Notes under the pieces: model-generated
Databases searched by the model: none
What the model saw: only the letters and a program-made list of their open reading frames with translations
What the model was told of the DNA's origin: nothing
Shown here: positions 1 through 64,000 of the stretch, in pieces
Position numbering within the stretch: the first letter of the stretch is position 1
Layout of the letters: each line of letters begins with the position of its first letter
Assembly (NCBI RefSeq): GCF_015277815.1
Contig: NZ_CP063813.1
Coordinates: forward strand, 2,542,001 to 2,606,000
Direction of reading: 5' to 3'
DNA: 64,000 nt
Source of the DNA: Microbacterium atlanticum
GTDB lineage: Bacteria; Actinomycetota; Actinomycetes; Actinomycetales; Microbacteriaceae
Position numbers and translations under genes: made by a program

Positions 1-644
1 CACCAGGCCTGGCCGGCCACGAGCAGTCCCGGCCCGCCGGCGAGGGCTCGCGAGATGACGGTCGCGAGCGCCGCGACGGCTCCCAGCGCCCCGACGACGA
101 GGCCCCAGACGGCGCTGAGCTCGACCGGCAGGTCGCCGAGGCGCGTCGGCGCGGTCCGCGGTCCCCGGCGCAGCTGGCGGTGCCACCACCACACCCCTGC
201 CCACACCACGGCGGCAGCGGCGTCCCCGGGCCGCCATTCGCCGCTGATCCCGTCACCGGCCACCTGGCCGAGTGCGACCGTCGCGATCACCAGCGCCGTC
301 AGCGTCATCGCGGTGAGGTAGAGGGTCCACACCAGCGATGCCTGCTCGCCGGGCTCGCCGAGACGGCGCCGCTGCCACCACCACAGCGCGGCGGCAAGCG
401 GGGTGCCGACCACCGCGAAGGCCAGCGAGCGAGCCAGCGGAGCCTCGCCCTGGGCGATCACGCTCGCCGATCCGATCGCCCACTCCACGAGCCCCGCGAT
501 CCCGATCGCCGCCACGGTGACGAGCGCGAACAGCAGTGAGAGCAGGATGATCCGCCGCACGACCGCGCCGGCGCCCCCACCGGCGCGGGCGGCATCGGGC
601 GCCGTGACGGATCGGCTGGCACCCGCGCTCGGCGTGTCCGTCAC
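1..644 (-). CDS. DUF5671-like multi-pass membrane protein (3' end outside window)
   Basis: The minus frame reads from a GTG at 644 through to base 1 without a stop, so the C-terminus is missing. The visible ~214 residues contain about five hydrophobic membrane segments separated by short Arg/Trp-rich loops, as in DUF5671 proteins of Actinobacteria. Its function is unknown. The GTG overlaps the TGA of the preceding gene (GTGA, 641-644), indicating translational coupling in a two-gene operon. The family call rests on general resemblance only. Confidence 0.6.
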   Translation of the reverse strand, partial: MTDTPSAGASRSVTAPDAARAGGGAGAVVRRIILLSLLFALVTVAAIGIAGLVEWAIGSASVIAQGEAPLARSLAFAVVGTPLAAALWWWQRRRLGEPGEQASLVWTLYLTAMTLTALVIATVALGQVAGDGISGEWRPGDAAAAVVWAGVWWWHRQLRRGPRTAPTRLGDLPVELSAVWGLVVGALGAVAALATVISRALAGGPGLLVAGQAW

Positions 645-1102
645 AGCCCCAGCTCCCTGCACAGTGACAGCTGCCAGGGCGCACGCTCGATGAGCCATTC
701 CCCGTCCTGCTCGACGAGGAGGAAGCTGGCCTCGGATTCCGACTCGCCCGGTCCGAGCAGCCCCGAGTCGTAGACCGTGGTGATCAGGACGTCCACCGTC
801 GCGCCCGACGCCCGCTCGGTCGTGCGCACGAGCGCCACGCGGTGGTCGTCGCCGCCGAACCACTCCCGCTCGCAGTCGTCGGCGACCTCGGGCACGACGT
901 AGTCCAGCGCGGCGTCGACATCCCGGTCGATGACGGCTTGCGAGTAGCGCTGGACGACCCCTTCCGGCGTGTCGGACGGATAGTCCTGCGGACCACCCCG
1001 CACGACGATGACCACGATCGCGGTCACGACCACCAGACCGATCCCGATCAGGAGGGCCGGGAGCGCCCAGCGCCGGCGAGGGGCGTCATTGCTCATGCTC
1101 AC
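641..1102 (-). CDS. Small membrane-anchored protein, DUF4878/NTF2-like
   Basis: The protein has 153 residues. Residues 10-35 form one transmembrane helix after an Arg-rich cytoplasmic start. The extracytoplasmic part has the pattern of DUF4878/SnoaL-like folds: an early 'EGVVQRYSQAVIDRD' helix, then a beta-rich half ending in 'LVEQDGEWLIE'. Two cysteines (about C95 and C149) could form a disulfide outside the cell. It is coupled to the downstream membrane gene. The role is unknown; the NTF2-like assignment is inferred from the helix-then-sheet pattern. Confidence 0.65.
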   Translation of the reverse strand: MSMSNDAPRRRWALPALLIGIGLVVVTAIVVIVVRGGPQDYPSDTPEGVVQRYSQAVIDRDVDAALDYVVPEVADDCEREWFGGDDHRVALVRTTERASGATVDVLITTVYDSGLLGPGESESEASFLLVEQDGEWLIERAPWQLSLCRELGL

Positions 1103-1281
1103 ATGATGACCGAGCGGGCGGCCTTTCCCCGCGGGTCCGCTCCGGCGCGTCGCACGCGGCGGGGTCTCGTCCAGGCTTCTCCCAGTGCCACCCCTCCTGC
1201 GCCGCGGATAGGATCGACGCGTGGGCGAGGGTGCCCGCGCTCACCCGCCGAACCGCTCACCGAGCGGACCAGGAGGCCGCG

Positions 1282-2301
1282 ATGACGGATACCGCGATGA
1301 CGGATGCCGCGCCCGGCGCGCACGAGGCCGGGCTGACGGCGGCGGGATTCGCCCGCATCACCGGCGCCATCCTGGACGCCGTCGGCACCGTGATCGACGG
1401 CAAGCCCGATGCGGTGCGCAGCGCCCTCGTCTGTCTGCTCGCCGAAGGGCACCTGCTCATCGAGGACGTGCCCGGCGTCGGGAAGACGATGCTCGCCCGC
1501 GCCCTGGCCACCTCGGTGGACGCGACCGTGCGGCGCATCCAGTTCACCCCCGACCTGCTGCCCGGCGATGTGACGGGGGTCAGCGTCTACAACCCGGTCG
1601 ACCGGGAGTTCGAGTTCAAGCCGGGGGCGATCTTCGCCAGCATCGTGATCGCCGACGAGATCAACCGGTCCTCCCCCAAGACGCAGTCCGCTCTGCTCGA
1701 GGCGATGGAGGAGCGCCAGGTGACCGTGGACGGGCGCACCCACTTCGTGCCCGACCCGTTCCTCGTGGTGGCCACCCAGAACCCGCTGGAGATGGAGGGC
1801 ACGTATGCCCTCCCGGAGGCGCAGCGGGACCGGTTCATGATGCGCATCTCGATGGGCTACCCCGACCCTCGCTCCGAGGCGCTCATGCTGCGCCAGCGCG
1901 ACACCGTGAACCCGCTGGATCAGCTCGCGGCCGTGGTGTCGGCCGACGAGGTCTCGGACCTCATCGCGTGGGCCCGCGCGGTGCACGTGGCGCCGGCCAT
2001 CGAGGACTACGCCGTCGCACTGGCGCAGGCGACGCGCGGCCACAGCGACCTGCGCCTGGGCGCGAGCCCGCGCGCGACGCTTCAGCTCGTCCGCGCCGCC
2101 AAGGTGTGGGCGGCCCTCGACGGGCGGGCGTTCGTCATCCCCGACGACATCACCGCGCTGCTGGCTCCGGTGTTCGCCCACCGCCTCATCCCGACACGTG
2201 CCGCCGGCGGGGCGCGCGGCGGGAATGCGGCCGACGCGATCGCCGTGATCCTGGAGCGCATCGCGGCGAGCGTGCGCGTGCCGATCGCCTCACGACAGTG
2301 A
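1282..2301 (+). CDS. MoxR-family AAA+ ATPase
   Basis: MoxR ATPases act as chaperone-like AAA+ proteins, usually with DUF58 and transglutaminase partners in envelope or peptidase maturation. The 339-residue protein has Walker A 'GVGKT' at 65-69, Walker B 'IVIADEIN' at 121-128, and the family motif 'PLEMEGTYALPEAQRDRF' near 170-190. The ATG at 1282 is preceded by AGGAGG at 1271-1276. An in-frame upstream ATG at 1231 lacks such a site. It is the first gene of a three-gene operon with 7 bp to the next. Confidence 0.93.
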   Translation: MTDTAMTDAAPGAHEAGLTAAGFARITGAILDAVGTVIDGKPDAVRSALVCLLAEGHLLIEDVPGVGKTMLARALATSVDATVRRIQFTPDLLPGDVTGVSVYNPVDREFEFKPGAIFASIVIADEINRSSPKTQSALLEAMEERQVTVDGRTHFVPDPFLVVATQNPLEMEGTYALPEAQRDRFMMRISMGYPDPRSEALMLRQRDTVNPLDQLAAVVSADEVSDLIAWARAVHVAPAIEDYAVALAQATRGHSDLRLGASPRATLQLVRAAKVWAALDGRAFVIPDDITALLAPVFAHRLIPTRAAGGARGGNAADAIAVILERIAASVRVPIASRQ

Positions 2302-2308
2302 CCCTCCG

Positions 2309-3568
2309 ATGAGACGCGTGTGGCCGCTGACCGCCCGGGGCACGGGTGCGGTCGTGCTCGCGATCGTCTGCTTCATCGTGGCGAACGAGGCGAGCCTGAG
2401 CGAGCTGATGTACTTCGGCATCCTGCTGCTGGCGGCCGTCGCCGCCAGCGTCGGGGCGCTGTACGTCGGCCGCCGCACCGAGTCGGTCACCAGGTCGCTC
2501 TCGCCCGAGGTGGTCTCGGTCGGCCTCGAGGCGCGGGTGGCCGTGCGCGTGGGCGTGAGATCGGCCGTGCCCACCGCGCCCGGCATCTGGCGGGACACGC
2601 TGCCCCCGGGACTTCGCGGTAAAGCCACCGGCGTCTTCCCGGCGCTGGGGTCGGGCCTGCTGGGCGGAGAGCGCGGCGGTGCACGGAGCGTCGACCTCGT
2701 CTACACGGTCACCGGCGCCCGGCGGGGCGTCCACCCGCTCGGCCCACTCACCGTCCGGTCGTCCGACCCGTTCGGGCTCGCGCGGCGCACGGTGCTGTTC
2801 GGTGAGCGCACACCGGTCACGGTCGCCCCGGCCGTGATCGATCTCGCGCCGCTGGTGGACTACGCCGGTGCCGCCGGAGGCATGCTCCACACGACGAACG
2901 ACCAGCTTGGACAGGGCGCCGACAACCTGGTGGCCCGGCCCTACGCGTCCGGCGACTCGATGCGCCGCATCCACTGGCGCGCGACCGCTCACCGCGACGA
3001 GCTCATGGTGCGTCAGGAGGAGCAGGAGTCCACGCCCGAGGCATCCGTCGTCATCGACCGCGCTGCGCGGCGATGGTCGCCCGAGGCCCTGCAGGCGCCG
3101 GGCACCGACCCCGGCTTCGAGGCGGCGGTCTCGGCCTGCGTGTCCGCGGTCGCGCGGCTGGTGCACGACGGCTACGCGGTGGAGGTGCTCGACACCGAGG
3201 GCACGGTGCTGATGGAACGCATCGACGGCGGCGACATGACGTCCGTCGACGGGCTGCTCGTCCAGCTCGCCACGCTCACGGCGCGCCGCGACGACGAGCT
3301 GCCGCGGCTGCCCCGGCTCTTCGCCGGCGTCTCGACCGGGCCGATCGTGCTCGTCGTCGGGCGGCTGGACGCCTCCGACGCGGCAGCGATCGGACCGGTC
3401 GCCCATCACAGCACACTGCCGATCCTGCTGGCCACCGCTCCCTTCGGTGCGGCTCTGGATCGCGCGGCCGACCACGGCTGGCACGTGGCATCCATCGATC
3501 CCGAACGCGACCTCGCACCGGCGTGGGCGAACGCGGTCGGCCGGGGGGTGCACCATGTCGTCGGGTGA
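2309..3568 (+). CDS. DUF58 domain-containing membrane protein
   Basis: The 419-residue protein has two N-terminal membrane helices (about residues 8-50), a beta-rich middle, and the DUF58 signature around residues 205-235 ('YASGDSMRRIHWRATA'). DUF58 proteins are typical partners of MoxR ATPases and have a von Willebrand A-like C-terminal fold. It lies between the MoxR gene (7 bp gap) and the transglutaminase gene, which starts 14 bp before its stop, so the three are one translationally coupled unit. Confidence 0.9.
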   Translation: MRRVWPLTARGTGAVVLAIVCFIVANEASLSELMYFGILLLAAVAASVGALYVGRRTESVTRSLSPEVVSVGLEARVAVRVGVRSAVPTAPGIWRDTLPPGLRGKATGVFPALGSGLLGGERGGARSVDLVYTVTGARRGVHPLGPLTVRSSDPFGLARRTVLFGERTPVTVAPAVIDLAPLVDYAGAAGGMLHTTNDQLGQGADNLVARPYASGDSMRRIHWRATAHRDELMVRQEEQESTPEASVVIDRAARRWSPEALQAPGTDPGFEAAVSACVSAVARLVHDGYAVEVLDTEGTVLMERIDGGDMTSVDGLLVQLATLTARRDDELPRLPRLFAGVSTGPIVLVVGRLDASDAAAIGPVAHHSTLPILLATAPFGAALDRAADHGWHVASIDPERDLAPAWANAVGRGVHHVVG

Positions 3569-5822
3569 GCCGGCCCGTGCTCGCGGAGGCGAGCGGCTGC
3601 TGACCTTCTCGATCCTCGCGGCGCTGGTGGCCGCGCTGCTCCCGGTCGTTCGCGTCATCGAGCCCGGCTGGTGGCTCCTGGCGGCACTGATGCTGGCCGC
3701 GCTCGTCCTCGCCGCCGGCTACACCGCCCGCCTCTACCGTCTTCCCGCCGTCGCGGTGACGCTCATCGAGATGGCGCTGTGGACCGTGTTCCTCACGTTC
3801 GTGTTCCTTCGCGACACCGCCCTCCTGTGGGTGATCCCCACCCTCGACACCCTCCGCAGCGTGCCCGTGGTCGTCGAGGCGGCGATGCAGGAGATCCAGC
3901 TCGGTGCGGCGCCCCTCGAGCCCACCCTTCCGCTCGCGTTCGTCGTGGTCGGCGCCATGGGACTGCTCACGATCATCGTGGACCACGTCGTGGTGACGGC
4001 ACGGATGCCGCTGCTGGCCGCCGTCGGCATCGTCACGGTCTCGCTCATCCCGGCGATCGCCGCGCCCGCCGCCGTCGACGTCATCGGGTTCGTCTTCCTG
4101 GCGGTGACCATCCTCTTTCTGATCCGCTCCGAGACCCGCTCCCGCGAGAAGCCGCTGGAGCGCGAGGAGGAGCGCACGGCCGGCGTCCCGGCCACGGCGC
4201 TCGGCATCGGAGCCGTCGCCGTCCTGGTGGCCGTCGTCGTCACACCGGCCCTCCCGCAGCCGAGTGCGCGCCCGGGGGCCGGGCTCGGCCCGGGGCCGGG
4301 CATCGACGCGACGCTGCAGCTCGGGGACGACCTGCGTCGGCCCCAGGAGGTGGAGGTCATCCGGGTGCGCACGGACTCGCCCTCGGTGCCGTACCTGCGC
4401 GCCACGACGCTGAGCCGGTTCGAGGGCGGCGTGTGGGAGCCCGACCGCGCCCAGACCGTCTCCCTGGAGAGCGAGCGCGCGTTCGGCGAGATCGACCACA
4501 CCGAGGACATCCGCATCTCGGAGTACACCACCAAGGTCGATGTGGTGAACCTCGACTCCCCGTGGGCGCCCGTGCCGTATCCCGCCGTCGGCATCACCGG
4601 CCTCCGCGGGCTGTGGGGGGCGGTGCCCTACAACCGCACCGTGGCCACGACGAGCGACTCCACCATGGGCCAGTCGTACGAGGTGACGACCGCCTACCCC
4701 CGGCCGACGCTGGAGCAGGTGCGTGCGGCGACCTCCGTCGGCTCGCAGGTGCGGGATGAGACGACCGAGCTCCCCGCCGACATCCCTCCGCTCATCGGTG
4801 AGCTGGCCGCGCAGGTGACAGCCGGCGCCACCACCGACTACGACAAGCTCACCCTCCTGCAGCGGTGGTTCCGTGGGGTCGAGTTCACCTACTCGCTCGA
4901 CGCGCCGGTCGAGGAGGGCTTCGACGGCAGCGGCGCCGAGGCGGTGGCGAGATTCCTGGAGGTGCGGGAGGGCTACTGCGTTCACTTCGCGTCCGCCTTC
5001 GCGCTCATGGCCCGCACCCTCAACATGCCGTCGCGGATCGTGGTCGGCTACCTGCCCGGCACGCCCACGACCGAGAGCATCGACGGGCAGCCGGTGTACT
5101 CCGTGCTGAGCTCTCAGCTGCACGCGTGGCCCGAGGTCTACTTCGCGGGCATCGGCTGGATCCCCTTCGAGCCGACGTCGGGCCTCGGCACTCCGACGCT
5201 CTTCTCGGCCTCCTCGACGGCGCCCGGCGAGACGACCGATCCCGGAACCGTCGGGTCCCAGCCGACCGCGACGCCGTCGCTGCCGGCGGACGCCGGTCGC
5301 ATCGACGCGGAGGAGCAGCAGGCCGCCGACGGACCGGGAACCTCTCGTGACGCCGTCGATCCGCTGCCGCTGGTCGGCATCGTGACGGGGGTGCTCGTGC
5401 TGCTGTCTGTGCCGTTGGTCGTGAGGGAGCTTCGCCGGCGGCAGCTGGACGCCGCCGCGCGTACCGGAGACGCCGCTGCCGCATGGCAGTCGGTGCAGGA
5501 GGCGGCGATCGACGTGGCCATCCCGGTCCCCGCGAGCGAGACACCGCGCGCGTTCGCGCGCAGGCTGGTCGAAGAGCACGGGGTGGAGGCATCCGACATC
5601 GAGACGGTCCTGACCGCCATCGAGCGCGTCAGCTACTCCAAGGCCGGGACCCGCTCCTATTGGATGGGGGATGCCGCGGCCGTCGCGGCCGCCGCGGTGC
5701 GGGCGTCGCTGCTGGCGTCGGTTCCGCCCTCGCGCCGGATCCTGGCGCTCGCAGCCCCCCGATCGCTCATCATCCGGCCGGGCAGCGTCTATGCCGGATC
5801 CGCCCCGGTTCGGGCGCGGTAG
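3555..5822 (+). CDS. Transglutaminase-like membrane protein (TgpA family)
   Basis: The 755-residue protein begins with six or so membrane helices (residues ~20-230). A periplasmic-side transglutaminase-like domain follows: the catalytic Cys is near 475 ('REGYCVHFASAFALMAR') and the His near 523 ('HAWPEVYF'), followed by an acidic 'FEPTSG'. A further membrane helix lies near 604-625, with a DUF4129-like tail. The ATG at 3555 overlaps the DUF58 gene; an ORF extension to 3447 would overlap far more. This is the third member of the MoxR-DUF58-TgpA operon. Its substrate is unknown. Confidence 0.9.
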   Translation: MSSGEPARARGGERLLTFSILAALVAALLPVVRVIEPGWWLLAALMLAALVLAAGYTARLYRLPAVAVTLIEMALWTVFLTFVFLRDTALLWVIPTLDTLRSVPVVVEAAMQEIQLGAAPLEPTLPLAFVVVGAMGLLTIIVDHVVVTARMPLLAAVGIVTVSLIPAIAAPAAVDVIGFVFLAVTILFLIRSETRSREKPLEREEERTAGVPATALGIGAVAVLVAVVVTPALPQPSARPGAGLGPGPGIDATLQLGDDLRRPQEVEVIRVRTDSPSVPYLRATTLSRFEGGVWEPDRAQTVSLESERAFGEIDHTEDIRISEYTTKVDVVNLDSPWAPVPYPAVGITGLRGLWGAVPYNRTVATTSDSTMGQSYEVTTAYPRPTLEQVRAATSVGSQVRDETTELPADIPPLIGELAAQVTAGATTDYDKLTLLQRWFRGVEFTYSLDAPVEEGFDGSGAEAVARFLEVREGYCVHFASAFALMARTLNMPSRIVVGYLPGTPTTESIDGQPVYSVLSSQLHAWPEVYFAGIGWIPFEPTSGLGTPTLFSASSTAPGETTDPGTVGSQPTATPSLPADAGRIDAEEQQAADGPGTSRDAVDPLPLVGIVTGVLVLLSVPLVVRELRRRQLDAAARTGDAAAAWQSVQEAAIDVAIPVPASETPRAFARRLVEEHGVEASDIETVLTAIERVSYSKAGTRSYWMGDAAAVAAAAVRASLLASVPPSRRILALAAPRSLIIRPGSVYAGSAPVRAR

Positions 5823-5863
5823 CCGGGCAGGGTAGGATGGTCGGCGGCCCTCCGGGGCCGCCT

Positions 5864-5948
5864 GGAGGATTCGCCTAGTGGCCTATGGCGCACGCTTGGA
5901 AAGCGTGTTGGGTGCAAGCCCTCGGGGGTTCGAATCCCCCATCCTCCG
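5864..5948 (+). tRNA. tRNA-Ser(GGA)
   Basis: The acceptor stem GGAGGAT pairs with ATCCTCC. The anticodon stem-loop CACGC-TTGGAAA-GCGTG carries GGA, which reads UCC/UCU serine codons. The T arm GGGGGTTCGAATCCCCC is perfect, and a class-II extra arm sits before it. No CCA is encoded. It lies directly before the ars island, a classic position for integrated DNA. Confidence 0.97.
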
Positions 5949-6068
5949 CACCTGTGATCCCAGTGTTTTCAAGGGATCGGGACTCCTCCGAAGTTTGGTG
6001 GCAAGTCGGTGACATAGTTGCGCGGTCTCCGACCCACACCGCCAGGGCGGCCTGCCCGGTCGCCGCGA
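5949..6068. other. Non-coding junction between tRNA-Ser and the ars island
   Basis: These 120 bases are less GC-rich than their surroundings at the start ('gtgttttcaagggatcggg'). I see no gene here, no integrase remnant that I can name, and no copy of the tRNA 3' end. The minus-strand reading frame through it has no recognisable family. It may mark the left edge of the acquired ars segment. Confidence 0.4.
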
Positions 6069-6485
6069 TCATGCCGCACTACGTGTCGGAAGAATCTCCG
6101 CAAGCAGCGCCTCCACCCGACCACGAATCTCATCGCGAATCGGACGCACCGCCTCGATCCCCTGACCAGCAGGATCATCGAGCTCCCAATCCTCGTAGCG
6201 CTTGCCCGGAAACATCGGGCAGGCGTCGCCGCAGCCCATGGTGATCACGACATCCGATTCCTTCACGGCGTCGACGGTCAGCACGGTGGGCGTGTTGCCC
6301 GCAATGTCGATACCCTCCTCAGCCATCGCCTCCACAGCGACCGGGTTGATGACATCTTTCGGGGCCGATCCTGCCGAGCGCACCTCGACGTCGTCTCCCC
6401 CGAGCGCACGGAGATAGCCTGCAGCCATCTGGGATCGGCCGGCATTGTGGACGCAGACGAACAGAACGGTCGGCTTGTCACTCAT
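6069..6485 (-). CDS. arsC: Arsenate reductase, low-molecular-weight phosphatase type (mycothiol-linked)
   Basis: It reduces arsenate to arsenite in the cytoplasm. The 138-residue protein has the P-loop C-X5-R at C11-R17 ('CVHNAGR') and a second redox pair C85/C89 in 'TMGCGDAC', followed by the acid loop 'DWELDDP'. In actinobacteria this family usually works with mycothiol or thioredoxin. It is about 61% or more identical by eye to the reductase half of the fused gene just upstream. An inverted repeat at 6513-6536, between the two genes, is the likely operator. Confidence 0.93.
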   Translation of the reverse strand: MSDKPTVLFVCVHNAGRSQMAAGYLRALGGDDVEVRSAGSAPKDVINPVAVEAMAEEGIDIAGNTPTVLTVDAVKESDVVITMGCGDACPMFPGKRYEDWELDDPAGQGIEAVRPIRDEIRGRVEALLAEILPTRSAA

Positions 6486-6512
6486 AGCGGTGCCTCTTTC
6501 TCTCAGGAGAAA

Positions 6513-6536
6513 GCATAGACGGCTATCTATCTATGC
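6513..6536. promoter_or_regulatory. Candidate ArsR operator before arsC
   Basis: A perfect inverted repeat GCATAGA-N10-TCTATGC lies 28 bp upstream of the arsC ATG and overlaps the stop codon of the ArsR-ArsC fusion gene. It contains the string CATAGACGG-N8 ending in TCTAT (6514-6530), which recurs at the start of the fusion gene. The two sites are therefore probably bound by the same repressor. Confidence 0.6.
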
Positions 6537-7427
6537 ACGAGTTGCTGCAGGTAAACTTTCGGGGAACAGCTCAAGGAGCAGGCTGCGCACACGCCGTTCG
6601 ATGTCGTCCCTGATGACACGAACCCGCTCGGGCGACTTGCCAACCGGGTCGTCGAGCTCCCAGTCCAGGTACCGGCGGCCGGGGTAGACCGGGCATGCGT
6701 CACCGCAACCCATCGTGACGACGACGTCGGCCGCGCGGACGGCTTCATCGGTGAGCGGCTTCGGGAACTCGCCCCCCAGCGAGACGCCGATCTCGTTGAG
6801 CGCTGTGACGATGCTCTGGCGCACATCGCCGACCGGCTGCGAGCCGGCTGTTCGCACCGCCACTCTGTCGCCGGCGAGTTGTCGGAGGATTCCGGCGGCG
6901 ATCTGAGAGCGACCGGCGTTCTGCACGCAGACGAAGAGCACCGTGGGCACGGTCGGGGTGGGCGCGTCGTCACGATGGAGCGCCTCGAGCCGCGCAGCAG
7001 CGAACATGGCCGTGCGGCTGGTCAACATCGGGGACTGCGAGTGACCGGCCAGGCGTCGGTGACTGTCCAGGACGACCGCGTAAACGGTCTCGCGGCTGAA
7101 CACACCGTGGAAGCGCACGGACAGGGCGTCGGCGATGCGCTCGAGGTCGGGCTCGTCCGCGGGTTCTCGGCCGCCGACGATCGAGCCGACGAGGTCGGCG
7201 TGGGCAGGGGCGATCGAGTACCAGACGCGGCGCCCGTCCGGCTCGCGCACGACAATACCGTCGTCGTGCAGCGCCTTCATGTGGTGACTGACCGTCGGCT
7301 GCCGAAGCTCCAGCGACTTCGCCAGATCCCCGACGAGGGCTCGCCCGTCCTGCGCGTCGCGGATCAGGCCGAGTATGCGCACGCGCGTCGGATCCCCCAA
7401 TGAGGTGATACCCACCGCAGGTTTCAT
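6531..7427 (-). CDS. ArsR-ArsC fusion: HTH repressor domain joined to arsenate reductase
   Basis: The 298-residue protein has three parts. Residues 1-85 form an ArsR-type winged helix ('RQPTVSHHMKALHDDG' recognition helix near 42-57). Residues 95-155 form a helical linker like the N-terminal domain seen in some actinobacterial ArsC proteins. Residues 160-298 form a low-molecular-weight phosphatase-type arsenate reductase with C167-X5-R173 and C241/C245. There is no cysteine in residues 1-160, so the usual arsenite-binding site of ArsR is missing. I chose the ATG at 7427 because a 16-bp palindrome overlaps it. A GTG at 7448 would add seven residues. Confidence 0.85.
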   Translation of the reverse strand: MKPAVGITSLGDPTRVRILGLIRDAQDGRALVGDLAKSLELRQPTVSHHMKALHDDGIVVREPDGRRVWYSIAPAHADLVGSIVGGREPADEPDLERIADALSVRFHGVFSRETVYAVVLDSHRRLAGHSQSPMLTSRTAMFAAARLEALHRDDAPTPTVPTVLFVCVQNAGRSQIAAGILRQLAGDRVAVRTAGSQPVGDVRQSIVTALNEIGVSLGGEFPKPLTDEAVRAADVVVTMGCGDACPVYPGRRYLDWELDDPVGKSPERVRVIRDDIERRVRSLLLELFPESLPAATRA

Positions 7428-7441
7428 AGACGGAAGTCTAT
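7425..7441. promoter_or_regulatory. Candidate ArsR operator at start of the ArsR-ArsC gene
   Basis: The palindrome ATAGAC-GGAA-GTCTAT (7426-7441) covers the ATG of the fusion gene. With the preceding base it reads CATAGACGG-N3-TCTAT, the same core as the site before arsC at 6514-6530. Such a position would give tight autorepression and suggests a transcript with little or no leader. Confidence 0.6.
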
Positions 7442-7531
7442 CGACCACCCCGGCCGGCGTCGCACGACCGCAGACGCCAGATCAAGGGCATGAACCCCCA
7501 GACTCGTCACGGATGGTCGCGTCATCCATGC

Positions 7532-8041
7532 TCAGTCGCCGTCCATTGCGCTACGACGCTCGATGAGGAGGGTGTCGCGCCAGCAGCCGGCGTGCGGGCC
7601 GGCACCCGATCGTGCGATGCGTTCGCGCCGCCCCACCACTCGGAAGCCCGCAGCGGCGTGGAGCCTGAGGCTCGCGGCGTTCTCCGGGAAGATGCTCGAT
7701 TGGATCGTCCAGATGCCCGCGACCTCGGCGGCGTCGATGAACACGTCGAGCAGGCGGCGGCCGATGCCTTGTCCGCGGGCACTGCGAGAGACGTACACCG
7801 AGTGTTCGACGACTCCGCGGTACGCCGGACGGGAGGACACCGCGGACGCGGCGATCCAGCCGACCAGGGCGCCGCCCGCGTCGACAGCGACGAACCGCAG
7901 GGCCGGCAGCTTCGCCGCATCGAACGCCTCCCAGGTCGGGGTGGCGACCTCGAATGTCGCCTCCCCGTCCTCGATGCCATGTGCGTAGATCTCCTCGACC
8001 GCCGGCCAATCGGCCGGCGTCATCGCGCGCACTTCCGTCAT
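7532..8041 (-). CDS. GNAT N-acetyltransferase, phosphinothricin/arsinothricin (ArsN1-like) type
   Basis: The 169-residue protein has the PAT-type start 'TPADWPAVEEIYAHGIEDGEA', acetyl-CoA motif A 'ARGQGIGRRLLD' around residues 95-106, and the late motif 'NAASLRLHAAAGF'. Family members acetylate the glutamate analogues phosphinothricin or, in ars operons, arsinothricin. The ATG at 8041 overlaps the TGA of the flavoprotein gene by one base (TGATG), so the two are coupled. The arsenical substrate is inferred from context; other amine substrates remain possible. Confidence 0.8.
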   Translation of the reverse strand: MTEVRAMTPADWPAVEEIYAHGIEDGEATFEVATPTWEAFDAAKLPALRFVAVDAGGALVGWIAASAVSSRPAYRGVVEHSVYVSRSARGQGIGRRLLDVFIDAAEVAGIWTIQSSIFPENAASLRLHAAAGFRVVGRRERIARSGAGPHAGCWRDTLLIERRSAMDGD

Positions 8042-9354
8042 CAGCAGCAGCCACCGCCGTTGCCTGCATCGGTGGAGCACACCCCGGTCACGGGAAGCAC
8101 GAGCTCCACGTTCGACGCGGATGCGGTGTCGCCGGCGAGCCAGGCCGTCACCGAGCGCACCTGCTCGTAGCCGGTGGCGAGCAGGAACGTCGGCGCGCGC
8201 CCGTAGGACTTCATCCCCACGATGAAGAAGCCCTGCTCCGGATGCGTGAGCTCGCGGAAGCCGTGCGGCTCGACGGTGCCACAGGAGTGGACGTTCGGGT
8301 CGATCAGCGGCGCGAGGCGCTTGGGGGCTTCGACGATCTCGTCCAGCTCGAGGCGGATCTCTCGGAGGATGTCGAGGTTCGGCCGGAAGCCGGTGGCGTT
8401 CACGACGATGTCGGCCTGGTGGGTGACGACCTCTCCGTGGCGGTGGCCGACCAGCTCGACCACGTCACCCGCGCGGCGAGCACGGACGATCTCGAAGCCA
8501 TCGACGAGCGCGACGTCGCCGCGTTCCACGGCTCGGTCGACCCGGTTGCCGAGATCTGCACGACCGATCAGCTCATCGTCCGGTGAGGAGGTGACCCGCA
8601 CCGCCTTGGCGTTGCGGATCAGCCAGGTCACCGTGGTGCCCGACTCCTCCCGGGCGAGCTGCACCAGGGCCAGCAGGGTATTGGCGGCGGAGTGCCCCGC
8701 GCCGACCACGGTCACGCGACGGCCCGCGAACACAGCACGGTCCCGGCCGAGAACGTCGGGAAGCGCCGGAGTGACATTGTCACGGATGTCGGCCATCCCC
8801 AGGAGCTCCAGACCACTGGACGACAGCGAATTGGGGGATGTGTACGTGCCGGATGCGTCGATCACCGCGCGCGCGGGGATGTCCTCCACGTCGCCGTTCG
8901 CCGTCCGGACGCGTACCGCGAAGGGAGTGGCGGCGCGGCGGGCGGTGCGGGTCCGATCCATCCCCTCGCGGGTGACGCCGATGACTTCGACGCCAGTGCG
9001 GATGTGCGGGGCGATCTCGTCGAGCGCGGCGAGCGGCGCGACATACTTGTCGACCAGCTCCGTTCCCGTCGGCGCCCGCTCAGGGTCCGGCAGTTCCCAA
9101 CCGCGCTCCTCCAGCAGCCGGCGCGATGCCGGGTCGACGAGGTGCTTCCACGGCGAGAACAGGCGGGTATGCCCCCACGCTCGGACACTCGCCGCAACCT
9201 CGTCGCCCGCTTCGAAGACCAGGAAGTCGATGCCACGCTCGAGCAGATGGGCAGCGGCGGCCAGGCCGATCGGGCCGGCGCCGATGATCGCGACGGGCAG
9301 CGTCGACAGCGGGCCGGCGTCGGCGACGCGGGGGGTCAGGTCGAGCAGGGTCAC
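8041..9354 (-). CDS. FAD/NAD(P)-dependent oxidoreductase of the ars locus (ArsO-like)
   Basis: The 437-residue protein has an FAD Rossmann motif 'GAGPIG' at 25-30 and a second dinucleotide motif 'VVGAGHSAANTL' near 210, as in flavin monooxygenase-like enzymes. The C-terminus is 'VCSTDAGNGGGCC', with three cysteines in the last 12 residues. I chose GTG 9354 because GGAGG sits 5 bp upstream; a TTG at 9423 has no such site and would run through the operators. It is coupled to the acetyltransferase gene. A role in modifying organic arsenicals is plausible but unproven. Confidence 0.8.
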   Translation of the reverse strand: MTLLDLTPRVADAGPLSTLPVAIIGAGPIGLAAAAHLLERGIDFLVFEAGDEVAASVRAWGHTRLFSPWKHLVDPASRRLLEERGWELPDPERAPTGTELVDKYVAPLAALDEIAPHIRTGVEVIGVTREGMDRTRTARRAATPFAVRVRTANGDVEDIPARAVIDASGTYTSPNSLSSSGLELLGMADIRDNVTPALPDVLGRDRAVFAGRRVTVVGAGHSAANTLLALVQLAREESGTTVTWLIRNAKAVRVTSSPDDELIGRADLGNRVDRAVERGDVALVDGFEIVRARRAGDVVELVGHRHGEVVTHQADIVVNATGFRPNLDILREIRLELDEIVEAPKRLAPLIDPNVHSCGTVEPHGFRELTHPEQGFFIVGMKSYGRAPTFLLATGYEQVRSVTAWLAGDTASASNVELVLPVTGVCSTDAGNGGGCC

Positions 9355-9407
9355 AACGTCCTCCAACGGATATCGATGAACTTCGATGCCACGATTCTGA
9401 ACCCATC

Positions 9408-9441
9408 TATCGACGTCTGTCAATATCGACTAGTCTCAATA
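9408..9441. promoter_or_regulatory. Tandem candidate operators for the second ArsR
   Basis: TATCGAC-N4-GTCAATA (9408-9425) and TATCGAC-N4-CTCAATA (9424-9441) lie head to tail with a 16-bp period, ending one base before the arsR ATG. Each is an imperfect palindrome. A further palindrome ATCGA-N6-TCGAT lies at 9372-9387, near the divergent flavoprotein start. The set occupies the whole divergent promoter region and differs from the CATAGACGG sites used elsewhere in the island. Confidence 0.6.
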
Positions 9442-9442
9442 T

Positions 9443-9793
9443 ATGACCACGATGCTCGACGTGACCGACATCACCGCCGGCGTCTGCTGCACACCCCTCG
9501 TTCGCGAGCCACTGACCGCCGAAGAGGCCGAGCAGCTCGCCGTGACGATGAAGGCTCTCGCCGATCCGACCCGGCTCCGGCTCCTGTCCATCGTCGCTGC
9601 GTCAGACGACTCCGAAGCATGTGTCTGCGACCTGATCGAGCCGGTCGGGCTCAGCCAGCCGACCGTCTCGCACCACCTGAAGATCCTCACCACCGCGGGG
9701 TTCCTCACACGCAGCAAGCGCGGAACGTGGGCGTACTTCAAGCTCGTGCCCGGCGCGCTCGACCGCGTCTCACAGCTCCTCGTCGCCTCGTGA
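9443..9793 (+). CDS. arsR: ArsR-family arsenite-responsive repressor
   Basis: The 116-residue winged-helix repressor carries two cysteine clusters: C15-C16 near the N-terminus and C60/C62 in 'EACVCDL', the classic ArsR site at the start of the DNA-binding region. C15-C16 matches the N-terminal arsenite pair described for Corynebacterium ArsR. The recognition helix is 'SQPTVSHHLKIL'. It is the first gene of a coupled operon; its TGA overlaps the GTG of aqpS (GTGA). It probably binds the tandem TATCGAC sites just upstream. Confidence 0.93.
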   Translation: MTTMLDVTDITAGVCCTPLVREPLTAEEAEQLAVTMKALADPTRLRLLSIVAASDDSEACVCDLIEPVGLSQPTVSHHLKILTTAGFLTRSKRGTWAYFKLVPGALDRVSQLLVAS

Positions 9794-10479
9794 GCAACAC
9801 TATTCGTGCCGCTGCCGGTGAGTTCCTCGGCAGCGCAGGCCTCGCCGCGGTCGTGATCGGATCGGGCATCGCCGCCCAGCGCCTCTCCCCCGGTGATGTC
9901 GGTCTCCAGCTCTTGGAAAACGCGTTCGCCACGGCGCTCGGGCTTGCCGTGCTGATCGTCGTCTTCGCGACGGTGTCGGGATCGCACTTCAACCCCGTGG
10001 TGACACTCGTAGACATCACCTTGCACCGAAGGTCGTGGACGACCGCCGGTGTCTACCTGCCCGTCCAAGTGATCGGATGCGTCGCGGGAGCAGTGCTCGC
10101 CAACGTCATGTTCGCTGCACCGGCGATCGCATGGAGCACGACCGACCGCTCTGCCTGGCCGCTGCTGCTCTCCGAGGTGGTGGCGACCGCCGGGCTCGTC
10201 CTGCTGATCTTCGCCCTCGTGCGAACGGGCCGGTCGAACCTTGCTGCTCCCGCCGTGGGCGCCTACATCGGCGCCGCATACTTCTTCACCTCGTCGACGA
10301 GCTTCGCCAACCCCGCCATCACAATCGGCCGCATGTTCAGCGACACATTCGCCGGCATCGCCCCCGCGTCGGTGCTGCCGTTCATCGGAGCGCAGCTCGT
10401 CGGCGCGGCGCTGGGATACTCGGCGGTCCGGGTGCTGTTCCCGGTAGGGGTGCCCGCGCCCGCCGTCGCGCGGAGCTGA
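9790..10479 (+). CDS. aqpS: Aquaglyceroporin, arsenite channel (AqpS-type MIP protein)
   Basis: The 229-residue membrane protein has six helices and both MIP pore boxes: NPV at 68-70 and NPA at 174-176, with the selectivity-filter arginine at R181. In Sinorhizobium and others, AqpS replaces an arsenite pump and lets arsenite leave the cell passively after arsenate reduction. That fits here, because no ArsB or Acr3 gene is present. The GTG start overlaps the arsR stop. The TGATG at its end couples it to the MFS gene. Confidence 0.9.
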   Translation: MSNTIRAAAGEFLGSAGLAAVVIGSGIAAQRLSPGDVGLQLLENAFATALGLAVLIVVFATVSGSHFNPVVTLVDITLHRRSWTTAGVYLPVQVIGCVAGAVLANVMFAAPAIAWSTTDRSAWPLLLSEVVATAGLVLLIFALVRTGRSNLAAPAVGAYIGAAYFFTSSTSFANPAITIGRMFSDTFAGIAPASVLPFIGAQLVGAALGYSAVRVLFPVGVPAPAVARS

Positions 10480-11633
10480 TGCAGAGATCTTCGCGCGGAG
10501 GCGCCCGCCTTGCAGCACTCGCGCTGGCCCAGGTCGTCGCGTGGGGAGTGCTCTACTACGCCGTCCTGGTCGCCGCCCCCGCGATCGCCAGCGACACGGG
10601 GTGGGACGACGGTGCCATCTTCATCGCCATCACACTGGGACTGCTGACCTCCGCCGTGTGCGCGATTCCCGTCGGGCGCTGGCTGGACCGACATCCACGA
10701 CGCGTCATGGTCGCCGGTTCAATCCTGGCGACCGCCGCCCTCGTGGCGGCCGCAGCCTCCCCGACGATCTGGATCTTCATTGCGGCCTGGATCACCTGTG
10801 GCGCAGCACAGTCCGCTGTGCTCTACCAAGCTGCCTTCACCGTGATCACTCACCGCTACCGGTCAGCCCGACGTGGTCCGCTGACACTGGTGACGCTTGC
10901 GGGCGGCCTCGCATCCACGATCTTCGCGCCGCTCACGGGATGGCTCGTCCTGGCTGTCGGCTGGCGGACGGCGTTCGTCGCTCTGGCCGGGACCCTGCTC
11001 GTGGTCGTGATTCCGGTCTACGCATTGACCGTCGAGGCCCGGTGGCCTCCCTCAAGCGCACCTGCGATCGGCAACGGGGACGACGTGCGCGTGCTTCGAT
11101 CCGCCCGCTTCTGGATCATCGCCGGCTCGTTCGCGCTCATGTCCTTCTCGCTCTATGCGGTCACGCTGTCCGCGGTCCCTTCGTCGGTCGAAAAGGGGGT
11201 GAACCTGCAGGTCGCGGCGTGGGTACTCGGGCTCATCGGCGCAGGCCAGGTACTCGGCCGCCTCCTGTACCTGGCGATCCCCCACACCGCGGCGCCCTGG
11301 ATCGCGCCCGCAACGGTCGGCGCGCTCGGGGCGGCGGTGCTGACCGCCTACGGAATCGCTTCGGGCACGGCGGGTATCCTCGTCGCCGGGCTCGCAGCCG
11401 GCGCAATCCGTGGAGCCCTCACCCTCATCCAGGCGTCGGCCGTCGCCGATCGATGGGGCGCGGAGTCGTACGGCAGGCTCAACGGCGTCCTCGCCGCACC
11501 GGTCACCGCACTCACGGCACTGGCTCCGGGAGTCGCCGCCCTGTTGGCCGGGGCACTCGGATCCTATGCGTCGATGGCTTACGCGATGGCGTTCGTGTGT
11601 GCGTTGGGCGGGGTTGTCGCCATACGCCGATGA
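10479..11633 (+). CDS. MFS transporter of the ars operon
   Basis: The 384-residue protein has about 12 hydrophobic segments and an MFS motif A-like loop 'GRWLDRHPRR' near residues 65-75. It starts inside the stop codon of aqpS (TGATG), so it is the third cistron of arsR-aqpS-mfs. It could export an arsenical such as a methylated or acetylated species. It is not next to a GAPDH gene as ArsJ would be, and I cannot assign it to ArsJ, ArsK or ArsQ. Substrate unknown. Confidence 0.82.
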   Translation: MQRSSRGGARLAALALAQVVAWGVLYYAVLVAAPAIASDTGWDDGAIFIAITLGLLTSAVCAIPVGRWLDRHPRRVMVAGSILATAALVAAAASPTIWIFIAAWITCGAAQSAVLYQAAFTVITHRYRSARRGPLTLVTLAGGLASTIFAPLTGWLVLAVGWRTAFVALAGTLLVVVIPVYALTVEARWPPSSAPAIGNGDDVRVLRSARFWIIAGSFALMSFSLYAVTLSAVPSSVEKGVNLQVAAWVLGLIGAGQVLGRLLYLAIPHTAAPWIAPATVGALGAAVLTAYGIASGTAGILVAGLAAGAIRGALTLIQASAVADRWGAESYGRLNGVLAAPVTALTALAPGVAALLAGALGSYASMAYAMAFVCALGGVVAIRR

Positions 11634-11724
11634 TCGGTCAGGCGGCGCAACGACCCGGCTCGACCCACGCCGAGTGCGCTGTGGTCACGCGGCGCGTGCA
11701 CCGCCGACGTGCGCCCTGCTTCCA

Positions 11725-12252
11725 CTAGGAGTTGATCTGCTGGACGACGTCGTCCGCCGACTCCTCGATGGCCTTGCGCAGCTTCTCGTAGTCGTCGGCG
11801 TCGATCGCCTTGCTGATCCGCTTGTCGGCTCGGATGAGCGCCTTCTCGACGTTGTCGGCCCACCGGTCGTCCACGACGGCGACGAGCGCCGACGTGCCGG
11901 GCGCGAGGTACTCGTCGACATCGACGCCCAGCTTCTTCTCCTCGCGGTTCTTCTTGATCTTGCCGAGGATGGCGCCGATCCCCGCCCCCACCGCGGTGGC
12001 CGCCAGGAGCGGCGGCGCGAAGAGCCCCACCACGACACCCGCGCCGGCGCCCCAGGCGGCGCCGTGACCGACCGACTTGTCGCCGTGCTCCTTGACCTCG
12101 ACCTTGCCGTCCTTGTCACGAACGAGGACGACGGCGCCGATGACCTCGTAGCCGCCGGAATCCTGCCCGCTCCGAAGCGCCTGGTAGTCGTCCGACGCCG
12201 CGGACGCGTCGTCGTACGACCCGACCACCAGTGCAAGGTTCTGCGTGCTCAT
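11725..12252 (-). CDS. DUF1269-like membrane-associated stress protein
   Basis: The 175-residue protein has a ferredoxin-like start ('LALVVGSYDDASAASDDYQAL'), a Gly/Ala-rich hydrophobic hairpin at about 70-95 that resembles a glycine-zipper membrane segment, and a second alpha/beta half ('SALVAVVDDRW'). This matches DUF1269 proteins, whose role is unknown. The ATG at 12252 has AAGGAGAT eight bases upstream. It is a single gene with no clear operon partner. Confidence 0.75.
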   Translation of the reverse strand: MSTQNLALVVGSYDDASAASDDYQALRSGQDSGGYEVIGAVVLVRDKDGKVEVKEHGDKSVGHGAAWGAGAGVVVGLFAPPLLAATAVGAGIGAILGKIKKNREEKKLGVDVDEYLAPGTSALVAVVDDRWADNVEKALIRADKRISKAIDADDYEKLRKAIEESADDVVQQINS

Positions 12253-12375
12253 CGAGATCTCCTTCGATACTCGTCCGGCCGGTCGCGCGGACTGCGGTGC
12301 TGTGATCGTACGACCTCGGCGCGGGACGCGCGAGGGGTCTGACACGACGCCGGTCGGGCGCGCCCGGAGCGAGCC

Positions 12376-12807
12376 TCAGGTGCTCGGATCGTTCGGCGTG
12401 AAGTCCGTGCCGGCGACGCGCAGACGGTCGACGTCCAGGCTGTCGACCCGCACTTCGCCGAGCGTCACATCGGCGCCGTCTTCTGCGCCGGTGGGAACGG
12501 GGCCGGTGTCGATGTTCTCCTCGACCAGGGTGATGCCGCCCGAGCTGTTCGCCGACGACGCGAGATCCTCGATCCACTTCCGGCTCAGCTCGGGCTGCTG
12601 CGGATCGTCGAAGACGAACCGCAGCGGGATGGAGGGGTGAAGCCAGATGGTGCTCCGCCCGCCGGGCTGGCCGTCCGGATGCTTCCACGACAGCGTGAAG
12701 CTCTCGCCGCGGCGCAGCTTCGTGGCGATGACGACCTTCAGGTGCGCCAGTGCCCGGTCCTCGATGTGGATCGGTGTCGCCGAGCCCCCGTAGAAGATCG
12801 TTCCCAT
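12376..12807 (-). CDS. DUF7882 family protein (paralogue 1)
   Basis: The 143-residue protein shares a full-length core with the product at 16117: 'LAHLKVVIATKLRRGESFTLSW' versus 'LSHLQVAIGTKLRRNEPFFFTW' (split here to residues ~20-42), then 'GGRSTIWLHP' and 'SSANSSGG'. This family is common in Microbacteriaceae and is sometimes mislabelled as an ATP-dependent DNA ligase. No catalytic motif is visible. It has an acidic C-terminal tail of about 45 residues that the paralogue lacks. Function unknown. Confidence 0.75.
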   Translation of the reverse strand: MGTIFYGGSATPIHIEDRALAHLKVVIATKLRRGESFTLSWKHPDGQPGGRSTIWLHPSIPLRFVFDDPQQPELSRKWIEDLASSANSSGGITLVEENIDTGPVPTGAEDGADVTLGEVRVDSLDVDRLRVAGTDFTPNDPST

Positions 12808-12878
12808 GGCTCGAAGCATAGACCCGACGACGCGCTCAGCGCGGTGCGCGACGGAGGGAGGACCCACCGGCGAACGAG

Positions 12879-13370
12879 TCAGCCCTCGAAGTCCTCCGGC
12901 TCGACGTCGTCGAGGAACCGCTTGAACTCGTCGAGCCGCTCGGCCGCGTCGGTCTCGGTGAGCACATCCGGAACACCGGCATCGGCCATGACTTCCTCGG
13001 CCACCCAGATGGCGGCGCCCGTGCGGGACGCGAGTGCGATGGCATCCGAGGGCCGGGCGTCCACCACGCGGTCGCCCAGCGGCGTCGAGAGGACGATCTC
13101 GGCGTAGAAGGTTCCGTCATCGATGCGCGTGACCTCCACGCGTGCCACCGAGGCGTCCAGCGCGTCGAGCATCAGGCGCATCAGATCATGCGCGAGGGGA
13201 CGCGGGACCTCGGCGTTCTCGACCGCGACGAGGATGGACGTCGCTTCGAGCTGCCCGATCCAGATCGGGAGCACCAGACCGTCGCCCGGGATCTGGTCGA
13301 CCGGCTTGAGAAGGAGGACGTGCTGACCGGAGGCGTCCAGCGCGACGCCGGCCACCCGAACCTGGACCAC
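12879..13370 (-). CDS. Bifunctional nuclease-domain protein (DUF151)
   Basis: The 163-residue protein begins 'VVQVRVAGVALDASGQHVL' and contains the DUF151 core 'LPIWIGQLEA' (about 35-44) and 'VDARPSDAIALASRTGA' (about 106-122). DUF151 proteins act as nucleases on DNA and RNA in some organisms; in actinobacteria they often sit near MerR-type regulators, which are absent here. I chose GTG 13370, eight bases after AGAGAGG, which fits the usual family start. An acidic tail follows the domain. Confidence 0.87.
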   Translation of the reverse strand: MVQVRVAGVALDASGQHVLLLKPVDQIPGDGLVLPIWIGQLEATSILVAVENAEVPRPLAHDLMRLMLDALDASVARVEVTRIDDGTFYAEIVLSTPLGDRVVDARPSDAIALASRTGAAIWVAEEVMADAGVPDVLTETDAAERLDEFKRFLDDVEPEDFEG

Positions 13371-13481
13371 GATCGTCACCTCTCTCCGCATCATCCGGCG
13401 GACGCCTCCCGGGGCATCCGAGGCCATCGTAGGCACGCCCCGTATGTCGGGGACAGGGGTTGCGCACCTACGCCTGCAACG

Positions 13482-13520
13482 CGTCGGCGGCCCGGACGGA
13501 AGCGTCCGAGCCCGCCGACG
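13482..13520. terminator. Stem-loop terminator after the small secreted protein gene
   Basis: CGTCGGCGG (13482-13490) pairs with CCGCCGACG (13512-13520), and inside it CGGACG pairs with CGTCCG around a GAAG-type loop. It lies 25 bp beyond the stop of the minus-strand gene at 13545, without a clear U tract, as is common in this GC range. Confidence 0.6.
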
Positions 13521-13544
13521 AGGCTGCGAGAGAGCGTCAGTCGA

Positions 13545-13760
13545 TCAACCGCAGAGGCCGCGGGCGATCTCGTTCTTGCCCTGGCCGCCGAACGTCTTGA
13601 CGACCTCGCCGACGCCGGTGAAGTTCAGCGCGCCCTCCGTGTTGATGGTCTTGTGGATCTGCCCGAAGCACGCGGCATCCGCGGGCGCGGCATGAGCGGT
13701 GCCGGCGAAGCCGAACACGGCGAGAGCGGCGATGGCTCCGGTGGCGAGAATGCGCTTCAT
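13545..13760 (-). CDS. Small secreted protein with two cysteines
   Basis: The 71-residue product has a signal peptide (Lys-Arg, then a hydrophobic run of residues 5-20, cleavage after 'AHA'). The mature peptide is about 47 residues with two cysteines, near the start ('DAACFGQ') and the end ('GLCG'), which could form one disulfide. GAGGGAAT lies upstream of the ATG. I do not recognise the family. The size and cysteines suggest an exported stable peptide; its function is unknown. Confidence 0.72.
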   Translation of the reverse strand: MKRILATGAIAALAVFGFAGTAHAAPADAACFGQIHKTINTEGALNFTGVGEVVKTFGGQGKNEIARGLCG

Positions 13761-13911
13761 TGGATATTCCCTCCTCATGGCGGGTGCGTGTTCACCCGAT
13801 ACGAGGTCTTTCCCGCTCGGACCCCCTCTTGGATGCACCCCGTCGGAGCTTCATCAACCCGCATACTTCATTCACCGGAATGGATGCCGCGGGCGTACCG
13901 TTGCATCCGAC

Positions 13912-14940
13912 ATGCAGCGCTTCGGAACCCTCTCGTTCGGACACTACGGACCGCTCGGCGGCGGGCGGCAGCTGACGGCCGCGGACTCGATGCTCCAGGC
14001 GATCGACCTCGCCGTGGGGATGGACGAGCTGGGCGTGAACGGGGCGTACTTCCGCGTGCATCACTTCGCGCGCCAGCAGGCGTCGCCCATGCCGCTCCTC
14101 GCTGCGATCGCCGCGCGCACCGAGCACATCGAGGTCGGCACGGGGGTCATCGACATGCGCTACGAGAACCCGCTCCACCTCGCGGAGGAGGCGGCCGCCG
14201 TCGACCTCATCTCGGGCGGCAGGCTCGCGCTGGGCGTCTCACGTGGGTCACCCGAGACCGTGGTGCGCGGCTACGAGGCCTTCGGCTACACCGGCTCTGA
14301 GGATCCCCGTGGCGCCGACATCGCGCGACGACACTTCGAGCTCTTCTTGCGCGCGATCGATGGGGAGGGTCTCGCGGAGCGCGACCCGTCGTCGCCGTTC
14401 GGCACCGGCGCCACCGGCCTGCAGCGCGTCGAGCCGCACTCCCCCGGTCTGCGCTCGCGCGTGTGGTGGGGAGCCGGAAACCGCGACAGCGCGGAGTGGG
14501 CCGGGCGCATCGGCGTGAACCTCATGTCGTCGACGCTGCTCACCGAGGCCGACGGGACCCCGTTCGACCTCCTCCAGGCCCAGCAGATCGATGCGTTCCG
14601 CACCGCTTGGCGTGAGGCCGGACACGCGGGTGAGCCGCGTGTCTCGGTGAGCCGCAGCATCTTCCCGATCACGACGACCGAGGATCGTCTGTACTTCGGC
14701 GGACGCCAGGACGGGGATCAGATCGGCGTCATCGACGGCATGCGCTCGACGTTCGGCAAGACGTACGCCGCCGAACCCGACGTGCTCGTCGAACAGCTGA
14801 GGGCCGACGCCGCGATCGCGTCAGCCGACACCCTGATGCTGACCATCCCGAGCCAGCTGGGCGTGGAGTTCAACCTGCGCGTCGTCGAGTCCTTCGCAAC
14901 GCACGTCGCGCCCGCGCTGGGGTGGGAGCCCGCCCGCTGA
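13912..14940 (+). CDS. LLM-class flavin-dependent oxidoreductase
   Basis: The 342-residue protein has the luciferase-like fold signature: 'RVHHFARQQASPMPLLAAIAA' around 50-70, 'IEVGTGVIDMRYENPLHLAEE' around 72-92, and 'GGRLALGVSRGSPE' around 103-116. These proteins use FMN or F420. It is a lone gene and I cannot infer the substrate. It is one of three LLM proteins in the window and is distinct in sequence from the other two. Confidence 0.85.
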   Translation: MQRFGTLSFGHYGPLGGGRQLTAADSMLQAIDLAVGMDELGVNGAYFRVHHFARQQASPMPLLAAIAARTEHIEVGTGVIDMRYENPLHLAEEAAAVDLISGGRLALGVSRGSPETVVRGYEAFGYTGSEDPRGADIARRHFELFLRAIDGEGLAERDPSSPFGTGATGLQRVEPHSPGLRSRVWWGAGNRDSAEWAGRIGVNLMSSTLLTEADGTPFDLLQAQQIDAFRTAWREAGHAGEPRVSVSRSIFPITTTEDRLYFGGRQDGDQIGVIDGMRSTFGKTYAAEPDVLVEQLRADAAIASADTLMLTIPSQLGVEFNLRVVESFATHVAPALGWEPAR

Positions 14941-15008
14941 TCATCGACGGCGCCGTCACGTCAGCCTGTTGATCCGAGCACCGCCGGTGCGGGCGCGGGC
15001 GGGTTAGA

Positions 15009-16001
15009 GTGGCTCCACTGGCCGCGGCCATCGGCACGGGACTCGGCGAGGGAGGGGTGTTGGGGGAGGTTCTGACGCTGTCGTCGCGCGACATCGGAGT
15101 CGTGGAGGACACCTGGCGCCAGTTCGTGCCGTCGGCGGCCCTGCAGCGCGTCGACCCGCGGACGTTCGCGTTCTCCTGGTCCTCGGCCGCACTGCCGCAT
15201 TTCTCGACCGTGCGGTACGAGCTGTCCGCGTCGGTGCAGTCGGCGATCGATCCCGAGGGCCAGCTGATGGCCTGCCGGGTGGCATCCCGGGGCAGCTGGG
15301 TCGGCACACCGCGGGGGGAGCTCAACGCGGGGCTCCCGTGGGTCGCGCTGGACGGCCCGACGTCAGCACGCTGGCGTGACCGCGCCGAGGTGCGGGCGTT
15401 CGTCTTCGATCGCGAGTGGGCGGAGACAGAGGTGCGGCGGCTCACCGGCGAGGACCGGTTTTCGCTGCGCCATCCGGGTGTGGGGTCCTCCCCCGTGAAC
15501 CGCGACTTCGCAGCGCATTGGGAGCGGGTGTTCCTCCACATCGCCGGCTCGCTGTTCGCACCGGGCCCCCGCTCGCATCTCATCGAGGCCGAGCTGCGCC
15601 GACACGCGCTCCACGCCACGCTCGCCGCGTTCTCGCCGGAGTTCGGGCTCGCCCTCCAGCGGTCCGTCCAGCGGCGTGCCGCGCCGCGCAGCGTGCAGCG
15701 CGCGATCGCGTACCTCGAGGAGCACGCGCACGAGGCGATCACGATCGACGACGTGGCTGAAGCGGCGGGCATCTCCACCCGCGGACTCCAATACGCGTTC
15801 CGGCGCGCCCTGGACATGACCCCGACCGACTACCTCCGCCGCCGCAGGCTCGAGGGCGCACACGCCGAGATGCAGGCCGGCACCGCCTCTTCGGTCGGCG
15901 AGATCGCCCTCCGCTGGGGCTTTGCCAGTGCGTCCCGTTTCGCCAAGCACTACCGCGACGCGTACGGACGCACCCCGCGGCAGACGCTCCGCGGCGGGTG
16001 A
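15009..16001 (+). CDS. AraC-family transcriptional regulator
   Basis: The 330-residue protein ends with a double helix-turn-helix typical of AraC/XylS: first helices near residues 235-280 ('ITIDDVAEAAGISTRGLQYAFRRALDMTP') and second near 285-325 ('VGEIALRWGFASASRFAKHYRDAYGRTP'). The N-terminal 200 residues look like the AraC ligand-binding or AraC_binding_2 domain. Start uncertain: GTG 15009 or GTG 15057. It has no evident operon partner; its target is unknown. Confidence 0.88.
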   Translation: MAPLAAAIGTGLGEGGVLGEVLTLSSRDIGVVEDTWRQFVPSAALQRVDPRTFAFSWSSAALPHFSTVRYELSASVQSAIDPEGQLMACRVASRGSWVGTPRGELNAGLPWVALDGPTSARWRDRAEVRAFVFDREWAETEVRRLTGEDRFSLRHPGVGSSPVNRDFAAHWERVFLHIAGSLFAPGPRSHLIEAELRRHALHATLAAFSPEFGLALQRSVQRRAAPRSVQRAIAYLEEHAHEAITIDDVAEAAGISTRGLQYAFRRALDMTPTDYLRRRRLEGAHAEMQAGTASSVGEIALRWGFASASRFAKHYRDAYGRTPRQTLRGG

Positions 16002-16116
16002 CGGTCACCCGTTCGTTTAGAGGGCCGCGCTTTCGCCGACCGAGCAGATGTCCGCCCGATGCGTGCTGGCTGTCGCAGAGTCTTGGTACGGGCATGCGCC
16101 CGTGCAGGGAGACAGT

Positions 16117-16440
16117 GTGGGCAAGTTCATCTACGAAAGCAGCATCCGGACGGACTTCGACGACCGGGTGCTCTCGCACCTCCAGGTGGCGATCGGGACG
16201 AAGCTCCGACGCAATGAGCCCTTCTTCTTCACCTGGCAGGGCGACCTCAGCACGGGCGGCGGCCGGACCACGGTGTGGGTGCACTCGGGAGCGAGCCTGG
16301 TCTTCAACTACTACGGCGGGCGCCCGGCGAGCATCAACCGCGCCTGGCTCGAGGCGCTGATGCGCACGGCCAACTCCCCGAGCGGGCTGTTCGTGGTCTC
16401 AGAACCGCCGGACGAAGGCGGCGCCGAGCCGATAGGGTGA
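16117..16440 (+). CDS. DUF7882 family protein (paralogue 2)
   Basis: The 107-residue protein aligns with the product at 12376 over almost its full length (KLRR, GGR-T-W-H, AN-SG motifs) but has no acidic tail. I chose GTG 16117, preceded by CAGGGAG. It lies 65 bp upstream of a cupin gene and may be co-transcribed with it. No enzymatic motif is visible and the function is unknown. Confidence 0.72.
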   Translation: MGKFIYESSIRTDFDDRVLSHLQVAIGTKLRRNEPFFFTWQGDLSTGGGRTTVWVHSGASLVFNYYGGRPASINRAWLEALMRTANSPSGLFVVSEPPDEGGAEPIG

Positions 16441-16505
16441 GGCTGGTGCAGACCCGCGGAACCGCAGGTAGACTCCGGCCAGCGCAGGCGATGGAGGCGA
16501 TGCAC

Positions 16506-16841
16506 ATGGACGGCACCGATCTGGCCGACCTGATCGACGAGCTGGCGGCCAAGGCGCGAAGCGCCTCGAGCGGCCGCGCGGCGCGCACCATCCGGGGCGG
16601 CCACGAGAACGCGCTGCGGGAGACCGTCATCGCGCTGCGGGCCGGACACGAGCTCGCCGAGCACGAGGCGCCCCACGAAGCGACGCTGCAGGTGCTCCGC
16701 GGGCGGGTGCGTCTCCTCGCCGGCGCCGACGCGTGGGAGGGCTCGGAAGGGGACCATCTCACCGTCCCGGCGGCACGGCACAGCCTCGAGGCGCTGGAGG
16801 ACGCGGTGGTGCTGCTCACCGTGTCGAACCGCATCCCCTGA
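16506..16841 (+). CDS. Small cupin-domain protein
   Basis: The 111-residue protein is a single cupin: 'HELAEHEAPHEATLQVLRGRVRL' (about 50-72) carries the HXH-type start, and 'GDHLTVPAARHSLEALED' (about 84-100) the second motif. Such single cupins bind a metal and often protect or sense small molecules. ATG 16506 has GGAGG eight bases upstream; ATGs at 16491 and 16500 are in frame. Substrate unknown. Confidence 0.8.
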   Translation: MDGTDLADLIDELAAKARSASSGRAARTIRGGHENALRETVIALRAGHELAEHEAPHEATLQVLRGRVRLLAGADAWEGSEGDHLTVPAARHSLEALEDAVVLLTVSNRIP

Positions 16842-16879
16842 GCCGGTCCGCCGCGTGAGGCCGCGGCATCCGCCCTCCT

Positions 16880-17381
16880 TCATGCGAGTCCTGTCACCGA
16901 GACGCCGAGCCATTCCGCGAGCTCCCCGATCTCGGCGCGGACCATCTCGGACTCCTCCGGTTCGAGCGGCCAGAACCCGTGCACCGCGTCGACCCGCAGG
17001 ACCGCGCGCTCGCGGTCGACCTCCGCATCCAGCATGCCGCCGAACCGATCGCCATCGCCGGCTGCTGTCCCGCTGGGGCCACCGGCGCATCGCCGGCAGC
17101 ATGAGCGGCAGTACACTCGTCGGCCGGAAGGCCCCGTCGAACTCGAACAGGAGTCGGTCGTCCTCGACGGCCTTGCGAAGCTGAACCGGCTCGTACGACC
17201 AGCCGATCCGCGACCACAGCACGGTGTGTTCGCACGGCGCGATCGTCGACGTCGGGTCGATCTTGATATGGCCGAGCTGCTCGGCGACCTCCACGACGTC
17301 GCCGGGCCTGTCGGCGTCCAGCAGCTGCGCGCGCACGACGATCCGGCGCGCCTCCTCCCGGGTGAGGCGGTGAGGCGTCAC
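16880..17381 (-). pseudogene. Broken winged-helix DNA glycosylase (YcaQ/AlkZ family), internal deletion and frameshift
   Basis: YcaQ/AlkZ proteins of about 350-400 residues unhook interstrand crosslinks and alkylated bases. Here the first ~110 codons read like the family N-terminus ('LTREEARRIVVRAQLLDADRP', 'HIKIDPTSTIAPCEHTVLWSR'). The frame then changes near 17040-17065 and the last ~60 codons read like its C-terminus ('LDAEVDRERAVLRVDAVHGFWP'). The ~200 or more residues between, which include the catalytic region, are missing. The GTG start overlaps the upstream reductase stop (GTGA), so the gene was once coupled to it. Confidence 0.75.
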
Positions 17382-17986
17382 GGTGTCGGCGGTCCCACGA
17401 CCCGATAGCGCACGTGGGTGACGAGGGACGTGGACCGGCCGGCGATCTGCTCGAGCGCGATCGGGCCCACGCCTTCGAGCGGCCGAAGACCCGCCCCGAT
17501 CACGCTCGGGGAGATCTGCAGCGCGAGCTCGTCGATGAGGCCGGCCGCGAGGTACGCGTTGGTCGTCGAGGGTCCGCCGGCGATATGGACCGGCAGGTCG
17601 CCCGCGGCCTCGCGGGCGCGAGTGAGCGCGGCGTGGATGCCGTCGGTGACGAAGTGGAAAGTCGTGCCGCCCTCCATCTCGAGCGGCTCGCGCGGGTAGT
17701 GGGTGAGCACGAACACGGGCCGGTGGTACGGGGGGTTCGGTCCCCACCACCCCCGCCAGTCGCGGTCCCACTCGCCGCGCACCGGACCGAACATGTTGCG
17801 GCCCATGACGTACGCGCCGGCGCCGAGGATCGCCTCGATCTCGGGTCGGTTCTCGTCGGGCGCCTCGAACATCCACCGGTGCAGCGCGTTCTCCGGCACA
17901 TCGCCGAACGGCCGCTCCTCGGTCTGGTTGTGGCCGGCGCCGACCCCGTCCAGCGAGATCGACATGGTGGCGATGACGGGTGACAT
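17378..17986 (-). CDS. Dihydrofolate reductase / RibD C-terminal-like protein
   Basis: The 202-residue protein matches the RibD C-terminal family: 'MSISLDGVGAG' at the start, 'GAYVMGRNMFGP' near 55-66, 'FVLTHYPREPL' near 92-102, and 'HIAGGPSTTNAYLAAGLIDEL' near 133-153. These are NADPH-dependent reductase folds of mostly unknown substrate, common in actinobacteria. Its TGA overlaps the GTG of the broken AlkZ-type gene. Confidence 0.88.
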   Translation of the reverse strand: MSPVIATMSISLDGVGAGHNQTEERPFGDVPENALHRWMFEAPDENRPEIEAILGAGAYVMGRNMFGPVRGEWDRDWRGWWGPNPPYHRPVFVLTHYPREPLEMEGGTTFHFVTDGIHAALTRAREAAGDLPVHIAGGPSTTNAYLAAGLIDELALQISPSVIGAGLRPLEGVGPIALEQIAGRSTSLVTHVRYRVVGPPTP

Positions 17987-18066
17987 GCGGACCTCCGGAT
18001 CGTGCGACGGGTTCCGGCCCCACGCTAGCGGCGGCGTCGACAGCCCGACACCCGATCAGGCATCGG

Positions 18067-19299
18067 TCAGCCCGCCCGCGCGATCAGCCGGTCGATGACC
18101 CGCGCGGTTGCCGCAGCCCCGTCCTCCTCCGCGAACGCCCGGCGCACGCGCGCGGCTGCCTCGCGGATGCCGCCGTCGGACAGCAGCCGACGCACGGCGC
18201 CCGCGAGCGCCGGCGTGCCCGCGTCACGCGGCGCCAGCGCCAGCGCGTTGCCCTGCGTCACGCACTGGTCCACATTCCACACCTGCTCGGGCTGGAGTCC
18301 CATGCCGACGAACGGGATGCCGGCGGCGCACGCGGTCTGCACCGTCCCCTGACCGCCGTGGAGGACTGCGGCATCGACGAGGCCCCCGAGGCGGTGCGCG
18401 GGAAGCAGCCCCGTCACGTGCACGTTGGGAGGCAGCTCGTCCCTGTCCTCGAGGTAGTGCGCCACCGGCGCGATGACGTTGACCGGCAGCTCTCCGAGCT
18501 GCCGGGCCACAGCGAGGGTCAGCTCCCGGCTCGCGGAAGAACCGAGGCCCACGTAGACGAGCGGCCGGTCCTGCGCGGCCAACTCCGCGACGATGGGCGG
18601 CAGGGGTGCATCGAGATGCGCGAAGATCGGCCCGACGCGCTCGTAGCCCGGCGGCAGGGTGTAGCCGTCGAGCTCCCACGGCATGACCGTGAGGAGGTTT
18701 TCGTCCGCCTCCAGCAGCGACACCACCGTCCTGAGCGGGCGGACGCCGTTGTCCTGGGCCGCGCGTGCGAATGCACGAGGCGCGAGCGGCGCGTGGTTGT
18801 AGGCCCACCGCAGCGCAGCCGTCGCAACGCGGTCCAGCAGACGCGCACCGCGGGAATCTCCGCGCACCAGGCCCAGGCGTCGCGTCTGCTCGACGTGGGG
18901 CCGCGTGAGGGCGAAGGGCACCGGGTAGACGAGCGGCACCTGCTCCGCCCGCGCCGAGATCATCGAGGTGGGGTTCGTGCCGTTGACCACCACCGCGGCA
19001 TCCGTCGAGGAGATGAGAGCCCGTTCGACGGCGACCCGCGCGGAGACCAGCGACCGTGTGTACGGGCTTCGGAGCGTCCGTCCCTGGTCGTACTTGAGCG
19101 CCTGCGCCCGCTCCGGCGGGGTGAACGCCGGCCGGCAGGCGCGGTAGTCGAAGCCCGCCTCTCCGATCAGGTGCGCGAAGTCCTGCTCGTACCCCATGAA
19201 GACGGCGTCGTGCCGCGGGTCGAGCGCACGCGCGACTTCGATCCCTCGCGTGACCTCCGCCAGGTTGAACGTGATGGGGCAGAAGAGCACCGTCGCCAT
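18067..19299 (-). CDS. Glycosyltransferase, GT1/MGT (UGT) type
   Basis: The 410-residue protein has an MGT-type N-terminal start ('VLFCPITFNLAEVTRGIEVA') and the GT-B donor-site signature near residues 314-340 ('HGGQGTVQTACAAGIPFVG', then 'EQVWNVDQC'). Such enzymes add sugars to small lipophilic acceptors. The ATG at 19299 is the first that leaves the start motif intact; longer frames overlap the divergent LLM gene at 19410. Acceptor and sugar are unknown. Confidence 0.85.
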   Translation of the reverse strand: MATVLFCPITFNLAEVTRGIEVARALDPRHDAVFMGYEQDFAHLIGEAGFDYRACRPAFTPPERAQALKYDQGRTLRSPYTRSLVSARVAVERALISSTDAAVVVNGTNPTSMISARAEQVPLVYPVPFALTRPHVEQTRRLGLVRGDSRGARLLDRVATAALRWAYNHAPLAPRAFARAAQDNGVRPLRTVVSLLEADENLLTVMPWELDGYTLPPGYERVGPIFAHLDAPLPPIVAELAAQDRPLVYVGLGSSASRELTLAVARQLGELPVNVIAPVAHYLEDRDELPPNVHVTGLLPAHRLGGLVDAAVLHGGQGTVQTACAAGIPFVGMGLQPEQVWNVDQCVTQGNALALAPRDAGTPALAGAVRRLLSDGGIREAAARVRRAFAEEDGAAATARVIDRLIARAG

Positions 19300-19409
19300 A
19301 CCGCCACCTTGGCCGATGGGCGGCCCGCCCGGAAGCGGGTGGGTAGCACCCGCGCGCCGAGGCTGCAATCCCGCGACGGCGCGGCAGCGACCGACGTAGG
19401 GTCGCGCGC

Positions 19410-20390
19410 ATGACACGATTCGGATACACGCTGATGGGCGAGCAGAGCGGGCCGCGCGAACTGGTCCGGTACGCGCAGGCGGCCGAGGACGCCGGCTTCG
19501 ACTTCGAGGTCTCCAGCGACCACTACTCGCCCTGGCTGGTGAGCCAGGGGCACTCCCCGTACGCCTGGACGGTCCTCGGCGCCGTCGCGCAGGCCACGTC
19601 GCGCGTCGAGCTGATGACCTATGTGACCTGCCCGACCATGCGCTACCACCCGGCCGTCGTCGCACAGAAGGCGGCCACGCTGCAGCTGCTCAGCGAGGGG
19701 CGGTTCCTCCTCGGGGTCGGCTCGGGTGAGAGCCTCAACGAGCATGTGGTCGGTCAGGGCTGGCCGAGCGTCGACACCCGCCAGGACATGCTGGTGGAGG
19801 CCCTCGAGATCATCCGCGCACTGCACAGCGGCGACCTGGTCACCTACGTCGGCGAGCACTTCCGGGTGGACTCCGCCCGGATCTGGGATGTGCCCGATGA
19901 GCCGGTCGAGATCGGGGTCGCGGTGTCGGGTGAGGAGGGCGTGCGGGCCTTCGCACCGCTCGGCGATCACCTGATCGCTGTCGAGCCCAAGGCCGACCTC
20001 ATCGCGCAGTGGGACGAGGCGCGCGAAGCCGAGGGCTCTCAGGCCTCTCGCAAGATCGGGCAGATCCCCGTCTCGTGGGATCCCGACAGGGATGCCGCGC
20101 TCGAGCGCGCGCACGAGCAGTTCCGCTGGTTCGCGGGCGGCTGGCCGGTCAACGCCGAGCTGCCGACGCCCGCCGGCTTCGCGGCGGCCAGCCAGTTCGT
20201 CCGGCCCGAGGACGTGGCGGAGTCGATCCCCTGCGGACCGGATCTGGATGAGCTGGCCGAGAGCGTCCGGCCGTTCCTCGACGCCGGCTTCACCGACATC
20301 GCGGTCGTCCAGATCGGTGACGAGCAGCAGGACCGCTTCCTCGCCGAGGCCGCCGGGCCGCTGCTGGAGAAGATGCGGGCTCTGCGCTGA
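19410..20390 (+). CDS. F420-dependent LLM oxidoreductase (TIGR03557-like)
   Basis: The 326-residue protein resembles F420-dependent glucose-6-phosphate dehydrogenase-type LLM enzymes: 'EDAGFDFEVSSDHYSPW' near 27-43, 'YVTCPTMRYHPAVVAQKAATL' near 70-90, and 'GRFLLGVGSGESLNEHVVG' near 97-115. These proteins use F420 rather than FMN. It is divergent from the glycosyltransferase gene and ends in a strong bidirectional terminator. Substrate unknown. Confidence 0.85.
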   Translation: MTRFGYTLMGEQSGPRELVRYAQAAEDAGFDFEVSSDHYSPWLVSQGHSPYAWTVLGAVAQATSRVELMTYVTCPTMRYHPAVVAQKAATLQLLSEGRFLLGVGSGESLNEHVVGQGWPSVDTRQDMLVEALEIIRALHSGDLVTYVGEHFRVDSARIWDVPDEPVEIGVAVSGEEGVRAFAPLGDHLIAVEPKADLIAQWDEAREAEGSQASRKIGQIPVSWDPDRDAALERAHEQFRWFAGGWPVNAELPTPAGFAAASQFVRPEDVAESIPCGPDLDELAESVRPFLDAGFTDIAVVQIGDEQQDRFLAEAAGPLLEKMRALR

Positions 20391-20393
20391 CCG

Positions 20394-20425
20394 CTCGGCC
20401 CGCCGGCTCGTGCCGGCGGGCCGAG
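20394..20425. terminator. Bidirectional terminator between convergent genes
   Basis: A perfect 14-bp stem CTCGGCCCGCCGGC / GCCGGCGGGCCGAG with loop TCGT lies between the stop of the plus-strand LLM gene (20390) and the stop of the minus-strand flavoprotein gene (20442). It can serve both transcripts. Confidence 0.8.
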
Positions 20426-20441
20426 GCCGGGCATGCCCGCG

Positions 20442-21815
20442 TCAGACCGGGTGCGCGGCGGCGAACGTGTCCTTCGGGTCGAGCCGGTGCTTCAGCTCCC
20501 GCATCCGCTCGCCGGCACTCCCGAAGCCGGCAGCCGGATCCACGCCGCCACCGTCGACGAACGTGAGCGCGAGGGCATCGGCGCGCCAGGAGTCGAGGGC
20601 GTCGATCCCGGCCCGCACGGCGGCATCCGCCCCCGGCAGGGCTTCGGGCACCGGCACGATCGCGACGGCGTGCATGAGGTACTCGCCCGCGATCGCTCCC
20701 ACCGCCCCCGCGTGCGCGGGCCGACGGGCGATCATGCCGCCGAGGTGTCGCAGCTCCGCGAAGAAGAGACCGGGCACGGCGGCCGTCGCGAGGAAGGCCT
20801 CGACGGCCTCCGGCGGCAGCTCCGAGAGGATTGAGTGGCGCGAGACGGCGGGGGTCGGTCCGGGCGGATCCATGTGGACGGTGACCAGCGCCTCCGCCGG
20901 GATGCGGCCGAACGTGTCCATCTCCGGCGCGAGATCCCGCAGCGGCGCCAGCAGCGAATCGGCGGCGGCATCCGTCTCCAGGACCGCGCCGTCGACGACG
21001 ACGACGGACCGCCCCGACAGGAAGGGGGGCAGTTCCGGCAGCGGCGGAAAGTTCATGATCCGCAGGGTCGTGGTGGCCGACTCGGGGGCAGAAGCCGTCC
21101 ACGCCGCCCACGCGTGGGAGACCTCGGCGGCGCGCGAGGCATCCCACAGCAGCATGCCCGCGAAGACGTCGGCGTAGGGCAGCAGGTCGATCTCGAGCGA
21201 GACCACCACGCCGAACGCCCCGGATCCGCCGCGGACGGCCCAGAACAGCTCCGGATTCTCGTCGGCGCTCGCGCGCACCAGGCTGCCGTCGGCCGTCACG
21301 AGCTGCACCGCCCGCACGCTGTTGACCGCGAGGCCGTGCGCGCGTCCGTAGAACGACAGCCCACCGCTGAGACAGTAGCCGGCCACCGAGACGTCTCCGG
21401 CGCTGCCGTGCGGCGCGGTCAGGCCGTGGGCCGCGGTCGCGGCCAGCACGTCGTTCCACAGCGAGCCGCCCAGCACGCGGGCGGTACGCGTCTCGGCATG
21501 GACCGTGACGCCGCGGAGCCCCGCGAGGGAGAGGAGAACGGTCTCGGACAGATCCGTGTCGGCGAGGGCACCCGCTCCGTGCCCGGTGGACTGCGGCGCG
21601 ACGCGCAGACCCGCCGCCGTGGCGGCACGGACGACGGCGACGACGTCCTCGGCGCTTCCGGGGCGCGCGATGGCGAACGGGCGCTGGTCGACCGCGACGT
21701 TCCACGGCAGGCGCGCGGCGTCGTAGCCGCTGTCGCCCTCAAGGATCACGCGGTCGCCCAGCGCCGCGCGGAGGCGATCGCCGCGCACGTCGGCGGTGAT
21801 GTCGGAAAGGGTCAT
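20442..21815 (-). CDS. FAD-linked oxidase with berberine-bridge (BBE) domain
   Basis: The 457-residue protein has the PP-loop 'APQSTGHGAGAL' with H79, the residue that binds the flavin covalently in this family, and 'VAGYCLSGGLSFYG' with C148, the position of the second (6-S-cysteinyl) bond in bicovalent flavoproteins. The C-terminus 'DPAAGFGSAGERMRELKHRLDP' resembles the BBE segment. Such enzymes oxidise sugars, alkaloids or polyketides. The ATG at 21815 faces the LuxR gene across a region with strong inverted repeats. Confidence 0.87.
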   Translation of the reverse strand: MTLSDITADVRGDRLRAALGDRVILEGDSGYDAARLPWNVAVDQRPFAIARPGSAEDVVAVVRAATAAGLRVAPQSTGHGAGALADTDLSETVLLSLAGLRGVTVHAETRTARVLGGSLWNDVLAATAAHGLTAPHGSAGDVSVAGYCLSGGLSFYGRAHGLAVNSVRAVQLVTADGSLVRASADENPELFWAVRGGSGAFGVVVSLEIDLLPYADVFAGMLLWDASRAAEVSHAWAAWTASAPESATTTLRIMNFPPLPELPPFLSGRSVVVVDGAVLETDAAADSLLAPLRDLAPEMDTFGRIPAEALVTVHMDPPGPTPAVSRHSILSELPPEAVEAFLATAAVPGLFFAELRHLGGMIARRPAHAGAVGAIAGEYLMHAVAIVPVPEALPGADAAVRAGIDALDSWRADALALTFVDGGGVDPAAGFGSAGERMRELKHRLDPKDTFAAAHPV

Positions 21816-21886
21816 GAGTGCTCCCAGGTTCGTCTCGATGCCTCGGGTGAGGGCAACGTCCACTGTCCTCGCCCGAATCGGCGCGG

Positions 21887-21936
21887 ACCATCCCAGATCC
21901 TGAGGGACTTCCCCTCCCCCAGATACCTGGGATGGT
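21887..21936. promoter_or_regulatory. Inverted-repeat operator in the divergent FAD-oxidase/LuxR promoter
   Basis: ACCATCCCAG (21887-21896) is mirrored exactly by CTGGGATGGT (21927-21936). Within the same 50 bp two short related palindromes occur: CCCAGATCCTGAGGG (21892-21906) and CCCAG-ATAC-CTGGG (21918-21931). The site lies between two divergent starts and is a good candidate for the LuxR protein encoded beside it. Confidence 0.6.
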
Positions 21937-21967
21937 GCGATCGATCGGGCGGGTGCACACTTCATCC

Positions 21968-23095
21968 ATGGCATCGGCTCTCGCCGTCGGACGTGCGCGC
22001 AGCGACATCGACGTCGTCTCGCGCGCGGGACTCCCGCTGCACAGCTTCGTGGACGAGGCGGCAGCCGCGCTCGAAGCCGTCGTGCCGTTCGTCGCCGCGT
22101 GCGTGTCGACGCTGGACCCCGCGACGACGATGGTCTCGAGCGCCCGCAAGATGGGCGAGCTCGACGGATGCAACGAGCAGGACGTCGCCTGGTCGCAGAT
22201 CGAGTACGGCAGCGACGACCCCACCTCGATCTCGGAGCTGGTGAAGACCGGCCGGCTCGTGGTGGGCCTGCACGACGCGACGCGCGGCGTGCTCGATCGC
22301 TCGGTGCGGATGTCCGACCTGCTCGTGCCCCACTTCGGATTCCACGACGAGGCGCGCGTGGTCTTCGTGGACCGCACCGGCGCGTGGGGTCACATCTCGC
22401 TGTTCCGCGGAGATGACGACGCCGCCTTCGCAGAGGACGAGCTGGAGTTCCTCGCGGCGGTCGCGCCGGCCTTCACCCGCGGCATCCGCACCGGTCTGCT
22501 CGCTCAGCTGACGCGCAGCGCCGCCCCCACGCAGACCGGGCCCGCTGTCATCGTGGTCGACGCGCACGATCGCATCGTCCAGTCCACCCCGGCGGCCCTG
22601 GCGCATCTGGCGCGGATGTCGGCCGCCCCCGGCATGGGCGATCCGCTGACGTCGGTGCAGGCGCTCGTCAGCGGCGCCCGGCGCCTCGCCCGTGGGGAGG
22701 TCGAGCGGATGCCACGCATCCGGGCACGCACCGGCGACGGCGTGTGGCTCGTGCTGCACGCCGCGCCGCTCGGGGGAGCGGGCGACCGCGCGGGCGACGT
22801 GGTCGTCACGATCGAGGAGGCGAGGCCCCAGGAGGTGATCGATCTCGTCGCGGCAGCCTTCGAGCTCACCACCCGGGAACGCGAGGTGGTGGCGGTCGTG
22901 CTGCGGGGCGCCGACACCCGGGAGATCGCCGCCGAGCTGCACCTGTCGCCGTACACCGTGCAGGACCACCTCAAGTCGATCTTCGAGAAGGCCGGCGTCG
23001 CGAGCCGCCGGGAGCTGGTCGCCCGCGTCTACTTCGACCAGTACGTGCCGCGCATGGGCGGCGACATCGGCGCGAGCGGCTGGTACACCGCCTGA
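21968..23095 (+). CDS. LuxR-family transcriptional regulator
   Basis: The 375-residue protein has a GAF-like N-terminal half, a PAS-like middle ('VIVVDAHDRIVQSTPAALAHL', near 195-215), and a C-terminal LuxR/GerE helix-turn-helix near 300-360 ('LTTREREVVAVVLRG', 'IAAELHLSPYTVQDHLKSIFEKAGV'). It has no response-regulator receiver domain. The start is ATG 21968. Its position next to the divergent FAD-linked oxidase suggests it controls that gene and itself; the inducer is unknown. Confidence 0.88.
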   Translation: MASALAVGRARSDIDVVSRAGLPLHSFVDEAAAALEAVVPFVAACVSTLDPATTMVSSARKMGELDGCNEQDVAWSQIEYGSDDPTSISELVKTGRLVVGLHDATRGVLDRSVRMSDLLVPHFGFHDEARVVFVDRTGAWGHISLFRGDDDAAFAEDELEFLAAVAPAFTRGIRTGLLAQLTRSAAPTQTGPAVIVVDAHDRIVQSTPAALAHLARMSAAPGMGDPLTSVQALVSGARRLARGEVERMPRIRARTGDGVWLVLHAAPLGGAGDRAGDVVVTIEEARPQEVIDLVAAAFELTTREREVVAVVLRGADTREIAAELHLSPYTVQDHLKSIFEKAGVASRRELVARVYFDQYVPRMGGDIGASGWYTA

Positions 23096-23148
23096 GAGCC
23101 GCGTGGGAGGCAGGTCCGCCGCGGGGGGACACGAACTACCCTCGGATC

Positions 23149-23724
23149 ATGGCGACGCAGCCCGAACCGGGGTGGTACGACGACGGCACCGGCAGGCAGC
23201 GCTGGTGGGACGGAACGCGCTGGGGTGACCAGTACATCGACCTGCGCGAGCCCGACCCGCAGCTGCGGACGGATGCCGGGCCCGTCGCCGCCGCGGCGGC
23301 ACAGGCCGGATGGTACGACGACCGCCGTGGGCGCACGCGGTGGTGGGACGGACGGCGATGGACCGGCAACGTGCGCTACAGCGGTCAGGAGCAGGACTTC
23401 GGCGGGATCGTGATCGACGGGCGCTGGGTGCACTTCGGCGAGTTGAGCGTCGCAGTAAGCGAGGTGGCGGCATCCGTGGAATCGGGTGACGTGCTGCTGC
23501 GGAGCCCGGCGTTCACCAAGGCGGCGGCCGAGCGCCGGCTGATCGGCCACGCCGGCCTCATCACGCCGCGCGTCCTCAACCGCGCGATCCACCGCGCCGC
23601 CCTCTACCTCGTCGTGCGCGGCGTGCAGGTGTGGGCGGTGCCCGTGGCCGCCGGACGCGAGGATGATGCCCGCCGATTCGCGTCGTGGGTCAACACCAGT
23701 GCGGAGCACTACCGCCACCGCTGA
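23149..23724 (+). CDS. Protein with two DUF2510 repeats
   Basis: The 191-residue protein has two tandem DUF2510 modules ('PGWYDDGTGRQRWWDGTRW' at 7-25; 'AGWYDDRRGRTRWWDGRRW' at about 53-71), a tryptophan-rich actinobacterial motif thought to mediate binding at the membrane. A mixed alpha/beta region of about 110 residues follows, with no membrane helix. DUF2510 usually precedes a membrane segment, so its soluble context here is unusual. It ends 6 bp from a convergent gene. Confidence 0.8.
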   Translation: MATQPEPGWYDDGTGRQRWWDGTRWGDQYIDLREPDPQLRTDAGPVAAAAAQAGWYDDRRGRTRWWDGRRWTGNVRYSGQEQDFGGIVIDGRWVHFGELSVAVSEVAASVESGDVLLRSPAFTKAAAERRLIGHAGLITPRVLNRAIHRAALYLVVRGVQVWAVPVAAGREDDARRFASWVNTSAEHYRHR

Positions 23725-23730
23725 GCCCGG

Positions 23731-24438
23731 TCACTCGCCGGGGAGGGTGAGCGGGAGCTCACGCTCCCGATCCCACGCCTCGGCCCAGCCGAGGCGGTCG
23801 AAGAGGCCGTCCAGCAGCATGCCGGTGAACCCCCACACCAGGTGCCCACCCGGTCCGTCTCCCACCAGGAAGCCGGGCCCTCGCCACTCCTGCCCGTCGC
23901 GGCGGATGACCGTGACGCCGCGGTTCGCGGGATCGAGGAGGTCGGCGACGGGAGCACGGAAGACGTCGGCGGACTCGGCCTCGTCCATCACACGGACCGG
24001 TGACGGATGCCGCCACCATCCGAGCACCGGGGTGACGAGGTGCCGCGAGAAGGCCAGCGGCACCTCGGTGAGCTCGCCGAGCACGTCGACGCCGGCCGGA
24101 TCGAGACCGGTCTCTTCACGGGCCTCGCGGAGCGCGGCCGCGACCGGTCCCGCGTCATCCGGGTCGATGCGGCCTCCCGGGAAGGCCACCTGGCCGGGGT
24201 GCGCGCGCAGCGTGACCGCGCGTGACAGCAGGAGCACGTCGAGGTCGCGCGAGACCGCGCAGCTCTCGGCGTCGCGGTCGCTCGGGAAGGAGTCGAGGAC
24301 GCCGAAGAGCATCAGCACGGCGGCGGGACGCGCATCCGGCTCGGGCGGAAGCTCGATCAGCGGCCGCCGATCCCCCGTGGGGTCGGCGAGGGCAGCGAGC
24401 TGCTCCCGCGCGGTCCGGGTGGTCGGTTCGACGCGCAC
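23731..24438 (-). CDS. CoA pyrophosphatase, NUDIX family
   Basis: The 235-residue hydrolase has the NUDIX box 'GGRIDPDDAGPVAAALREAR' continuing 'EETGLD' (about residues 87-112), preceded by the CoA-specific 'HPGQVAFPGG' pattern. Family members cleave CoA or acyl-CoA to phosphopantetheine and 3',5'-ADP. GTG 24438 is the likely start; longer frames give Arg/Pro-rich nonsense. It is a single gene. Confidence 0.87.
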   Translation of the reverse strand: MRVEPTTRTAREQLAALADPTGDRRPLIELPPEPDARPAAVLMLFGVLDSFPSDRDAESCAVSRDLDVLLLSRAVTLRAHPGQVAFPGGRIDPDDAGPVAAALREAREETGLDPAGVDVLGELTEVPLAFSRHLVTPVLGWWRHPSPVRVMDEAESADVFRAPVADLLDPANRGVTVIRRDGQEWRGPGFLVGDGPGGHLVWGFTGMLLDGLFDRLGWAEAWDRERELPLTLPGE

Positions 24439-24473
24439 CCGTTCAGCGTACGCCGGAGCGCCGAGGCCCCGGT

Positions 24474-25064
24474 TCAGTCGGCCGCGCGGTGACGGCGTCG
24501 CGCCGGCAGCGCCACCGCCCGCACCAGCGAGAATGCGAGCGTGCCGACCACGAGCCACGGCCCCAGGACGATGATCGGATCCAGCCAGGCGTGCTTGAGG
24601 TCGGCTCTGCCGCGTCCGAACCGCGACGCGAGGGGGCGGTGACCGCGCTCACCGAGGATCCCCGACTGCGTGAAGGGATCGTCCGGCCGGCGCGAGATCA
24701 GCGACCGCGCGTGCGCCGTCGCCGAGTCGATCCGGTCACCGACGATGAGCAGCAGCCAGTGGGCCGTCTGGCCCTCGCTGTACCGGTCGTACGCGAACCG
24801 GCGGACGCGGCCGGCGAGCCCGTGCAGCGGCTGGGCGGTCCCGAAGACGGGGGTCAGGCGCTCGTGCTCGACGGACTTCTCCCGGCCTTCCCGCCGCGGC
24901 TGGTCCTCGGGCAGGTCCCAGTGCGCTCCTGTCGCGATGCCCGGCTGCTCGCGGGGAAAGGCGGGGCGATCGGCGGGATCGAGGTCGGCGCCCCAGCCCG
25001 GGATGCGGGCGCGCAGCTCATCCGCGGTGGGAGTGCTGCCGGGCTTGTCGGATGTGTACGGCAT
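24474..25064 (-). CDS. Conserved hypothetical protein with one C-terminal membrane helix
   Basis: The 196-residue protein has a conserved-looking N-terminal part ('RIPGWGADLDPADRPAFPRE'), then 'EHERLTPVFGTAQPLHGLAG' and 'YSEGQTAHWLLLIVGDRID', and one membrane helix near 168-188 with an Arg-rich tail. I have the impression of similar proteins beside formaldehyde-dehydrogenase-like ADH genes elsewhere. Here it follows such an ADH gene by 21 bp, suggesting an operon. Function unknown. Confidence 0.75.
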   Translation of the reverse strand: MPYTSDKPGSTPTADELRARIPGWGADLDPADRPAFPREQPGIATGAHWDLPEDQPRREGREKSVEHERLTPVFGTAQPLHGLAGRVRRFAYDRYSEGQTAHWLLLIVGDRIDSATAHARSLISRRPDDPFTQSGILGERGHRPLASRFGRGRADLKHAWLDPIIVLGPWLVVGTLAFSLVRAVALPARRRHRAAD

Positions 25065-25085
25065 GGGGTTCTCCTTCGCGCGTCG

Positions 25086-26231
25086 TCAGGTCGCCGGGAT
25101 GATGACGGGCTTGATGATGTCGTCGAGCTTCGACGCGAAGATGTGGTAGCCCTCGGCGATCTCGTCGAGCGGAATGCGGTGCGTGATGAGCTCGCTGGGG
25201 CGGACGTAGCCGGCGCGGATGTGCTCGAACAGACGGGGCCACTGGCGCTTCACCGGCGCTTGGTTCATCCGAAGCGTCAGACCCTTGTTCATCGCGTCGC
25301 CGAACCGCACGGCGCTGAACATCGGACCGTACGCGCCTATGACCGAGACGGTGCCGCCCTTGCGCACGGAGTCGATCGCCCAGTTGAGCGCCACCGGCGA
25401 GCCGCCCTGCATCTTGAGCTTGGCCGAGGTGACGTGCTGGATCACGTGGCCGTCGGCTTCGGCGCCGACCGCGTCGATGACGACATCGGCGCCCAGGCCG
25501 TCGGTCATCTTCTTCAGCTCCCGCACGATGTCCCCCACCTGCGCGAACGAGACGGTCTCCGCGAAGGCGAACTCCTCCGCCTTGCGCAGCCGGTAGTCGA
25601 GGTGGTCGACGACGATCACGCGGCCGGCGCCCATGAGCCAGCACGACCGCGCCGCCGCCAGGCCGACCGGCCCGGCGCCGAACACCACCGCGGTGTCGCC
25701 CTCCACGATGTCGGCCAGCTGGGCGCCGAAGTAGCCCGTCGAGAACGCGTCGGTGAGGAGGAGAGCGTCCTCGTCGGCGATGTCCTCCGGGATCACCGTC
25801 GGCCCGACATCGGCGAACGGCACCCTCACGAGCTCGGCCTGCCCGCCGTCGTAGCCGCCCGTCGAGTGCGAGTACCCGTAGATGCCGCCGATCGCCGTGG
25901 CGTTGGGATTGACGTTGTGGCAGTTCGAGTAGAGCCCTCGCGCGCAGAAGAAGCACGAGCCGCAGTAGATGTTGAACGGCACCATCACCCGATCGCCGAC
26001 GCTCAGGGTCCGCACCGAGCCGCCGACCTGCTCGACCCGGCCGATGAACTCGTGGCCGAACGTGTGACCGATGCGGGTGTCGGGCATCATGCCGTGGTAC
26101 AGGTGCAGGTCTGAGCCGCAGATCGCCGCGAGCTCCACCCGCACGATCGCATCGTTGGGGTGCTCGATCCTCGGCTCGGGCTTGTTCTCGACCCGCAGCT
26201 TGTACGGCCCGCGGTACGTCATCGCCTTCAT
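25086..26231 (-). CDS. Zinc-dependent alcohol dehydrogenase, formaldehyde-dehydrogenase-like
   Basis: The 381-residue medium-chain dehydrogenase has catalytic zinc ligands C38, H60 and E61 ('ICGSDLH', 'GHEFIGRV') and four structural-zinc cysteines C90, C93, C96 and C104 ('CGSCFFCARGLYSNC'). Its NAD(P) site 'VFGAGPVGLAAARS' is near 187-200. The length and C-terminal 'HRIPLDEIAEGYHIFASKLD' fit the glutathione-independent formaldehyde dehydrogenase-like branch. GGGAGG precedes the ATG. It probably forms an operon with the hypothetical gene downstream. Substrate not certain. Confidence 0.9.
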   Translation of the reverse strand: MKAMTYRGPYKLRVENKPEPRIEHPNDAIVRVELAAICGSDLHLYHGMMPDTRIGHTFGHEFIGRVEQVGGSVRTLSVGDRVMVPFNIYCGSCFFCARGLYSNCHNVNPNATAIGGIYGYSHSTGGYDGGQAELVRVPFADVGPTVIPEDIADEDALLLTDAFSTGYFGAQLADIVEGDTAVVFGAGPVGLAAARSCWLMGAGRVIVVDHLDYRLRKAEEFAFAETVSFAQVGDIVRELKKMTDGLGADVVIDAVGAEADGHVIQHVTSAKLKMQGGSPVALNWAIDSVRKGGTVSVIGAYGPMFSAVRFGDAMNKGLTLRMNQAPVKRQWPRLFEHIRAGYVRPSELITHRIPLDEIAEGYHIFASKLDDIIKPVIIPAT

Positions 26232-26326
26232 TCACGCCTCCCGTGTCTCAAGACACCTTGCGCGACATCGGTGGGGCGGGCAGAGGGGGTTGCGTGGGCG
26301 GGCTCGTGCTGTATCGTGTGCCGGCC

Positions 26327-27628
26327 TCAGCCGCGGAAGAAGGCCTCCGCAACCCGGGCGAGGTCCCACAGGTCGCTCACGCCGGCCAGTTCGCGGGCGG
26401 AGTGCATGGAGAGGATCGGGATGCCGACGTCGACAGTGCGGATCCCGAGCCGGGTGGCGGTGATCGGCCCGATGGTCGAGCCGCAGGGCACCGCGTTGTT
26501 GGACACGAACTCCTGGCTGGTGACGCCGGCCGCGGCGCACCAGCCGTTCCACGCGGCGGCGCCGACCGCGTCGGTCGCGTACCGCTGGTTCGCGTTGATC
26601 TTCAGGATCGGGCCGGAGCCGAGCACCGGCTGCACGACGGGATCGTGCTTCTCGGCGTAGTTGGGGTGGATGGAGTGGCCCACGTCGCTCGAGACGCACC
26701 ACGAGGCGGCCAGCGCCTGCAGCTGCTGCTCGCGGTCTGCCCCGAGCGAGAGCCACAGCCGCTCCAGGACATCCGCCAGGAACGGACCCGCGGCTCCCGA
26801 GCGAGTGCCGGACCCGACTTCCTCGTGATCGAACACCGCGAGCATGGCGATGTGATCCGCGGCGAGGTCGGAGGCGGCGCGTTCGAGAGCCACGACACCC
26901 GCATGGACGGAGGCGAGATCATCGAGGCGGCCGGAGGCGAAGAAGACGCCGTCGCGACCGAACGACGCACCGCGCGCGGCATCCGCCGTCACGATGTCGT
27001 AGCCGCGGATGCGCGCGGCGTCGACACCCGCCTCGGCCGCGAGCTCCGCCAGGATGTCGGCGGACTCGACGGAGCCCAGCCCCCACACCGGCTGGGTCTG
27101 GGACTGCTTGTCGAGCGCGAGGTGGTCGTTCGCCTCGCGGTCGAGGTGGATCGCCAGCTGCGGCAGACGCAGCAGCGCCCCCGTGGCGGCGAGGACCGTC
27201 GTGCCGTCGTCGAGCACGAGCCGGCCCGCGAGCCGGAGCTCCCGGTCCAGCCAGGAGTTCAGAAGCGGGCCGCCGTAGATCTCGACTGCCGCCTGAAGCC
27301 ACCCGAGCCGCCCCGTCGTCGGCTTCGGCTTGAGCTTGAATCCCGGCGAGTCGCTGTGAGCACCGAAGACGCGCACCGGTGTGGCCGCCGTCGCCGTCGC
27401 GGGAACGACCCAGGCGATGGCTGCACCGTCGCGCACCACGACGAACCGGCCGCCGGGCTGCGCCGGCCACGAGCCGTCCTCGTCGACGCGGGTGAATCCG
27501 GCACCCTCGAGCCGCCGTGCGACCTCGGCCGCCGCGTGGAAGCTGGACGGCGATGCGGCGACGAAGTCCGCCAGATCGTCGGCATGGTGGAGGGCCTCCG
27601 CGGCTGCGGATGCGGTGGGTGACGGCAC
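26327..27628 (-). CDS. M18 family aspartyl aminopeptidase
   Basis: The 433-residue metallopeptidase has H91 and D93 ('GAHSDSPGFKLKP'), 'FDHEEVGSGTRSGA' near 264-277 carrying the catalytic and metal-binding Glu pair, 'SSDVGHSIHPNY' near 315-326, and 'ILSMHSARELAG' near 409-420. M18 enzymes remove acidic N-terminal residues using two zinc ions and form dodecamers. The start is GTG 27628. Confidence 0.92.
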   Translation of the reverse strand: MPSPTASAAAEALHHADDLADFVAASPSSFHAAAEVARRLEGAGFTRVDEDGSWPAQPGGRFVVVRDGAAIAWVVPATATAATPVRVFGAHSDSPGFKLKPKPTTGRLGWLQAAVEIYGGPLLNSWLDRELRLAGRLVLDDGTTVLAATGALLRLPQLAIHLDREANDHLALDKQSQTQPVWGLGSVESADILAELAAEAGVDAARIRGYDIVTADAARGASFGRDGVFFASGRLDDLASVHAGVVALERAASDLAADHIAMLAVFDHEEVGSGTRSGAAGPFLADVLERLWLSLGADREQQLQALAASWCVSSDVGHSIHPNYAEKHDPVVQPVLGSGPILKINANQRYATDAVGAAAWNGWCAAAGVTSQEFVSNNAVPCGSTIGPITATRLGIRTVDVGIPILSMHSARELAGVSDLWDLARVAEAFFRG

Positions 27629-27753
27629 GGGACGAGCCTCCTGACAGAGCAGCGGCGGGACGGTCCGATCGTACCCAGCCGCCTCGCCGAGAGGTCCCGG
27701 TGCAGCGGAATCCGTGCCCGGCGATCAGGACTTTTCGGCCTCTTCCCTCACAT

Positions 27754-27770
27754 GTAACGTTCAGGTAACG
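27754..27770 (+). promoter_or_regulatory. Direct repeat resembling an MtrA (or GlnR) box
   Basis: GTAACG-TTCAG-GTAACG is a direct repeat with an 11-bp period, 106 bp before the start of a secreted lysozyme-like gene. Tandem GTAAC-type half-sites one helical turn apart are typical of OmpR-type response regulators. In actinobacteria MtrA controls wall hydrolases through such repeats, and GlnR sites look similar. The regulator assignment is inference. Confidence 0.45.
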
Positions 27771-27876
27771 CACCGGAACCGCCCAGAAAGGGCGACCAGA
27801 CTCGGGGACTTGTGCCCGCCCGAACGGTCACGACGCGCTTTCGCGGCGCGAATTCGCTATACGGAACCGGTTCTTC

Positions 27877-28872
27877 ATGCGCTCTCCCTCCACTTCGCCC
27901 GCCCGCCGCACGCTCCGCCGCGCGGAGCGACGCAGCCGCCGCCGCCCCGTTCTCGTCGTCGCGTCGCTGGCGATCGGCGCCCTGGCGACGGCCGGCTTCA
28001 CCACGGCCGCGCCGGCCGCCGAGGCCCAGGCGTCCGGCACGCTCGGCGGGTTCACCCTCGCGTCGTACCACACCGCCTCGTTCGACACGACCGCCGCGTC
28101 GGTGTCGGCATCGGCCGCTGAGGAAGCGATGACGGATGCCTCGACCGCCGTCGCCGCGGCGACCACCGTGGCCGCCGACATCGCCGCGTCGGGCCTCGAC
28201 ATCGGCACGGCCGACACGACGGTCGACACCGCGGCGCTCGAGACCGCCGTCGAGCAGCTCGAGCGCGCGCAGGCGCTCCCCGCGATGTACTCGGAGGAGT
28301 TCGCCGAGGCGGTGACCGCCGAGACGGCCACGGTCGCCGAGGAGACGCAGAGTTTGCGCGGGATGCTCGACGCAGCGCTCGCGCTCAAGGCGCAGCGCGA
28401 GGCCGAGGAGCGCGCCCGCAAGGAGGCGGAGGAGAAGGCCCGCCAGGAGGCTGAAGCCGCCGCCGCCGCTGCGGCTGCTGCTGCGAAGAAGCCGTCCGGC
28501 TCGGGCTCGGGCTCGTCGCCCGCTCCCCGTCCGGTCTACGCCACCGGCGGTGCTGTCGGGGGCACGAGCCCCGCGGACGCGCAGGCCACCGCCCGCGGCA
28601 TGATCGGCGGCTACGGCTGGGGCGACGACCAGTTCGCGTGCCTGGTGTCGCTGTGGCACAAGGAGTCCGGCTGGAACTACCAGGCGTACAACCGCTCCAG
28701 CGGCGCGTTCGGCATTCCGCAGGCGCTGCCCGGAAGCAAGATGGGCAGCGCGGGAGCCGATTGGCAGACCAACCCCGCCACCCAGATCTCGTGGGGCCTC
28801 GGCTACATCGCGGGACGCTACGGCTCGCCGTGCGGCGCGTGGGGGCACTCGCAGTCCGTCGGCTGGTACTGA
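27877..28872 (+). CDS. Secreted protein with coiled coil and C-terminal lysozyme-like domain
   Basis: The 331-residue protein has an Arg-rich start and signal peptide (residues ~24-48, Ala cleavage region). It continues with an Ala/Glu/Lys helical stretch (about 95-205, likely coiled coil) and a Ser/Gly/Pro linker. The C-terminal 100-residue domain ('WHKESGWNYQAYNRSSGAFGI', 'WQTNPATQISWGLGYI', ending 'GWY') resembles transglycosylase-like or aggregation-promoting-factor domains; the Glu in 'HKESGW' would be catalytic. It probably trims peptidoglycan or helps cell separation. Confidence 0.85.
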   Translation: MRSPSTSPARRTLRRAERRSRRRPVLVVASLAIGALATAGFTTAAPAAEAQASGTLGGFTLASYHTASFDTTAASVSASAAEEAMTDASTAVAAATTVAADIAASGLDIGTADTTVDTAALETAVEQLERAQALPAMYSEEFAEAVTAETATVAEETQSLRGMLDAALALKAQREAEERARKEAEEKARQEAEAAAAAAAAAAKKPSGSGSGSSPAPRPVYATGGAVGGTSPADAQATARGMIGGYGWGDDQFACLVSLWHKESGWNYQAYNRSSGAFGIPQALPGSKMGSAGADWQTNPATQISWGLGYIAGRYGSPCGAWGHSQSVGWY

Positions 28873-29174
28873 GCCGGCCGGCGCCGACCCGGCGCGCAGA
28901 GCAAGGATGGTCCCGGTGGGTAGCCCTCCCACCGGGACCATCGCGCGACTACGGGAGACTGGACGGCGACCCGAACGCCGAAGCTCGACCGCCCCGCGCT
29001 GTCTTGCTTGCCTGCCCTGCAAGCGTATGTTGCCGTGTGGGGTTCATCTTGCCCTTGACATCCGACACAGCGCACTGATATCGCATTCCGCCCGACGGAG
29101 ACCTCGGCGCGCAGCCCCCCATCCGGCCGGCCGGGGTCAAGTCCCTTCTGGCCCCCGGCGCACTCCGATGGAAT
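28873..29174. other. Intergenic region with terminator and a candidate promoter
   Basis: Apart from the 15-bp stem-loop at 28906-28942, I see no gene. TTGACA at 29055-29060 followed after 18 bp by TATCGC (29079-29084) is a weak candidate promoter for the GT2 gene. The remainder is featureless. Confidence 0.4.
28906..28942. terminator. Strong stem-loop terminator
   Basis: GATGGTCCCGGTGGG pairs perfectly over 15 bp with CCCACCGGGACCATC around the loop TAGCCCT, 33 bp after the stop of the secreted lysozyme-like gene. There is no U tract, as is common in high-GC actinobacteria. Confidence 0.85.
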
Positions 29175-29978
29175 ATGCGCATGTCGAACGCCCCACGCAT
29201 CTCGGTCGTCATCCCGGTCAAGGACGATGACACCGAGCTGGCACGCTGCCTGCAAGCACTCGCGCGTCAGACCCTCGCACCCGACGAGGTCGTGGTCGTG
29301 GACAACGGATCGACGGATGCCTCTGCCGGCGTCGCACGCGCCTTCGGCGCCCGTCTGGAACGGTGCGCGACGCCGGGCATCCCCGCCGCGAGCGCGGCCG
29401 GGTACGACGCCGCCACGGGAGAGCTGATCCTGCGGCTCGACGCGGACTGCATCCCCGACCCCACCTGGGTGAGCGCGATGAGCGAGGCCTTCGCCGCACG
29501 CCCGGACGTGGTCGCCTTCACCGGCGGAGCCCGCTTCATCGACGGCCCGCCGAGACTGCGCCACCTGCTCGCCGCCGTCTACCTGGGAGCGTACGCCGCG
29601 GTCATGACGCCGACGCTCGGCCATCTCCCGCTGTTCGGATCGAACCTCGGCATGCGACGCGACGCGTGGTGCGGCATCCGTTCACGCGTCCACCGCGACG
29701 ACGCGGAGCTGCACGACGACATGGATCTCGCTTTCCACCTGGGCGAGCGCGGACGCATCCGCTTCCTGCCGCGGGCGCGGATGGGGATGTCGATGCGGCC
29801 GTTCACGAGCGGTCGCGACTTCGCGCGCCGCGTGGGGCGCGGGCTGCGGACCGTGGTGGTCCACTTCCCTCGGGACTTCCCGCCCGTGCGGTGGTCCCGG
29901 CACGTCATGCGCGCCGTCCGCCCGGCGGGCTACGAGACCCGCCCGTCCCCCGGCCGCGACACCCGCAGCCACCGGTAG
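29175..29978 (+). CDS. Glycosyltransferase family 2
   Basis: The 267-residue GT-A enzyme has 'ISVVIPVKDDDTELARCLQAL' near 9-29, 'VVVVDNGSTDASAG' near 39-52, and the metal-binding 'LRLDADCIPDPTW' near 86-98. An amphipathic region follows at 125-145 but no clear membrane helix. It probably works at the membrane on a lipid or sugar acceptor. Its last 49 bp overlap the convergent GH13 gene, an unusually long 3' overlap. Substrate unknown. Confidence 0.85.
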   Translation: MRMSNAPRISVVIPVKDDDTELARCLQALARQTLAPDEVVVVDNGSTDASAGVARAFGARLERCATPGIPAASAAGYDAATGELILRLDADCIPDPTWVSAMSEAFAARPDVVAFTGGARFIDGPPRLRHLLAAVYLGAYAAVMTPTLGHLPLFGSNLGMRRDAWCGIRSRVHRDDAELHDDMDLAFHLGERGRIRFLPRARMGMSMRPFTSGRDFARRVGRGLRTVVVHFPRDFPPVRWSRHVMRAVRPAGYETRPSPGRDTRSHR

Positions 29979-31591
29979 CCGTAGGCAGGGACCTCCAGCT
30001 CCACGCGGCCGCGGTCATCGAGGGGCATGCGGTCCGACCCGAGCAGATCCACCAGAGTCGCCCCTTCCGGCTCGTCGGCGAGAGCGAACCGGGTGGTGGC
30101 CGGGACGCCGGCGAAGTTGTGGATCGCGACCATCCGGCCGATGTCGGCCCGCAGCGAGTGCACGAGGATCGACGCGACCGGCTGATCCAGCACCTCGAAG
30201 TCGCCCCAGCCCAGCTCGGGCGAGATGCGGTAGCGCGAGATGAGATCTCGGAAGAAGTGCAGGAGCGACGCGCGATCCTCGATCTGATCGGCCACGTTGA
30301 CGTGAGCGGGAGCGTAGCCGTCACCCGGAGGGCGAGCCACCAGGCGCGACGGAGCCGCCTGCGAGAACCCGCCGTTCTTCTCCGAGGTCCACTGCATCGG
30401 CGTGCGCACCGCGTTCCGGCCGGGGATGTCGATGTTCTCGCCCATGCCGATCTCTTCGCCGTAGAAGAGCACGGGAGTGCCGGGGAGGGTGAACATCAGG
30501 CTGTAGGCCATCCGGATGCGGCGCGGGTCGCCGAGCATCGGGGGCAGCCGCCTGGTGATCCCCCGTCCGTACACCCGCTGTCGCTCGTCGGGCGCGAACG
30601 CCTCGAACACCTCGTCCCGCTCCTCGTCCGACAGCTTGTCGAGGGTGAGCTCGTCGTGATTGCGCAGGAAGTTCGCCCACTGCACCTCGACCGGCAGGGA
30701 CGGGCGTGACGACAGCGCCTCGACCAGCGGCGCGGGGTCCTCGCGGGCGAGCGAGAGGTAGAAGGCCTGCATCGCGACGAAGTCGAACTGCATCGACAGC
30801 TCGTTGGCGTCGTCGCCGCCGAAGTACGCCACCTGCTCCTCGTACGGCAGGTTGACCTCGCCGAGCAGGATGGCCTCGCTCGACCGGCGCTGCAGGAAGC
30901 GCCGGAAGTCTCGCAGCAGCTCATGCGGATCCTGGATCTGCGTGCCGGGGGGCATCTCGAGGAAGAACGGCACCGCGTCCACCCGGAACCCCGCCACGCC
31001 CAGTTGCAGCCAGAATCCGATCGCGCGGGCCAGCTCGTCGCGCACCGCGGGGTTGGCGATGTTCAGGTCGGGCTGGTGCTCGTAGAAGCTGTGCTGGTAC
31101 CACTGACCGGACGCCTCGTCCTTCGTCCAGATCCCGTCCGCCTCACCCGGGAAGACCGCGTTCTTCTGCTCTTTGGGCGGGGCGTCGTCGCGCCAGATGT
31201 AGTAGTCGCGGTAGGGCGAGTTGACGCTCCGCTTGGCTGCGAGGAACCATGGATGCCGATCCGAGGTGTGGTTGACGACCAGGTCCACGATCACCCGCAT
31301 CCCGCGGTCGTTCGCGGTGCGGATCATCTCGACGAACTCGCCGTGGTCACCCAGGCGCGGGTCGACGCCGTAGAAGTCGGTGACGTCATAGCCGTCGTCG
31401 CGGTCCGGCGACGGGTAGAAGGGCATGAGCCACAGGCAGGTCACCCCGAGCTGGGCGAGGTAGTCGATGCGCTGGGCGAGACCGCGCATGTCGCCCACCC
31501 CGTCGCCGTTCGCATCGAGGAAGGTCTCGACGTCGAGGCAGTAGATGACCGCGTTCTTCCACCACAGGTCGCTGGTGTCGGTGATCTTCAT
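29930..31591 (-). CDS. GH13 alpha-amylase-family protein, trehalose-synthase-like
   Basis: The 553-residue protein starts like trehalose synthase ('LWWKNAVIYCLDVETFLDA', 'GVTCLWLMPFYPSPDRDDGYD'). It keeps the GH13 triad: nucleophile Asp in 'GFRVDAVPFF' (~200), acid Glu in 'ILLGEVNLP' (~243) and Asp in 'LRNHDELTL' (~313). A beta-sandwich domain ends it. TreS interconverts maltose and trehalose; this branch is often only annotated as alpha-amylase family. Its ATG overlaps the upstream LLM gene's stop (ATGA), so the two are coupled. Confidence 0.88.
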   Translation of the reverse strand: MKITDTSDLWWKNAVIYCLDVETFLDANGDGVGDMRGLAQRIDYLAQLGVTCLWLMPFYPSPDRDDGYDVTDFYGVDPRLGDHGEFVEMIRTANDRGMRVIVDLVVNHTSDRHPWFLAAKRSVNSPYRDYYIWRDDAPPKEQKNAVFPGEADGIWTKDEASGQWYQHSFYEHQPDLNIANPAVRDELARAIGFWLQLGVAGFRVDAVPFFLEMPPGTQIQDPHELLRDFRRFLQRRSSEAILLGEVNLPYEEQVAYFGGDDANELSMQFDFVAMQAFYLSLAREDPAPLVEALSSRPSLPVEVQWANFLRNHDELTLDKLSDEERDEVFEAFAPDERQRVYGRGITRRLPPMLGDPRRIRMAYSLMFTLPGTPVLFYGEEIGMGENIDIPGRNAVRTPMQWTSEKNGGFSQAAPSRLVARPPGDGYAPAHVNVADQIEDRASLLHFFRDLISRYRISPELGWGDFEVLDQPVASILVHSLRADIGRMVAIHNFAGVPATTRFALADEPEGATLVDLLGSDRMPLDDRGRVELEVPAYGYRWLRVSRPGDGRVS

Positions 31592-32553
31592 CGCATCTCC
31601 CGGAGTCGGGGAAGGATGCCGGACTCGGCGGCATCCAGGAAGGAGGACTGATCGCGGCCGACGTGGTGCACGTAGACGCGGTCGAACCCGATATCGACGA
31701 GGGCACCGATGCGCTCGGCGAGCGCGACCGGGTCAGGGTCGATCAGCACCGCCTGACGGAGCTTCGCCTCATCCACCTCCCCGACGGCGGCGTCGAAGTC
31801 CTCGGGCTGCTCGAGGTCCCACGCCAGCGGCGGAGATACCAGCCCGTTGCGCCACTGGTCCTTCGCGATGGCGTACGCCTCGGCATCCGTCTCGGCGATG
31901 CTCACGTGCACCTGCAGGACGCACGGGCCGGCTCCGCCACGGGAGCGGTACGCGTCGACGACCCGCTCGAGCGCATCCGGAGCCTGGGCGACGGTGGCGA
32001 GACCGTCCGCCCAGGAGGCCGCCCAGCCCGCCGTCTCGGGACTCACCGCCGTGGCCAGGAGCGGCGGCGGCGTCACCGGTCGGCTCCAGATGCGCGCACG
32101 GTGCACCGTGACGAGACCCTCATGGGTGACCTCTTCGCCGGCGAGAAGGCGGCGGATGACGTCGACGCTCTCGCCGAGGCGGGTCGTCCGCACGTCCTTG
32201 GGCGGCCAGGGGTCGCCGGTGACGTGCTCGTTCATCGCCTCACCGCTGCCGAGCGCCGCCCAGAAGCGGCCGGGGAACATCTCCTCGAGCGTCGCGAACG
32301 CCTGTGCGACGATCGCCGGGTGATAGCGCTGCCCGGGGGCGTTGACCATCCCGATGGAGAACTCCGTGCGGGCGAGCGCGGCGCCCAGCCAGCTCAGGGC
32401 GAAGCCCGACTCGCCCTGCCGGGGGTTCCACGGCGCGAGGTGGTCGGAGCACATCGCGCCGTCGAACCCGGCGGACTCTGCCCGCTGCACGGCGGTCAGC
32501 AGGTCGCTGGGAAGGATCTGCTCGTGGGACGCGTGGAAGCCGATGAAGACCAT
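31588..32553 (-). CDS. LLM-class flavin oxidoreductase (TIGR03885-like, probably non-F420)
   Basis: The 321-residue protein begins 'VFIGFHASHEQILPSDLL' and has 'GFDGAMCSDHLAPWNPRQGES' near 29-49 and 'GRFWAALGSGEAMNEHVTG' near 95-113. It resembles the TIGR03885 group, which is thought to have lost F420 binding. It overlaps by 4 bp the start of a trehalose-synthase-like GH13 gene. That link between a flavoprotein and a glucan enzyme is unexplained. Confidence 0.83.
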   Translation of the reverse strand: MVFIGFHASHEQILPSDLLTAVQRAESAGFDGAMCSDHLAPWNPRQGESGFALSWLGAALARTEFSIGMVNAPGQRYHPAIVAQAFATLEEMFPGRFWAALGSGEAMNEHVTGDPWPPKDVRTTRLGESVDVIRRLLAGEEVTHEGLVTVHRARIWSRPVTPPPLLATAVSPETAGWAASWADGLATVAQAPDALERVVDAYRSRGGAGPCVLQVHVSIAETDAEAYAIAKDQWRNGLVSPPLAWDLEQPEDFDAAVGEVDEAKLRQAVLIDPDPVALAERIGALVDIGFDRVYVHHVGRDQSSFLDAAESGILPRLREMR

Positions 32554-32735
32554 TCCGCGAGTCTGCCGTGCTTGTCCTCCGGTGGGGAGCCTCTTGAGAT
32601 CGGGCCCGGTGTCGGATAGATCGACGGGACACGGCGATGTGCGGGGCTAGAGTCATGGAGGCTGCGCCTGTCCGCGGCATCCCGTTTCCGCAGACTTCCG
32701 GGCGCTCGCTCGTGCGCACGACGTGAGGAGCAGCC

Positions 32736-34235
32736 GTGGCCGCCGCCGAGTCCCCCGACCGCTACCGCATCGAGCCGACCGTGGGGCAGGCGCTGCGCCG
32801 GCCCCGCCTGCTCACGCGCGAGGTCGTCGCCGGGCTGGTGGTAGCGCTCGCCCTCATCCCGGAGGCGATCGCGTTCTCGGTGGTGGCGGGCGTGGATCCG
32901 CGCGTCGGACTCTTCTCGTCGTTCATCCTCGCCGTCGTGATCGCGTTCACCGGGGGTCGCCCGGCGATGATCACCGCGGCCGCCGGCGCTGTCGCGCTCG
33001 TGATCGCTCCGGTCGCGCGCGAGCACGGGCCCGATTACCTCATCGTGACGATCGTGCTGGCGGGTGTGATCCAGGTGCTGTTCGCGGTGCTGGGACTGGC
33101 GCGGCTGATGCGGTTCATCCCGCGCAGCGTCATGGTGGGCTTCGTCAACGCCCTCGCGATCCTCATCTTCCTCTCGCAGCTGCCGCAGCTGATCGACGTT
33201 CCGTGGGCGGTGTACGTCCTCGTCGGCGCCGGGATCGTGATCCTGGCGCTCTGGCCGCGGATCACCCGCGCGGTTCCGGCTCCCCTGATCGCGATCGTCG
33301 TGCTGACCGCCGCCGTGGTGGTCTTCGGCCTGTCTGCTGTCCCGAACGTCGCCGACCAGGGCGAGCTTCCCCGCAGCCTTCCCGAGCTGCTGATCCCCGA
33401 CGTGCCGCTCACGATCGAGACCCTGCGGATCGTCGCGCCCTACGCGTTCGCCGCCGCGCTGGTGGGCCTGCTCGAGTCGCTCATGACCGCGAAGCTCGTC
33501 GACGACATCACCGACACCCACTCGCGCAAGACCCGAGAAGCGTGGGGCCTGGGGGTGGCCAACATCGCCGCCGCCTTCTTCGGCGGCACGGGTGGATGCG
33601 CGATGATCGGCCAGACCATGATCAACGTCAAGACGTCCGGAGGACGCACGCGCATCTCGACGTTCTTCGCCGGCGTGTGGGTGCTGGTGCTGGTCGTCGT
33701 GCTGGGCGACATCGTGGGGCTGATCCCGATGGCGGCGCTGGTGGCCGTCATGATCGCCGTCTCGGTGATGACGTTCGACTGGCACAGCGTTCAGCCGTCC
33801 ACGTTGAAACGCATGCCGCTGAGCGAGACCGCTGTCATGCTCATCACTGTCATCGCGACCGTGTGGACGCACAACCTCGCCGTCGGCGTGATCCTCGGCG
33901 TGCTGGCGGCCATGGCGCTGTTCGCCCGGCGGGTGGCGCACTTCACGACCGTCACGCGCACCCTCGACGGCGACACCGCGCGCTACCGGGTCGACGGCGA
34001 GCTCTTCTTCGCGTCGAGCAACGACCTCACCACCCAGTTCGCCTACGCGTCCGATCCGCGACGCGTGGTCATCGACCTCTCGCGGACCCACGTGTGGGAC
34101 GCCTCGACCGTCGCCGCGTTGGATGCCATCGTCACCAAGTACCAGCAGCGCGGCATCCACGTGCAGCTCGAGGGGATGAGCGACGCGGCCGCCTCGTTCC
34201 ACGGACGGCTGAGCGGCGGGCTGGGCGGCGCCTGA
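32736..34235 (+). CDS. SulP-family anion transporter with STAS domain
   Basis: The 499-residue protein has about 10-12 membrane helices, the SulP start 'LTREVVAGLVVALALIPEAIAFSVVAGVDPRVGL' pattern (residues ~25-58, quoted in parts: 'VVAGLVVALALIPEAIAF'), 'GGTGGCAMIGQTMINVKTSG' near 288-307, and a C-terminal STAS domain near 420-490 ('RVVIDLSRTHVWDASTVAAL'). Family members carry sulfate, bicarbonate or other anions; the substrate cannot be read from sequence. The start is GTG 32736 after GAGGAG. Confidence 0.9.
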   Translation: MAAAESPDRYRIEPTVGQALRRPRLLTREVVAGLVVALALIPEAIAFSVVAGVDPRVGLFSSFILAVVIAFTGGRPAMITAAAGAVALVIAPVAREHGPDYLIVTIVLAGVIQVLFAVLGLARLMRFIPRSVMVGFVNALAILIFLSQLPQLIDVPWAVYVLVGAGIVILALWPRITRAVPAPLIAIVVLTAAVVVFGLSAVPNVADQGELPRSLPELLIPDVPLTIETLRIVAPYAFAAALVGLLESLMTAKLVDDITDTHSRKTREAWGLGVANIAAAFFGGTGGCAMIGQTMINVKTSGGRTRISTFFAGVWVLVLVVVLGDIVGLIPMAALVAVMIAVSVMTFDWHSVQPSTLKRMPLSETAVMLITVIATVWTHNLAVGVILGVLAAMALFARRVAHFTTVTRTLDGDTARYRVDGELFFASSNDLTTQFAYASDPRRVVIDLSRTHVWDASTVAALDAIVTKYQQRGIHVQLEGMSDAAASFHGRLSGGLGGA

Positions 34236-34298
34236 GGGGCGCACGCCGGGGTGCGCAAGGACTTGCGTCGGGGAGGCCGGATCTGCCTACCGTGAGCG

Positions 34299-35165
34299 AT
34301 GCAGAATCGACCGTCGACGCCCGCTGGACGGCGCGGGACCGGACCGCTGATCGGCCCGGTCGACGGCCCGGCGATCCACGTGATGACCTTCAACGTCCGC
34401 CGGCGGATGAACGGGACGTCGTGGCGGCGAGCCGATCGCTGGCGCCACCGCGCCGCGGCCGTCCGTGCTCTCCTGCGCACCGAGCAGCCGACGATCCTCG
34501 GCGCCCAGGAGGTGCTGCCGGATCAGGCCGCAGCGATGCGGGACGCCCTGGGCGGGCGCTACCGCTTCGTCGGTCGCGGGCACGGCCCGCGAGGCAGCGG
34601 TGAGGGGTGTCCGCTGTTCTTCGACGCCGAGCGGCTCGAGCTCGTCGAGTGGGAGCAGACGGCGCTGTCCGAGCGTTCCCGCGAGCCGGGCTCCCGGTCA
34701 TGGGGCAACTTCATCCCGCGCATCGCGGTGGAGGCGCGCCTGCGCGACCGGGTCACCGGTCTCGCGTTCACGGCGGTCAACACCCACCTCGATCCGTTCT
34801 CGCCCCGATCGCGCATCCGCTCGGTCGAGGCCCTCCAGGCCATGCTCACCCGGGGCCCCGCGATCCTCACCGGCGACCTCAACGCCGGAGAGGGGTCGCG
34901 CACCCTTCGGGCGCTCCTCGCGGACGCGTCCCTCCGGGACGCCTGGACGGCCGCGGAGCAGCGCGTGACGGCATCCGTCGGCACCTTCGCGAACTACCGC
35001 GCCCCGCGACCGGACCGGCCGCGCATCGACTGGATCGTCGTGACCGCGGACGTCGCGGTGCAGCGGGCGGCGATCAACGACTTCCGCCACGAGGAGGTGT
35101 GGCCGTCCGACCACCTGCCGGTCCAGGCCGTGGTGGCCCTCCCCGCCACGGGCGGTGCGCAGTGA
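34299..35165 (+). CDS. Endonuclease/exonuclease/phosphatase (EEP) family protein
   Basis: The 288-residue protein has the EEP motifs: 'MTFNVRRR' near 29-36 (Asn), 'ILGAQEVLPDQ' near 66-76 (catalytic Glu), 'VNTHLDPFSPRSR' near 163-175, 'ILTGDLNAGEGS' near 193-204 and 'WPSDHLPVQAV' near 268-278. There is no signal peptide, so it is probably cytoplasmic. It is coupled by GTGA to the membrane gene after it. The substrate could be nucleic acid or a phosphoester. Confidence 0.88.
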   Translation: MQNRPSTPAGRRGTGPLIGPVDGPAIHVMTFNVRRRMNGTSWRRADRWRHRAAAVRALLRTEQPTILGAQEVLPDQAAAMRDALGGRYRFVGRGHGPRGSGEGCPLFFDAERLELVEWEQTALSERSREPGSRSWGNFIPRIAVEARLRDRVTGLAFTAVNTHLDPFSPRSRIRSVEALQAMLTRGPAILTGDLNAGEGSRTLRALLADASLRDAWTAAEQRVTASVGTFANYRAPRPDRPRIDWIVVTADVAVQRAAINDFRHEEVWPSDHLPVQAVVALPATGGAQ

Positions 35166-35734
35166 TCCGCCGCTTCCTCCGGCGCCCGCAGGGCGCGGCG
35201 GAGTGGCTCGCCGACGCCGTCCGGGTGCTGGGACCGCTCAGCGTCATCGCGGGATTCGTCTGGTGGACGCCCGCCGCGGCCGGAGTGCTCGCCCTCACGC
35301 TCATCGGCCTCGTCCTGCCGCGCTTCGTCGGGGTGCGACCCGGCTTCGACATCGCGTTCTGCGTCACCGTGCTCGTCGCGGCCTGGAGCAACGTCCTCCT
35401 CCTCTACGAAACCGTGCCCGGGTGGGACCTGGTGGTCCACTTCGCGTGCACCGGCGTGCTCGCCGCCATGGGGTACCTGCTGCTGGCGCGGCTCGGCTTC
35501 GTGCCCCTGCCGGGCGACCCCGGGACGCGCCGCGGCACGCCCGTCCTCATCGTCACGACGCTGGGCCTCGCCCTCAGCGCGGTGTGGGAGATGCTGGAGT
35601 GGATCGGCTGGCGGTTCATCTCGGACGAGATCTTCGTCGCCTACCAGGACACCATCGGCGACATGGCCGCCGGCGGACTGGGAGGACTGACCGCCGGCCT
35701 CCTCGTGGCGCGGGTCAGGCTCCTCGAGGACTGA
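35162..35734 (+). CDS. DUF2238-like integral membrane protein
   Basis: The 190-residue protein has about six membrane segments and conserved-looking 'TVPGWDLVVHFACTGVLAAM' (about 86-105) and 'AVWEMLEWIGWRF' (about 140-152), then 'DTIGDMAAGGLGGLTAGLL' (about 164-182), which resemble DUF2238/YjdF membrane proteins. It starts with a GTG overlapping the EEP gene stop. It ends 20 bp inside a convergent phosphoesterase gene. Function unknown. Confidence 0.78.
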   Translation: MIRRFLRRPQGAAEWLADAVRVLGPLSVIAGFVWWTPAAAGVLALTLIGLVLPRFVGVRPGFDIAFCVTVLVAAWSNVLLLYETVPGWDLVVHFACTGVLAAMGYLLLARLGFVPLPGDPGTRRGTPVLIVTTLGLALSAVWEMLEWIGWRFISDEIFVAYQDTIGDMAAGGLGGLTAGLLVARVRLLED

Positions 35735-36224
35735 TCTCCGCCAGCACCACCTCACCCACCGCGCCGGAATCCAGGGTCGCCGTCATCATGGTGTGCGCGG
35801 GCTGACGGCGACGGTCCGTCGGCGATCCGGGGTTGAGCAGCCGCATCCCACCCGGCGTCACGGTGTCCCAGGGGATGTGGCTGTGGCCGAACACCAGCAC
35901 GTCGGCGCCGGCGAAGGCCGCGTCCATCCGCAGCTCCCGGCCGCGGGCATCCCCGGTCTCGTGGACGACCGCCACCCGCACGCCGTCGATCGTGCGGCGG
36001 GCGACCTCAGAGAGCCGGGCCCGCACGTCGGGGCCGTCGTTGTTGCCCCAGACGCCGAACACCTCCGCGTGCTGTGCGAGCTCGTCGAGGACGGATGCCG
36101 CCACCCAGTCGCCCGCGTGGATCACGAGGTCTGCGGCGTCCGCCGCCCGCAGCACCGCGTCGGGCAGACGGCGAGCCCGCCCCGGGATGTGGGTATCGGA
36201 GATGAGGAGGAGCCTGGTCGCCAT
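35715..36224 (-). CDS. Metallophosphoesterase, YfcE/MJ0936 type
   Basis: The 169-residue protein has all motifs of the YfcE family: 'LISDTHIPG' near 7-15, 'VIHAGDWVAA' near 34-43, 'VWGNNDGPD' near 57-65, 'VVHETGD' near 84-90 and 'VFGHSHIPW' near 107-115, followed by 'LNPGSPTDRR'. Such enzymes bind two metal ions and cleave phosphodiesters. I chose ATG 36224; the longer frame adds no conserved residues. Confidence 0.9.
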   Translation of the reverse strand: MATRLLLISDTHIPGRARRLPDAVLRAADAADLVIHAGDWVAASVLDELAQHAEVFGVWGNNDGPDVRARLSEVARRTIDGVRVAVVHETGDARGRELRMDAAFAGADVLVFGHSHIPWDTVTPGGMRLLNPGSPTDRRRQPAHTMMTATLDSGAVGEVVLAEISPRGA

Positions 36225-36449
36225 CCCCCGATTCTCGCCCCGCCGCGCCAGGATGTCGGAGATCACCGCAACGTCGGACCGATGCGGCGCATCCGACCGC
36301 GTTTCCGGTGATCTCCGTCGTTGCGGCGACGCGACGGGGTGCCGGCCGGGGAACTCCTAGCCCGCTCCCAGGTTGGCGGGACCAAAACGGGCGCGGCATC
36401 CGTTCTCCTCAGTGACGCCGCAGCCAGCTGCGTCGCTTCAGGAGGAATC

Positions 36450-36630
36450 GTGAGCATCGAGTACCGCAGAACCCCCCGTCTTCCGCGACGGCCCCCGCCA
36501 GGCCGGCGGGCTGAGATACTGCATGAACTCGGCTGCACTGCGCTTCGTGCCCGCATCGTCACTCGAGGACGAGGGCTACGGGGCCTACCGACACCTCTTC
36601 ACCACCGAGAACCAGGAGCACGCATCATGA
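36450..36630 (+). pseudogene. msrB remnant: N- and C-terminal ends of methionine-R-sulfoxide reductase joined by a deletion
   Basis: A GTG at 36450 with AGGAGG nine bases upstream begins 'VSIEYRRTP', which reads like an MsrB N-terminus. The frame then shifts by one base. The rest reads '[20 protein letters not shown]' and '[21 protein letters not shown]', the MsrB C-terminus including its catalytic Cys. About 80 residues with the zinc sites are gone. The stop overlaps the msrA ATG (ATGA), so the ancestral operon was msrB-msrA. Confidence 0.75.
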
Positions 36631-37181
36631 CCAGCGGTCCCTTCGACACCGGCGAGATCACCCGCACCCCGGGCACCGAGACGGCGGTCCTCGCCGGCGG
36701 CTGCTTCTGGGGCATGGAGGACCTCATCCGCCGCCAGCCCGGCGTGCTCGCCACCCGCGTCGGGTACACCGGCGGCGAGAACGCGCACGCGACCTACCGC
36801 AAGCACCCGGGTCACGCCGAGGCTGTCGAGATCGTCTTCGATCCCACGAAGACCTCGTATCGCGACATCCTCGCGTTCTTCTTCCAGATCCACGACCCGT
36901 CGACGCTGAACCGCCAGGGCAACGACATCGGCACGAGCTACCGCTCGGCCATCTTCCCCCTGACGCCCGAGCAGGAGCAGGTCGCGCGCGAGACCATCGC
37001 CGATGTCGACGCCTCGGGTCTGTGGCCCGGCAAGGCTGTCACCACAATCGAGCCCGCGGGGCCGTTCTGGGAGGCCGAGCCCGAGCACCAGGACTACCTG
37101 CTGCGCATCCCGAACGGGTACACCTGCCACTTCCCGCGGGCCGGGTGGGTGCTGCCCAAGCGCGCCGACGCCACCGCGTGA
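36627..37181 (+). CDS. msrA: Peptide methionine-S-sulfoxide reductase MsrA
   Basis: The 184-residue enzyme repairs methionine-S-sulfoxide. The active site is C26 in 'GGCFWGMED', followed by '[21 protein letters not shown]' (about 43-63) and '[20 protein letters not shown]' (about 86-105). The only other Cys is near the C-terminus ('NGYTCHFPR'), the probable resolving residue. Its ATG overlaps the stop of the msrB remnant, so translation may still depend on ribosomes crossing that broken gene. Confidence 0.95.
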
Positions 37182-37193
37182 CGTGACCGGGAT

Positions 37194-37224
37194 CGGATGC
37201 CGCGGCCCGAGGCCGCGGCATCCG
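37194..37224. terminator. Bidirectional terminator built from the GGATGCC heptamer
   Basis: CGGATGCCGCGGCC pairs perfectly over 14 bp with GGCCGCGGCATCCG around a CGA loop, between the convergent msrA (ends 37181) and the secreted-protein gene (ends 37230). Both arms contain GGATGCCGC, the short sequence over-represented through the window. Confidence 0.82.
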
Positions 37225-37229
37225 TCATG

Positions 37230-37949
37230 TCAGTGCGACGAAGCCCACGCCGTGAGCGTCGTGAGCGGGATCCCCGACTTGGAGTCCTTCGCACTCAGTC
37301 GCAGCGCCTTCGCGATCTGCAGCGTCGAGCAGCCGCCGGCGTCGACCACCGTCACGCCGGCGCTGCGGCCGGTTCCGTCGATGAACTGCCCCGCGCGGTC
37401 GGCGAAGTACCGGCCGGCGAGGGGCTTGCTGACCGCGTCGGGCAGGACGGTGCCCGGGCACGCGTCGGCGGTGTCCGGTGCGCCATCCCTGTCGGCATCG
37501 GACGGGACGGGTGTCGTGCCGCCGCCGGACGCGCTCGAACAGTCGAACGTCCACGTGACCGCCGCGGGCGCTGTGCCCGCCGGCAGCAGGCTCCAGCCCA
37601 GACTGTACGACCCGTTCGCGGGAGCCACGAAGGTGATGCCCTGCGATGCGTCCGCCGCGTAGAACGTGAACGACAGTCCGGTCGACATGCTAAGACTGAT
37701 CTGGTCGCCTGCCCCGGCAGGCGACACCCGCGCGGTGATCGACTCCCCCGCCCGCAGCCCGACACCGCTGTAGACCACGGACGACTGCGTCGACGTCAGC
37801 CCTTCGAAGGTGGCGCACGAGTACGCCGTCGTGACGGCACCTCCGCCGCCGCCGGGCTTCGCGGCCGACGCTGGCGACACGGCCAGCGCGACCGCGATCG
37901 CCACTCCGGCGGCTGCCCCGATCGCGGCGATCTTCACTCGTCCTCGCAT
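37230..37949 (-). CDS. Secreted protein with a thrombospondin type 3-like calcium motif
   Basis: The 239-residue protein has a signal peptide (residues 1-30, 'SPASA'), a beta-rich region with two cysteines (C44 and about C138), a Gly/Ser linker and 'SDADRDGAPDTADACPGTVLP' (first 20 shown by its Asp-rich pattern near 152-171), a TSP3-type calcium-binding repeat. A last helical segment follows. The domain organisation suggests a stable exported surface or medium protein. Function unknown. Confidence 0.75.
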   Translation of the reverse strand: MRGRVKIAAIGAAAGVAIAVALAVSPASAAKPGGGGGAVTTAYSCATFEGLTSTQSSVVYSGVGLRAGESITARVSPAGAGDQISLSMSTGLSFTFYAADASQGITFVAPANGSYSLGWSLLPAGTAPAAVTWTFDCSSASGGGTTPVPSDADRDGAPDTADACPGTVLPDAVSKPLAGRYFADRAGQFIDGTGRSAGVTVVDAGGCSTLQIAKALRLSAKDSKSGIPLTTLTAWASSH

Positions 37950-38135
37950 GCGCTCTCCCCACCCCAGAGGTCACGGAGCGGCCCTCCATCGGGCCGCTGA
38001 CCACCAGCAGTACCAGAAGAGTGCGCACATCCGCCAGCTTTTCGGGCGCAGTCAGCGTCCGGCGACCCCATAGGGCGATGCCCGCCGTTCGTCAAGAGGG
38101 TGCGCCGCGTCGCGTGCGCCGCGCACGCTGGAACC

Positions 38136-38591
38136 ATGACGCAGATCATCGAGACCATCGACGTCGACGTGCCCGTCACGATGGCGTACAACCAGTGGAC
38201 CCAGTTCGAGAGCTTCCCGCACTTCCTGGAGGAGGTGGAGTCGATCACCCAGATCGACGACACCCACAACCGCTGGAAGGTGAAGATCGGACCCTTCGAG
38301 CGGGAGTTCGACACCGAGATCACCGAGCAGCATCCCGACGAGCGCGTCGCGTGGCGCAGCACCGGCGGCGAGACCGCCCACGCCGGCGTGGTGACGTTCC
38401 ACAAGCTGGACGAGGACAAGACCCGCGTGACGGTGCAGATCGACTGGGAGCCGACCGATGCGATCGAGAAGCTCGGCTCTCTCGTCGGCGCCGGCAAGCA
38501 CGCCGTGAAGAAGGATCTCGAGAACTTCAAGGAGTTCATCGAGAAGGCGCCGCGCGAGACGGGCGCCTGGCGCGGTGACGTTCCGCGCTGA
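38136..38591 (+). CDS. SRPBCC-fold protein (polyketide cyclase-like)
   Basis: The 151-residue protein starts 'IIETIDVDVPVTMAYNQWTQF' (5-25, first 20 shown by pattern) and has 'SFPHFLEEVESI' near 28-39 and 'WRSTGGETAHAGVVTFHKLD' near 75-94, typical of the START/Bet v1-like SRPBCC family that binds hydrophobic ligands. In actinobacteria such proteins are often stress-induced. It is a single gene with a strong palindromic terminator. Confidence 0.87.
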   Translation: MTQIIETIDVDVPVTMAYNQWTQFESFPHFLEEVESITQIDDTHNRWKVKIGPFEREFDTEITEQHPDERVAWRSTGGETAHAGVVTFHKLDEDKTRVTVQIDWEPTDAIEKLGSLVGAGKHAVKKDLENFKEFIEKAPRETGAWRGDVPR

Positions 38592-38607
38592 CGCCGGCGC
38601 GACGGAC

Positions 38608-38645
38608 AGCGGATGCCGCACCCCGGCCGGGGTGCGGCATCCGCT
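38608..38645. terminator. Perfect 38-bp palindromic terminator
   Basis: AGCGGATGCCGCACCCCGG is followed directly by its exact reverse complement, forming a 19-bp stem with an effective GGCC loop. It lies between two convergent genes (stops at 38591 and 38649) and contains the GGATGCCGC motif in both arms. Confidence 0.83.
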
Positions 38646-38648
38646 CGT

Positions 38649-39308
38649 CTACGCCCCGTCGTCCGCGACCGGCTCGACCGGCACCGTCGGCTCGACGGGC
38701 TCGACCGGCTGACGCAGGATCGTGCGCAGCCGCTCCGGAGCCGACCGCCGCGGGTCGGCGAGGTAGATCTCGTGGTGACGTCCGGTCATGCGCAGTCCCC
38801 GCGACGGGATGAACCGGTCGTGCATCTCGGCCAGCACCGGCGCCTCGTCGTCGTACGAGCCGATGTGCAGCGTCTGGACGCACGTCCCCTCGGCGAGCTC
38901 TGCCAGCCGGAGCGAAGAGACGGCAGGCGTGCCGCCCTTGTCGGCCACGGACCGGCGGGCGCGCTCCACGTCGGCCTCGTCGATCCACTCGGGCACGAGG
39001 ATCATCATCGTCCAGCTCCACCTCGACTTGTCGCGCGAGGTCGTGAACGTCTCCATGTCATCGGACCACCACAGCCCCTCGAGCGGCATGACGACGTAGT
39101 CGCGGTCGAGCTCTGACTTGCTGAGGAACTTGATGCGATACGACACGCCGTAGAGCGCGGCGACCGCGTCGGCATAGTCGGCGGAGGTGTTGGGATCGCC
39201 GTAGCCGTCGACCATGAGATACCGCAGCGCGGGCACCTCGACCACCTCGAACACGCCCCGGCGGGCGGTGTACGAGGGAATCGTCCGCTTCAGGTCGACC
39301 TTCGTCAA
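38649..39308 (-). CDS. GyrI-like small-molecule-binding protein
   Basis: The 219-residue protein contains the GyrI-like fold used by stand-alone effector-binding proteins: '[19 protein letters not shown]' near 22-40, '[11 protein letters not shown]' near 58-68, '[10 protein letters not shown]' near 72-81, and '[20 protein letters not shown]' near 180-199. The likely start is a TTG at 39308, which overlaps the gnd stop (TTGA). The short C-terminal tail is Pro/Val/Glu repeated. Ligand unknown; coupling to gnd is unexplained. Confidence 0.8.
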
Positions 39309-40396
39309 ACCGCGTCCTCGGCTGTCTGCGACTGCCCATGCGCGGACGACTCGGACTTCCGCCCGCCCGCCTCGAGGACGTCGCCGGCCGGGAGCTCCTG
39401 GTGGCCGCCGAACTGCAGCCGCATGGCCGAGAGCACCTGGTTGGCGAAGCGGTCCTCGTCGCGCGAGGCGAACCTCTCGAACAGCGAGGCCGCGAGCACC
39501 GGGGCGGGGACGCCGGTGTCGACCGCCGCCTTGACCGTCCACCGGCCCTCACCCGAGTCCGACACACGGCCCGCGAGGCCGTCGAGCGTCGAATTCCCGT
39601 GCAGCGCGGCCGCCGTCAGATCCAGAAGCCACGAGGAGATCACCGAGCCCCGTCGCCACAGCTCGGCGACCCGGGGCGTGTCGATCGTGAACTGGTAGAA
39701 CTCCGGCTCCTCCAGCGGCGCCACTTCGGCGGAGTGCTCCGCCTCCTGGACACCCGCATCGGCGTGCTCGAGGATGTTCAGCCCCTCCGCCAGGGCGGCC
39801 ATGACGCCGTATTCGATGCCGTTGTGCACCATCTTCACGAAGTGCCCGGCCCCCGACGGTCCGCAGTGCAGATAGCCCAGCTCCTCGGGCGCGAAGTCGC
39901 CCTCGCGTCCGGGCGTGCGCGATGCCTCGCCGCTGCCCGGCGCGATGGTGCGCAGGATCGGCTCGATACGCTGGAACGCCTCGTCGGGCCCGCCCACCAT
40001 GAGGCAGTAGCCGCGCTCCAGGCCGAACACGCCGCCGCTCGTGCCGACATCGACGTAGTGGACGCCGGTGGGCTGCAGCGCGACCGCGCGCCGTACGTCG
40101 TCGCGGTAGTTGGAGTTGCCGCCGTCGATGACGATGTCGCCCGGCTCGAGCAGGGCCGCCACCTCGTCGACGACCTTGCCCGTCAGTCCCGCCGGGATCA
40201 TGAGCCACACCGCGCGGGGCGCGGCCAGCTTCGACACCAGGTCGGCAAGGCTTGCGGCCCCTACCGCCCCCTCGCCGGCGAGCGTCGCGACGGCATCAGG
40301 GCTGACGTCGTACACCACGCACTCGTGACCGTCGCGCATCAGACGCCGGACGATGTTCCCACCCATCCGGCCGAGGCCCACCATTCCCAGCTGCAT
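39305..40396 (-). CDS. gnd: 6-phosphogluconate dehydrogenase, decarboxylating (short form)
   Basis: The 363-residue enzyme converts 6-phosphogluconate to ribulose 5-phosphate. It has the NAD(P) motif '[14 protein letters not shown]' near 6-19, '[12 protein letters not shown]' near 88-99, '[21 protein letters not shown]' near 115-135 and '[14 protein letters not shown]' near 187-200 with the catalytic Lys. This is the GndA/YqeC-like short branch, often NAD-linked. A 30-residue polar tail is added. It is translationally coupled to the GyrI-like gene. Confidence 0.93.
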
Positions 40397-40529
40397 CGCC
40401 GCTCCTCACTCGTCGGTCGGGCGCACCGCGGACGGATGCCCGTGGTCGAAGTCTAGGCAGGCCCCGGCCGTCGGGAGCGGGTTCGGGCAGAACGGCCGGG
40501 CGGGACCGGGTGCGTGCTTGACTGAGACC

Positions 40530-41183
40530 ATGCGCGAAGTGGCGATGTTCCCGCTGGGAAGCGTGCTGTTCCCCCACACGCCGCTCCTCGTGCGCATCTT
40601 CGAGCCTCGCTACCTGACGATGCTCGGCAGGCTGCTGGACGAGGTGGACCCGCGTTTCGGGGTCGTGCTCATCGAGCGGGGGCGCGAGGTCGGGGGCGGC
40701 GACGTGCGCACCGGCATCGGGACGTTCGCGCGGCTGATCCGGGTGGAGGCGGCGAACGAGGCGATGTACGCCGTCGCTGTCGGGGGTGGTCGGTTCGAGG
40801 TCGCGGAATGGCTCGACGACGACCCGCATCCACGTGCCCGGGTCACCGGCGTGCCGGAGCTGGAGTGGGACGACGCCCTGACCGCGCTCCGCCGCGAGGC
40901 CGAGGCCATCGTGCGCCGCGTGGTGGCCCGGGCCAGCGATGCCGCGTCCGACAGCCTCGAGGCCGTGCGGTGGGATGCCGCGACCCCGCTGTCGGACGAT
41001 CCGGTCGAGGCCGCCTGGCAGCTGGCCGCCCTCGCGCCCCTGGGCGAGCTGGACCGCCAGCTGCTGCTGCGCTCGACGACGATGGGCGGCCTCCTCCGCG
41101 CGATCATCGACCTGACGCTGGACATCGAACCGGTCATCACGGCGCGCCCGGCGGACGACGGAGGCTACTCGGCGGCCGGCTGA
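40530..41183 (+). CDS. LON peptidase substrate-binding domain protein
   Basis: The 217-residue protein starts 'REVAMFPLGSVLFPHTPLLV', continues 'IFEPRYLTML' near 23-32 and 'FGVVLIERGREVG' near 43-55, the pattern of the Lon N-terminal (LAN) domain. The ATPase and protease parts of Lon are absent, as in many stand-alone actinobacterial versions. Its role is unknown. It ends 1 bp from a convergent membrane gene. Confidence 0.88.
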   Translation: MREVAMFPLGSVLFPHTPLLVRIFEPRYLTMLGRLLDEVDPRFGVVLIERGREVGGGDVRTGIGTFARLIRVEAANEAMYAVAVGGGRFEVAEWLDDDPHPRARVTGVPELEWDDALTALRREAEAIVRRVVARASDAASDSLEAVRWDAATPLSDDPVEAAWQLAALAPLGELDRQLLLRSTTMGGLLRAIIDLTLDIEPVITARPADDGGYSAAG

Positions 41184-41184
41184 A

Positions 41185-41862
41185 TCAGCCGTTGATGATC
41201 GTGCTGAAGGCGAGGACGATGATCAGCGCGTTCAGGAAGAAGCTCGTCACCGTGTGCCAGACCACCGTCCAGCGCATCCGCGTCGTCATGACCTGCACGT
41301 CCGAGACGGAGAAGTTCGTCGCGTTCGTGAACGAGAAGTAGACGAAGTCGGCGATCCGCGGCGCCGCCGTCCCCGGGAAGACCAGCGGCGGGGGCTTCGC
41401 GATCCGGTAGCGCCGGTGGTAGATGCGGGCGAACCCCCAGTGGTACAGCGCCCACGACAGCAGCATCGCCGAGATCGCCACCGGCTCGACCCAGCCGGCC
41501 CAGTTCGGATCGTCGCGGAGAATGAGGATCTCGGTCGCCGCGACGAGCCCCACGGTGCTCGCCAGGAACGTCGCCACGACGCTGACGACGGCGACCGCGG
41601 GGTGCAGGTCGAGCCGCCCGAGCCACCGGGGCGCCGCGATCTCGGACCGGCGCACGCTGATCGCCACCGCGATCACGGACGCCAGCCAGTACACGCCGCC
41701 GATGAGACACCACAGCGCCAACGCGTCCACGGTGTGATCCGGATCCTCCGCGAGGAGGATCGCGAGGCCGACGCCGATGAGGGCGAGCTGCACCAGCAGG
41801 TCCGCGACCCGCAGCACCACCGCTCCCACCACCAGGCCCCCCAAAGCGATCCTCGGTGCCAC
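41185..41862 (-). CDS. DUF1345 integral membrane protein
   Basis: The 225-residue protein has five to six membrane helices and the family pattern 'SWALYHWGFARIYHRR' near 138-153, 'DFVYFSFTNATNFSVSDVQV' near 172-191, and 'VWHTVTSFFLNALIIVLAF' near 200-218. DUF1345 proteins are predicted inner-membrane proteins of unknown role. It lies 14 bp downstream of the kinase-like gene on the same strand and may be co-transcribed. Confidence 0.87.
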   Translation of the reverse strand: MAPRIALGGLVVGAVVLRVADLLVQLALIGVGLAILLAEDPDHTVDALALWCLIGGVYWLASVIAVAISVRRSEIAAPRWLGRLDLHPAVAVVSVVATFLASTVGLVAATEILILRDDPNWAGWVEPVAISAMLLSWALYHWGFARIYHRRYRIAKPPPLVFPGTAAPRIADFVYFSFTNATNFSVSDVQVMTTRMRWTVVWHTVTSFFLNALIIVLAFSTIING

Positions 41863-41876
41863 CGTAGCGGGTGGCC

Positions 41877-43577
41877 TCAGTCGCCGCGCCCCGGGCGCCC
41901 GGCGAAGCCGGCGAACAGCGTGTGCAGCAGCGGAATCACCGACCCGATCATCAACACCGTTCCCACGAACAGGTCCTCGGCGCGCAGCACCGCACCGCTG
42001 ATCAGCAGGGCGGCGAAGAGCACGGCCGAGATCGCGCGTCGTCCCATGCGCTCCAGGCGTCGCAGCCGCTGGTCGAGTTTGGGCGCATCGGCGACGAGAC
42101 GCCCGTTCTCCACGCGCGTGATCACGTCGTCGAGCCGTCGGGGCAGTCGCGCCATCACCACCGCGGTGGCGGCCGTCTCACGGGCGACGGCCTGAACCGC
42201 GTTGCCGCGCTCGTCGCGGATGAGGCGATCGGCGTACGGCTCGACGGCATCCCAGACGTTGAACGCCGGGTCGAGCGAGCTGCACATCCCGCTGGTGAGC
42301 GAGACGGCCCGGATGATGAGCAGGAAGTTCTCGGGCAGCTGGAACGGCAGCGATCGCACGACGTCGCCGAACTCCGTGGCGAAGGCCTGGAACTCCCGCG
42401 GGTCGACCTTCTGCAGCTCGGCGAAGCCCATGCCGCCGAAGCGGGCGAACAGCGCGGTCATCGCGCGCTCCAGCTCGCCGGTGTCGGCGGAGGGGAGGAG
42501 GACGCCGACGTCGCGGATGCTCTCGATCATCTTCGCGCTGTTGCGGGACGCGACCGCGATGATGAGCTGCTGCAGCCCGTGACGCAGCCGGTCGGGGACC
42601 TCACCCATCATCCCGAAGTCGATGAAGGTGAGGGTGAACCGCTGACCCGAGCCGCCGTCGGTACGCGGAAGGGGGGTGACGAAGATGTTCCCCGGATGCG
42701 GATCGGCGTGGAAGAAGCCGTGCGAGAACAGCTGATCGAACATGACGTTCGCGAACTCGACGGCCACCCGGGCGGGGTCGATGCCGGCGGCACGAAGCCC
42801 GTCGACGTCGTTGATCTTGATGGCGGTGACGTCCTGCAGCGTCAGCACGCGCCGCGTGGTCCGCTCCCACGCGACATCGGGCACGGCGACGCGCGCGTCG
42901 CCGGCGAAGTCCGCAGCGAACCGCTCCGCGTTCTGCGCCTCGTGGAGGTAGTCGATCTCCTCCCGGCTGGTGTGGGCGAACTCCTCCAGCAGCGCCGGCA
43001 GGTCGACGTGGTCGCGCACGACCTGCACCCGGTCGAGCCACGCCGCCACGCGACGCAGCGCCGCGAGATCGACGTCGACGATCGCCTCGATGCCCGGCCG
43101 CTGCACCTTCACGACGACGTCGCCGGATCCCGCCTGGGCGGCGTCCTCACTCGTCAGGCGGGCGCGATGCGCCTGCCCGAGGGATGCCGCCGCGACCGGC
43201 GTCTCGTCGACCCACGCGAAGGCCCGCTCCAGCGGCAGGCCCAGCTCGGCCTCGGCGAGCGCGCGGATGGCGGGGAAGGCGACGGGCGGCACCTCGTCCT
43301 GAAGGCCCTCGAGCTCCTTCGTGATCTCGGGGGGAAGGACGTCCAGCCGCGATGAGAGGAACTGGCCGACCTTGATCATGAGGCCGCCGTACTGCACGGC
43401 CAGGACATGGAACCGGCGCGCGATGTTCTGCAGGCGCCGGGCGCGCCCACGGGCGGCGAGCGCGCCCAGGCCGAGCCGCGGCAGGAACCGCTCGTACCAC
43501 CACGCCTGGACCATGTAACGTCCGGCGAACCGCAGGATCCTGCGGTAGCGGGCGCGCGTGTTCCCGACGTCGGCCAT
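41877..43577 (-). CDS. ABC1/UbiB-family atypical protein kinase-like
   Basis: The 566-residue protein has the UbiB hallmarks: 'YGGLMIKVGQFLSSR' (KxGQ motif, near 64-78), 'AAASLGQAHRA' (Ala-rich loop, near 123-133), 'VVVKVQRPG' near 147-155, 'FFHADPHPGNIFV' near 283-295 and 'LTFIDFGMMGE' near 310-320. Two membrane helices near 515-560 anchor the C-terminus. The family supports quinone or lipid metabolism. ATG 43577 follows GGAGATTCG. Confidence 0.92.
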   Translation of the reverse strand: MADVGNTRARYRRILRFAGRYMVQAWWYERFLPRLGLGALAARGRARRLQNIARRFHVLAVQYGGLMIKVGQFLSSRLDVLPPEITKELEGLQDEVPPVAFPAIRALAEAELGLPLERAFAWVDETPVAAASLGQAHRARLTSEDAAQAGSGDVVVKVQRPGIEAIVDVDLAALRRVAAWLDRVQVVRDHVDLPALLEEFAHTSREEIDYLHEAQNAERFAADFAGDARVAVPDVAWERTTRRVLTLQDVTAIKINDVDGLRAAGIDPARVAVEFANVMFDQLFSHGFFHADPHPGNIFVTPLPRTDGGSGQRFTLTFIDFGMMGEVPDRLRHGLQQLIIAVASRNSAKMIESIRDVGVLLPSADTGELERAMTALFARFGGMGFAELQKVDPREFQAFATEFGDVVRSLPFQLPENFLLIIRAVSLTSGMCSSLDPAFNVWDAVEPYADRLIRDERGNAVQAVARETAATAVVMARLPRRLDDVITRVENGRLVADAPKLDQRLRRLERMGRRAISAVLFAALLISGAVLRAEDLFVGTVLMIGSVIPLLHTLFAGFAGRPGRGD

Positions 43578-43680
43578 CGAATCTCCTAGATCGCGGTGCC
43601 TGCGATCCCGATCGCCCGGGATCGCACGCCCCGTCGAACCCGCGGGCTCGGGCCGGCGTCGGTGCGCACGCCGCGGGCGG

Positions 43681-44250
43681 TCAGTCCTGGGCCAGGATCG
43701 AGTAGAGCTTACGCCGCGCCTCGTCCAGGACCTCGACGGCCTGGGCGACCTGCTGCGGCGTGCCGCTGCGGCCGACCTGTGCCGCCGCCTGAGCGAGCTT
43801 GGCGCCCGCCTTGGGAAGCGCCGACGTGCGACCCGTGTCGCGAGCGGTGAAGGACTCCCACGGCGCCGACCTGTCGCCGGCCGAAGACGACGCCTCGGCA
43901 CGACCGGCCTCCGTCAGCGAGTAGGTCTTCTTGCCGTTGGACTCCTCCGCAGCCACCAGCCCCTCGTCGGCGAGCAGCTGGAGCGTCGGATACACCGAGC
44001 CGGGGCTGGGCTTCCACGCGCCGTCGCTGCGGGTCTCGATCTCCTGGATGATCTGGTAGCCGTGCATGGGCTTCTCCGCAAGGACGGCAAGCACCGCGGC
44101 GCGGACGTCACCCTTCGCGACGCGCGGCGAGAACCCCTTCTCGAAGGCATCGCGCAGCTGGTCCATCGCGTCCCAGAGGCTGCTGGGCAGTCCACCGCCC
44201 TGACCCTGACCTCCGGGACGGGAACCGAAATTGGGGAATGAAGCACTCAT
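43681..44250 (-). CDS. PadR-family transcriptional regulator
   Basis: The 189-residue protein has a PadR winged helix near 45-115 ('AVLAVLAEKPMHGYQIIQEI', 'WKPSPGSVYPTLQLLADEGL', 'YSLTEAGRAEA') and a helical C-terminal part. The N-terminus is Gly/Gln-rich and unordered. PadR proteins repress stress genes. Its neighbour, the UbiB-like gene, is 103 bp downstream on the same strand. A palindrome in its own promoter suggests autoregulation. Confidence 0.9.
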   Translation of the reverse strand: MSASFPNFGSRPGGQGQGGGLPSSLWDAMDQLRDAFEKGFSPRVAKGDVRAAVLAVLAEKPMHGYQIIQEIETRSDGAWKPSPGSVYPTLQLLADEGLVAAEESNGKKTYSLTEAGRAEASSSAGDRSAPWESFTARDTGRTSALPKAGAKLAQAAAQVGRSGTPQQVAQAVEVLDEARRKLYSILAQD

Positions 44251-44285
44251 CGCCGTCTCCTCACGAGCGTCTGCCGATAGCCTGA

Positions 44286-44305
44286 CGATACATACCGATA
44301 TATCG
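44286..44305. promoter_or_regulatory. Candidate PadR operator
   Basis: CGATA-N10-TATCG, an AT-rich palindrome in otherwise GC-rich DNA, lies 36 bp upstream of the padR ATG. PadR-type sites are usually AT-rich palindromes with ATA and TAT half-sites. Assignment is inference. Confidence 0.45.
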
Positions 44306-44386
44306 CTGAACAAGGTGTGGAGCTGGGCGTTCGCTGTGCGATCGGGCGACGAACGCCCTCGACCCCGCACCGAGGGCGGGGAACCA

Positions 44387-44881
44387 TCACCACCCCAGCG
44401 AACCGGGAGCCCCCTTGAAGGGCCCGACGATGTCGGGGGTGATCCAGCCGCCGTAGAAACGACCAGGCTGCGGCACGACCTCGACGCCGTCGACCGTGCA
44501 GCGATCCATGTCGCGCGCGTACACCGCCACCCGGTCGGCAAGCTGCTCGTACCCCGCCGCCGGGCGCGGATAGGTCCACGCGGCGCGCGGCCGGGTCTCG
44601 CCTCCGCCCCGGACGTCGAAGTAGCGTGCCCCGCCCTTGAACTCGCAGAACGACGAGCCCTCCCCCGGCGTCAGCGCGCCGGGGGCGAAGGCGGCGATCG
44701 GCAGGTAGTAGACGGGCGGGTGACTCGTCTCGAGGACTCGCACGATGTCGTGGGTGTCGACGATCACCTCGCCCCCGAGGTCGATCCGCACTTGCCGGGC
44801 GACCCGTTCCGCGCGCGGCGGTCTCGGATAGTCCCACACCGACTCCTGTCCTGGGCCGACGGGGTCGCGCTCGGGCTTCAT
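44387..44881 (-). CDS. DUF427 domain protein
   Basis: The 164-residue protein has the DUF427 pattern: 'SVWDYPRPPRAERVARQVRI' near 14-33, 'VLETSHPPVYYLP' near 49-61, 'GSSFCEFKGGARYFDV' near 75-90, and 'AWTYPRPAAGYEQLADRVAVY' near 100-120. The family has a beta-tent fold of unknown function. It is a lone gene between the PadR gene and a flavodoxin-like gene. Confidence 0.9.
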   Translation of the reverse strand: MKPERDPVGPGQESVWDYPRPPRAERVARQVRIDLGGEVIVDTHDIVRVLETSHPPVYYLPIAAFAPGALTPGEGSSFCEFKGGARYFDVRGGGETRPRAAWTYPRPAAGYEQLADRVAVYARDMDRCTVDGVEVVPQPGRFYGGWITPDIVGPFKGAPGSLGW

Positions 44882-45011
44882 GGGCGCCTCCTCTGCAGTG
44901 CGGTCAGGTTAACCCGGCCCGGAGGGTGGGAGGGCCGATCCGCCGCACTGTCAACCCCTCGCGGTCGAATCGAAGCCTTCGTAGGGTGCGAAGCGACGAA
45001 AGGACCCGTCC

Positions 45012-45623
45012 ATGCTGCGCGCACTCGCCCTCAACTGCACCCTCAAGCCCTCTCCCGGCGAATCCAGCTGCGAGCTGCTCACCCGTCAGGTGCTCGACGC
45101 GCTGGCCGAGCACGACGTCTCGGGCGAGCAGATCCGCGTCGTCGACTTCGATGTGAAGCCGGGCGTGGAGGCCGACATGGGTGACGGGGATCAGTGGCCG
45201 TCGCTCCGCGAGAAGGTCCTCGCCAGCGACATCCTGGTGTTCGCCACGCCGACGTGGATGGGGCACATGTCCAGCGTCGCGCAGCGGGTGCTCGAACGCC
45301 TCGACAACGAGCTCTCCGAGACGGACGACGCGGGGCGGGTGATCCTCGCCGGCAAGGTCGCGGTCACCGTGGTCCTCGGAAACGAGGACGGCGCGCACAA
45401 GATCACCGCCGACCTGTACCAGGCGCTGGGTGACGTCGGCTACAGCATCCCGTCGCAGGGCGGCGTCTACTGGAACGGCGAGGCCATGCACACGACGGAC
45501 TACAAGGACCTGCCCGAGACGCCGGAGAAGGTCGCCTCGGCGACGGCGACGCTGGCGCGCAACGCCGCGCACCTCGCGACGCTGCTCCGGGAGCGGCCGT
45601 ACCCTGCGCCGCCGTCGGAGTGA
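45012..45623 (+). CDS. Flavodoxin-like NAD(P)H-dependent oxidoreductase
   Basis: The 203-residue protein is a WrbA/flavodoxin-like FMN reductase: 'ALALNCTLKPSPGESSCELL' near 4-23 (FMN phosphate loop), 'SDILVFATPTWMGHMSSVAQ' near 73-92 (flavin ring) and 'LGNEDGAHKITADLYQALGD' near 121-140. Such enzymes reduce quinones or azo and nitro compounds. It is a single gene; GACGAAAGGACC precedes the ATG. Confidence 0.87.
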   Translation: MLRALALNCTLKPSPGESSCELLTRQVLDALAEHDVSGEQIRVVDFDVKPGVEADMGDGDQWPSLREKVLASDILVFATPTWMGHMSSVAQRVLERLDNELSETDDAGRVILAGKVAVTVVLGNEDGAHKITADLYQALGDVGYSIPSQGGVYWNGEAMHTTDYKDLPETPEKVASATATLARNAAHLATLLRERPYPAPPSE

Positions 45624-45662
45624 GCACGGCGCCTCCGCGGCGCCCTCGTTGCCGCTCGGACG

Positions 45663-47102
45663 TCACCCGGTCGCGGTGTCGCGGCCGTATGCCTCCAGCC
45701 AGCGCAGCCACACCTCGCTGATCGTGGGGTACGCGGGCACGGCGTGCCACAGCCGGTCGATGGGCACCTCGCCCACCACGGCGATCGTCGCGGCCTGGAG
45801 CATCTCGGCCACGTCCTGGCCCACGAAGGTCGCTCCGACGATGACGCGGCGGTCCTCGTCGATGACGACGCGAGCGCGCCCACGGTAGTCGTCGGCGTGC
45901 TCGCTGGCACCTGCCAGCTGCGCCAGATCCTGATCGATGACGCGGATGCGGAGTCCCGCCGCCCGCGCGCGTTCCTCGGTGAGCCCCACCGCCGCCACCT
46001 CGGGGTCGCTGAAGACGACCTGCGGGACGGCCGCATGATCTGCCGTGGCCATATGGCCGCCCCACGGCGCGTCGTCGGGCACGCGACCTGCCGCGCGGGC
46101 GGCGATCACGTCGCCCGCCGCACGGGCCTGGTACTTGCCCTGGTGGGTGAGGAGGGCGCGATGGTTCACGTCCCCGACGCCGTACAGCCAGTCCACCCCG
46201 CGCACGCGGAGGCTGTCGTCGGTGTCCAGCCAGTCTCCGGGCGTCAGCCCGGCGGTCTCGATCCCCACGTCGCCGGTCCGTGGCACCCGCCCGGTGGCGA
46301 CCAGCACCTCGGCGGCACGCACGTCGGAGCCGTCCGAGAGCACGAGGATGACACCGTCCGCATCGCGGCTCGCACGCTCGACCTCGACGCCCGCGCGCAC
46401 GTCGGCACCGGCATCCGTCAGCGCCTGCGCCACCGCCTCACCGGCGAACGGCTCCAGGCCCCGCAGCAGGCCGGACCGGGCGATCACCGTCACGGCCGCG
46501 CCGAGGGAGGTGAAGAGCGTCGCCATCTCCGCGCCGACCACGCCGCCGCCGAGGATCGCGAGGGAGGCGGGGACCCGCTGCACGCCGGTCGCCTCCCGGC
46601 TCGTCCACGGGCGCACCTCGCGCAGGCCGGGGATGTCGGGCAGCAGCGCCGCCGAGCCCGTGCACACCGCGACGGCGTGGCGCGCCGACAGAACGGTCTC
46701 GGTGCCGTCGCCCCCGGCGACGGTGACCTTGCGCTCGCCGCTCAGGCGACCGTGCCCGCGCACCAGGTCGATGCCGGCCGACTGGAGCCACTCGACCTGT
46801 GAGGTGTCGTCCCAGTCGTGCACCAGCGCATCGCGCCGGCGCAGCGTCGCCGCCACGTCGACCGAGCCGGTGACGGCCTCCGCCGCGCCGCTCACGCCGC
46901 GGGCGGCCCGCAGCGCCGCCGCCGGGCGCAGCAGCGCCTTGGACGGGATGCACGCCCAGAACGAGCACTCCCCGCCGACCAGCTCGCTCTCGACCACCGC
47001 CACCGACAGGCCCCCCTGCGTCGCGCGGTCGGCCACGTTCTCTCCGACCGGTCCCGCGCCGATGACGATGAGGTCGTACTCCCGAGCAGTCATGCGCCTC
47101 AC
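45663..47102 (-). CDS. Pyridine nucleotide-disulfide oxidoreductase with CX4C active site
   Basis: The 479-residue flavoenzyme has the FAD motif 'GAGPVGENVAD' near 16-26 and the redox-active pair in 'GGECSFWACIPSKALLRP' (CSFWAC, two cysteines separated by four residues, as in dihydrolipoamide dehydrogenase, mycothione reductase and MerA). The C-terminal dimer domain ends 'WHAVPAYPTISEVWLRWLEA', keeping the catalytic His region. The exact substrate cannot be assigned; no lipoyl or mercury genes are nearby. The first ATG (47102) and a second (47093) are both possible. Confidence 0.87.
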   Translation of the reverse strand: MRRMTAREYDLIVIGAGPVGENVADRATQGGLSVAVVESELVGGECSFWACIPSKALLRPAAALRAARGVSGAAEAVTGSVDVAATLRRRDALVHDWDDTSQVEWLQSAGIDLVRGHGRLSGERKVTVAGGDGTETVLSARHAVAVCTGSAALLPDIPGLREVRPWTSREATGVQRVPASLAILGGGVVGAEMATLFTSLGAAVTVIARSGLLRGLEPFAGEAVAQALTDAGADVRAGVEVERASRDADGVILVLSDGSDVRAAEVLVATGRVPRTGDVGIETAGLTPGDWLDTDDSLRVRGVDWLYGVGDVNHRALLTHQGKYQARAAGDVIAARAAGRVPDDAPWGGHMATADHAAVPQVVFSDPEVAAVGLTEERARAAGLRIRVIDQDLAQLAGASEHADDYRGRARVVIDEDRRVIVGATFVGQDVAEMLQAATIAVVGEVPIDRLWHAVPAYPTISEVWLRWLEAYGRDTATG

Positions 47103-47231
47103 GGTAGTCCCGAGCGACCGGACGGGGGTTATCGCCCGCGCAGCACAGCCGGGTCGAAAAGGTCAAGATCCGGCATCATCGCGCCGGATGTCGGCGGGGT
47201 GTGGTTTTCTGGACTCCGCCGAAAGGACAGC

Positions 47232-48056
47232 ATGGCGATCGAATTCCGCGCGGTTTCCAAGCGCTTCGCCGACGGCACCCTCGCCGTCGACGACTTCAGC
47301 CTGCTCATCCCCGCGCACCGGATCACGGTCCTCGTCGGCTCCTCCGGGAGCGGCAAGACCACGCTGCTGCGCATGATCAACCGGCTCGTCGAACCGACGA
47401 GCGGCGTGATCGCCATCGACGACGAGCCGATTGCGCGCCGCGACCCGGTGAAGCTGCGGCGCGGCATCGGCTATGTGCTGCAGAACGCGGGCCTTCTCCC
47501 CCACTTCACGGTGATCGACAACATCGCGACGGTGCCCGTGCTCAGCGGCGTCGCGCGCAGGACGGCGCGCGGGCGGGCGCTCGAGCTGATGGATGTCGTG
47601 GGGCTCGACCGGGCGCTGGCGGAGCGGTACCCGAGCCAGCTGTCGGGCGGGCAGCAGCAGCGCGTCGGCGTGGCCCGCGGCCTCGCGGTCGACCCGAACA
47701 TCCTGCTGATGGACGAGCCCTTCGGGGCCGTCGACCCGATCGTGCGCAAGGAGCTGCAGACCGAGACGCTGCGGCTGCAGCGCGAGCTCGACAAGACGAT
47801 CGTGTTCGTGACGCACGACATCGACGAGGCGTTCCTGCTCGGCGATCAGGTCGTCATCCTGCAGGAAGGCGCCCACATCGCCCAGGTCGGCACCCCCGAC
47901 GAGATCATCGAGAACCCGGCGAGCGACTTCGTGGCGAGCTTCATCGGGGTGGAGAAGGGCGCCAGGGCGCTGCGCCGCAAAGAGACGCCCCGCGGTGCGG
48001 TCGTGGTCGACGAGTCCGGCCGCACGCAGGGGGTGCTGGTGGAGGACGCGCTGTGA
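47232..48056 (+). CDS. opuCA: ABC transporter ATPase for compatible solutes (OpuC-type)
   Basis: The 274-residue ATPase has Walker A 'GSSGSGKTT' near 36-44, the signature 'LSGGQQQRVGVARGL' near 137-151 and Walker B 'ILLMDEPFGAVDP' near 157-169. The quaternary-amine type is shown by 'LVEPTSGVIAIDDEPI' and by the operon. The C-terminal CBS domains found in many OpuCA proteins are missing. It takes up glycine betaine, choline or carnitine for osmoprotection. First of four coupled genes. Confidence 0.9.
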   Translation: MAIEFRAVSKRFADGTLAVDDFSLLIPAHRITVLVGSSGSGKTTLLRMINRLVEPTSGVIAIDDEPIARRDPVKLRRGIGYVLQNAGLLPHFTVIDNIATVPVLSGVARRTARGRALELMDVVGLDRALAERYPSQLSGGQQQRVGVARGLAVDPNILLMDEPFGAVDPIVRKELQTETLRLQRELDKTIVFVTHDIDEAFLLGDQVVILQEGAHIAQVGTPDEIIENPASDFVASFIGVEKGARALRRKETPRGAVVVDESGRTQGVLVEDAL

Positions 48057-48727
48057 CCTGGGTGCTCGACAACCTCGACCTCATCTGGGGCCTGTCGCTC
48101 GATCACCTGAGGCAGAGCCTGATCGCGATCGTGCTCGGATTCGTCATCTCGGTGCCGATCGGCTGGGCGGCGTTCCGGTACACCGCGGTTCGCGGGCCCA
48201 CGCTGGCCACGGTCGGCCTGCTCTACACCATCCCGTCGCTGGGCCTGTTCGCCGTCCTCGCGGCCGCGTTCGGCATCCCGCTCCTCTCCGAGGCCAACCT
48301 CGTCGTCGCGCTCACGATCTACGCGGTCGCCATCATGACGCGCTCGGTCACCGACGGGCTGGCATCGGTCGACCCGGTCACGCGCGAAGCCGCCGTCGCC
48401 GTGGGGTTCGGCACGTGGCGGCGCTTCTGGACCGTGGACTTCCCGCTCGCCGGACCCGTGCTGCTGGCAGGGCTCCGGGTGACGGCGTCATCCACCATCT
48501 CGCTGGCCACCATCGGCATCCTCATCGGCGTGCAGAACCTCGGCTACCTGTTCACCAACGGGTCCCAGCGACGCATCATCCCCGAGGTGCTCGCCGGCGT
48601 CGTGGCCGTGGTCGTGATCGCGGTGCTCATCGACCTGCTGCTCGTCGTCGCGGGCAGGCTGCTCATGCCCTGGAACCGGCGCCGGCCGACCCGTGCCCAG
48701 CGCGCTCTGCAGGCGGTGACGGTGTGA
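48053..48727 (+). CDS. opuCB: Compatible-solute ABC permease 1
   Basis: The 224-residue permease has about five membrane helices and the permease loop 'EAAVAVGFGTWRRFWTVDFP' near 122-141, which contacts the ATPase. It starts with a GTG overlapping the ATPase stop (GTGA) and ends coupled to the next permease. It would form the membrane channel with the second permease. Confidence 0.9.
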   Translation: MTWVLDNLDLIWGLSLDHLRQSLIAIVLGFVISVPIGWAAFRYTAVRGPTLATVGLLYTIPSLGLFAVLAAAFGIPLLSEANLVVALTIYAVAIMTRSVTDGLASVDPVTREAAVAVGFGTWRRFWTVDFPLAGPVLLAGLRVTASSTISLATIGILIGVQNLGYLFTNGSQRRIIPEVLAGVVAVVVIAVLIDLLLVVAGRLLMPWNRRRPTRAQRALQAVTV

Positions 48728-49455
48728 ACTACTTCCTCGAGGCGTTCGCCTGGATCTTCTCGCCCGACCAGTGGCCGAACGGCCTGCCGCTGCCCACCGC
48801 GATCGCGCAGCATCTCGCCTTCACGTTCGGGTCCGTGCTCATCGCAGCCGTCATCGCGATCCCCGCGGGGTGGACCATCGGCCACACCGGCCGCGGCCGG
48901 GAGTTCGCGGTGTTCTTGTCGGGCGCCGCCCGCGCACTGCCCTCGCTCGGCCTCATCGTCCTGCTCTACCTCGTTCTCGGCGTCTCCCTCAAGACCGAGG
49001 CCGCCGTCACGGCCTTCGTGCTGCTGGCGATCCCGTCGATCCTGGCGGGGGCGTACGCCGGCTTCGAGGCGATCGACCGCACGGTGATCGACGCCGGTCG
49101 CGCGATGGGCATGACGCCATGGCAGGTCCTCTGGAAGATCGAGGTGCCGCTCGGACTGCCGCTGCTCATCGGCGGCCTCCGCATCGCGACGCTTCAAGTC
49201 GTCGCCACCGTGACGATCGCCGCCTACGTGGGCCTCGGCGGCCTGGGCTACTACATCATCCAGGGCATCCCGCTGCGGGACTTCCCCCAGATCCTCGGCG
49301 CCTCGATCGTCGTCATCGTCCTCGCGCTGGCGCTCGACGGCGCCTTCGCCGTGCTGCAGCGCCTCGTCGTGCCGCGCGGTGTCACCGCACGACTCCAGTC
49401 CCCCCAGCGATCCCCCGGGACGCGCACGCGAACCGTCGCGAGCACGCCCGCCTGA
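48724..49455 (+). CDS. opuCD: Compatible-solute ABC permease 2
   Basis: The 243-residue permease has five to six helices and the loop 'DAGRAMGMTPWQVLWKIEVP' near 122-141. It starts with GTG overlapping the previous stop codon (GTGTGA). The pair of unequal permeases, each coupled, is the typical OpuC layout. A 20-residue Arg/Ser/Pro tail ends it. Confidence 0.9.
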   Translation: MNYFLEAFAWIFSPDQWPNGLPLPTAIAQHLAFTFGSVLIAAVIAIPAGWTIGHTGRGREFAVFLSGAARALPSLGLIVLLYLVLGVSLKTEAAVTAFVLLAIPSILAGAYAGFEAIDRTVIDAGRAMGMTPWQVLWKIEVPLGLPLLIGGLRIATLQVVATVTIAAYVGLGGLGYYIIQGIPLRDFPQILGASIVVIVLALALDGAFAVLQRLVVPRGVTARLQSPQRSPGTRTRTVASTPA

Positions 49456-49480
49456 CCCTCACCACAACCGGAGGTCCCAC

Positions 49481-50395
49481 ATGTCCACAGCACGCACCCG
49501 CCTGACGCTCGCCCTCAGCGCGACGGCGATCGCCGCCCTCGCGCTGGCCGGCTGCGCCTCAGGCGATCCCCTCACGGGCGACGACGGCACCGCCGACGAG
49601 ACCGGCACGTCGGGCCCGATCGTCGTCGGCTCGCAGGCGTACTACTCGAACGAGATCATCGCCGAGATCTACGCGCAGGCGCTCGAGGGCGCGGGCTTCG
49701 AGGTCGAGCGCAACTTCAACATCGGCCAGCGGGACGCCTACATGCCCTCGATCGAGGACGGGTCGATCGACCTGTTCCCCGAGTACACCGGCAACCTGCT
49801 GCAGTTCTTCGACGCCGACACCACCGCCACGACCTCGGACGACGTCTACGCCGCGCTGCAGGAGGCGCTGCCCGAGGGCATCACCGTGCTCGACCAGTCG
49901 TCCGCGACCGACCAGGACTCGTACAACGTCACCGCGGCGTTCGCCGAGGAGAACGATCTCGTCTCGATCGCCGACCTCGCCGGCATCGACGGACTCGTGC
50001 TCGGCGGCGCGCCGGAGCTGGAGGAGCGCCCGTACGGTCCGTCGGGTCTCGAGGAGGTCTACGGCGTGACCGTCGCGTTCCAGGCGACCGGTGACACCAC
50101 CGTGGACGAGCTCGTCGCCGGCAACATCCAGGTCGCGAACGTCTACAGCGCCGATCCGCTCATCGAGACGCAGAACCTCGTCACGCTCGAAGATCCCGAG
50201 GGCCTGTTCCTCGCCTCGAACGTCGTCCCGGTCGTGAGCGCCGACCTCGCCGACGAGATCGCCGACGTCATCAACGCGGTCAGCGCCGCCCTCACCCCCG
50301 AGGGCCTGGTCGCGCTCAACGTGCAGTCGACCGTCGACCAGATGTCCTCCGACGACATCGCGGCGGCCTGGCTCGCCGAGAACGGGCTCGACTGA
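49481..50395 (+). CDS. opuCC: Compatible-solute-binding lipoprotein
   Basis: The 304-residue protein has a lipoprotein signal with lipobox 'LAGC' (C25). Its substrate-binding domain is of the OsmX/OpuCC type ('IVVGSQAYYSNEIIAEIYAQ' near 47-66, 'FPEYTGNLLQFF' near 100-111, 'YSADPLIETQNLV' near 222-234). It captures quaternary amines outside the cell and hands them to the permeases. It lies 25 bp after them and ends at a strong terminator. Confidence 0.92.
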   Translation: MSTARTRLTLALSATAIAALALAGCASGDPLTGDDGTADETGTSGPIVVGSQAYYSNEIIAEIYAQALEGAGFEVERNFNIGQRDAYMPSIEDGSIDLFPEYTGNLLQFFDADTTATTSDDVYAALQEALPEGITVLDQSSATDQDSYNVTAAFAEENDLVSIADLAGIDGLVLGGAPELEERPYGPSGLEEVYGVTVAFQATGDTTVDELVAGNIQVANVYSADPLIETQNLVTLEDPEGLFLASNVVPVVSADLADEIADVINAVSAALTPEGLVALNVQSTVDQMSSDDIAAAWLAENGLD

Positions 50396-50401
50396 TCCGA
50401 G

Positions 50402-50440
50402 ACGCGAGAAGGGCCGGGCGGTCCCCGGCTCTTCTCGCGT
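50402..50440 (+). terminator. Terminator of the opuC-type operon
   Basis: ACGCGAGAAG pairs with CTTCTCGCGT, extended by GGCCGGG with GGCCC-type pairing (one G-U) to a 17-bp stem around the loop CGGTC, 7 bp beyond the last stop. Confidence 0.85.
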
Positions 50441-50489
50441 ACCGCGGCGCGCCCGGCCGCGGGCGCAGCTCAGCGCGCGGTGATCCTCG

Positions 50490-51239
50490 TCATCCCGACG
50501 CCGTCGCGGTCATCCGCGGCCGCAGATCGGGGGTGAGGGCTTCGCGCCCGTCGAACACGAAGCAGTCCCCGCTCCAATGGGCCCCGCCCACGCGCTCGAA
50601 GTAGCCCAGGATGCCGCCGTCGAGCTGATACGCCTGGACGCCCGCCTCCCGCAGGTACAGCGCGGCCTTCTCACAGCGGATGCCGCCGGTGCAGTAGCTG
50701 ACGACCGTCTTGCCCATGAGCTCGGACGCAGCCACGGCCGCGGCATCCGGGAACTGCGTGAACCGCTCGAGGCGCCAGTCGAGCGCGCCGTCGAACGCGC
50801 CGTAGTCGACCTCGAAGGCGTTCCTCGTGTCGAGCAGCACCACCTCACGCCCCGCGTCGTCGCGCCCTTCGTCCAGCCAGCGGCGCAGCGTCTCCGGCGC
50901 CACCGCGGGGGCGCGCTCGGCGCCGGGCCGGATCGTCGGGTGGTTCATCCGGATGATCTCGCGCTTGACCTTGACGATCATCTTCGCGAAGGGCTGCTCG
51001 TCGGACCAGCTCTCCTTGACACCCAGTCGCGCGAATCGGGGGTCGGCCCGCAGGTGCCCGACGAAGTCACGCACGTCGCCGGGATCGCCCGCGAGGAAGA
51101 GGTTGATGCCCTCCTCCGCCAGCAGGATCGTGCCTCTCAGCCCGGCGGCGACGGCGCGGTCGCGCAGCGCCGGCCGCAGGGCGCCGGGCTCGGCGATGCG
51201 CGTGAACAGGTACGCCGAGGTGTTGAGAACGGATGCCAC
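50490..51239 (-). CDS. trhO: tRNA uridine-5-hydroxylase TrhO (rhodanese-like)
   Basis: The 249-residue protein has the YceA/TrhO layout: an N-terminal ferredoxin-like half ('GTILLAEEGINLFLAGDPGD', near 36-55; 'VKVKREIIRMNHPTI' near 89-103) and a rhodanese domain with the active Cys in 'VVSYCTGGIRCEKAA' near 179-193. TrhO makes 5-hydroxyuridine at tRNA position 34 with prephenate-independent oxygen chemistry. It is a single gene. Confidence 0.92.
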   Translation of the reverse strand: MASVLNTSAYLFTRIAEPGALRPALRDRAVAAGLRGTILLAEEGINLFLAGDPGDVRDFVGHLRADPRFARLGVKESWSDEQPFAKMIVKVKREIIRMNHPTIRPGAERAPAVAPETLRRWLDEGRDDAGREVVLLDTRNAFEVDYGAFDGALDWRLERFTQFPDAAAVAASELMGKTVVSYCTGGIRCEKAALYLREAGVQAYQLDGGILGYFERVGGAHWSGDCFVFDGREALTPDLRPRMTATASG

Positions 51240-51398
51240 ACCTCCAGCCTACGGACGCACCCCGTTCGCTCCGCGCCCCTGACGCGGCCGGGGTACTCCG
51301 CCGACGCGGTGCGGTCAAGACCCTCCCTCGGGGCGGGCGCGCGAACGAGGGTGGGAGGACGACAGCGGTGACAACCGCCCTTCGAGCCGAGGAGCGAC

Positions 51399-51599
51399 AT
51401 GAGCGACCCCACCGTCCCCGAGCCCATGCCGGGTCAGGTTCCCCCCGGAGAGGCGCCGCCCGGCCCGCCGGCACCGGAGCGCGCCGACCCGTCGCCCGGC
51501 CGGCCCACCGAGCCGCCGGCACCGTGGCCCGACGAGCCGCTTGCCCCGAACCCGGCCGAGCCGACGTTGCCGCAGACGCCGGAGACGCCGTTCCCCTGA
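51399..51599 (+). CDS. Short proline-rich protein
   Basis: The ATG at 51399 has GAGGAG seven bases upstream. The 66 residues are about one-third proline, with acidic and Ala residues and no hydrophobic core, so the product should be unfolded. I do not recognise a family. Codon phase and the ribosome site argue that it is translated; low-complexity composition argues for caution. Confidence 0.45.
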   Translation: MSDPTVPEPMPGQVPPGEAPPGPPAPERADPSPGRPTEPPAPWPDEPLAPNPAEPTLPQTPETPFP

Positions 51600-51627
51600 C
51601 CCGTGCTTGCGCGCGGCGCGGCGGCCG

Positions 51628-52557
51628 TCAGGACGCGGGCGCGCGCCCGGTGAGCAGTCCCTCGGCGACGGTCCAGAGACGCGATCCGGCGATCGGATCG
51701 GCGAGGCGGCGGTACGGCCGCTGAGAGGCGGCGGGACCACCGAGGTGGAACGGACCCGCGGGCCCGAAGAAGCACGGGGGCGCAGCATCCGTCACCGCCG
51801 CCAGCAGAGCCGGCTGCGCGGCCGCGGCCGGCGTGTTGCCCCAGCGCTCTGCCAGGGCCGCCGCACGGCCGTCTCGGGCACGCTCGCGCAGCGCAGGGGC
51901 GATCCCGGTGCCGGGGACGATCCCCGGGTGACTGAGGTGCACGGTGAGCGGCCCGTGGTCCCCGGAGGTGCGGCGTGCCAGCTCGTAGCCGAAGAGCCCA
52001 AGCGCGACCTTGGAGGCCGCATAGGCGCGCAGCGGTGCGTACCGGCGCTCGCTCTGGAGGTCGCCCCACGCGACCCGGGCCGCACCCGCGGCCAGGCTGA
52101 GCTGCACCACGACCCGCGCCGCGCGTGCACGCAGCAACGGCAGAAGCGCGGTGGTGAGCGCGAAGTGCCCGAGGAAGTTCGTCTGGAAGTGCAGCTCGAA
52201 CCCGTCGGCGCTCTCGCGACGGCGACGGTCACCGAGAAGCACGATGCCGGCGTTGAGCACGACGATGTCCAGCGGCGCGCGCTCGGAGGCGAGGTCGGCG
52301 GCGAGCGCTGCCACGGAGTCCAGCCGGGCGAGGTCCAGATCACGCAGCTCGATACGTCCGCCCGGCGCCGAGGCGCGCAGCTGCGCCACCGCGCGCTCAC
52401 CCTTCGGGCGGCTGCGCACCGGGAGCACGAGGTCGGCACCTGCCGCGGCGAGACCGCGGGCGATCTCGACCCCGACGCCGTCACTCGCCCCGGTGATCAG
52501 CGCCGTGCGCCCGCGCAGATCGGGCAGCGCGACGGGCGCGGGAGGGGCGGGTGTCAT
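51628..52557 (-). CDS. Short-chain dehydrogenase/reductase (SDR)
   Basis: The 309-residue protein has the NADP motif 'ITGASDGVGVEIARGLAAAG' near 21-40, 'VLNAGIVLL' near 99-107, and the catalytic 'YAASKVALG' (Y-X3-K) near 178-186. It resembles the retinol dehydrogenase-like branch. It lies 19 bp downstream of the broken amidase gene on the same strand and was probably co-transcribed with it. Substrate unknown. Confidence 0.87.
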   Translation of the reverse strand: MTPAPPAPVALPDLRGRTALITGASDGVGVEIARGLAAAGADLVLPVRSRPKGERAVAQLRASAPGGRIELRDLDLARLDSVAALAADLASERAPLDIVVLNAGIVLLGDRRRRESADGFELHFQTNFLGHFALTTALLPLLRARAARVVVQLSLAAGAARVAWGDLQSERRYAPLRAYAASKVALGLFGYELARRTSGDHGPLTVHLSHPGIVPGTGIAPALRERARDGRAAALAERWGNTPAAAAQPALLAAVTDAAPPCFFGPAGPFHLGGPAASQRPYRRLADPIAGSRLWTVAEGLLTGRAPAS

Positions 52558-52576
52558 GGGTTCTCCACTCGGCTCA

Positions 52577-54000
52577 TCAGTCGGGAGAGACGACGGATGC
52601 CGCTGATACGACGCCCACCGGACTCACGCCGGCCTCCACCGCCCGCGCCGCGGCGAGGACCACCTCCTCGCCGTGCGGCGGGCCGATGAGCTGCACGCCG
52701 GCCGGCATGCCGTCGCCGCCCATTCCGGTGGGGAGCGCGATCGCCGGCAGCCCCAGGAAGTTGGCCGCCACCGTGAGCCACAGGGCCCGCCAGGCGTCGT
52801 CGGCGGCGGCCGGGCCGCCGAGGTCGTAGTCCGGCTCGCGCATCCGCGTGGTCGAGACCGGCCCGAGGATGAGGGGCACGTCGACCTGCAGGCGCCGCCA
52901 TTCCGCCGCGATCACGGCGCGCCGAGCCCAGGCGTCGGCGTACTCCCGCGCCGTCTCGTAGGGCACCGCCGCCGCGGTGCTGTCGCGGAGGAAGCGTGTC
53001 GCCGAGCGTCCGAGGGGGAGGCCGAGCTCGGCCGGGTCGAGCGAGATGAGCATGTCGGTGCACGACAGCCGACGCCAGACGACGGCGGCCTCCTCGAGCA
53101 GGGGCGGGTCGAGCTCGACCGTCTCCCACCCGGAGGCGCGAGTGCCTCAGCGGCGCGTTCGATGCCGACCGCGACGTCGGGGTCGACCGGGATGCCCCCG
53201 GGCCGGCGAACCACCCCGACGCGGCGCGGAACGGCGTCGGCGCGCACGAGCGGAGCGTCGACCGACACCGGGTCGTCGGCATCCCACCCGCTCATGACAC
53301 CGAGCGCAAGCGCGACGTCGTCGACCCGGCGGGCCAGCGGACCGTTGACCGAGAACTCCTGCAGCGTCAGCGCGACCGGGCGGCCCTGGACGGCGGCCCG
53401 TGGAACGCGCCCGCGCGACGGGCGCATCCCGACGGCCCCCGTCGCATACGCAGGGATGCGCAGCGAGCCGCCGAAGTCGTTTCCGAGCGCGATCGCGCTC
53501 ATGCCGGTCGCCACGGCGACGGCGTCGCCGCCGCTGGAGCCGCCGACGCTGCGCCCGGGGTTCCACGGGTTGACCGTGCGACCGAACAGGTCGTTGTCGG
53601 TGTCCCACCGCATGCCGAAGTCCGGCATGTTGCCGCGCCCGACGGGAACGGCTCCGGCGGCACGCAGCCGCCGGACGACCGCAGCGTCGCGCGGCGGCAC
53701 GGCGGCGGCGTGGCCGCGCCAGCCGTTCGTGGTCGCCGACCAGGTCAGGTCGATGTTCTCCTTCACCGAGAAGGGCACTCCCGCGAGCGGGCCGGGATCA
53801 CGGCGTCCCGAGACCGCGGCATCAACCTCCGCGGCTGTCGCCCTGGCCTGCTCGGTGAAGACGACAGTGAGAGCGTTGAGGTCGGGGTTGCGGCGCGCGA
53901 TGACTCGCAGATGCCGCTCGATGACGGCCACCGCGGTGGTCTCGCCGCGGCGCACGGCACCAGCGATGTCGGCGGCGGAAGGCAGGACAGGCGAAGTCAT
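52577..54000 (-). pseudogene. Amidase (amidase-signature family), frameshifted
   Basis: Read in two frames, this is a full amidase of about 470 residues. Frame 1 (54000 to ~53140) has the catalytic Lys in 'PFSVKENIDL' (~77), the signature 'VGGSSGGDAVAVATGM' (~150-165) and 'DFGGSLRIPAYATG'. Frame 2 continues 'GWETVELDPPLLEEA' and ends near 52577 with 'NFLGLPAIALPTG' and 'GVQLIGPPHGEE'. One base appears missing near 53140 (GCGCCTCC where GCGGCCTCC would restore frame). It may be a true pseudogene or a sequencing error. Confidence 0.83.
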
Positions 54001-54176
54001 CGGCTCCATCCCACCACGCCACCGGCGGTGACGCGCCACTGCTAGCACGCCGCCACGCGAAGAGCAATCCCCGGGTGTGCGTGGCGACCGGTGGCTACCG
54101 TCGAGGAAGCATCCAGCGCGGCGGGGATCCCACTCGGCCGGTCCCCCGCGAGAGGCGATCACGAAACGGAGCGACA

Positions 54177-54767
54177 GTGGCGACCACGACCGCGAAGAAG
54201 AGCACGGACAAGACCAGCACGACCTCCTCCGGGGCCGCCCGCAGCAAGCGCCGGACGGCGCGTGGCGGAGCCGGCGCCGAGCTCACGCCCGAGCAGAACG
54301 CCGAGCGCGGCTTCACCGCCTCCGAGTCGCTCAGCGAGAACCTGCAGAAGGTGCTCGTGGACCTCATCGAGCTCTCCCTGCAGGGCAAGCAGGCGCACTG
54401 GAACGTCGTGGGCCGCAACTTCCGCGACACCCACCTGCAGCTCGACGAGATCATCGAGGCGGCCCGTGATTTCGCCGACACCGTCGCGGAGCGCATGCGC
54501 TCACTGCACGCCCTTCCCGACGGGCGCAGCGACGAGGTCGCGCAGACCACCACCCTGCCGGAGTTCCCACAGGGCGAGATCGCGACGACCGAGGTCGTCG
54601 ACCTGATGACGGAGCGGTTGGATGCCGTGGCCTCGACGTGCCGCGATGTCCACGACGACGTCGACGACGAAGACCCCACGAGTGCCGACATCCTGCACGC
54701 CATCCTCGAGCGGGTGGAGCAGCTCTCGTGGATGGTGAGCGCGGAGAACCGCACCCCGCAGCGGTGA
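54177..54767 (+). CDS. dps: Dps: DNA-binding ferritin-like protein
   Basis: The 196-residue protein has a 45-residue Lys/Arg/Ser/Thr tail for DNA binding, then the ferritin-like bundle. The ferroxidase region is 'KQAHWNVVGRNFRDTHLQLD' (near 78-97, with His and Asp ligands) and 'EIIEAARDFADTVAERM' follows. The start is GTG 54177 after GGAG. Dps stores iron and shields DNA in oxidative stress. It ends at a stem-loop terminator. Confidence 0.93.
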   Translation: MATTTAKKSTDKTSTTSSGAARSKRRTARGGAGAELTPEQNAERGFTASESLSENLQKVLVDLIELSLQGKQAHWNVVGRNFRDTHLQLDEIIEAARDFADTVAERMRSLHALPDGRSDEVAQTTTLPEFPQGEIATTEVVDLMTERLDAVASTCRDVHDDVDDEDPTSADILHAILERVEQLSWMVSAENRTPQR

Positions 54768-54782
54768 TCCCAGGCGCCCTGA

Positions 54783-54816
54783 CGCTGCCCGCCCGTCCCC
54801 AGACCGGCGGGCAGCG
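54783..54816. terminator. Terminator after dps
   Basis: CGCTGCCCGCC (54783-54793) pairs perfectly over 11 bp with GGCGGGCAGCG (54806-54816) around a 12-base loop, 15 bp beyond the dps stop. Confidence 0.75.
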
Positions 54817-54890
54817 CCGTTTCCGGGCTCATCCGGCGGCGGTGGCGACGCAGTGCACTGCCGGCGGCCGCCTCGGGCTACGGGGTCAGT

Positions 54891-55070
54891 GATCGGGCGG
54901 AACAGGTCGACGCGACCGAGCAGGCACCCGAAGGCGCGCCCATCGAGATCGCGCCCGAGCGCCCGGAGGAGTTCTCCCCGGGAGCCGACGCGGAGCTGCG
55001 CGCCCTCATTGCGGCGACGGCGGAGATGGAGATGGCGGAGATGGAGCTGACCTTCGGCCGCCTCGGCTGA
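54891..55070 (+). pseudogene. Possible start-less relic of a small acidic protein
   Basis: This frame encodes 59 residues ending at TGA 55068-55070 with balanced, protein-like composition ('PIEIAPERPEEFSPGADAEL' then 'RALIAATAEMEMAEMELTF'). The in-frame codons I read upstream contain no ATG or GTG before it loses coding character. I do not recognise a family. It could be the 3' end of a deleted gene or chance. Confidence 0.3.
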
Positions 55071-55133
55071 CGGGCGTCCGGGCGTCCGCCGCGCGCGGAG
55101 GGGGCGCCGGCGGAAGCCTGGGAAGATGGGGGC

Positions 55134-55742
55134 ATGGCCGGCGGATACAGCGCGATCTCGAGCTATTCGCGCGTCGAGATCATGCGGCTGCTGCAGGAGC
55201 GCCCCCGGCGCGCCGTCGCCGAGCTGGTCGAGGCGACCGGGCTGCACGCCAACACCGTCCGCGAGCACGTGCAGCGGCTGATGGACGCCGGCTACGTGAT
55301 CGCCGAGACCGAACGGCGCACCACGCGCGGTCGCCCGCGCGTGCTGTACTCGGCGGCGACGGGCGCGGAGCAGGCGTCGAGTCCGGTGGCGATCCGCCGG
55401 GCCGAGGAGGCCGCGCGCCGCGGTGACCTCCTCCGCCGCGTGTACGGGGAGGACTCCGGTGCCGACCTCGGCACCGAAGCCCTGCACCAGCTGGACGCAC
55501 TCGTGGAGGACCTGGGCGACGCGGGCTTCGACCCCCTCGTCGACGAGCGCGCGCTGACGGTCGACCTCACGCCCTGCCCGCACGCGGCCTCCGCCGCGCA
55601 CCGCGGCGTGCTGTGCGGCGTGCACGTCGGCCTCATGGACAGCGTGCTCGCCCAGGCCGGCGGACCGCTGCGCGTCGGGGGGATCGCGCCCTCATGCGAC
55701 CCGACGCGGTGCGTCGTGCAGCTCGCCGCGTCCGGCGCCTGA
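55134..55742 (+). CDS. HTH transcriptional regulator with four C-terminal cysteines (SufR-like)
   Basis: The 202-residue protein has an N-terminal winged helix ('AELVEATGLHANTVREHVQRLMDAGYVI', read near 29-56) and a C-terminal half with cysteines in 'LTPCPHA', 'GVLCGVHV' and 'PSCDPTRC' (about 144-193). This spacing resembles iron-sulfur regulators of the SufR type. It may sense redox state or iron. It lies convergent with fdhD (3 bp apart); its targets are unknown. Confidence 0.8.
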   Translation: MAGGYSAISSYSRVEIMRLLQERPRRAVAELVEATGLHANTVREHVQRLMDAGYVIAETERRTTRGRPRVLYSAATGAEQASSPVAIRRAEEAARRGDLLRRVYGEDSGADLGTEALHQLDALVEDLGDAGFDPLVDERALTVDLTPCPHAASAAHRGVLCGVHVGLMDSVLAQAGGPLRVGGIAPSCDPTRCVVQLAASGA

Positions 55743-55745
55743 GGG

Positions 55746-56675
55746 TCAGGCCGGCGCCGCGTCCGGAACGACCATCCGGTCCGGTCGGGAGTACACGTTC
55801 ATGGACGAGCCGCGGACGAACCCCACGAGTGTGAGCCCGGAGGCGGCGGCCAGCTCGACGGCGAGCGACGACGGAGCCGACACGGCGGACAGGATCGGGA
55901 TGCCTGCCATCACCGCCTTCTGAACCAGCTCGAAGCTGGCCCGTCCCGACACCTGCAGCACCGAGCCCTCGAGCGGAAGGCGGTCCTCCAGGAGCGCCCA
56001 CCCGACGACCTTGTCGACGGCGTTGTGGCGCCCCACGTCCTCGCGCAGCACCAGGAGCTCACCCGTCGTCGCGTCGAAGAGGGCGGCGGCGTGCAGGCCT
56101 CCGGTCTTCTCGAACACCGCCTGCCCCGCCCGCAGCGCGTCCGGGAGCGCTGCCACGGTCGCGGCGTGCACGGAGGCGGCATCCGTCGCCACGTCGTACC
56201 GGGACGACTTCTCGATCGCCTCGATCGAGGCCGTACCGCACACGCCGCACGAACTGGTGGTGTAGAAGTTCCGCGCGATGTCGGTGACGGGCGGCGCCAC
56301 GCCAGGCGCGAGCGCGATGTCGAGGACGTTGTAGGTGTTCTCGCTCGCCGCGGCCGTGCCGGCGACGGCCGGCCCGATGTTAAGGGGCGGCGCTACGGCG
56401 GCGGGCGGGGGCACGGTTCCGGTGCCCGGACCGCCGCAGTGGATCGCAGACCGGATGTCGCGCCCCTGCCCGATGACGCCCTCCGAGACGAGGAAGCCGG
56501 CGGCGAGCTCGAGATCATGCCCGGGCGTGCGCATCGTGACGGTCAGCGGCTCGCCGCCGATGCGGATCTCGAGGGGCTCCTCGACGACCACGGTGTCCGC
56601 CCGGCGCCGGACCGCGGCGCCGCCGGCGCCCAGCGCGATCCGGGTCACCGGGGTCCGGGTGCTCAAGCGCCCCAC
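55746..56675 (-). CDS. fdhD: Formate dehydrogenase accessory sulfurtransferase FdhD
   Basis: The 309-residue protein has the FdhD catalytic pair in '[17 protein letters not shown]' near 138-154 and '[20 protein letters not shown]' near 210-229. FdhD passes sulfur to the molybdenum cofactor of formate dehydrogenase. It starts with GTG 56675, one base after the moaA stop, so both form a molybdenum-cofactor operon. No formate dehydrogenase gene lies in the window. Confidence 0.93.
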
Positions 56676-56676
56676 G

Positions 56677-57777
56677 TCAGCCGCCGATCGCGTTCATGCC
56701 GCGCGCGGGCTGCAGGAACGACGGGTCGTTGATGGCGTGCCCCGGCATCTTCCCGCGCACGCAGGAGCGCAGCATCCCGTCGATCCGGGCATCGACGGCG
56801 TCATCGGCCGAGGAGGCGCGCAGGACCGGCAGCAGGTCGTACTCGGTCGTGGAGAACAGGCAGTTGCGCAGCTGGCCGTCGGCGGTCAGGCGCAGCCGGT
56901 CGCAGTCGCCGCAGAAGGGGGCGGTGACCGAGGCGATGACGCCCACCGAGTGCGGCCCGCCGTCGATCAGCCAGCGCGCGGCAGGGGCGCCGCCGCGTCC
57001 GGGCACGGGGGTGAGCGCCCACCGCGCCGAGAGGGCGTCGAGGATCTCGTCCTGAGTGACCATGCGCGAGCGGTCCCAGGTGTGGCCGGCGTCCAGCGGC
57101 ATCTGCTCGATGAAGCGCATCTGCGCGTCGTGGCGCATCGCGAACTCCACGAGGTCCACCAGCTCGTCGTCGTTGACGTCGCGCATCGCCACGGCGTTGA
57201 GCTTGAGGGGACGAAGGCCGGATGCCTCGGCGGCGGCGATTCCCGCCAGCACGTCGTCGAGGCGGTCACGCCGGGTGAGTGCGCGGAAGCGGTCGCGGCG
57301 GAGGGTGTCGACCGAGACGTTCAGACGCTGCAGGCCTGCATCCACCAGCGCCGGAAGCAGGTCAGGGAGGCGGATGCCGTTCGTCGTCATCGCGATCTCG
57401 ACACGGTCGCCGGAAGGGCCGGTGATCGCGGCGAGGCGCCGGACCACCTCGACGATGTCGGTCCGCAGCAGCGGCTCGCCGCCGGTGAGGCGGAACGTCG
57501 TGATGCCGTCGGCGGCGGCCACCCGCGCGATGCGCTCTATCTCGTCGAGCGTGAGGATGCTCGTCTTCGCGAGCCACTCGTTGCCCTGCTCGGGCATGCA
57601 GTAGGTGCAGCGCAGCGAGCACCGGTCCGTGAGCGAGATCCGCAGGTCCCGGTGCACGCGCCCGTGGGTGTCGACCAGCGGTGCGCCCAGCCCGACCGGC
57701 TCGGCAGCGGCGAGCGCGGATGCCGAGGGCAGCGGCATCCGTCGTCCGATCGTGACGGGGATCGCGCTCACGCGCAC
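56677..57777 (-). CDS. moaA: GTP 3',8-cyclase MoaA
   Basis: The 366-residue radical-SAM enzyme makes the first intermediate of molybdenum cofactor. It has the cluster motif CX3CX2C in '[16 protein letters not shown]' near 50-65, the SAM motif '[20 protein letters not shown]' near 93-112, C-terminal cluster cysteines ('[12 protein letters not shown]' near 286-297; 'LRNCLF') and the final 'GG' conserved in MoaA. ATG/GTG 57777 is the best start. It is followed directly by fdhD. Confidence 0.95.
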
Positions 57778-57940
57778 GACTCCGTTCGCCTCGCCCGACT
57801 CGCCATGGTTCGAGGGTAGCCGCGTTGTGCGACCCCGGCGCCCGCGGTACGCGCATTATTCACGGCGCGCGAGCCGTGCCGGTGCTCGCGTCTCTGCGAC
57901 GCTGAGTCGTGACGGGCACTCTGCGGGGAGTGACGCCCGT

Positions 57941-57974
57941 GTGGTCTGACCACATGCTACTGTGGTCAGACCAC
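57941..57974. promoter_or_regulatory. Two FadR/GntR-type palindromes upstream of cydA
   Basis: GTGGTCTGACCAC (57941-57953) and GTGGTCAGACCAC (57962-57974) are the same palindrome differing only in the central base. Their centres are 21 bp apart (two helical turns), 26 bp before the cydA start. TGGTC-N-GACCA is the core recognised by FadR-subfamily GntR repressors. A GntR protein is the likely regulator; none is encoded in the window. Confidence 0.7.
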
Positions 57975-57999
57975 GTTCTGAGCGATCGGAGAACGCATC

Positions 58000-59445
58000 G
58001 TGGATCTGCTGGACCCTCTCCTGCTGGCGCGCTGGCAGTTCGGCCTCACGACGCTGTACCACTTCCTCTTCGTGCCCCTGACGCTCGGCATGGCGCTGAC
58101 CGTCGCGATCTTCCAGACCGCATGGTTCCGCACCGGAGATGTGAAGTGGCTCCACCTCACGCGCTTCTTCGGGAAGATCTTCCTCATCAACTTCGCGATG
58201 GGCGTCGTCACGGGCATCGTGCAGGAGTTCCAGTTCGGCATGAACTGGTCGGCGTACTCGCGGTTCGTCGGCGACGTCTTCGGCGCTCCGCTGGCCTTCG
58301 AGGGCCTCATGGCGTTCTTCTTCGAGGCGACCTTCATCGGCCTGTGGATCTTCGGCTGGGACAAGCTGCCTCGGGCCCTGCACCTGGCGAGCATCTGGAT
58401 CGCGACGATCGGCGCCTGGTTCTCGGCCTACTTCATCCTCGCCGCCAACGCCTTCATGCAGAATCCCGTCGGCTTCCGCATGGCCGATGACGGTTCACGC
58501 GCCGAGATGATCGACTTCTTCGCGGTCCTCTCCAATCCGGTGGCGCTCGCGGCGCTCCCGCACACGCTGTTCGCGGCCTTCATGATGACCGCGGGCGTGA
58601 TCATCTCGATCTCGGCCTGGCACCTCCTGCGCAAGCAGAACGTCGAGATGATGCGGTCGGCGCTCAAGTACGGGCTATGGGGCATGATCGTGGCCTTCGG
58701 CGGCGTCGCGATCTCGGGCGACCAGCTGAGTTTGGTGATGGTCGCCACGCAGCCGATGAAGATGGCGGCCGCCGAGGCCATGTTCGACGCTGCGTGCGGG
58801 GCGGATGCCTCGTTCTCGGTGTTCACACTCGGGACTCCGGACGGGTCGACCGAACTGTTCTCCATCCGCGTGCCGTACCTCCTCGCGCTGCTGTCGACGC
58901 ACTCCCTGGACGGCTGCGTCGAGGGCATCAACGACTTGAACATGCAGTACACGACGGAGCTCTTCCCCGAGTTCGCCGACCGGGTCGACGGCAGCTTCGC
59001 GCCCATCCTCTGGGTCACCTACTGGTCGTTCCGCTGGATGATCGGCCTCGGCGGCATCGCGGCGCTGACCGCGGTCGTCGGGCTGTGGCTGACGCGCAAG
59101 AAGGCCAGGCGCGAGGTGCCGGCATGGGCGTGGAAGCTCGCCATCTGGGCGTGGCCCGCGTCGCTGTTCGCGATCCTCGTCGGCTGGGTCTTCACCGAGA
59201 TGGGCCGGCAGCCCTGGATCGTGTTCGGCCTCATGCTCACCGAGGACGGCGTCTCGCCCTCGGTGCCCGGCTGGACGGTGCTCATCTCGCTCACCGCGTT
59301 CACCCTCATCTACGCCGCGCTGGCGATCGTGGAGGTCGGGCTCATCATGAAGACCGCGAAGAAGGGCCCCGAGCCCCTCCCCGGTCCGGATGCACCCGAC
59401 CCGCGCACCCTGGCGGTCGAAGACACCCCGACGACGGTCTACTAG
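58000..59445 (+). CDS. cydA: Cytochrome bd ubiquinol oxidase subunit I
   Basis: The 481-residue protein has nine or so helices, His ligand region 'LTTLYHFLFVPLTLGMA' near 14-30, the Q-loop 'DQLSLVMVATQPMKMAAAEA' near 242-261 with the conserved Lys and Glu, and 'VFTEMGRQPWIVFG' near 401-414. It is the short (Q-loop S) type. It binds hemes b558, b595 and d and reduces oxygen to water at the membrane. The start is GTG 58000, and it begins the cydABDC operon. Confidence 0.96.
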   Translation: MDLLDPLLLARWQFGLTTLYHFLFVPLTLGMALTVAIFQTAWFRTGDVKWLHLTRFFGKIFLINFAMGVVTGIVQEFQFGMNWSAYSRFVGDVFGAPLAFEGLMAFFFEATFIGLWIFGWDKLPRALHLASIWIATIGAWFSAYFILAANAFMQNPVGFRMADDGSRAEMIDFFAVLSNPVALAALPHTLFAAFMMTAGVIISISAWHLLRKQNVEMMRSALKYGLWGMIVAFGGVAISGDQLSLVMVATQPMKMAAAEAMFDAACGADASFSVFTLGTPDGSTELFSIRVPYLLALLSTHSLDGCVEGINDLNMQYTTELFPEFADRVDGSFAPILWVTYWSFRWMIGLGGIAALTAVVGLWLTRKKARREVPAWAWKLAIWAWPASLFAILVGWVFTEMGRQPWIVFGLMLTEDGVSPSVPGWTVLISLTAFTLIYAALAIVEVGLIMKTAKKGPEPLPGPDAPDPRTLAVEDTPTTVY

Positions 59446-59463
59446 GAGCCCCGGAGCAACGTC

Positions 59464-60492
59464 ATGGATCTCGCCTACCTCTGGTTCTGGATCGTCGGAT
59501 TCCTCTTCGTCGGCTACTTCGTGCTCGACGGCTTCGACTTCGGCGTGGGCATGTCGCTGCCGTTCCTCGGCAAGGACGATGTCAGCCGCCGTCAGGTCAT
59601 CAACACCATCGGCCCGGTGTGGGACCTCAACGAGACCTGGGTCATCGTCGCCGGGGCGTGCCTGTTTGCGGCGTTCCCGGAGTGGTACGCGACGCTGTTC
59701 AGCGGCTTCTACCTCGCCCTCCTGCTGATCCTGCTCGCGCTGATCCTCCGCGGGGTCTCGTTCGAGTACCGCCACCAGCGCGACTCGCTGCGATGGAAGG
59801 CCGGCTTCGACCGGATGATCGTCATCGGCTCGGCGGTGCCGGCGTTCCTCTGGGGTGTGGCCGTGGCGAACATCGTGCAGGGCGTGCCGCTGGACGCTGC
59901 CCACGAGTTCACCGGATCGCTGCTGACGCTCCTCAACCCGTACGGGCTCCTCGGCGGCCTGACGACGCTGCTGCTCTTCTTCACGCACGGCGTGTACTTC
60001 GTCGCCCTCAAGACCGACGGCCAGGTCGCCGCGGACGCGCGGCGGCTGGCGGGCCGCGCGGGCCTCCTCACGATCGTCGTCGCGGCGGTCTTCCTGGCGT
60101 GGACGGTCCTGCTGGCCTTCGGCGAGGACCGCGACTTCGCGGTCGTCACGACCGCCCTGGCGACGGTCGCCGCCGTGCTGCTGATCGCCTCGTGGCTCTC
60201 CAACGCGCGCGGGCGCGAGGGGTGGGCGTTCGGCTTCGGCGCGTTCACGATCGTGGGGGCGGTGCTGGCGGTGTGGTTCGCGCTGTTCCCGTACGCGATG
60301 CCCTCGACGACGGATGCCGCCGGCTCGCTCACCATCGAGAACGCCTCGAGCACCGACTACACCCTGACGATCATGTCGTGGGCCGCGCTCATCTTCCTGC
60401 CGCTCGTGCTGGCATATCAGGGATGGACGTACTGGATCTTCCGCAAGCGCATCACCCGCTCTCGCATCGAGGCGGCGGCGGTGGCACACTGA
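59464..60492 (+). CDS. cydB: Cytochrome bd ubiquinol oxidase subunit II
   Basis: The 342-residue protein has eight or nine helices and the CydB starts 'FLFVGYFVLDGFDFGVGM' near 12-29, 'GPVWDLNETWVIVAGACLFAAF' near 52-73 and 'RGVSFEYRHQRDS' near 98-110. It stabilises the heme sites of CydA. It follows cydA by 18 bp and precedes cydD by 105 bp, probably in one transcript. Confidence 0.96.
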   Translation: MDLAYLWFWIVGFLFVGYFVLDGFDFGVGMSLPFLGKDDVSRRQVINTIGPVWDLNETWVIVAGACLFAAFPEWYATLFSGFYLALLLILLALILRGVSFEYRHQRDSLRWKAGFDRMIVIGSAVPAFLWGVAVANIVQGVPLDAAHEFTGSLLTLLNPYGLLGGLTTLLLFFTHGVYFVALKTDGQVAADARRLAGRAGLLTIVVAAVFLAWTVLLAFGEDRDFAVVTTALATVAAVLLIASWLSNARGREGWAFGFGAFTIVGAVLAVWFALFPYAMPSTTDAAGSLTIENASSTDYTLTIMSWAALIFLPLVLAYQGWTYWIFRKRITRSRIEAAAVAH

Positions 60493-60597
60493 CCGATCCC
60501 GCGTTCGAATCGCGCGAGTCGCAGCTGCCGTCAGGTCGCGGCGGGGACGTGCGCCCCTCGAAGCACGGTGGAGCGGGATCGGTAGGGTCGAAGCGCA

Positions 60598-62286
60598 ATG
60601 AGTGAGACGGATGCCCCGCGTCGCGCCGGCGGCAAGCCCGTCGACCCGCGGCTGCTGAGGTACGCGCGCGCCTCACGGTGGTTCTTCGCCGCCGTCGCCG
60701 CGATCGCCCTCTGCCAGACAGCCGTGATCGTCGCGTTCGCCTGGCTTCTCACCCGCGCGGTGACGGCGGCGATCGACGGGATGCCTCCGGCCGCCCTCGC
60801 CCCCACCCTCAGCGCGCTCGCGGCCGTCGTCGTGGCGCGCGCGCTGCTGCTGTGGGCACGCGAGTCCGTCGCCGCGCGGGCGGCGGCGCGCGTGCAGACG
60901 CAGCTGCGGACGGCCGTGGTCGAGGCGGTCGGGGTGCTCGGAGCGGAATGGCTGGCGACGCGCAACTCGGCGGCCCTCGCGGTGATCGCCGGACGCGGGC
61001 TGGACGCGCTCGAGGCCTACTTCGGCCGCTATCTGCCGCAACTCGTGCAGACCGTCGTCGCGACGCCCTTGATCATCGCGGCGATGTGGTGGGCGGACTG
61101 GATCTCGGGGCTCACGGTGCTCCTGACCCTCCCCCTCATCCCGGTCTTCATGGTTCTCATCGGCCTCGCGACGCGCAGCGTGCAGCAGCGGCAGTGGCGC
61201 ACCCTCCAGCGCCTCGCGGTGCGCTTCGCGGACACCGTGCAAGGTCTCGCGACCCTCAAGGTGTTCGGGCGGCAGCACCGCGCCGCGGCATCCGTCCAGC
61301 GCGTCACCGACGACTACCGCCGCGAGACCATGCGGGTGCTGCGGGTGTCGTTCCTGTCGGGCTTCGCGCTGGAGTTCCTGGCCTCGATTTCGGTGGCCAT
61401 CGTCGCGGTCTCGATCGGCTTCCGCCTCATCGACGGCGCCCTCACCCTCGCCCTGGGCCTCTTCGTGCTGCTGCTGGCGCCGGAGGCCTACCTGCCGCTG
61501 CGCCAGGTGGGTGTCCAGTTCCACGCCGCCGCCGAGGGCGTCGCCGCCACCGACGACGTCTTCGACGTGCTCGACGCAGCGCGCACCACGCGGGCGGTGC
61601 GTGAACCGGTCTCATCCACCCCGGCCGCAGTCCCACCCGCGACCGACGCTTCCCCCGTCCTCCGCCTCGCGGGCGTGCGCGTGCGGCGCGGAGAGCGGAT
61701 GCTGCCGCCCGTCGATCTCGTCGCCGCTGCGGGATCCGTCACCCTGATCGAGGGCCCGAGCGGCGCCGGCAAGTCGAGCCTGCTCGCCGCCCTCCGCGGC
61801 GTCGCCGCGTTCGACGGCGAGGCGACGTGGCGGGGCACGGACCTCCGGACGCTCGCATCGTCGGAGTGGCTGGCGTGGGCAGGGCAGCGTCCCGGCCTTC
61901 TGGCCGGGACGATCGGCGACAACGTGGCGCTCGGCGACGACACCCCCGACGCGGCCGTCGTCCGCCGCGCCCTCGACCTCGCCTGCGCCGGCGCGCTGGA
62001 TCCGGCGTCCGAGCTGGGCGTGCAGGGCGCAGGACTCTCGGGAGGCCAGGCGCAGCGGGTGGCCGTCGCCCGGGCGTTCTACCGCCACCTGCGCGGCGCC
62101 GCACCGGTGATCGCGCTCGACGAGCCGAGCGCGGCGCTGGATCCCGACACCGAGGAGCGGCTGTGGCGCGGCCTGCGCCGACTCGCCGACGACGGGGCGA
62201 CGGTGCTGCTGGTGTCCCACCGCACGTCGGCTCGAGGGATCGCGGACGCCGTGGTGCGGCTCGAGCCGAGCGAGGTGCCCGCATGA
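60598..62286 (+). CDS. cydD: Thiol reductant ABC exporter subunit CydD
   Basis: The 562-residue half-transporter has six membrane helices (residues ~20-310) and an ATPase domain with Walker A 'EGPSGAGKSSLL' near 383-394, signature 'LSGGQAQRVAVARAF' near 481-495 and Walker B 'VIALDEPSAALDPD' near 503-516. CydDC exports glutathione or cysteine and is needed for cytochrome bd assembly. The ATG at 60598 is at the end of a weakly conserved spacer. It is coupled to cydC by ATGA. Confidence 0.94.
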   Translation: MSETDAPRRAGGKPVDPRLLRYARASRWFFAAVAAIALCQTAVIVAFAWLLTRAVTAAIDGMPPAALAPTLSALAAVVVARALLLWARESVAARAAARVQTQLRTAVVEAVGVLGAEWLATRNSAALAVIAGRGLDALEAYFGRYLPQLVQTVVATPLIIAAMWWADWISGLTVLLTLPLIPVFMVLIGLATRSVQQRQWRTLQRLAVRFADTVQGLATLKVFGRQHRAAASVQRVTDDYRRETMRVLRVSFLSGFALEFLASISVAIVAVSIGFRLIDGALTLALGLFVLLLAPEAYLPLRQVGVQFHAAAEGVAATDDVFDVLDAARTTRAVREPVSSTPAAVPPATDASPVLRLAGVRVRRGERMLPPVDLVAAAGSVTLIEGPSGAGKSSLLAALRGVAAFDGEATWRGTDLRTLASSEWLAWAGQRPGLLAGTIGDNVALGDDTPDAAVVRRALDLACAGALDPASELGVQGAGLSGGQAQRVAVARAFYRHLRGAAPVIALDEPSAALDPDTEERLWRGLRRLADDGATVLLVSHRTSARGIADAVVRLEPSEVPA

Positions 62287-64000
62287 CCACCGCCGGCGCG
62301 GTGCTGCGGGGCGCGATGCCGCCGGCGCGGCGGTTCTGGTGGACCCTCGCGGCGGGCTTCGCGTCGGAGGCATCCGCCGTCGCGCTGCTCGCCGTCAGCG
62401 CGTGGCTCATCGTGCGGGCGAGTGAGCAGCCGCCCGTGCTGTACCTGTCGTTCGCCGTCGTGGGTGTGCGATTCTTCGCCATCTCCCGTGCCGTGTTCCG
62501 CTATCTGGAGCGACTCACCGGGCATGACGCGGCGCTGGGTCAGCTGTCGTCGACGCGCGCGGACCTGGTGCGGCGCCTCGTGCCCCTGGCCCCCGACGGG
62601 CTCACCCGGACGCGGCGCGGCTCCGTCCTCGGCGCGCTCGTCGACGACGTGGACGAGCTCCAGGATCTGCCGCTGCGGGTGGTGCAGCCACTGGTGTCGT
62701 CGATGCTCGTCGCGCTGGGCGCGGTCGTGCTCGTCGCCCTCGTGTGGTGGCCGGCCGCGCTGACCCTGCTGGCCTGCCTCGCGTCGGCCGGCGCCGTCGC
62801 CACGCTGTGGGGCTGGGCGGCCGGTGCCCGCGCCGAGCGCACGATCGCCCCGCTGCGGGCAGACCTCGCCGACGCCATACTCGACCACCTGTCGAGCCTG
62901 GACGTGCTCGCGGCGTACGGAGCGGAGCAGCGCAGCCGTGCCCGCATCGCGCGCGCCGACGCCGCGCTGCGCCGCGCGGTCGTGCGGCGCGCCGGCGCCC
63001 AGGCCGGCACGGGAGCGCTCGTGTCGCTGCTGGCCGGCGCCGCGTCGATCGCCGCCGTGCTCGTGACGGCGCCGGCGGCGGCATCCGGAGCACTCGACGG
63101 CCCGTCGCTCGCGGTGGCCGTCCTCGTCCCCCTGGCGGTCTTCGAGGTGTTCGGCGCCGTCGCGCTGGCATCGGCGGCGTGGCGCCAGGTGCGGGCGGCC
63201 GCGGGCCGCATCGCGGACGCGCTCCCGACCGCGCCGCCCGAGCTCGCCCCGGAGTCGGTCGCCCCCACCGGTCGCGCACCGGAGCTGCGAGGAGGCCTGC
63301 GCCTGCGCGGCGCGAGCGTCCGCTGGCCCGGCGCGACGCGGGCCGCCCTCGAGGACGTGGAGCTGGACATCCGGCCGGGAGAACGGATCCTCGTGCTCGG
63401 GTCGAGCGGCGCGGGCAAGAGCACGCTCGCGCACGCCCTGGTGCGGTTCCTCGAGACCGACGGCGGCTACGAGATCGGCGGGGAATCGGTGCACGACCTG
63501 TCGCCGGACGACGTTCGGCTCACCGTCGGCCTGTGCGAGCAGCATCCGATGCTCTTCGACGAGGACATCCGCCAGAATCTGCTCTTCGCCCGCGACACCG
63601 CGACCGACGCGGAGCTCGAGGCGGTGCTCGAGCGCGTGGGACTCGGACCATGGCTGCGCGAGCGGGGCGGGCTCGGCGCGCGCGTCGGCGAGCGCGGCGC
63701 GCTGGTGTCGGGCGGCCAGGCGCAGCGCATCGCGCTGGCCCGCGCCCTGCTGCGCGGTTTCCCGGTGCTGGTGCTCGACGAGCCGACGGCGGGCGTCGAC
63801 CCCGAGGCCTCCGATCGGCTGCTCGTGGACCTGCTGACGGCGGTGGGCGAGGATCAGTCCCTCGTGCTCATCTCGCACGTCGCCGTCCCCGAGGGGCTCG
63901 TGGACCGGGTGATCCGCATCGACGAAGGGCGTCTCGGCGAGCCGTCTCACATCGAGTCGATGCCTTTCGACCCAATCGACGCGTCCCGCACGCGCGGAAC
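62283..64000 (+). CDS. cydC: Thiol reductant ABC exporter subunit CydC (3' end outside window)
   Basis: The open frame starts at ATG 62283, overlapping the cydD stop by 4 bp, and runs to the last base without a stop (572 codons). It has an N-terminal transmembrane part, Walker A 'GSSGAGKSTLAHAL' near 376-389, signature 'VSGGQAQRIALARALL' near 475-490 and Walker B 'VLVLDEPTAGVDPE' near 496-509. The homologues end about here, so only a short tail is missing. It pairs with CydD. Confidence 0.93.
   Translation, partial: MTTAGAVLRGAMPPARRFWWTLAAGFASEASAVALLAVSAWLIVRASEQPPVLYLSFAVVGVRFFAISRAVFRYLERLTGHDAALGQLSSTRADLVRRLVPLAPDGLTRTRRGSVLGALVDDVDELQDLPLRVVQPLVSSMLVALGAVVLVALVWWPAALTLLACLASAGAVATLWGWAAGARAERTIAPLRADLADAILDHLSSLDVLAAYGAEQRSRARIARADAALRRAVVRRAGAQAGTGALVSLLAGAASIAAVLVTAPAAASGALDGPSLAVAVLVPLAVFEVFGAVALASAAWRQVRAAAGRIADALPTAPPELAPESVAPTGRAPELRGGLRLRGASVRWPGATRAALEDVELDIRPGERILVLGSSGAGKSTLAHALVRFLETDGGYEIGGESVHDLSPDDVRLTVGLCEQHPMLFDEDIRQNLLFARDTATDAELEAVLERVGLGPWLRERGGLGARVGERGALVSGGQAQRIALARALLRGFPVLVLDEPTAGVDPEASDRLLVDLLTAVGEDQSLVLISHVAVPEGLVDRVIRIDEGRLGEPSHIESMPFDPIDASRTRG

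Follow-up and report, generated by a model that had tools for sequence, protein, structure and literature searches.

The flavin monooxygenase ArsV, reportedly described by Chen in 2021 and Zhang in 2022, is said to occur with ArsW or ArsK, and one operon layout is arsR-arsV-arsW. An ars cluster has reportedly also been described by Achour-Rokbani in 2010 for Microbacterium strain A33. The publications cited below by PMC identifier are represented here by excerpts. According to these, ArsN1 is an arsinothricin N-acetyltransferase (PMC6465285), and ArsR-ArsC fusions together with tandem arsC genes are reported in Microbacterium by a review which also names acr3 in Microbacterium sp. (PMC6205960). 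In the excerpted survey of Yang 2015, 18 of 18 MIP channels in ars operons occur without ArsB or Acr3, while 35 of 35 MFS carriers occur with one of these pumps (PMC4435449). Rhodococcus BCP1 shows the arrangement arsR-acr3-arsC-arsC...arsO (excerpt of PMC6514093).

The window analysed here, a stretch of 64,000 nucleotides, belongs to the complete genome of Microbacterium atlanticum, a single contig of 3.71 Mb. All seven island genes were verified at the positions given by the first-pass annotation (Table 1). Its inventory of two arsenate reductases, two ArsR domains, AqpS, an MFS carrier, a flavoprotein and an acetyltransferase is entirely present, with the qualification that one reductase and one ArsR domain reside in a single fusion protein. 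On balance, the locus is best read as an arsenic-detoxification island on the chromosome that comprises two circuits under separate control, one for inorganic and one mainly for organic arsenic. The arsR gene encoding a Cys-Cys repressor is located between the coupled operons arsR-aqp-MFS and flavoprotein-acetyltransferase. Start and stop codons overlap at flavoprotein/GNAT (TGATG), in agreement with the translational coupling noted earlier, as well as at arsR/aqp (GTGA) and aqp/MFS (TGATG). The flavoprotein ORF extends to 9423, but the likely GTG start at 9354 is preceded by GGAGG, and the database copy P0001 comprises 437 aa.

The left flank of tRNA-Ser(GGA) and transglutaminase is found in the window and in 6 of 80 fetched loci. 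In an Rfam search of positions 5500-12500 at the gathering threshold, this tRNA was the sole match. Integration of the island at the tRNA gene was considered and rejected, as the G+C profile in 1-kb windows carries no clear foreign mark (island 0.65-0.70, upstream 0.71-0.74, downstream 0.68-0.73).

Table 1. Features of the ars island and its left border; positions refer to the window.
Feature	Positions	Strand	Remarks
tRNA-Ser (GGA)	5864..5949	+	adjoins island
arsC, arsenate reductase, LMW-phosphatase fold	6069..6485	-	P-loop CVHNAGRS, GCGDACP cysteines
Putative ArsRC operator ATAGA-N6-TCTAT, upstream of arsC	6515..6530	none	
ArsR-ArsC fusion (arsRC)	6531..7427	-	likely ATG start 7427; longest ORF to 7448
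Putative auto-operator ATAGAC-GGAA-GTCTAT, spanning arsRC start	7426..7441	none	
GNAT acetyltransferase, ArsN1-like	7532..8041	-	ArsN1 family A 121.8 bits, cut-off 170
FAD/NAD(P)H flavoprotein, candidate ArsV/ArsO-type	8041..9354	-	invariant Cys358, C-terminal TGVC...CC tail
Putative ArsR operators, two overlapping TATCGAC...CAATA, between flavoprotein and arsR	9408..9441	+	
arsR	9443..9793	+	N-terminal Cys-Cys (GVCC) and CVC motif
MIP-family channel, AqpS-like	9790..10479	+	GTG start 9790; 4-bp overlap with arsR
MFS carrier, ArsK-like	10479..11633	+	ArsK model 140.6 bits, cut-off 400

The first circuit would comprise ArsC and the ArsR-ArsC fusion, both of which are predicted to reduce arsenate. 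In a single ORF, the fusion combines HTH_5 (residues 19-66) with LMWPc (170-291), arranged as a winged-helix repressor devoid of cysteine, a three-helix bundle and an arsenate reductase. Both the separate ArsR (87.7 bits) and the fusion (69.8 bits) exceed the cut-off of 55 of the metalloregulator ArsR/SmtB model NF033788. Since the repressor half contains no cysteine, the cue for induction probably arrives through the protein's own arsenate-reductase domain. Of 29 proteins retained by a filter on length and P-loop, 26 likewise lack a cysteine before the P-loop. Of the three exceptions, L081 has a cysteine at residue 122, whereas L088 and L096 begin with un-ArsR-like stretches and are therefore probably not true ArsR-ArsC fusions. 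The motif ATAGA-N6-TCTAT occurs at exactly two places in the 3.71-Mb genome, namely at arsC and at arsRC (reversed-pattern control 0), and the fusion is proposed to repress both genes, including its own, through these sites. Across the genus loci, 27 of 37 arsRC and 28 of 63 arsC genes have the motif at their start (control 0), and it is missing at the remaining 10 and 35 starts, respectively.

Arsenite would then exit the cell by following its gradient through the AqpS-like channel. This protein matches PF00230 with 72.2 bits (cut-off 25), and of the two NPA-type motifs the first reads NPV and the second NPA. The first-pass annotation had found neither ArsB nor Acr3 in the window; this extends to the whole one-contig genome, the area just outside the window included, where nothing reaches either model cut-off, so that a pump hidden elsewhere is excluded by the profile search. 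The sole SBF-family (PF01758) match is a BASS-like transporter, which scores 34 bits with the Acr3 model (cut-off 282.8) and 200 bits with TIGR00841 (cut-off 326). The sole match of the ArsB model, in a DASS-like symporter, reaches 19.4 bits (cut-off 22.2). ArsH remains below its cut-off in this genome (19.8 vs 292), and ArsI gives no match. A permease of the ArsP_1 family (PF03773) above cut-off is encoded at 3.65 Mb, neighboured by a TIGR03943 protein and a Fur-type regulator, with no ars genes in the 3.8 kb viewed.

The presence of Acr3 in related genomes was also examined. Among 149 congeneric genomes, 66 encode the channel (matches above 100 bits, compiled by hand and including one split gene, G053), 49 encode Acr3 and 8 encode both, with a one-sided Fisher p=8.3e-7 that ignores kinship. 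In the 80 fetched loci the channel is found 40 times and Acr3 nine times, never together. As channel and Acr3 avoid each other in this way, the channel probably takes over from the Acr3/ArsB pump. AqpS-based exit without a pump, invoked in the first-pass annotation, is indeed already published, as the excerpt of PMC4435449 indicates; this layout and ArsR-ArsC fusions, both in print in the excerpted sources, are thus already known.

In the second circuit, the Cys-Cys ArsR is predicted to repress both divergent operons. Two putative ArsR-type sites were found with up to two mismatches, compared with 0.01 expected, and TATCGA-N4-TGTCAATA is present in 59 of 80 genus loci. The model of the Rv2640c-family ArsR (NF041413) gives this regulator 103.8 bits, below the cut-off of 155. 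The neighbourhood envisaged by the first-pass annotation is conserved: among 80 same-genus loci, arsR (79 loci), GNAT (60) and arsC (60) lie within 3 kb of the flavoprotein gene, but MFS in only 9. As these loci were selected by a flavoprotein search, the counts measure flavoprotein surroundings and not island frequency. The sample contains 60 of the 64 listed matches down to G104 (at least 57% identity), all except the window's own, G132, G044 and G016, plus 20 weaker or partial matches. In 69 of 80 named loci from several phyla, the best 80 of at least 161 flavoprotein relatives, an ars core gene is no more than 3 kb away. In the other 11, no ars core gene was detected with window-derived queries, and in four of these the adjoining MFS resembles that of ars-linked loci. 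The family extends over several bacterial phyla and 133 plasmid records. Two Ensifer plasmids carry the order GNAT-arsR-flavoprotein-arsK, with ArsK above its cut-off and a flavoprotein 48% identical to that of the window, and on a Paenibacillus plasmid an ArsN1 family A protein above cut-off adjoins a flavoprotein relative.

The flavoprotein has a two-domain FAD and NAD(P)H fold, as indicated by Pfam Pyr_redox_3, GxGxxG motifs, a structure model and PDB matches. Its relatives bear the public names "FAD-dependent oxidoreductase" and "NAD(P)-binding (domain-containing) protein". Only four cysteines are present (358, 426, 436 and 437), none of them in the FAD-binding GxGxxG region, and Cys358, Cys426 and Cys437 are invariant in 30 of 30 sequences. 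The C-terminal LPxTGVC...CC motif is shared by 80 of 81 genus proteins and, by a regular-expression count from which split alignments hide some, by 73 of 80 loci. In the structure model, which lacks FAD, this tail is disordered. It is a candidate arsenic-capturing arm. As an indicator that a locus is ars-linked, the tail was discarded: it is present in several loci where no ars gene was detected, so that it marks the protein family rather than proven ars linkage. The distant homologues L140-L142 (36-37% identity) have neither tail nor detected ars genes. Membership in the NCBIfam families ArsO (NF040505, 50.8 bits, cut-off 425) or YpdA/Bdr (TIGR04018, 52.6 bits, cut-off 339.9) was dismissed, as both scores are far below cut-off. 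The fold leaves the chemistry undecided, because a bacillithiol disulfide reductase outranks flavin monooxygenases in the fold search.

For the GNAT protein, the best NCBIfam match is ArsN1 family A (NF040503), but it misses the ArsN1 cut-offs and Arg75 is replaced by Ser. In place of the motif Arg75-x-Arg77-x-x-Tyr80, located by motif spacing and not by alignment with PpArsN1, the window reads S-S-R-P-A-Y, keeping Arg77 and Tyr80. Ser is also found at the Arg75-equivalent position in 57 of the 58 readable relatives (65 sequences in total). In three loci, GNAT is joined to ArsR in ArsR-ArsN1-like fusions. The MFS carrier is the only strong ArsK-like (NF033733) match in the genome (140.7 bits, the other 20.2) and is 33% identical to an annotated ArsK over 274 aa. 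The labels of flavoprotein, GNAT and MFS stay "-like", because these proteins fall short of the cut-offs for ArsO, ArsN1 and ArsK, respectively.

The flavoprotein is most likely an ArsV-type monooxygenase whose targets would be trivalent organoarsenicals, handled together with its ArsN1-like and ArsK-like partners. Upon induction, its mobile C-terminal thiols may capture a trivalent arsenical, and the enzyme would then oxidise it, at the expense of NAD(P)H and O2, to a pentavalent form of lower toxicity. Acetylation of an amine-bearing arsenical could fall to the ArsN1-like enzyme, and export of the product or of residual trivalent species to the ArsK/ArsW-like carrier. The combined inorganic/organoarsenical module suggested by the first-pass annotation is partly supported, by the missing pump and the conserved ars-linked neighbourhood, and neither of the two counter-findings named there turned up in the searches made; GNAT and MFS stay below the ArsN1 and ArsK cut-offs, and all substrates are presumed ones.

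High-Mr thioredoxin reductases possess a C-terminal redox shuttle, and the flavoprotein's C-terminal Cys pair could serve likewise if the enzyme were a disulfide reductase and regenerated the thiols that partner both arsenate reductases, rendering the island inorganic-only. The best fold matches are indeed YpdA/Bdr bacillithiol disulfide reductases (TM 0.80 by target), YpdA is the top NCBIfam match, and arsC is near the gene in most genus loci. We nevertheless hold this role to be unlikely: the FAD-binding region lacks a cysteine, L128, L134, L230 and L231 combine the flavoprotein with arsR, MFS and GNAT but no arsC in the stretch read, and a separate trxB lies close by in Paenibacillus L232. 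Less probable still is a direct or auxiliary role of the flavoprotein in the oxidation of inorganic arsenite or antimonite, with GNAT and MFS as incidental passengers. On the two Ensifer plasmids, the relative is encoded about 4 kb from annotated arsenate reductase (azurin) subunit genes, which we take to be aioBA. The precedent, known by description and not by sequence, is Agrobacterium AioE, a TrkA-family oxidoreductase co-transcribed with arsR-arsC-arsC-acr3 and reportedly needed for arsenite oxidation (excerpt of PMC5270249). Next to two arsenate reductases, however, arsenite oxidation would form a futile cycle, and GNAT and an ArsK-like carrier recur across phyla, GNAT in three loci even as a fusion with ArsR.

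It appears very improbable that the substrate of flavoprotein and acetyltransferase is a non-arsenical compound, similar to phosphinothricin or methionine sulfoximine, and that the two are merely co-regulated with the ars genes. Several of the nearest solved GNAT relatives are named phosphinothricin acetyltransferases, and the ArsN1 cut-offs are missed; on the other hand, the phosphinothricin model scores the protein at 50.8 bits, lower than the 121.8 bits of ArsN1 family A, and the three-cysteine tail and ArsR linkage suggest a thiophilic metalloid.

Beyond the ArsV-type reading, a further idea is put forward with low confidence. Flavoprotein, acetyltransferase and carrier might together make up a widely distributed cassette that confers immunity to a naturally occurring organoarsenical antibiotic with an amine group, be it arsinothricin or an unknown relative. 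In much the way proposed for the C-terminal cysteines of mercuric reductase, the LPxTGVC...CC arm could seize the toxic trivalent form and hand it to the flavin, after which the acetylase would cap the pentavalent product and the carrier export it. The ArsR-ArsN1-like fusions might then be sensors specific to this antibiotic, and the Cys-less ArsR-ArsC fusion might be a repressor that uses its own enzyme as sensor. More generally, the analysis offers a testable function for a flavoprotein annotated only in general terms, and the almost invariant cysteine arm leads to a precise prediction of arsenic handling. To our knowledge, few producers of organoarsenical antibiotics are known, and the flavoprotein's association with acetylases of the arsinothricin type would point to a wider pressure of such antibiotics on soil bacteria than these producers imply. 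The channel/pump avoidance within one genus offers a natural comparison of passive and active arsenite exit.

Compared with ArsV and its partners ArsW or ArsK, to which it is likened by description and not by sequence, the locus shares an FAD/NAD(P)H flavoprotein, an ArsR-controlled set and an MFS of the ArsK kind. Such a set with an ArsK/ArsW-type MFS is found for the flavoprotein family, while ArsR control in the window is suggested by position. The layout differs, as the MFS gene follows the aquaporin gene in the divergent operon and GNAT is coupled to the flavoprotein. ArsK is an arsenite/methylarsenite efflux MFS, which the window carrier resembles, yet below the ArsK cut-off; an excerpted review table links Ensifer adhaerens with arsK, and the flavoprotein family's gene set occurs there. 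With the studied ArsN1 (excerpt of PMC6465285), the window protein shares its nature as a PAT-like GNAT in an ars cluster, but carries Ser instead of Arg75 and stays below the family cut-off. ArsO of Streptomyces FR-008 and Rhodococcus BCP1 is likewise a flavoprotein beside ars genes, although the window protein falls far short of its model. The BCP1 order (excerpt of PMC6514093) resembles locus L196, a likeness of arrangement and not of sequence. In one Streptomyces, one Rhodococcus and one Paenibacillus plasmid, a member of the flavoprotein family is accompanied by a separate ArsO-like protein of about 350 aa (236-262 bits, below cut-off). Whereas acr3 belongs to the reviewed Microbacterium sp. 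ars clusters, it is absent from this genome. The likeness to the aqpS operon of Sinorhizobium meliloti lies in an aquaporin instead of ArsB/Acr3; in the window, however, an MFS carrier follows the MIP channel, while the MFS carriers of the excerpted survey accompany ArsB or Acr3.

The island comprises seven closely packed arsenic genes beside tRNA-Ser(GGA), and the gene content given by the first-pass annotation is correct. The nearest named proteins come from Microbacterium. Flavoprotein and GNAT as well as channel and carrier overlap in TGATG, and arsR and channel in GTGA, which suggests translational coupling of each pair. The longest open reading frame of the flavoprotein starts at 9423; its true start is likely 9354, where a GTG is preceded by GGAGG, as the database copy (P0001) also has 437 aa. 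The left border of transglutaminase and tRNA-Ser(GGA) is common to the window and the loci L041, L042, L044, L053, L058 and L067, and this chromosomal position is thus old or has been used repeatedly. In L104 and L105, both features are present with the tRNA on the opposite strand. Downstream of the island, two short proteins of similar sequence (12376-12867 and 16048-16440) lie on opposite strands and are apparently paralogues, judged by eye.

Features of the island (window positions) and of loci fetched around flavoprotein relatives (L-numbers)
Feature	Position	Strand	Remark
tRNA-Ser(GGA)	5864-5949		adjoins island
ArsC	6069-6485	minus	
ATAGA-N6-TCTAT	6515-6530		before arsC
ArsR-ArsC fusion (arsRC)	6531-7427	minus	
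ATAGA-N6-TCTAT	7426-7441		over arsRC start
GNAT acetyltransferase	7532-8041	minus	
Flavoprotein	8041-9354	minus	
TATCGAC...CAATA, two overlapping sites	9408-9441		between flavoprotein and arsR; 0.01 expected in window
ArsR	9443-9793	plus	
MIP channel	9790-10479	plus	
MFS carrier	10479-11633	plus	
ArsR fused to ArsN1-like GNAT	L128 4970-5863		divergent to flavoprotein
ArsR fused to ArsN1-like GNAT	L134 4789-5625		divergent to flavoprotein
ArsR fused to ArsN1-like GNAT	L230 4001-4888		divergent to flavoprotein
ArsO-like second flavoprotein	L231 3746-4807		Streptomyces plasmid
ArsO-like second flavoprotein	L230 7588-8664		Rhodococcus plasmid
ArsO-like second flavoprotein	L232 3175-4224		Paenibacillus plasmid

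The absence of ArsB and Acr3, initially noted for the window, holds over the whole host genome, which was searched as a single 3.71-Mb contig. Its sole SBF protein is BASS-like, and its sole ArsB-like match sits in a DASS-like symporter, under the cut-off. In the same genome, the ArsH match is under the cut-off and ArsI has no match. An ArsP reading of a distant PF03773 permease (G000:C1 3653184-3654032, locus L229) was not adopted; its neighbours are a TIGR03943 protein and a Fur-type regulator, and its weak NCBIfam matches are Cu/Zn and other efflux transporters. Among 149 genomes of the genus, including the window's own, Acr3 exceeds the cut-off in 49 and a close relative of the channel exceeds 100 bits in 66. 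Both occur together in 8 and neither in 42 (one-sided Fisher p=8.3e-7, uncorrected for kinship). In the 80 fetched genus loci, the channel is found in 40, Acr3 in 9, and both in none. This avoidance agrees with a published survey, in which each of the 18 MIPs located in an ars operon lacked ArsB and Acr3 (Yang 2015, PMC4435449). Given the missing pump, the rare co-occurrence and the layout in that survey, the MIP channel, whose first NPA box is NPV, is best read as the arsenite exit.

The flavoprotein matches at E<=0.001 in 139 of the 149 genomes, in some weakly. The check for a conserved neighbourhood was run on 80 genus loci, taken mostly around the stronger matches, and bears out the association: within 3 kb of the flavoprotein, arsR occurs in 79, GNAT and arsC in 60 each, the channel in 37, arsRC in 33, MFS in 9 and Acr3 in 7. 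In a phylum sample, 20 of 296 genomes match at 1e-40, including the window's own and one congener; the 20 loci fetched from this search contain arsR (15), GNAT (7) and MFS (7), with the order MFS-flavoprotein / arsR-GNAT in L128, L133, L134 and L137. Named loci, the best 80 of 161 relatives, derive from Actinomycetota, Pseudomonadota, Bacillota, Bacteroidota and Chloroflexota; an ars core gene lies within 3 kb in 69, MFS in 27 and GNAT in 20 of these 80. Two Ensifer adhaerens plasmids carry GNAT-arsR-'FAD-dependent oxidoreductase'-arsK, with ArsK at 513 bits (cut-off 400), and the gene following the flavoprotein in Pseudorhizobium is also ArsK over the cut-off (491.8 bits). An ArsN1 family A gene (197.8 bits, cut-off 170) lies next to the flavoprotein, and convergent with it, on a Paenibacillus plasmid. 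The window's MFS carrier is the sole strong ArsK-like match in its genome (140.7 bits; the other match reaches 20.2).

Plasmid pCP of the plant-associated relative Clavibacter phaseoli encodes Acr3-arsC-flavoprotein-GNAT (L226 4401-7838), its flavoprotein being 61% identical to the window's. In L101 (genome G091, 68% estimated completeness), the flavoprotein and a nearby Acr3 are each split over several frames, through either real decay or an assembly error. A shorter second flavoprotein (~350 aa), ArsO-like at 236-262 bits and under the cut-off of 425, accompanies the Cys-tailed one on several plasmids.

Among 81 flavoproteins of the genus, 80 carry the C-terminal end [LV][PS]xT[GD]VC-x(4-18)-CC; the remaining one stems from a broken gene. 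All 30 proteins compared, which span several phyla, have Cys358, Cys426 and Cys437, and nearly all have Cys436. The window's flavoprotein has these four cysteines only, hence no CxxC near the flavin. AlphaFold models the body confidently (mean pLDDT 86), while residues 423-437, almost all below 50, probably form a mobile arm. The arm is absent from the distant relatives in L140-L142, which lack detected ars neighbours; Cys358 is kept in both aligned members. Bacillithiol disulfide reductase ranks first by fold, followed by flavin-dependent monooxygenases and ferredoxin-NADP reductases, so a reductase cannot be told from a monooxygenase by fold alone. ArsV is a flavin monooxygenase according to the title of its paper, and reviews cite it as a methylarsenite oxidase whose product or substrate is exported by ArsW, ArsP or ArsK (PMC10080717, PMC11719878, PMC9144182). 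As the family's gene company fits ArsV best among the named functions known to us, the flavoprotein is most likely ArsV-type, and it is not filed as ArsV.

The GNAT is ArsN1-like but under the cut-off. With Arg75 and Arg77 of PpArsN1 as reference positions (PMC6465285) and mapping by motif spacing, 57 of the 58 relatives that could be read have serine at the Arg75 equivalent, and the Arg77 position is kept. Because of this serine, the substrate may be a different amine-bearing arsenical. In L128, L134 and the Rhodococcus plasmid pNAPH, ArsR and the ArsN1-like GNAT form one protein; for L128, both matches lie inside one ORF. Such a fusion suggests that its repressor part is specific for the substrate of the acetylase.

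Two classes of putative operator, by their positions, point to two regulators: arsC and the fusion's own gene seem to be under the control of the ArsR-ArsC fusion, and the two divergent operons under that of the separate ArsR. The whole genome contains exactly two copies of ATAGA-N6-TCTAT and none of the reversed control pattern. In the genus loci the motif gives 64 sites in 1.03 Mb (control 0) and lies around the gene start of 27/37 arsRC and 28/63 arsC genes; it is common, though far from universal, and mostly absent where the fusion is lacking or divergent. TATCGA-N4-TGTCAATA was found in 59 of the 80 genus loci. The separate ArsR contains vicinal cysteines as well as a CVC motif. The window's fusion has no cysteine N-terminal to the reductase P-loop, as is the case for 26 of 29 fusion candidates examined, and two of the three exceptions are probably not fusions. 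Lacking such cysteines, the fusion, if arsenic-sensing, would have to sense through its reductase domain.

The combined inorganic and organic arsenic system proposed initially is plausible, with support exceeding its original basis; its enzymatic half we infer. In the open-licence literature, no description was found of the combination of channel, carrier and flavoprotein-GNAT with two operator-like site classes, or of the cysteine arm, which the primary ArsV papers might describe. The individual parts are of already known kinds. The flavoproteins of Ensifer and the window share 48% identity over 427 aa, and the Ensifer GNAT is likewise under the ArsN1 cut-offs; this GNAT keeps both arginines (R-P-R-P-A-Y).
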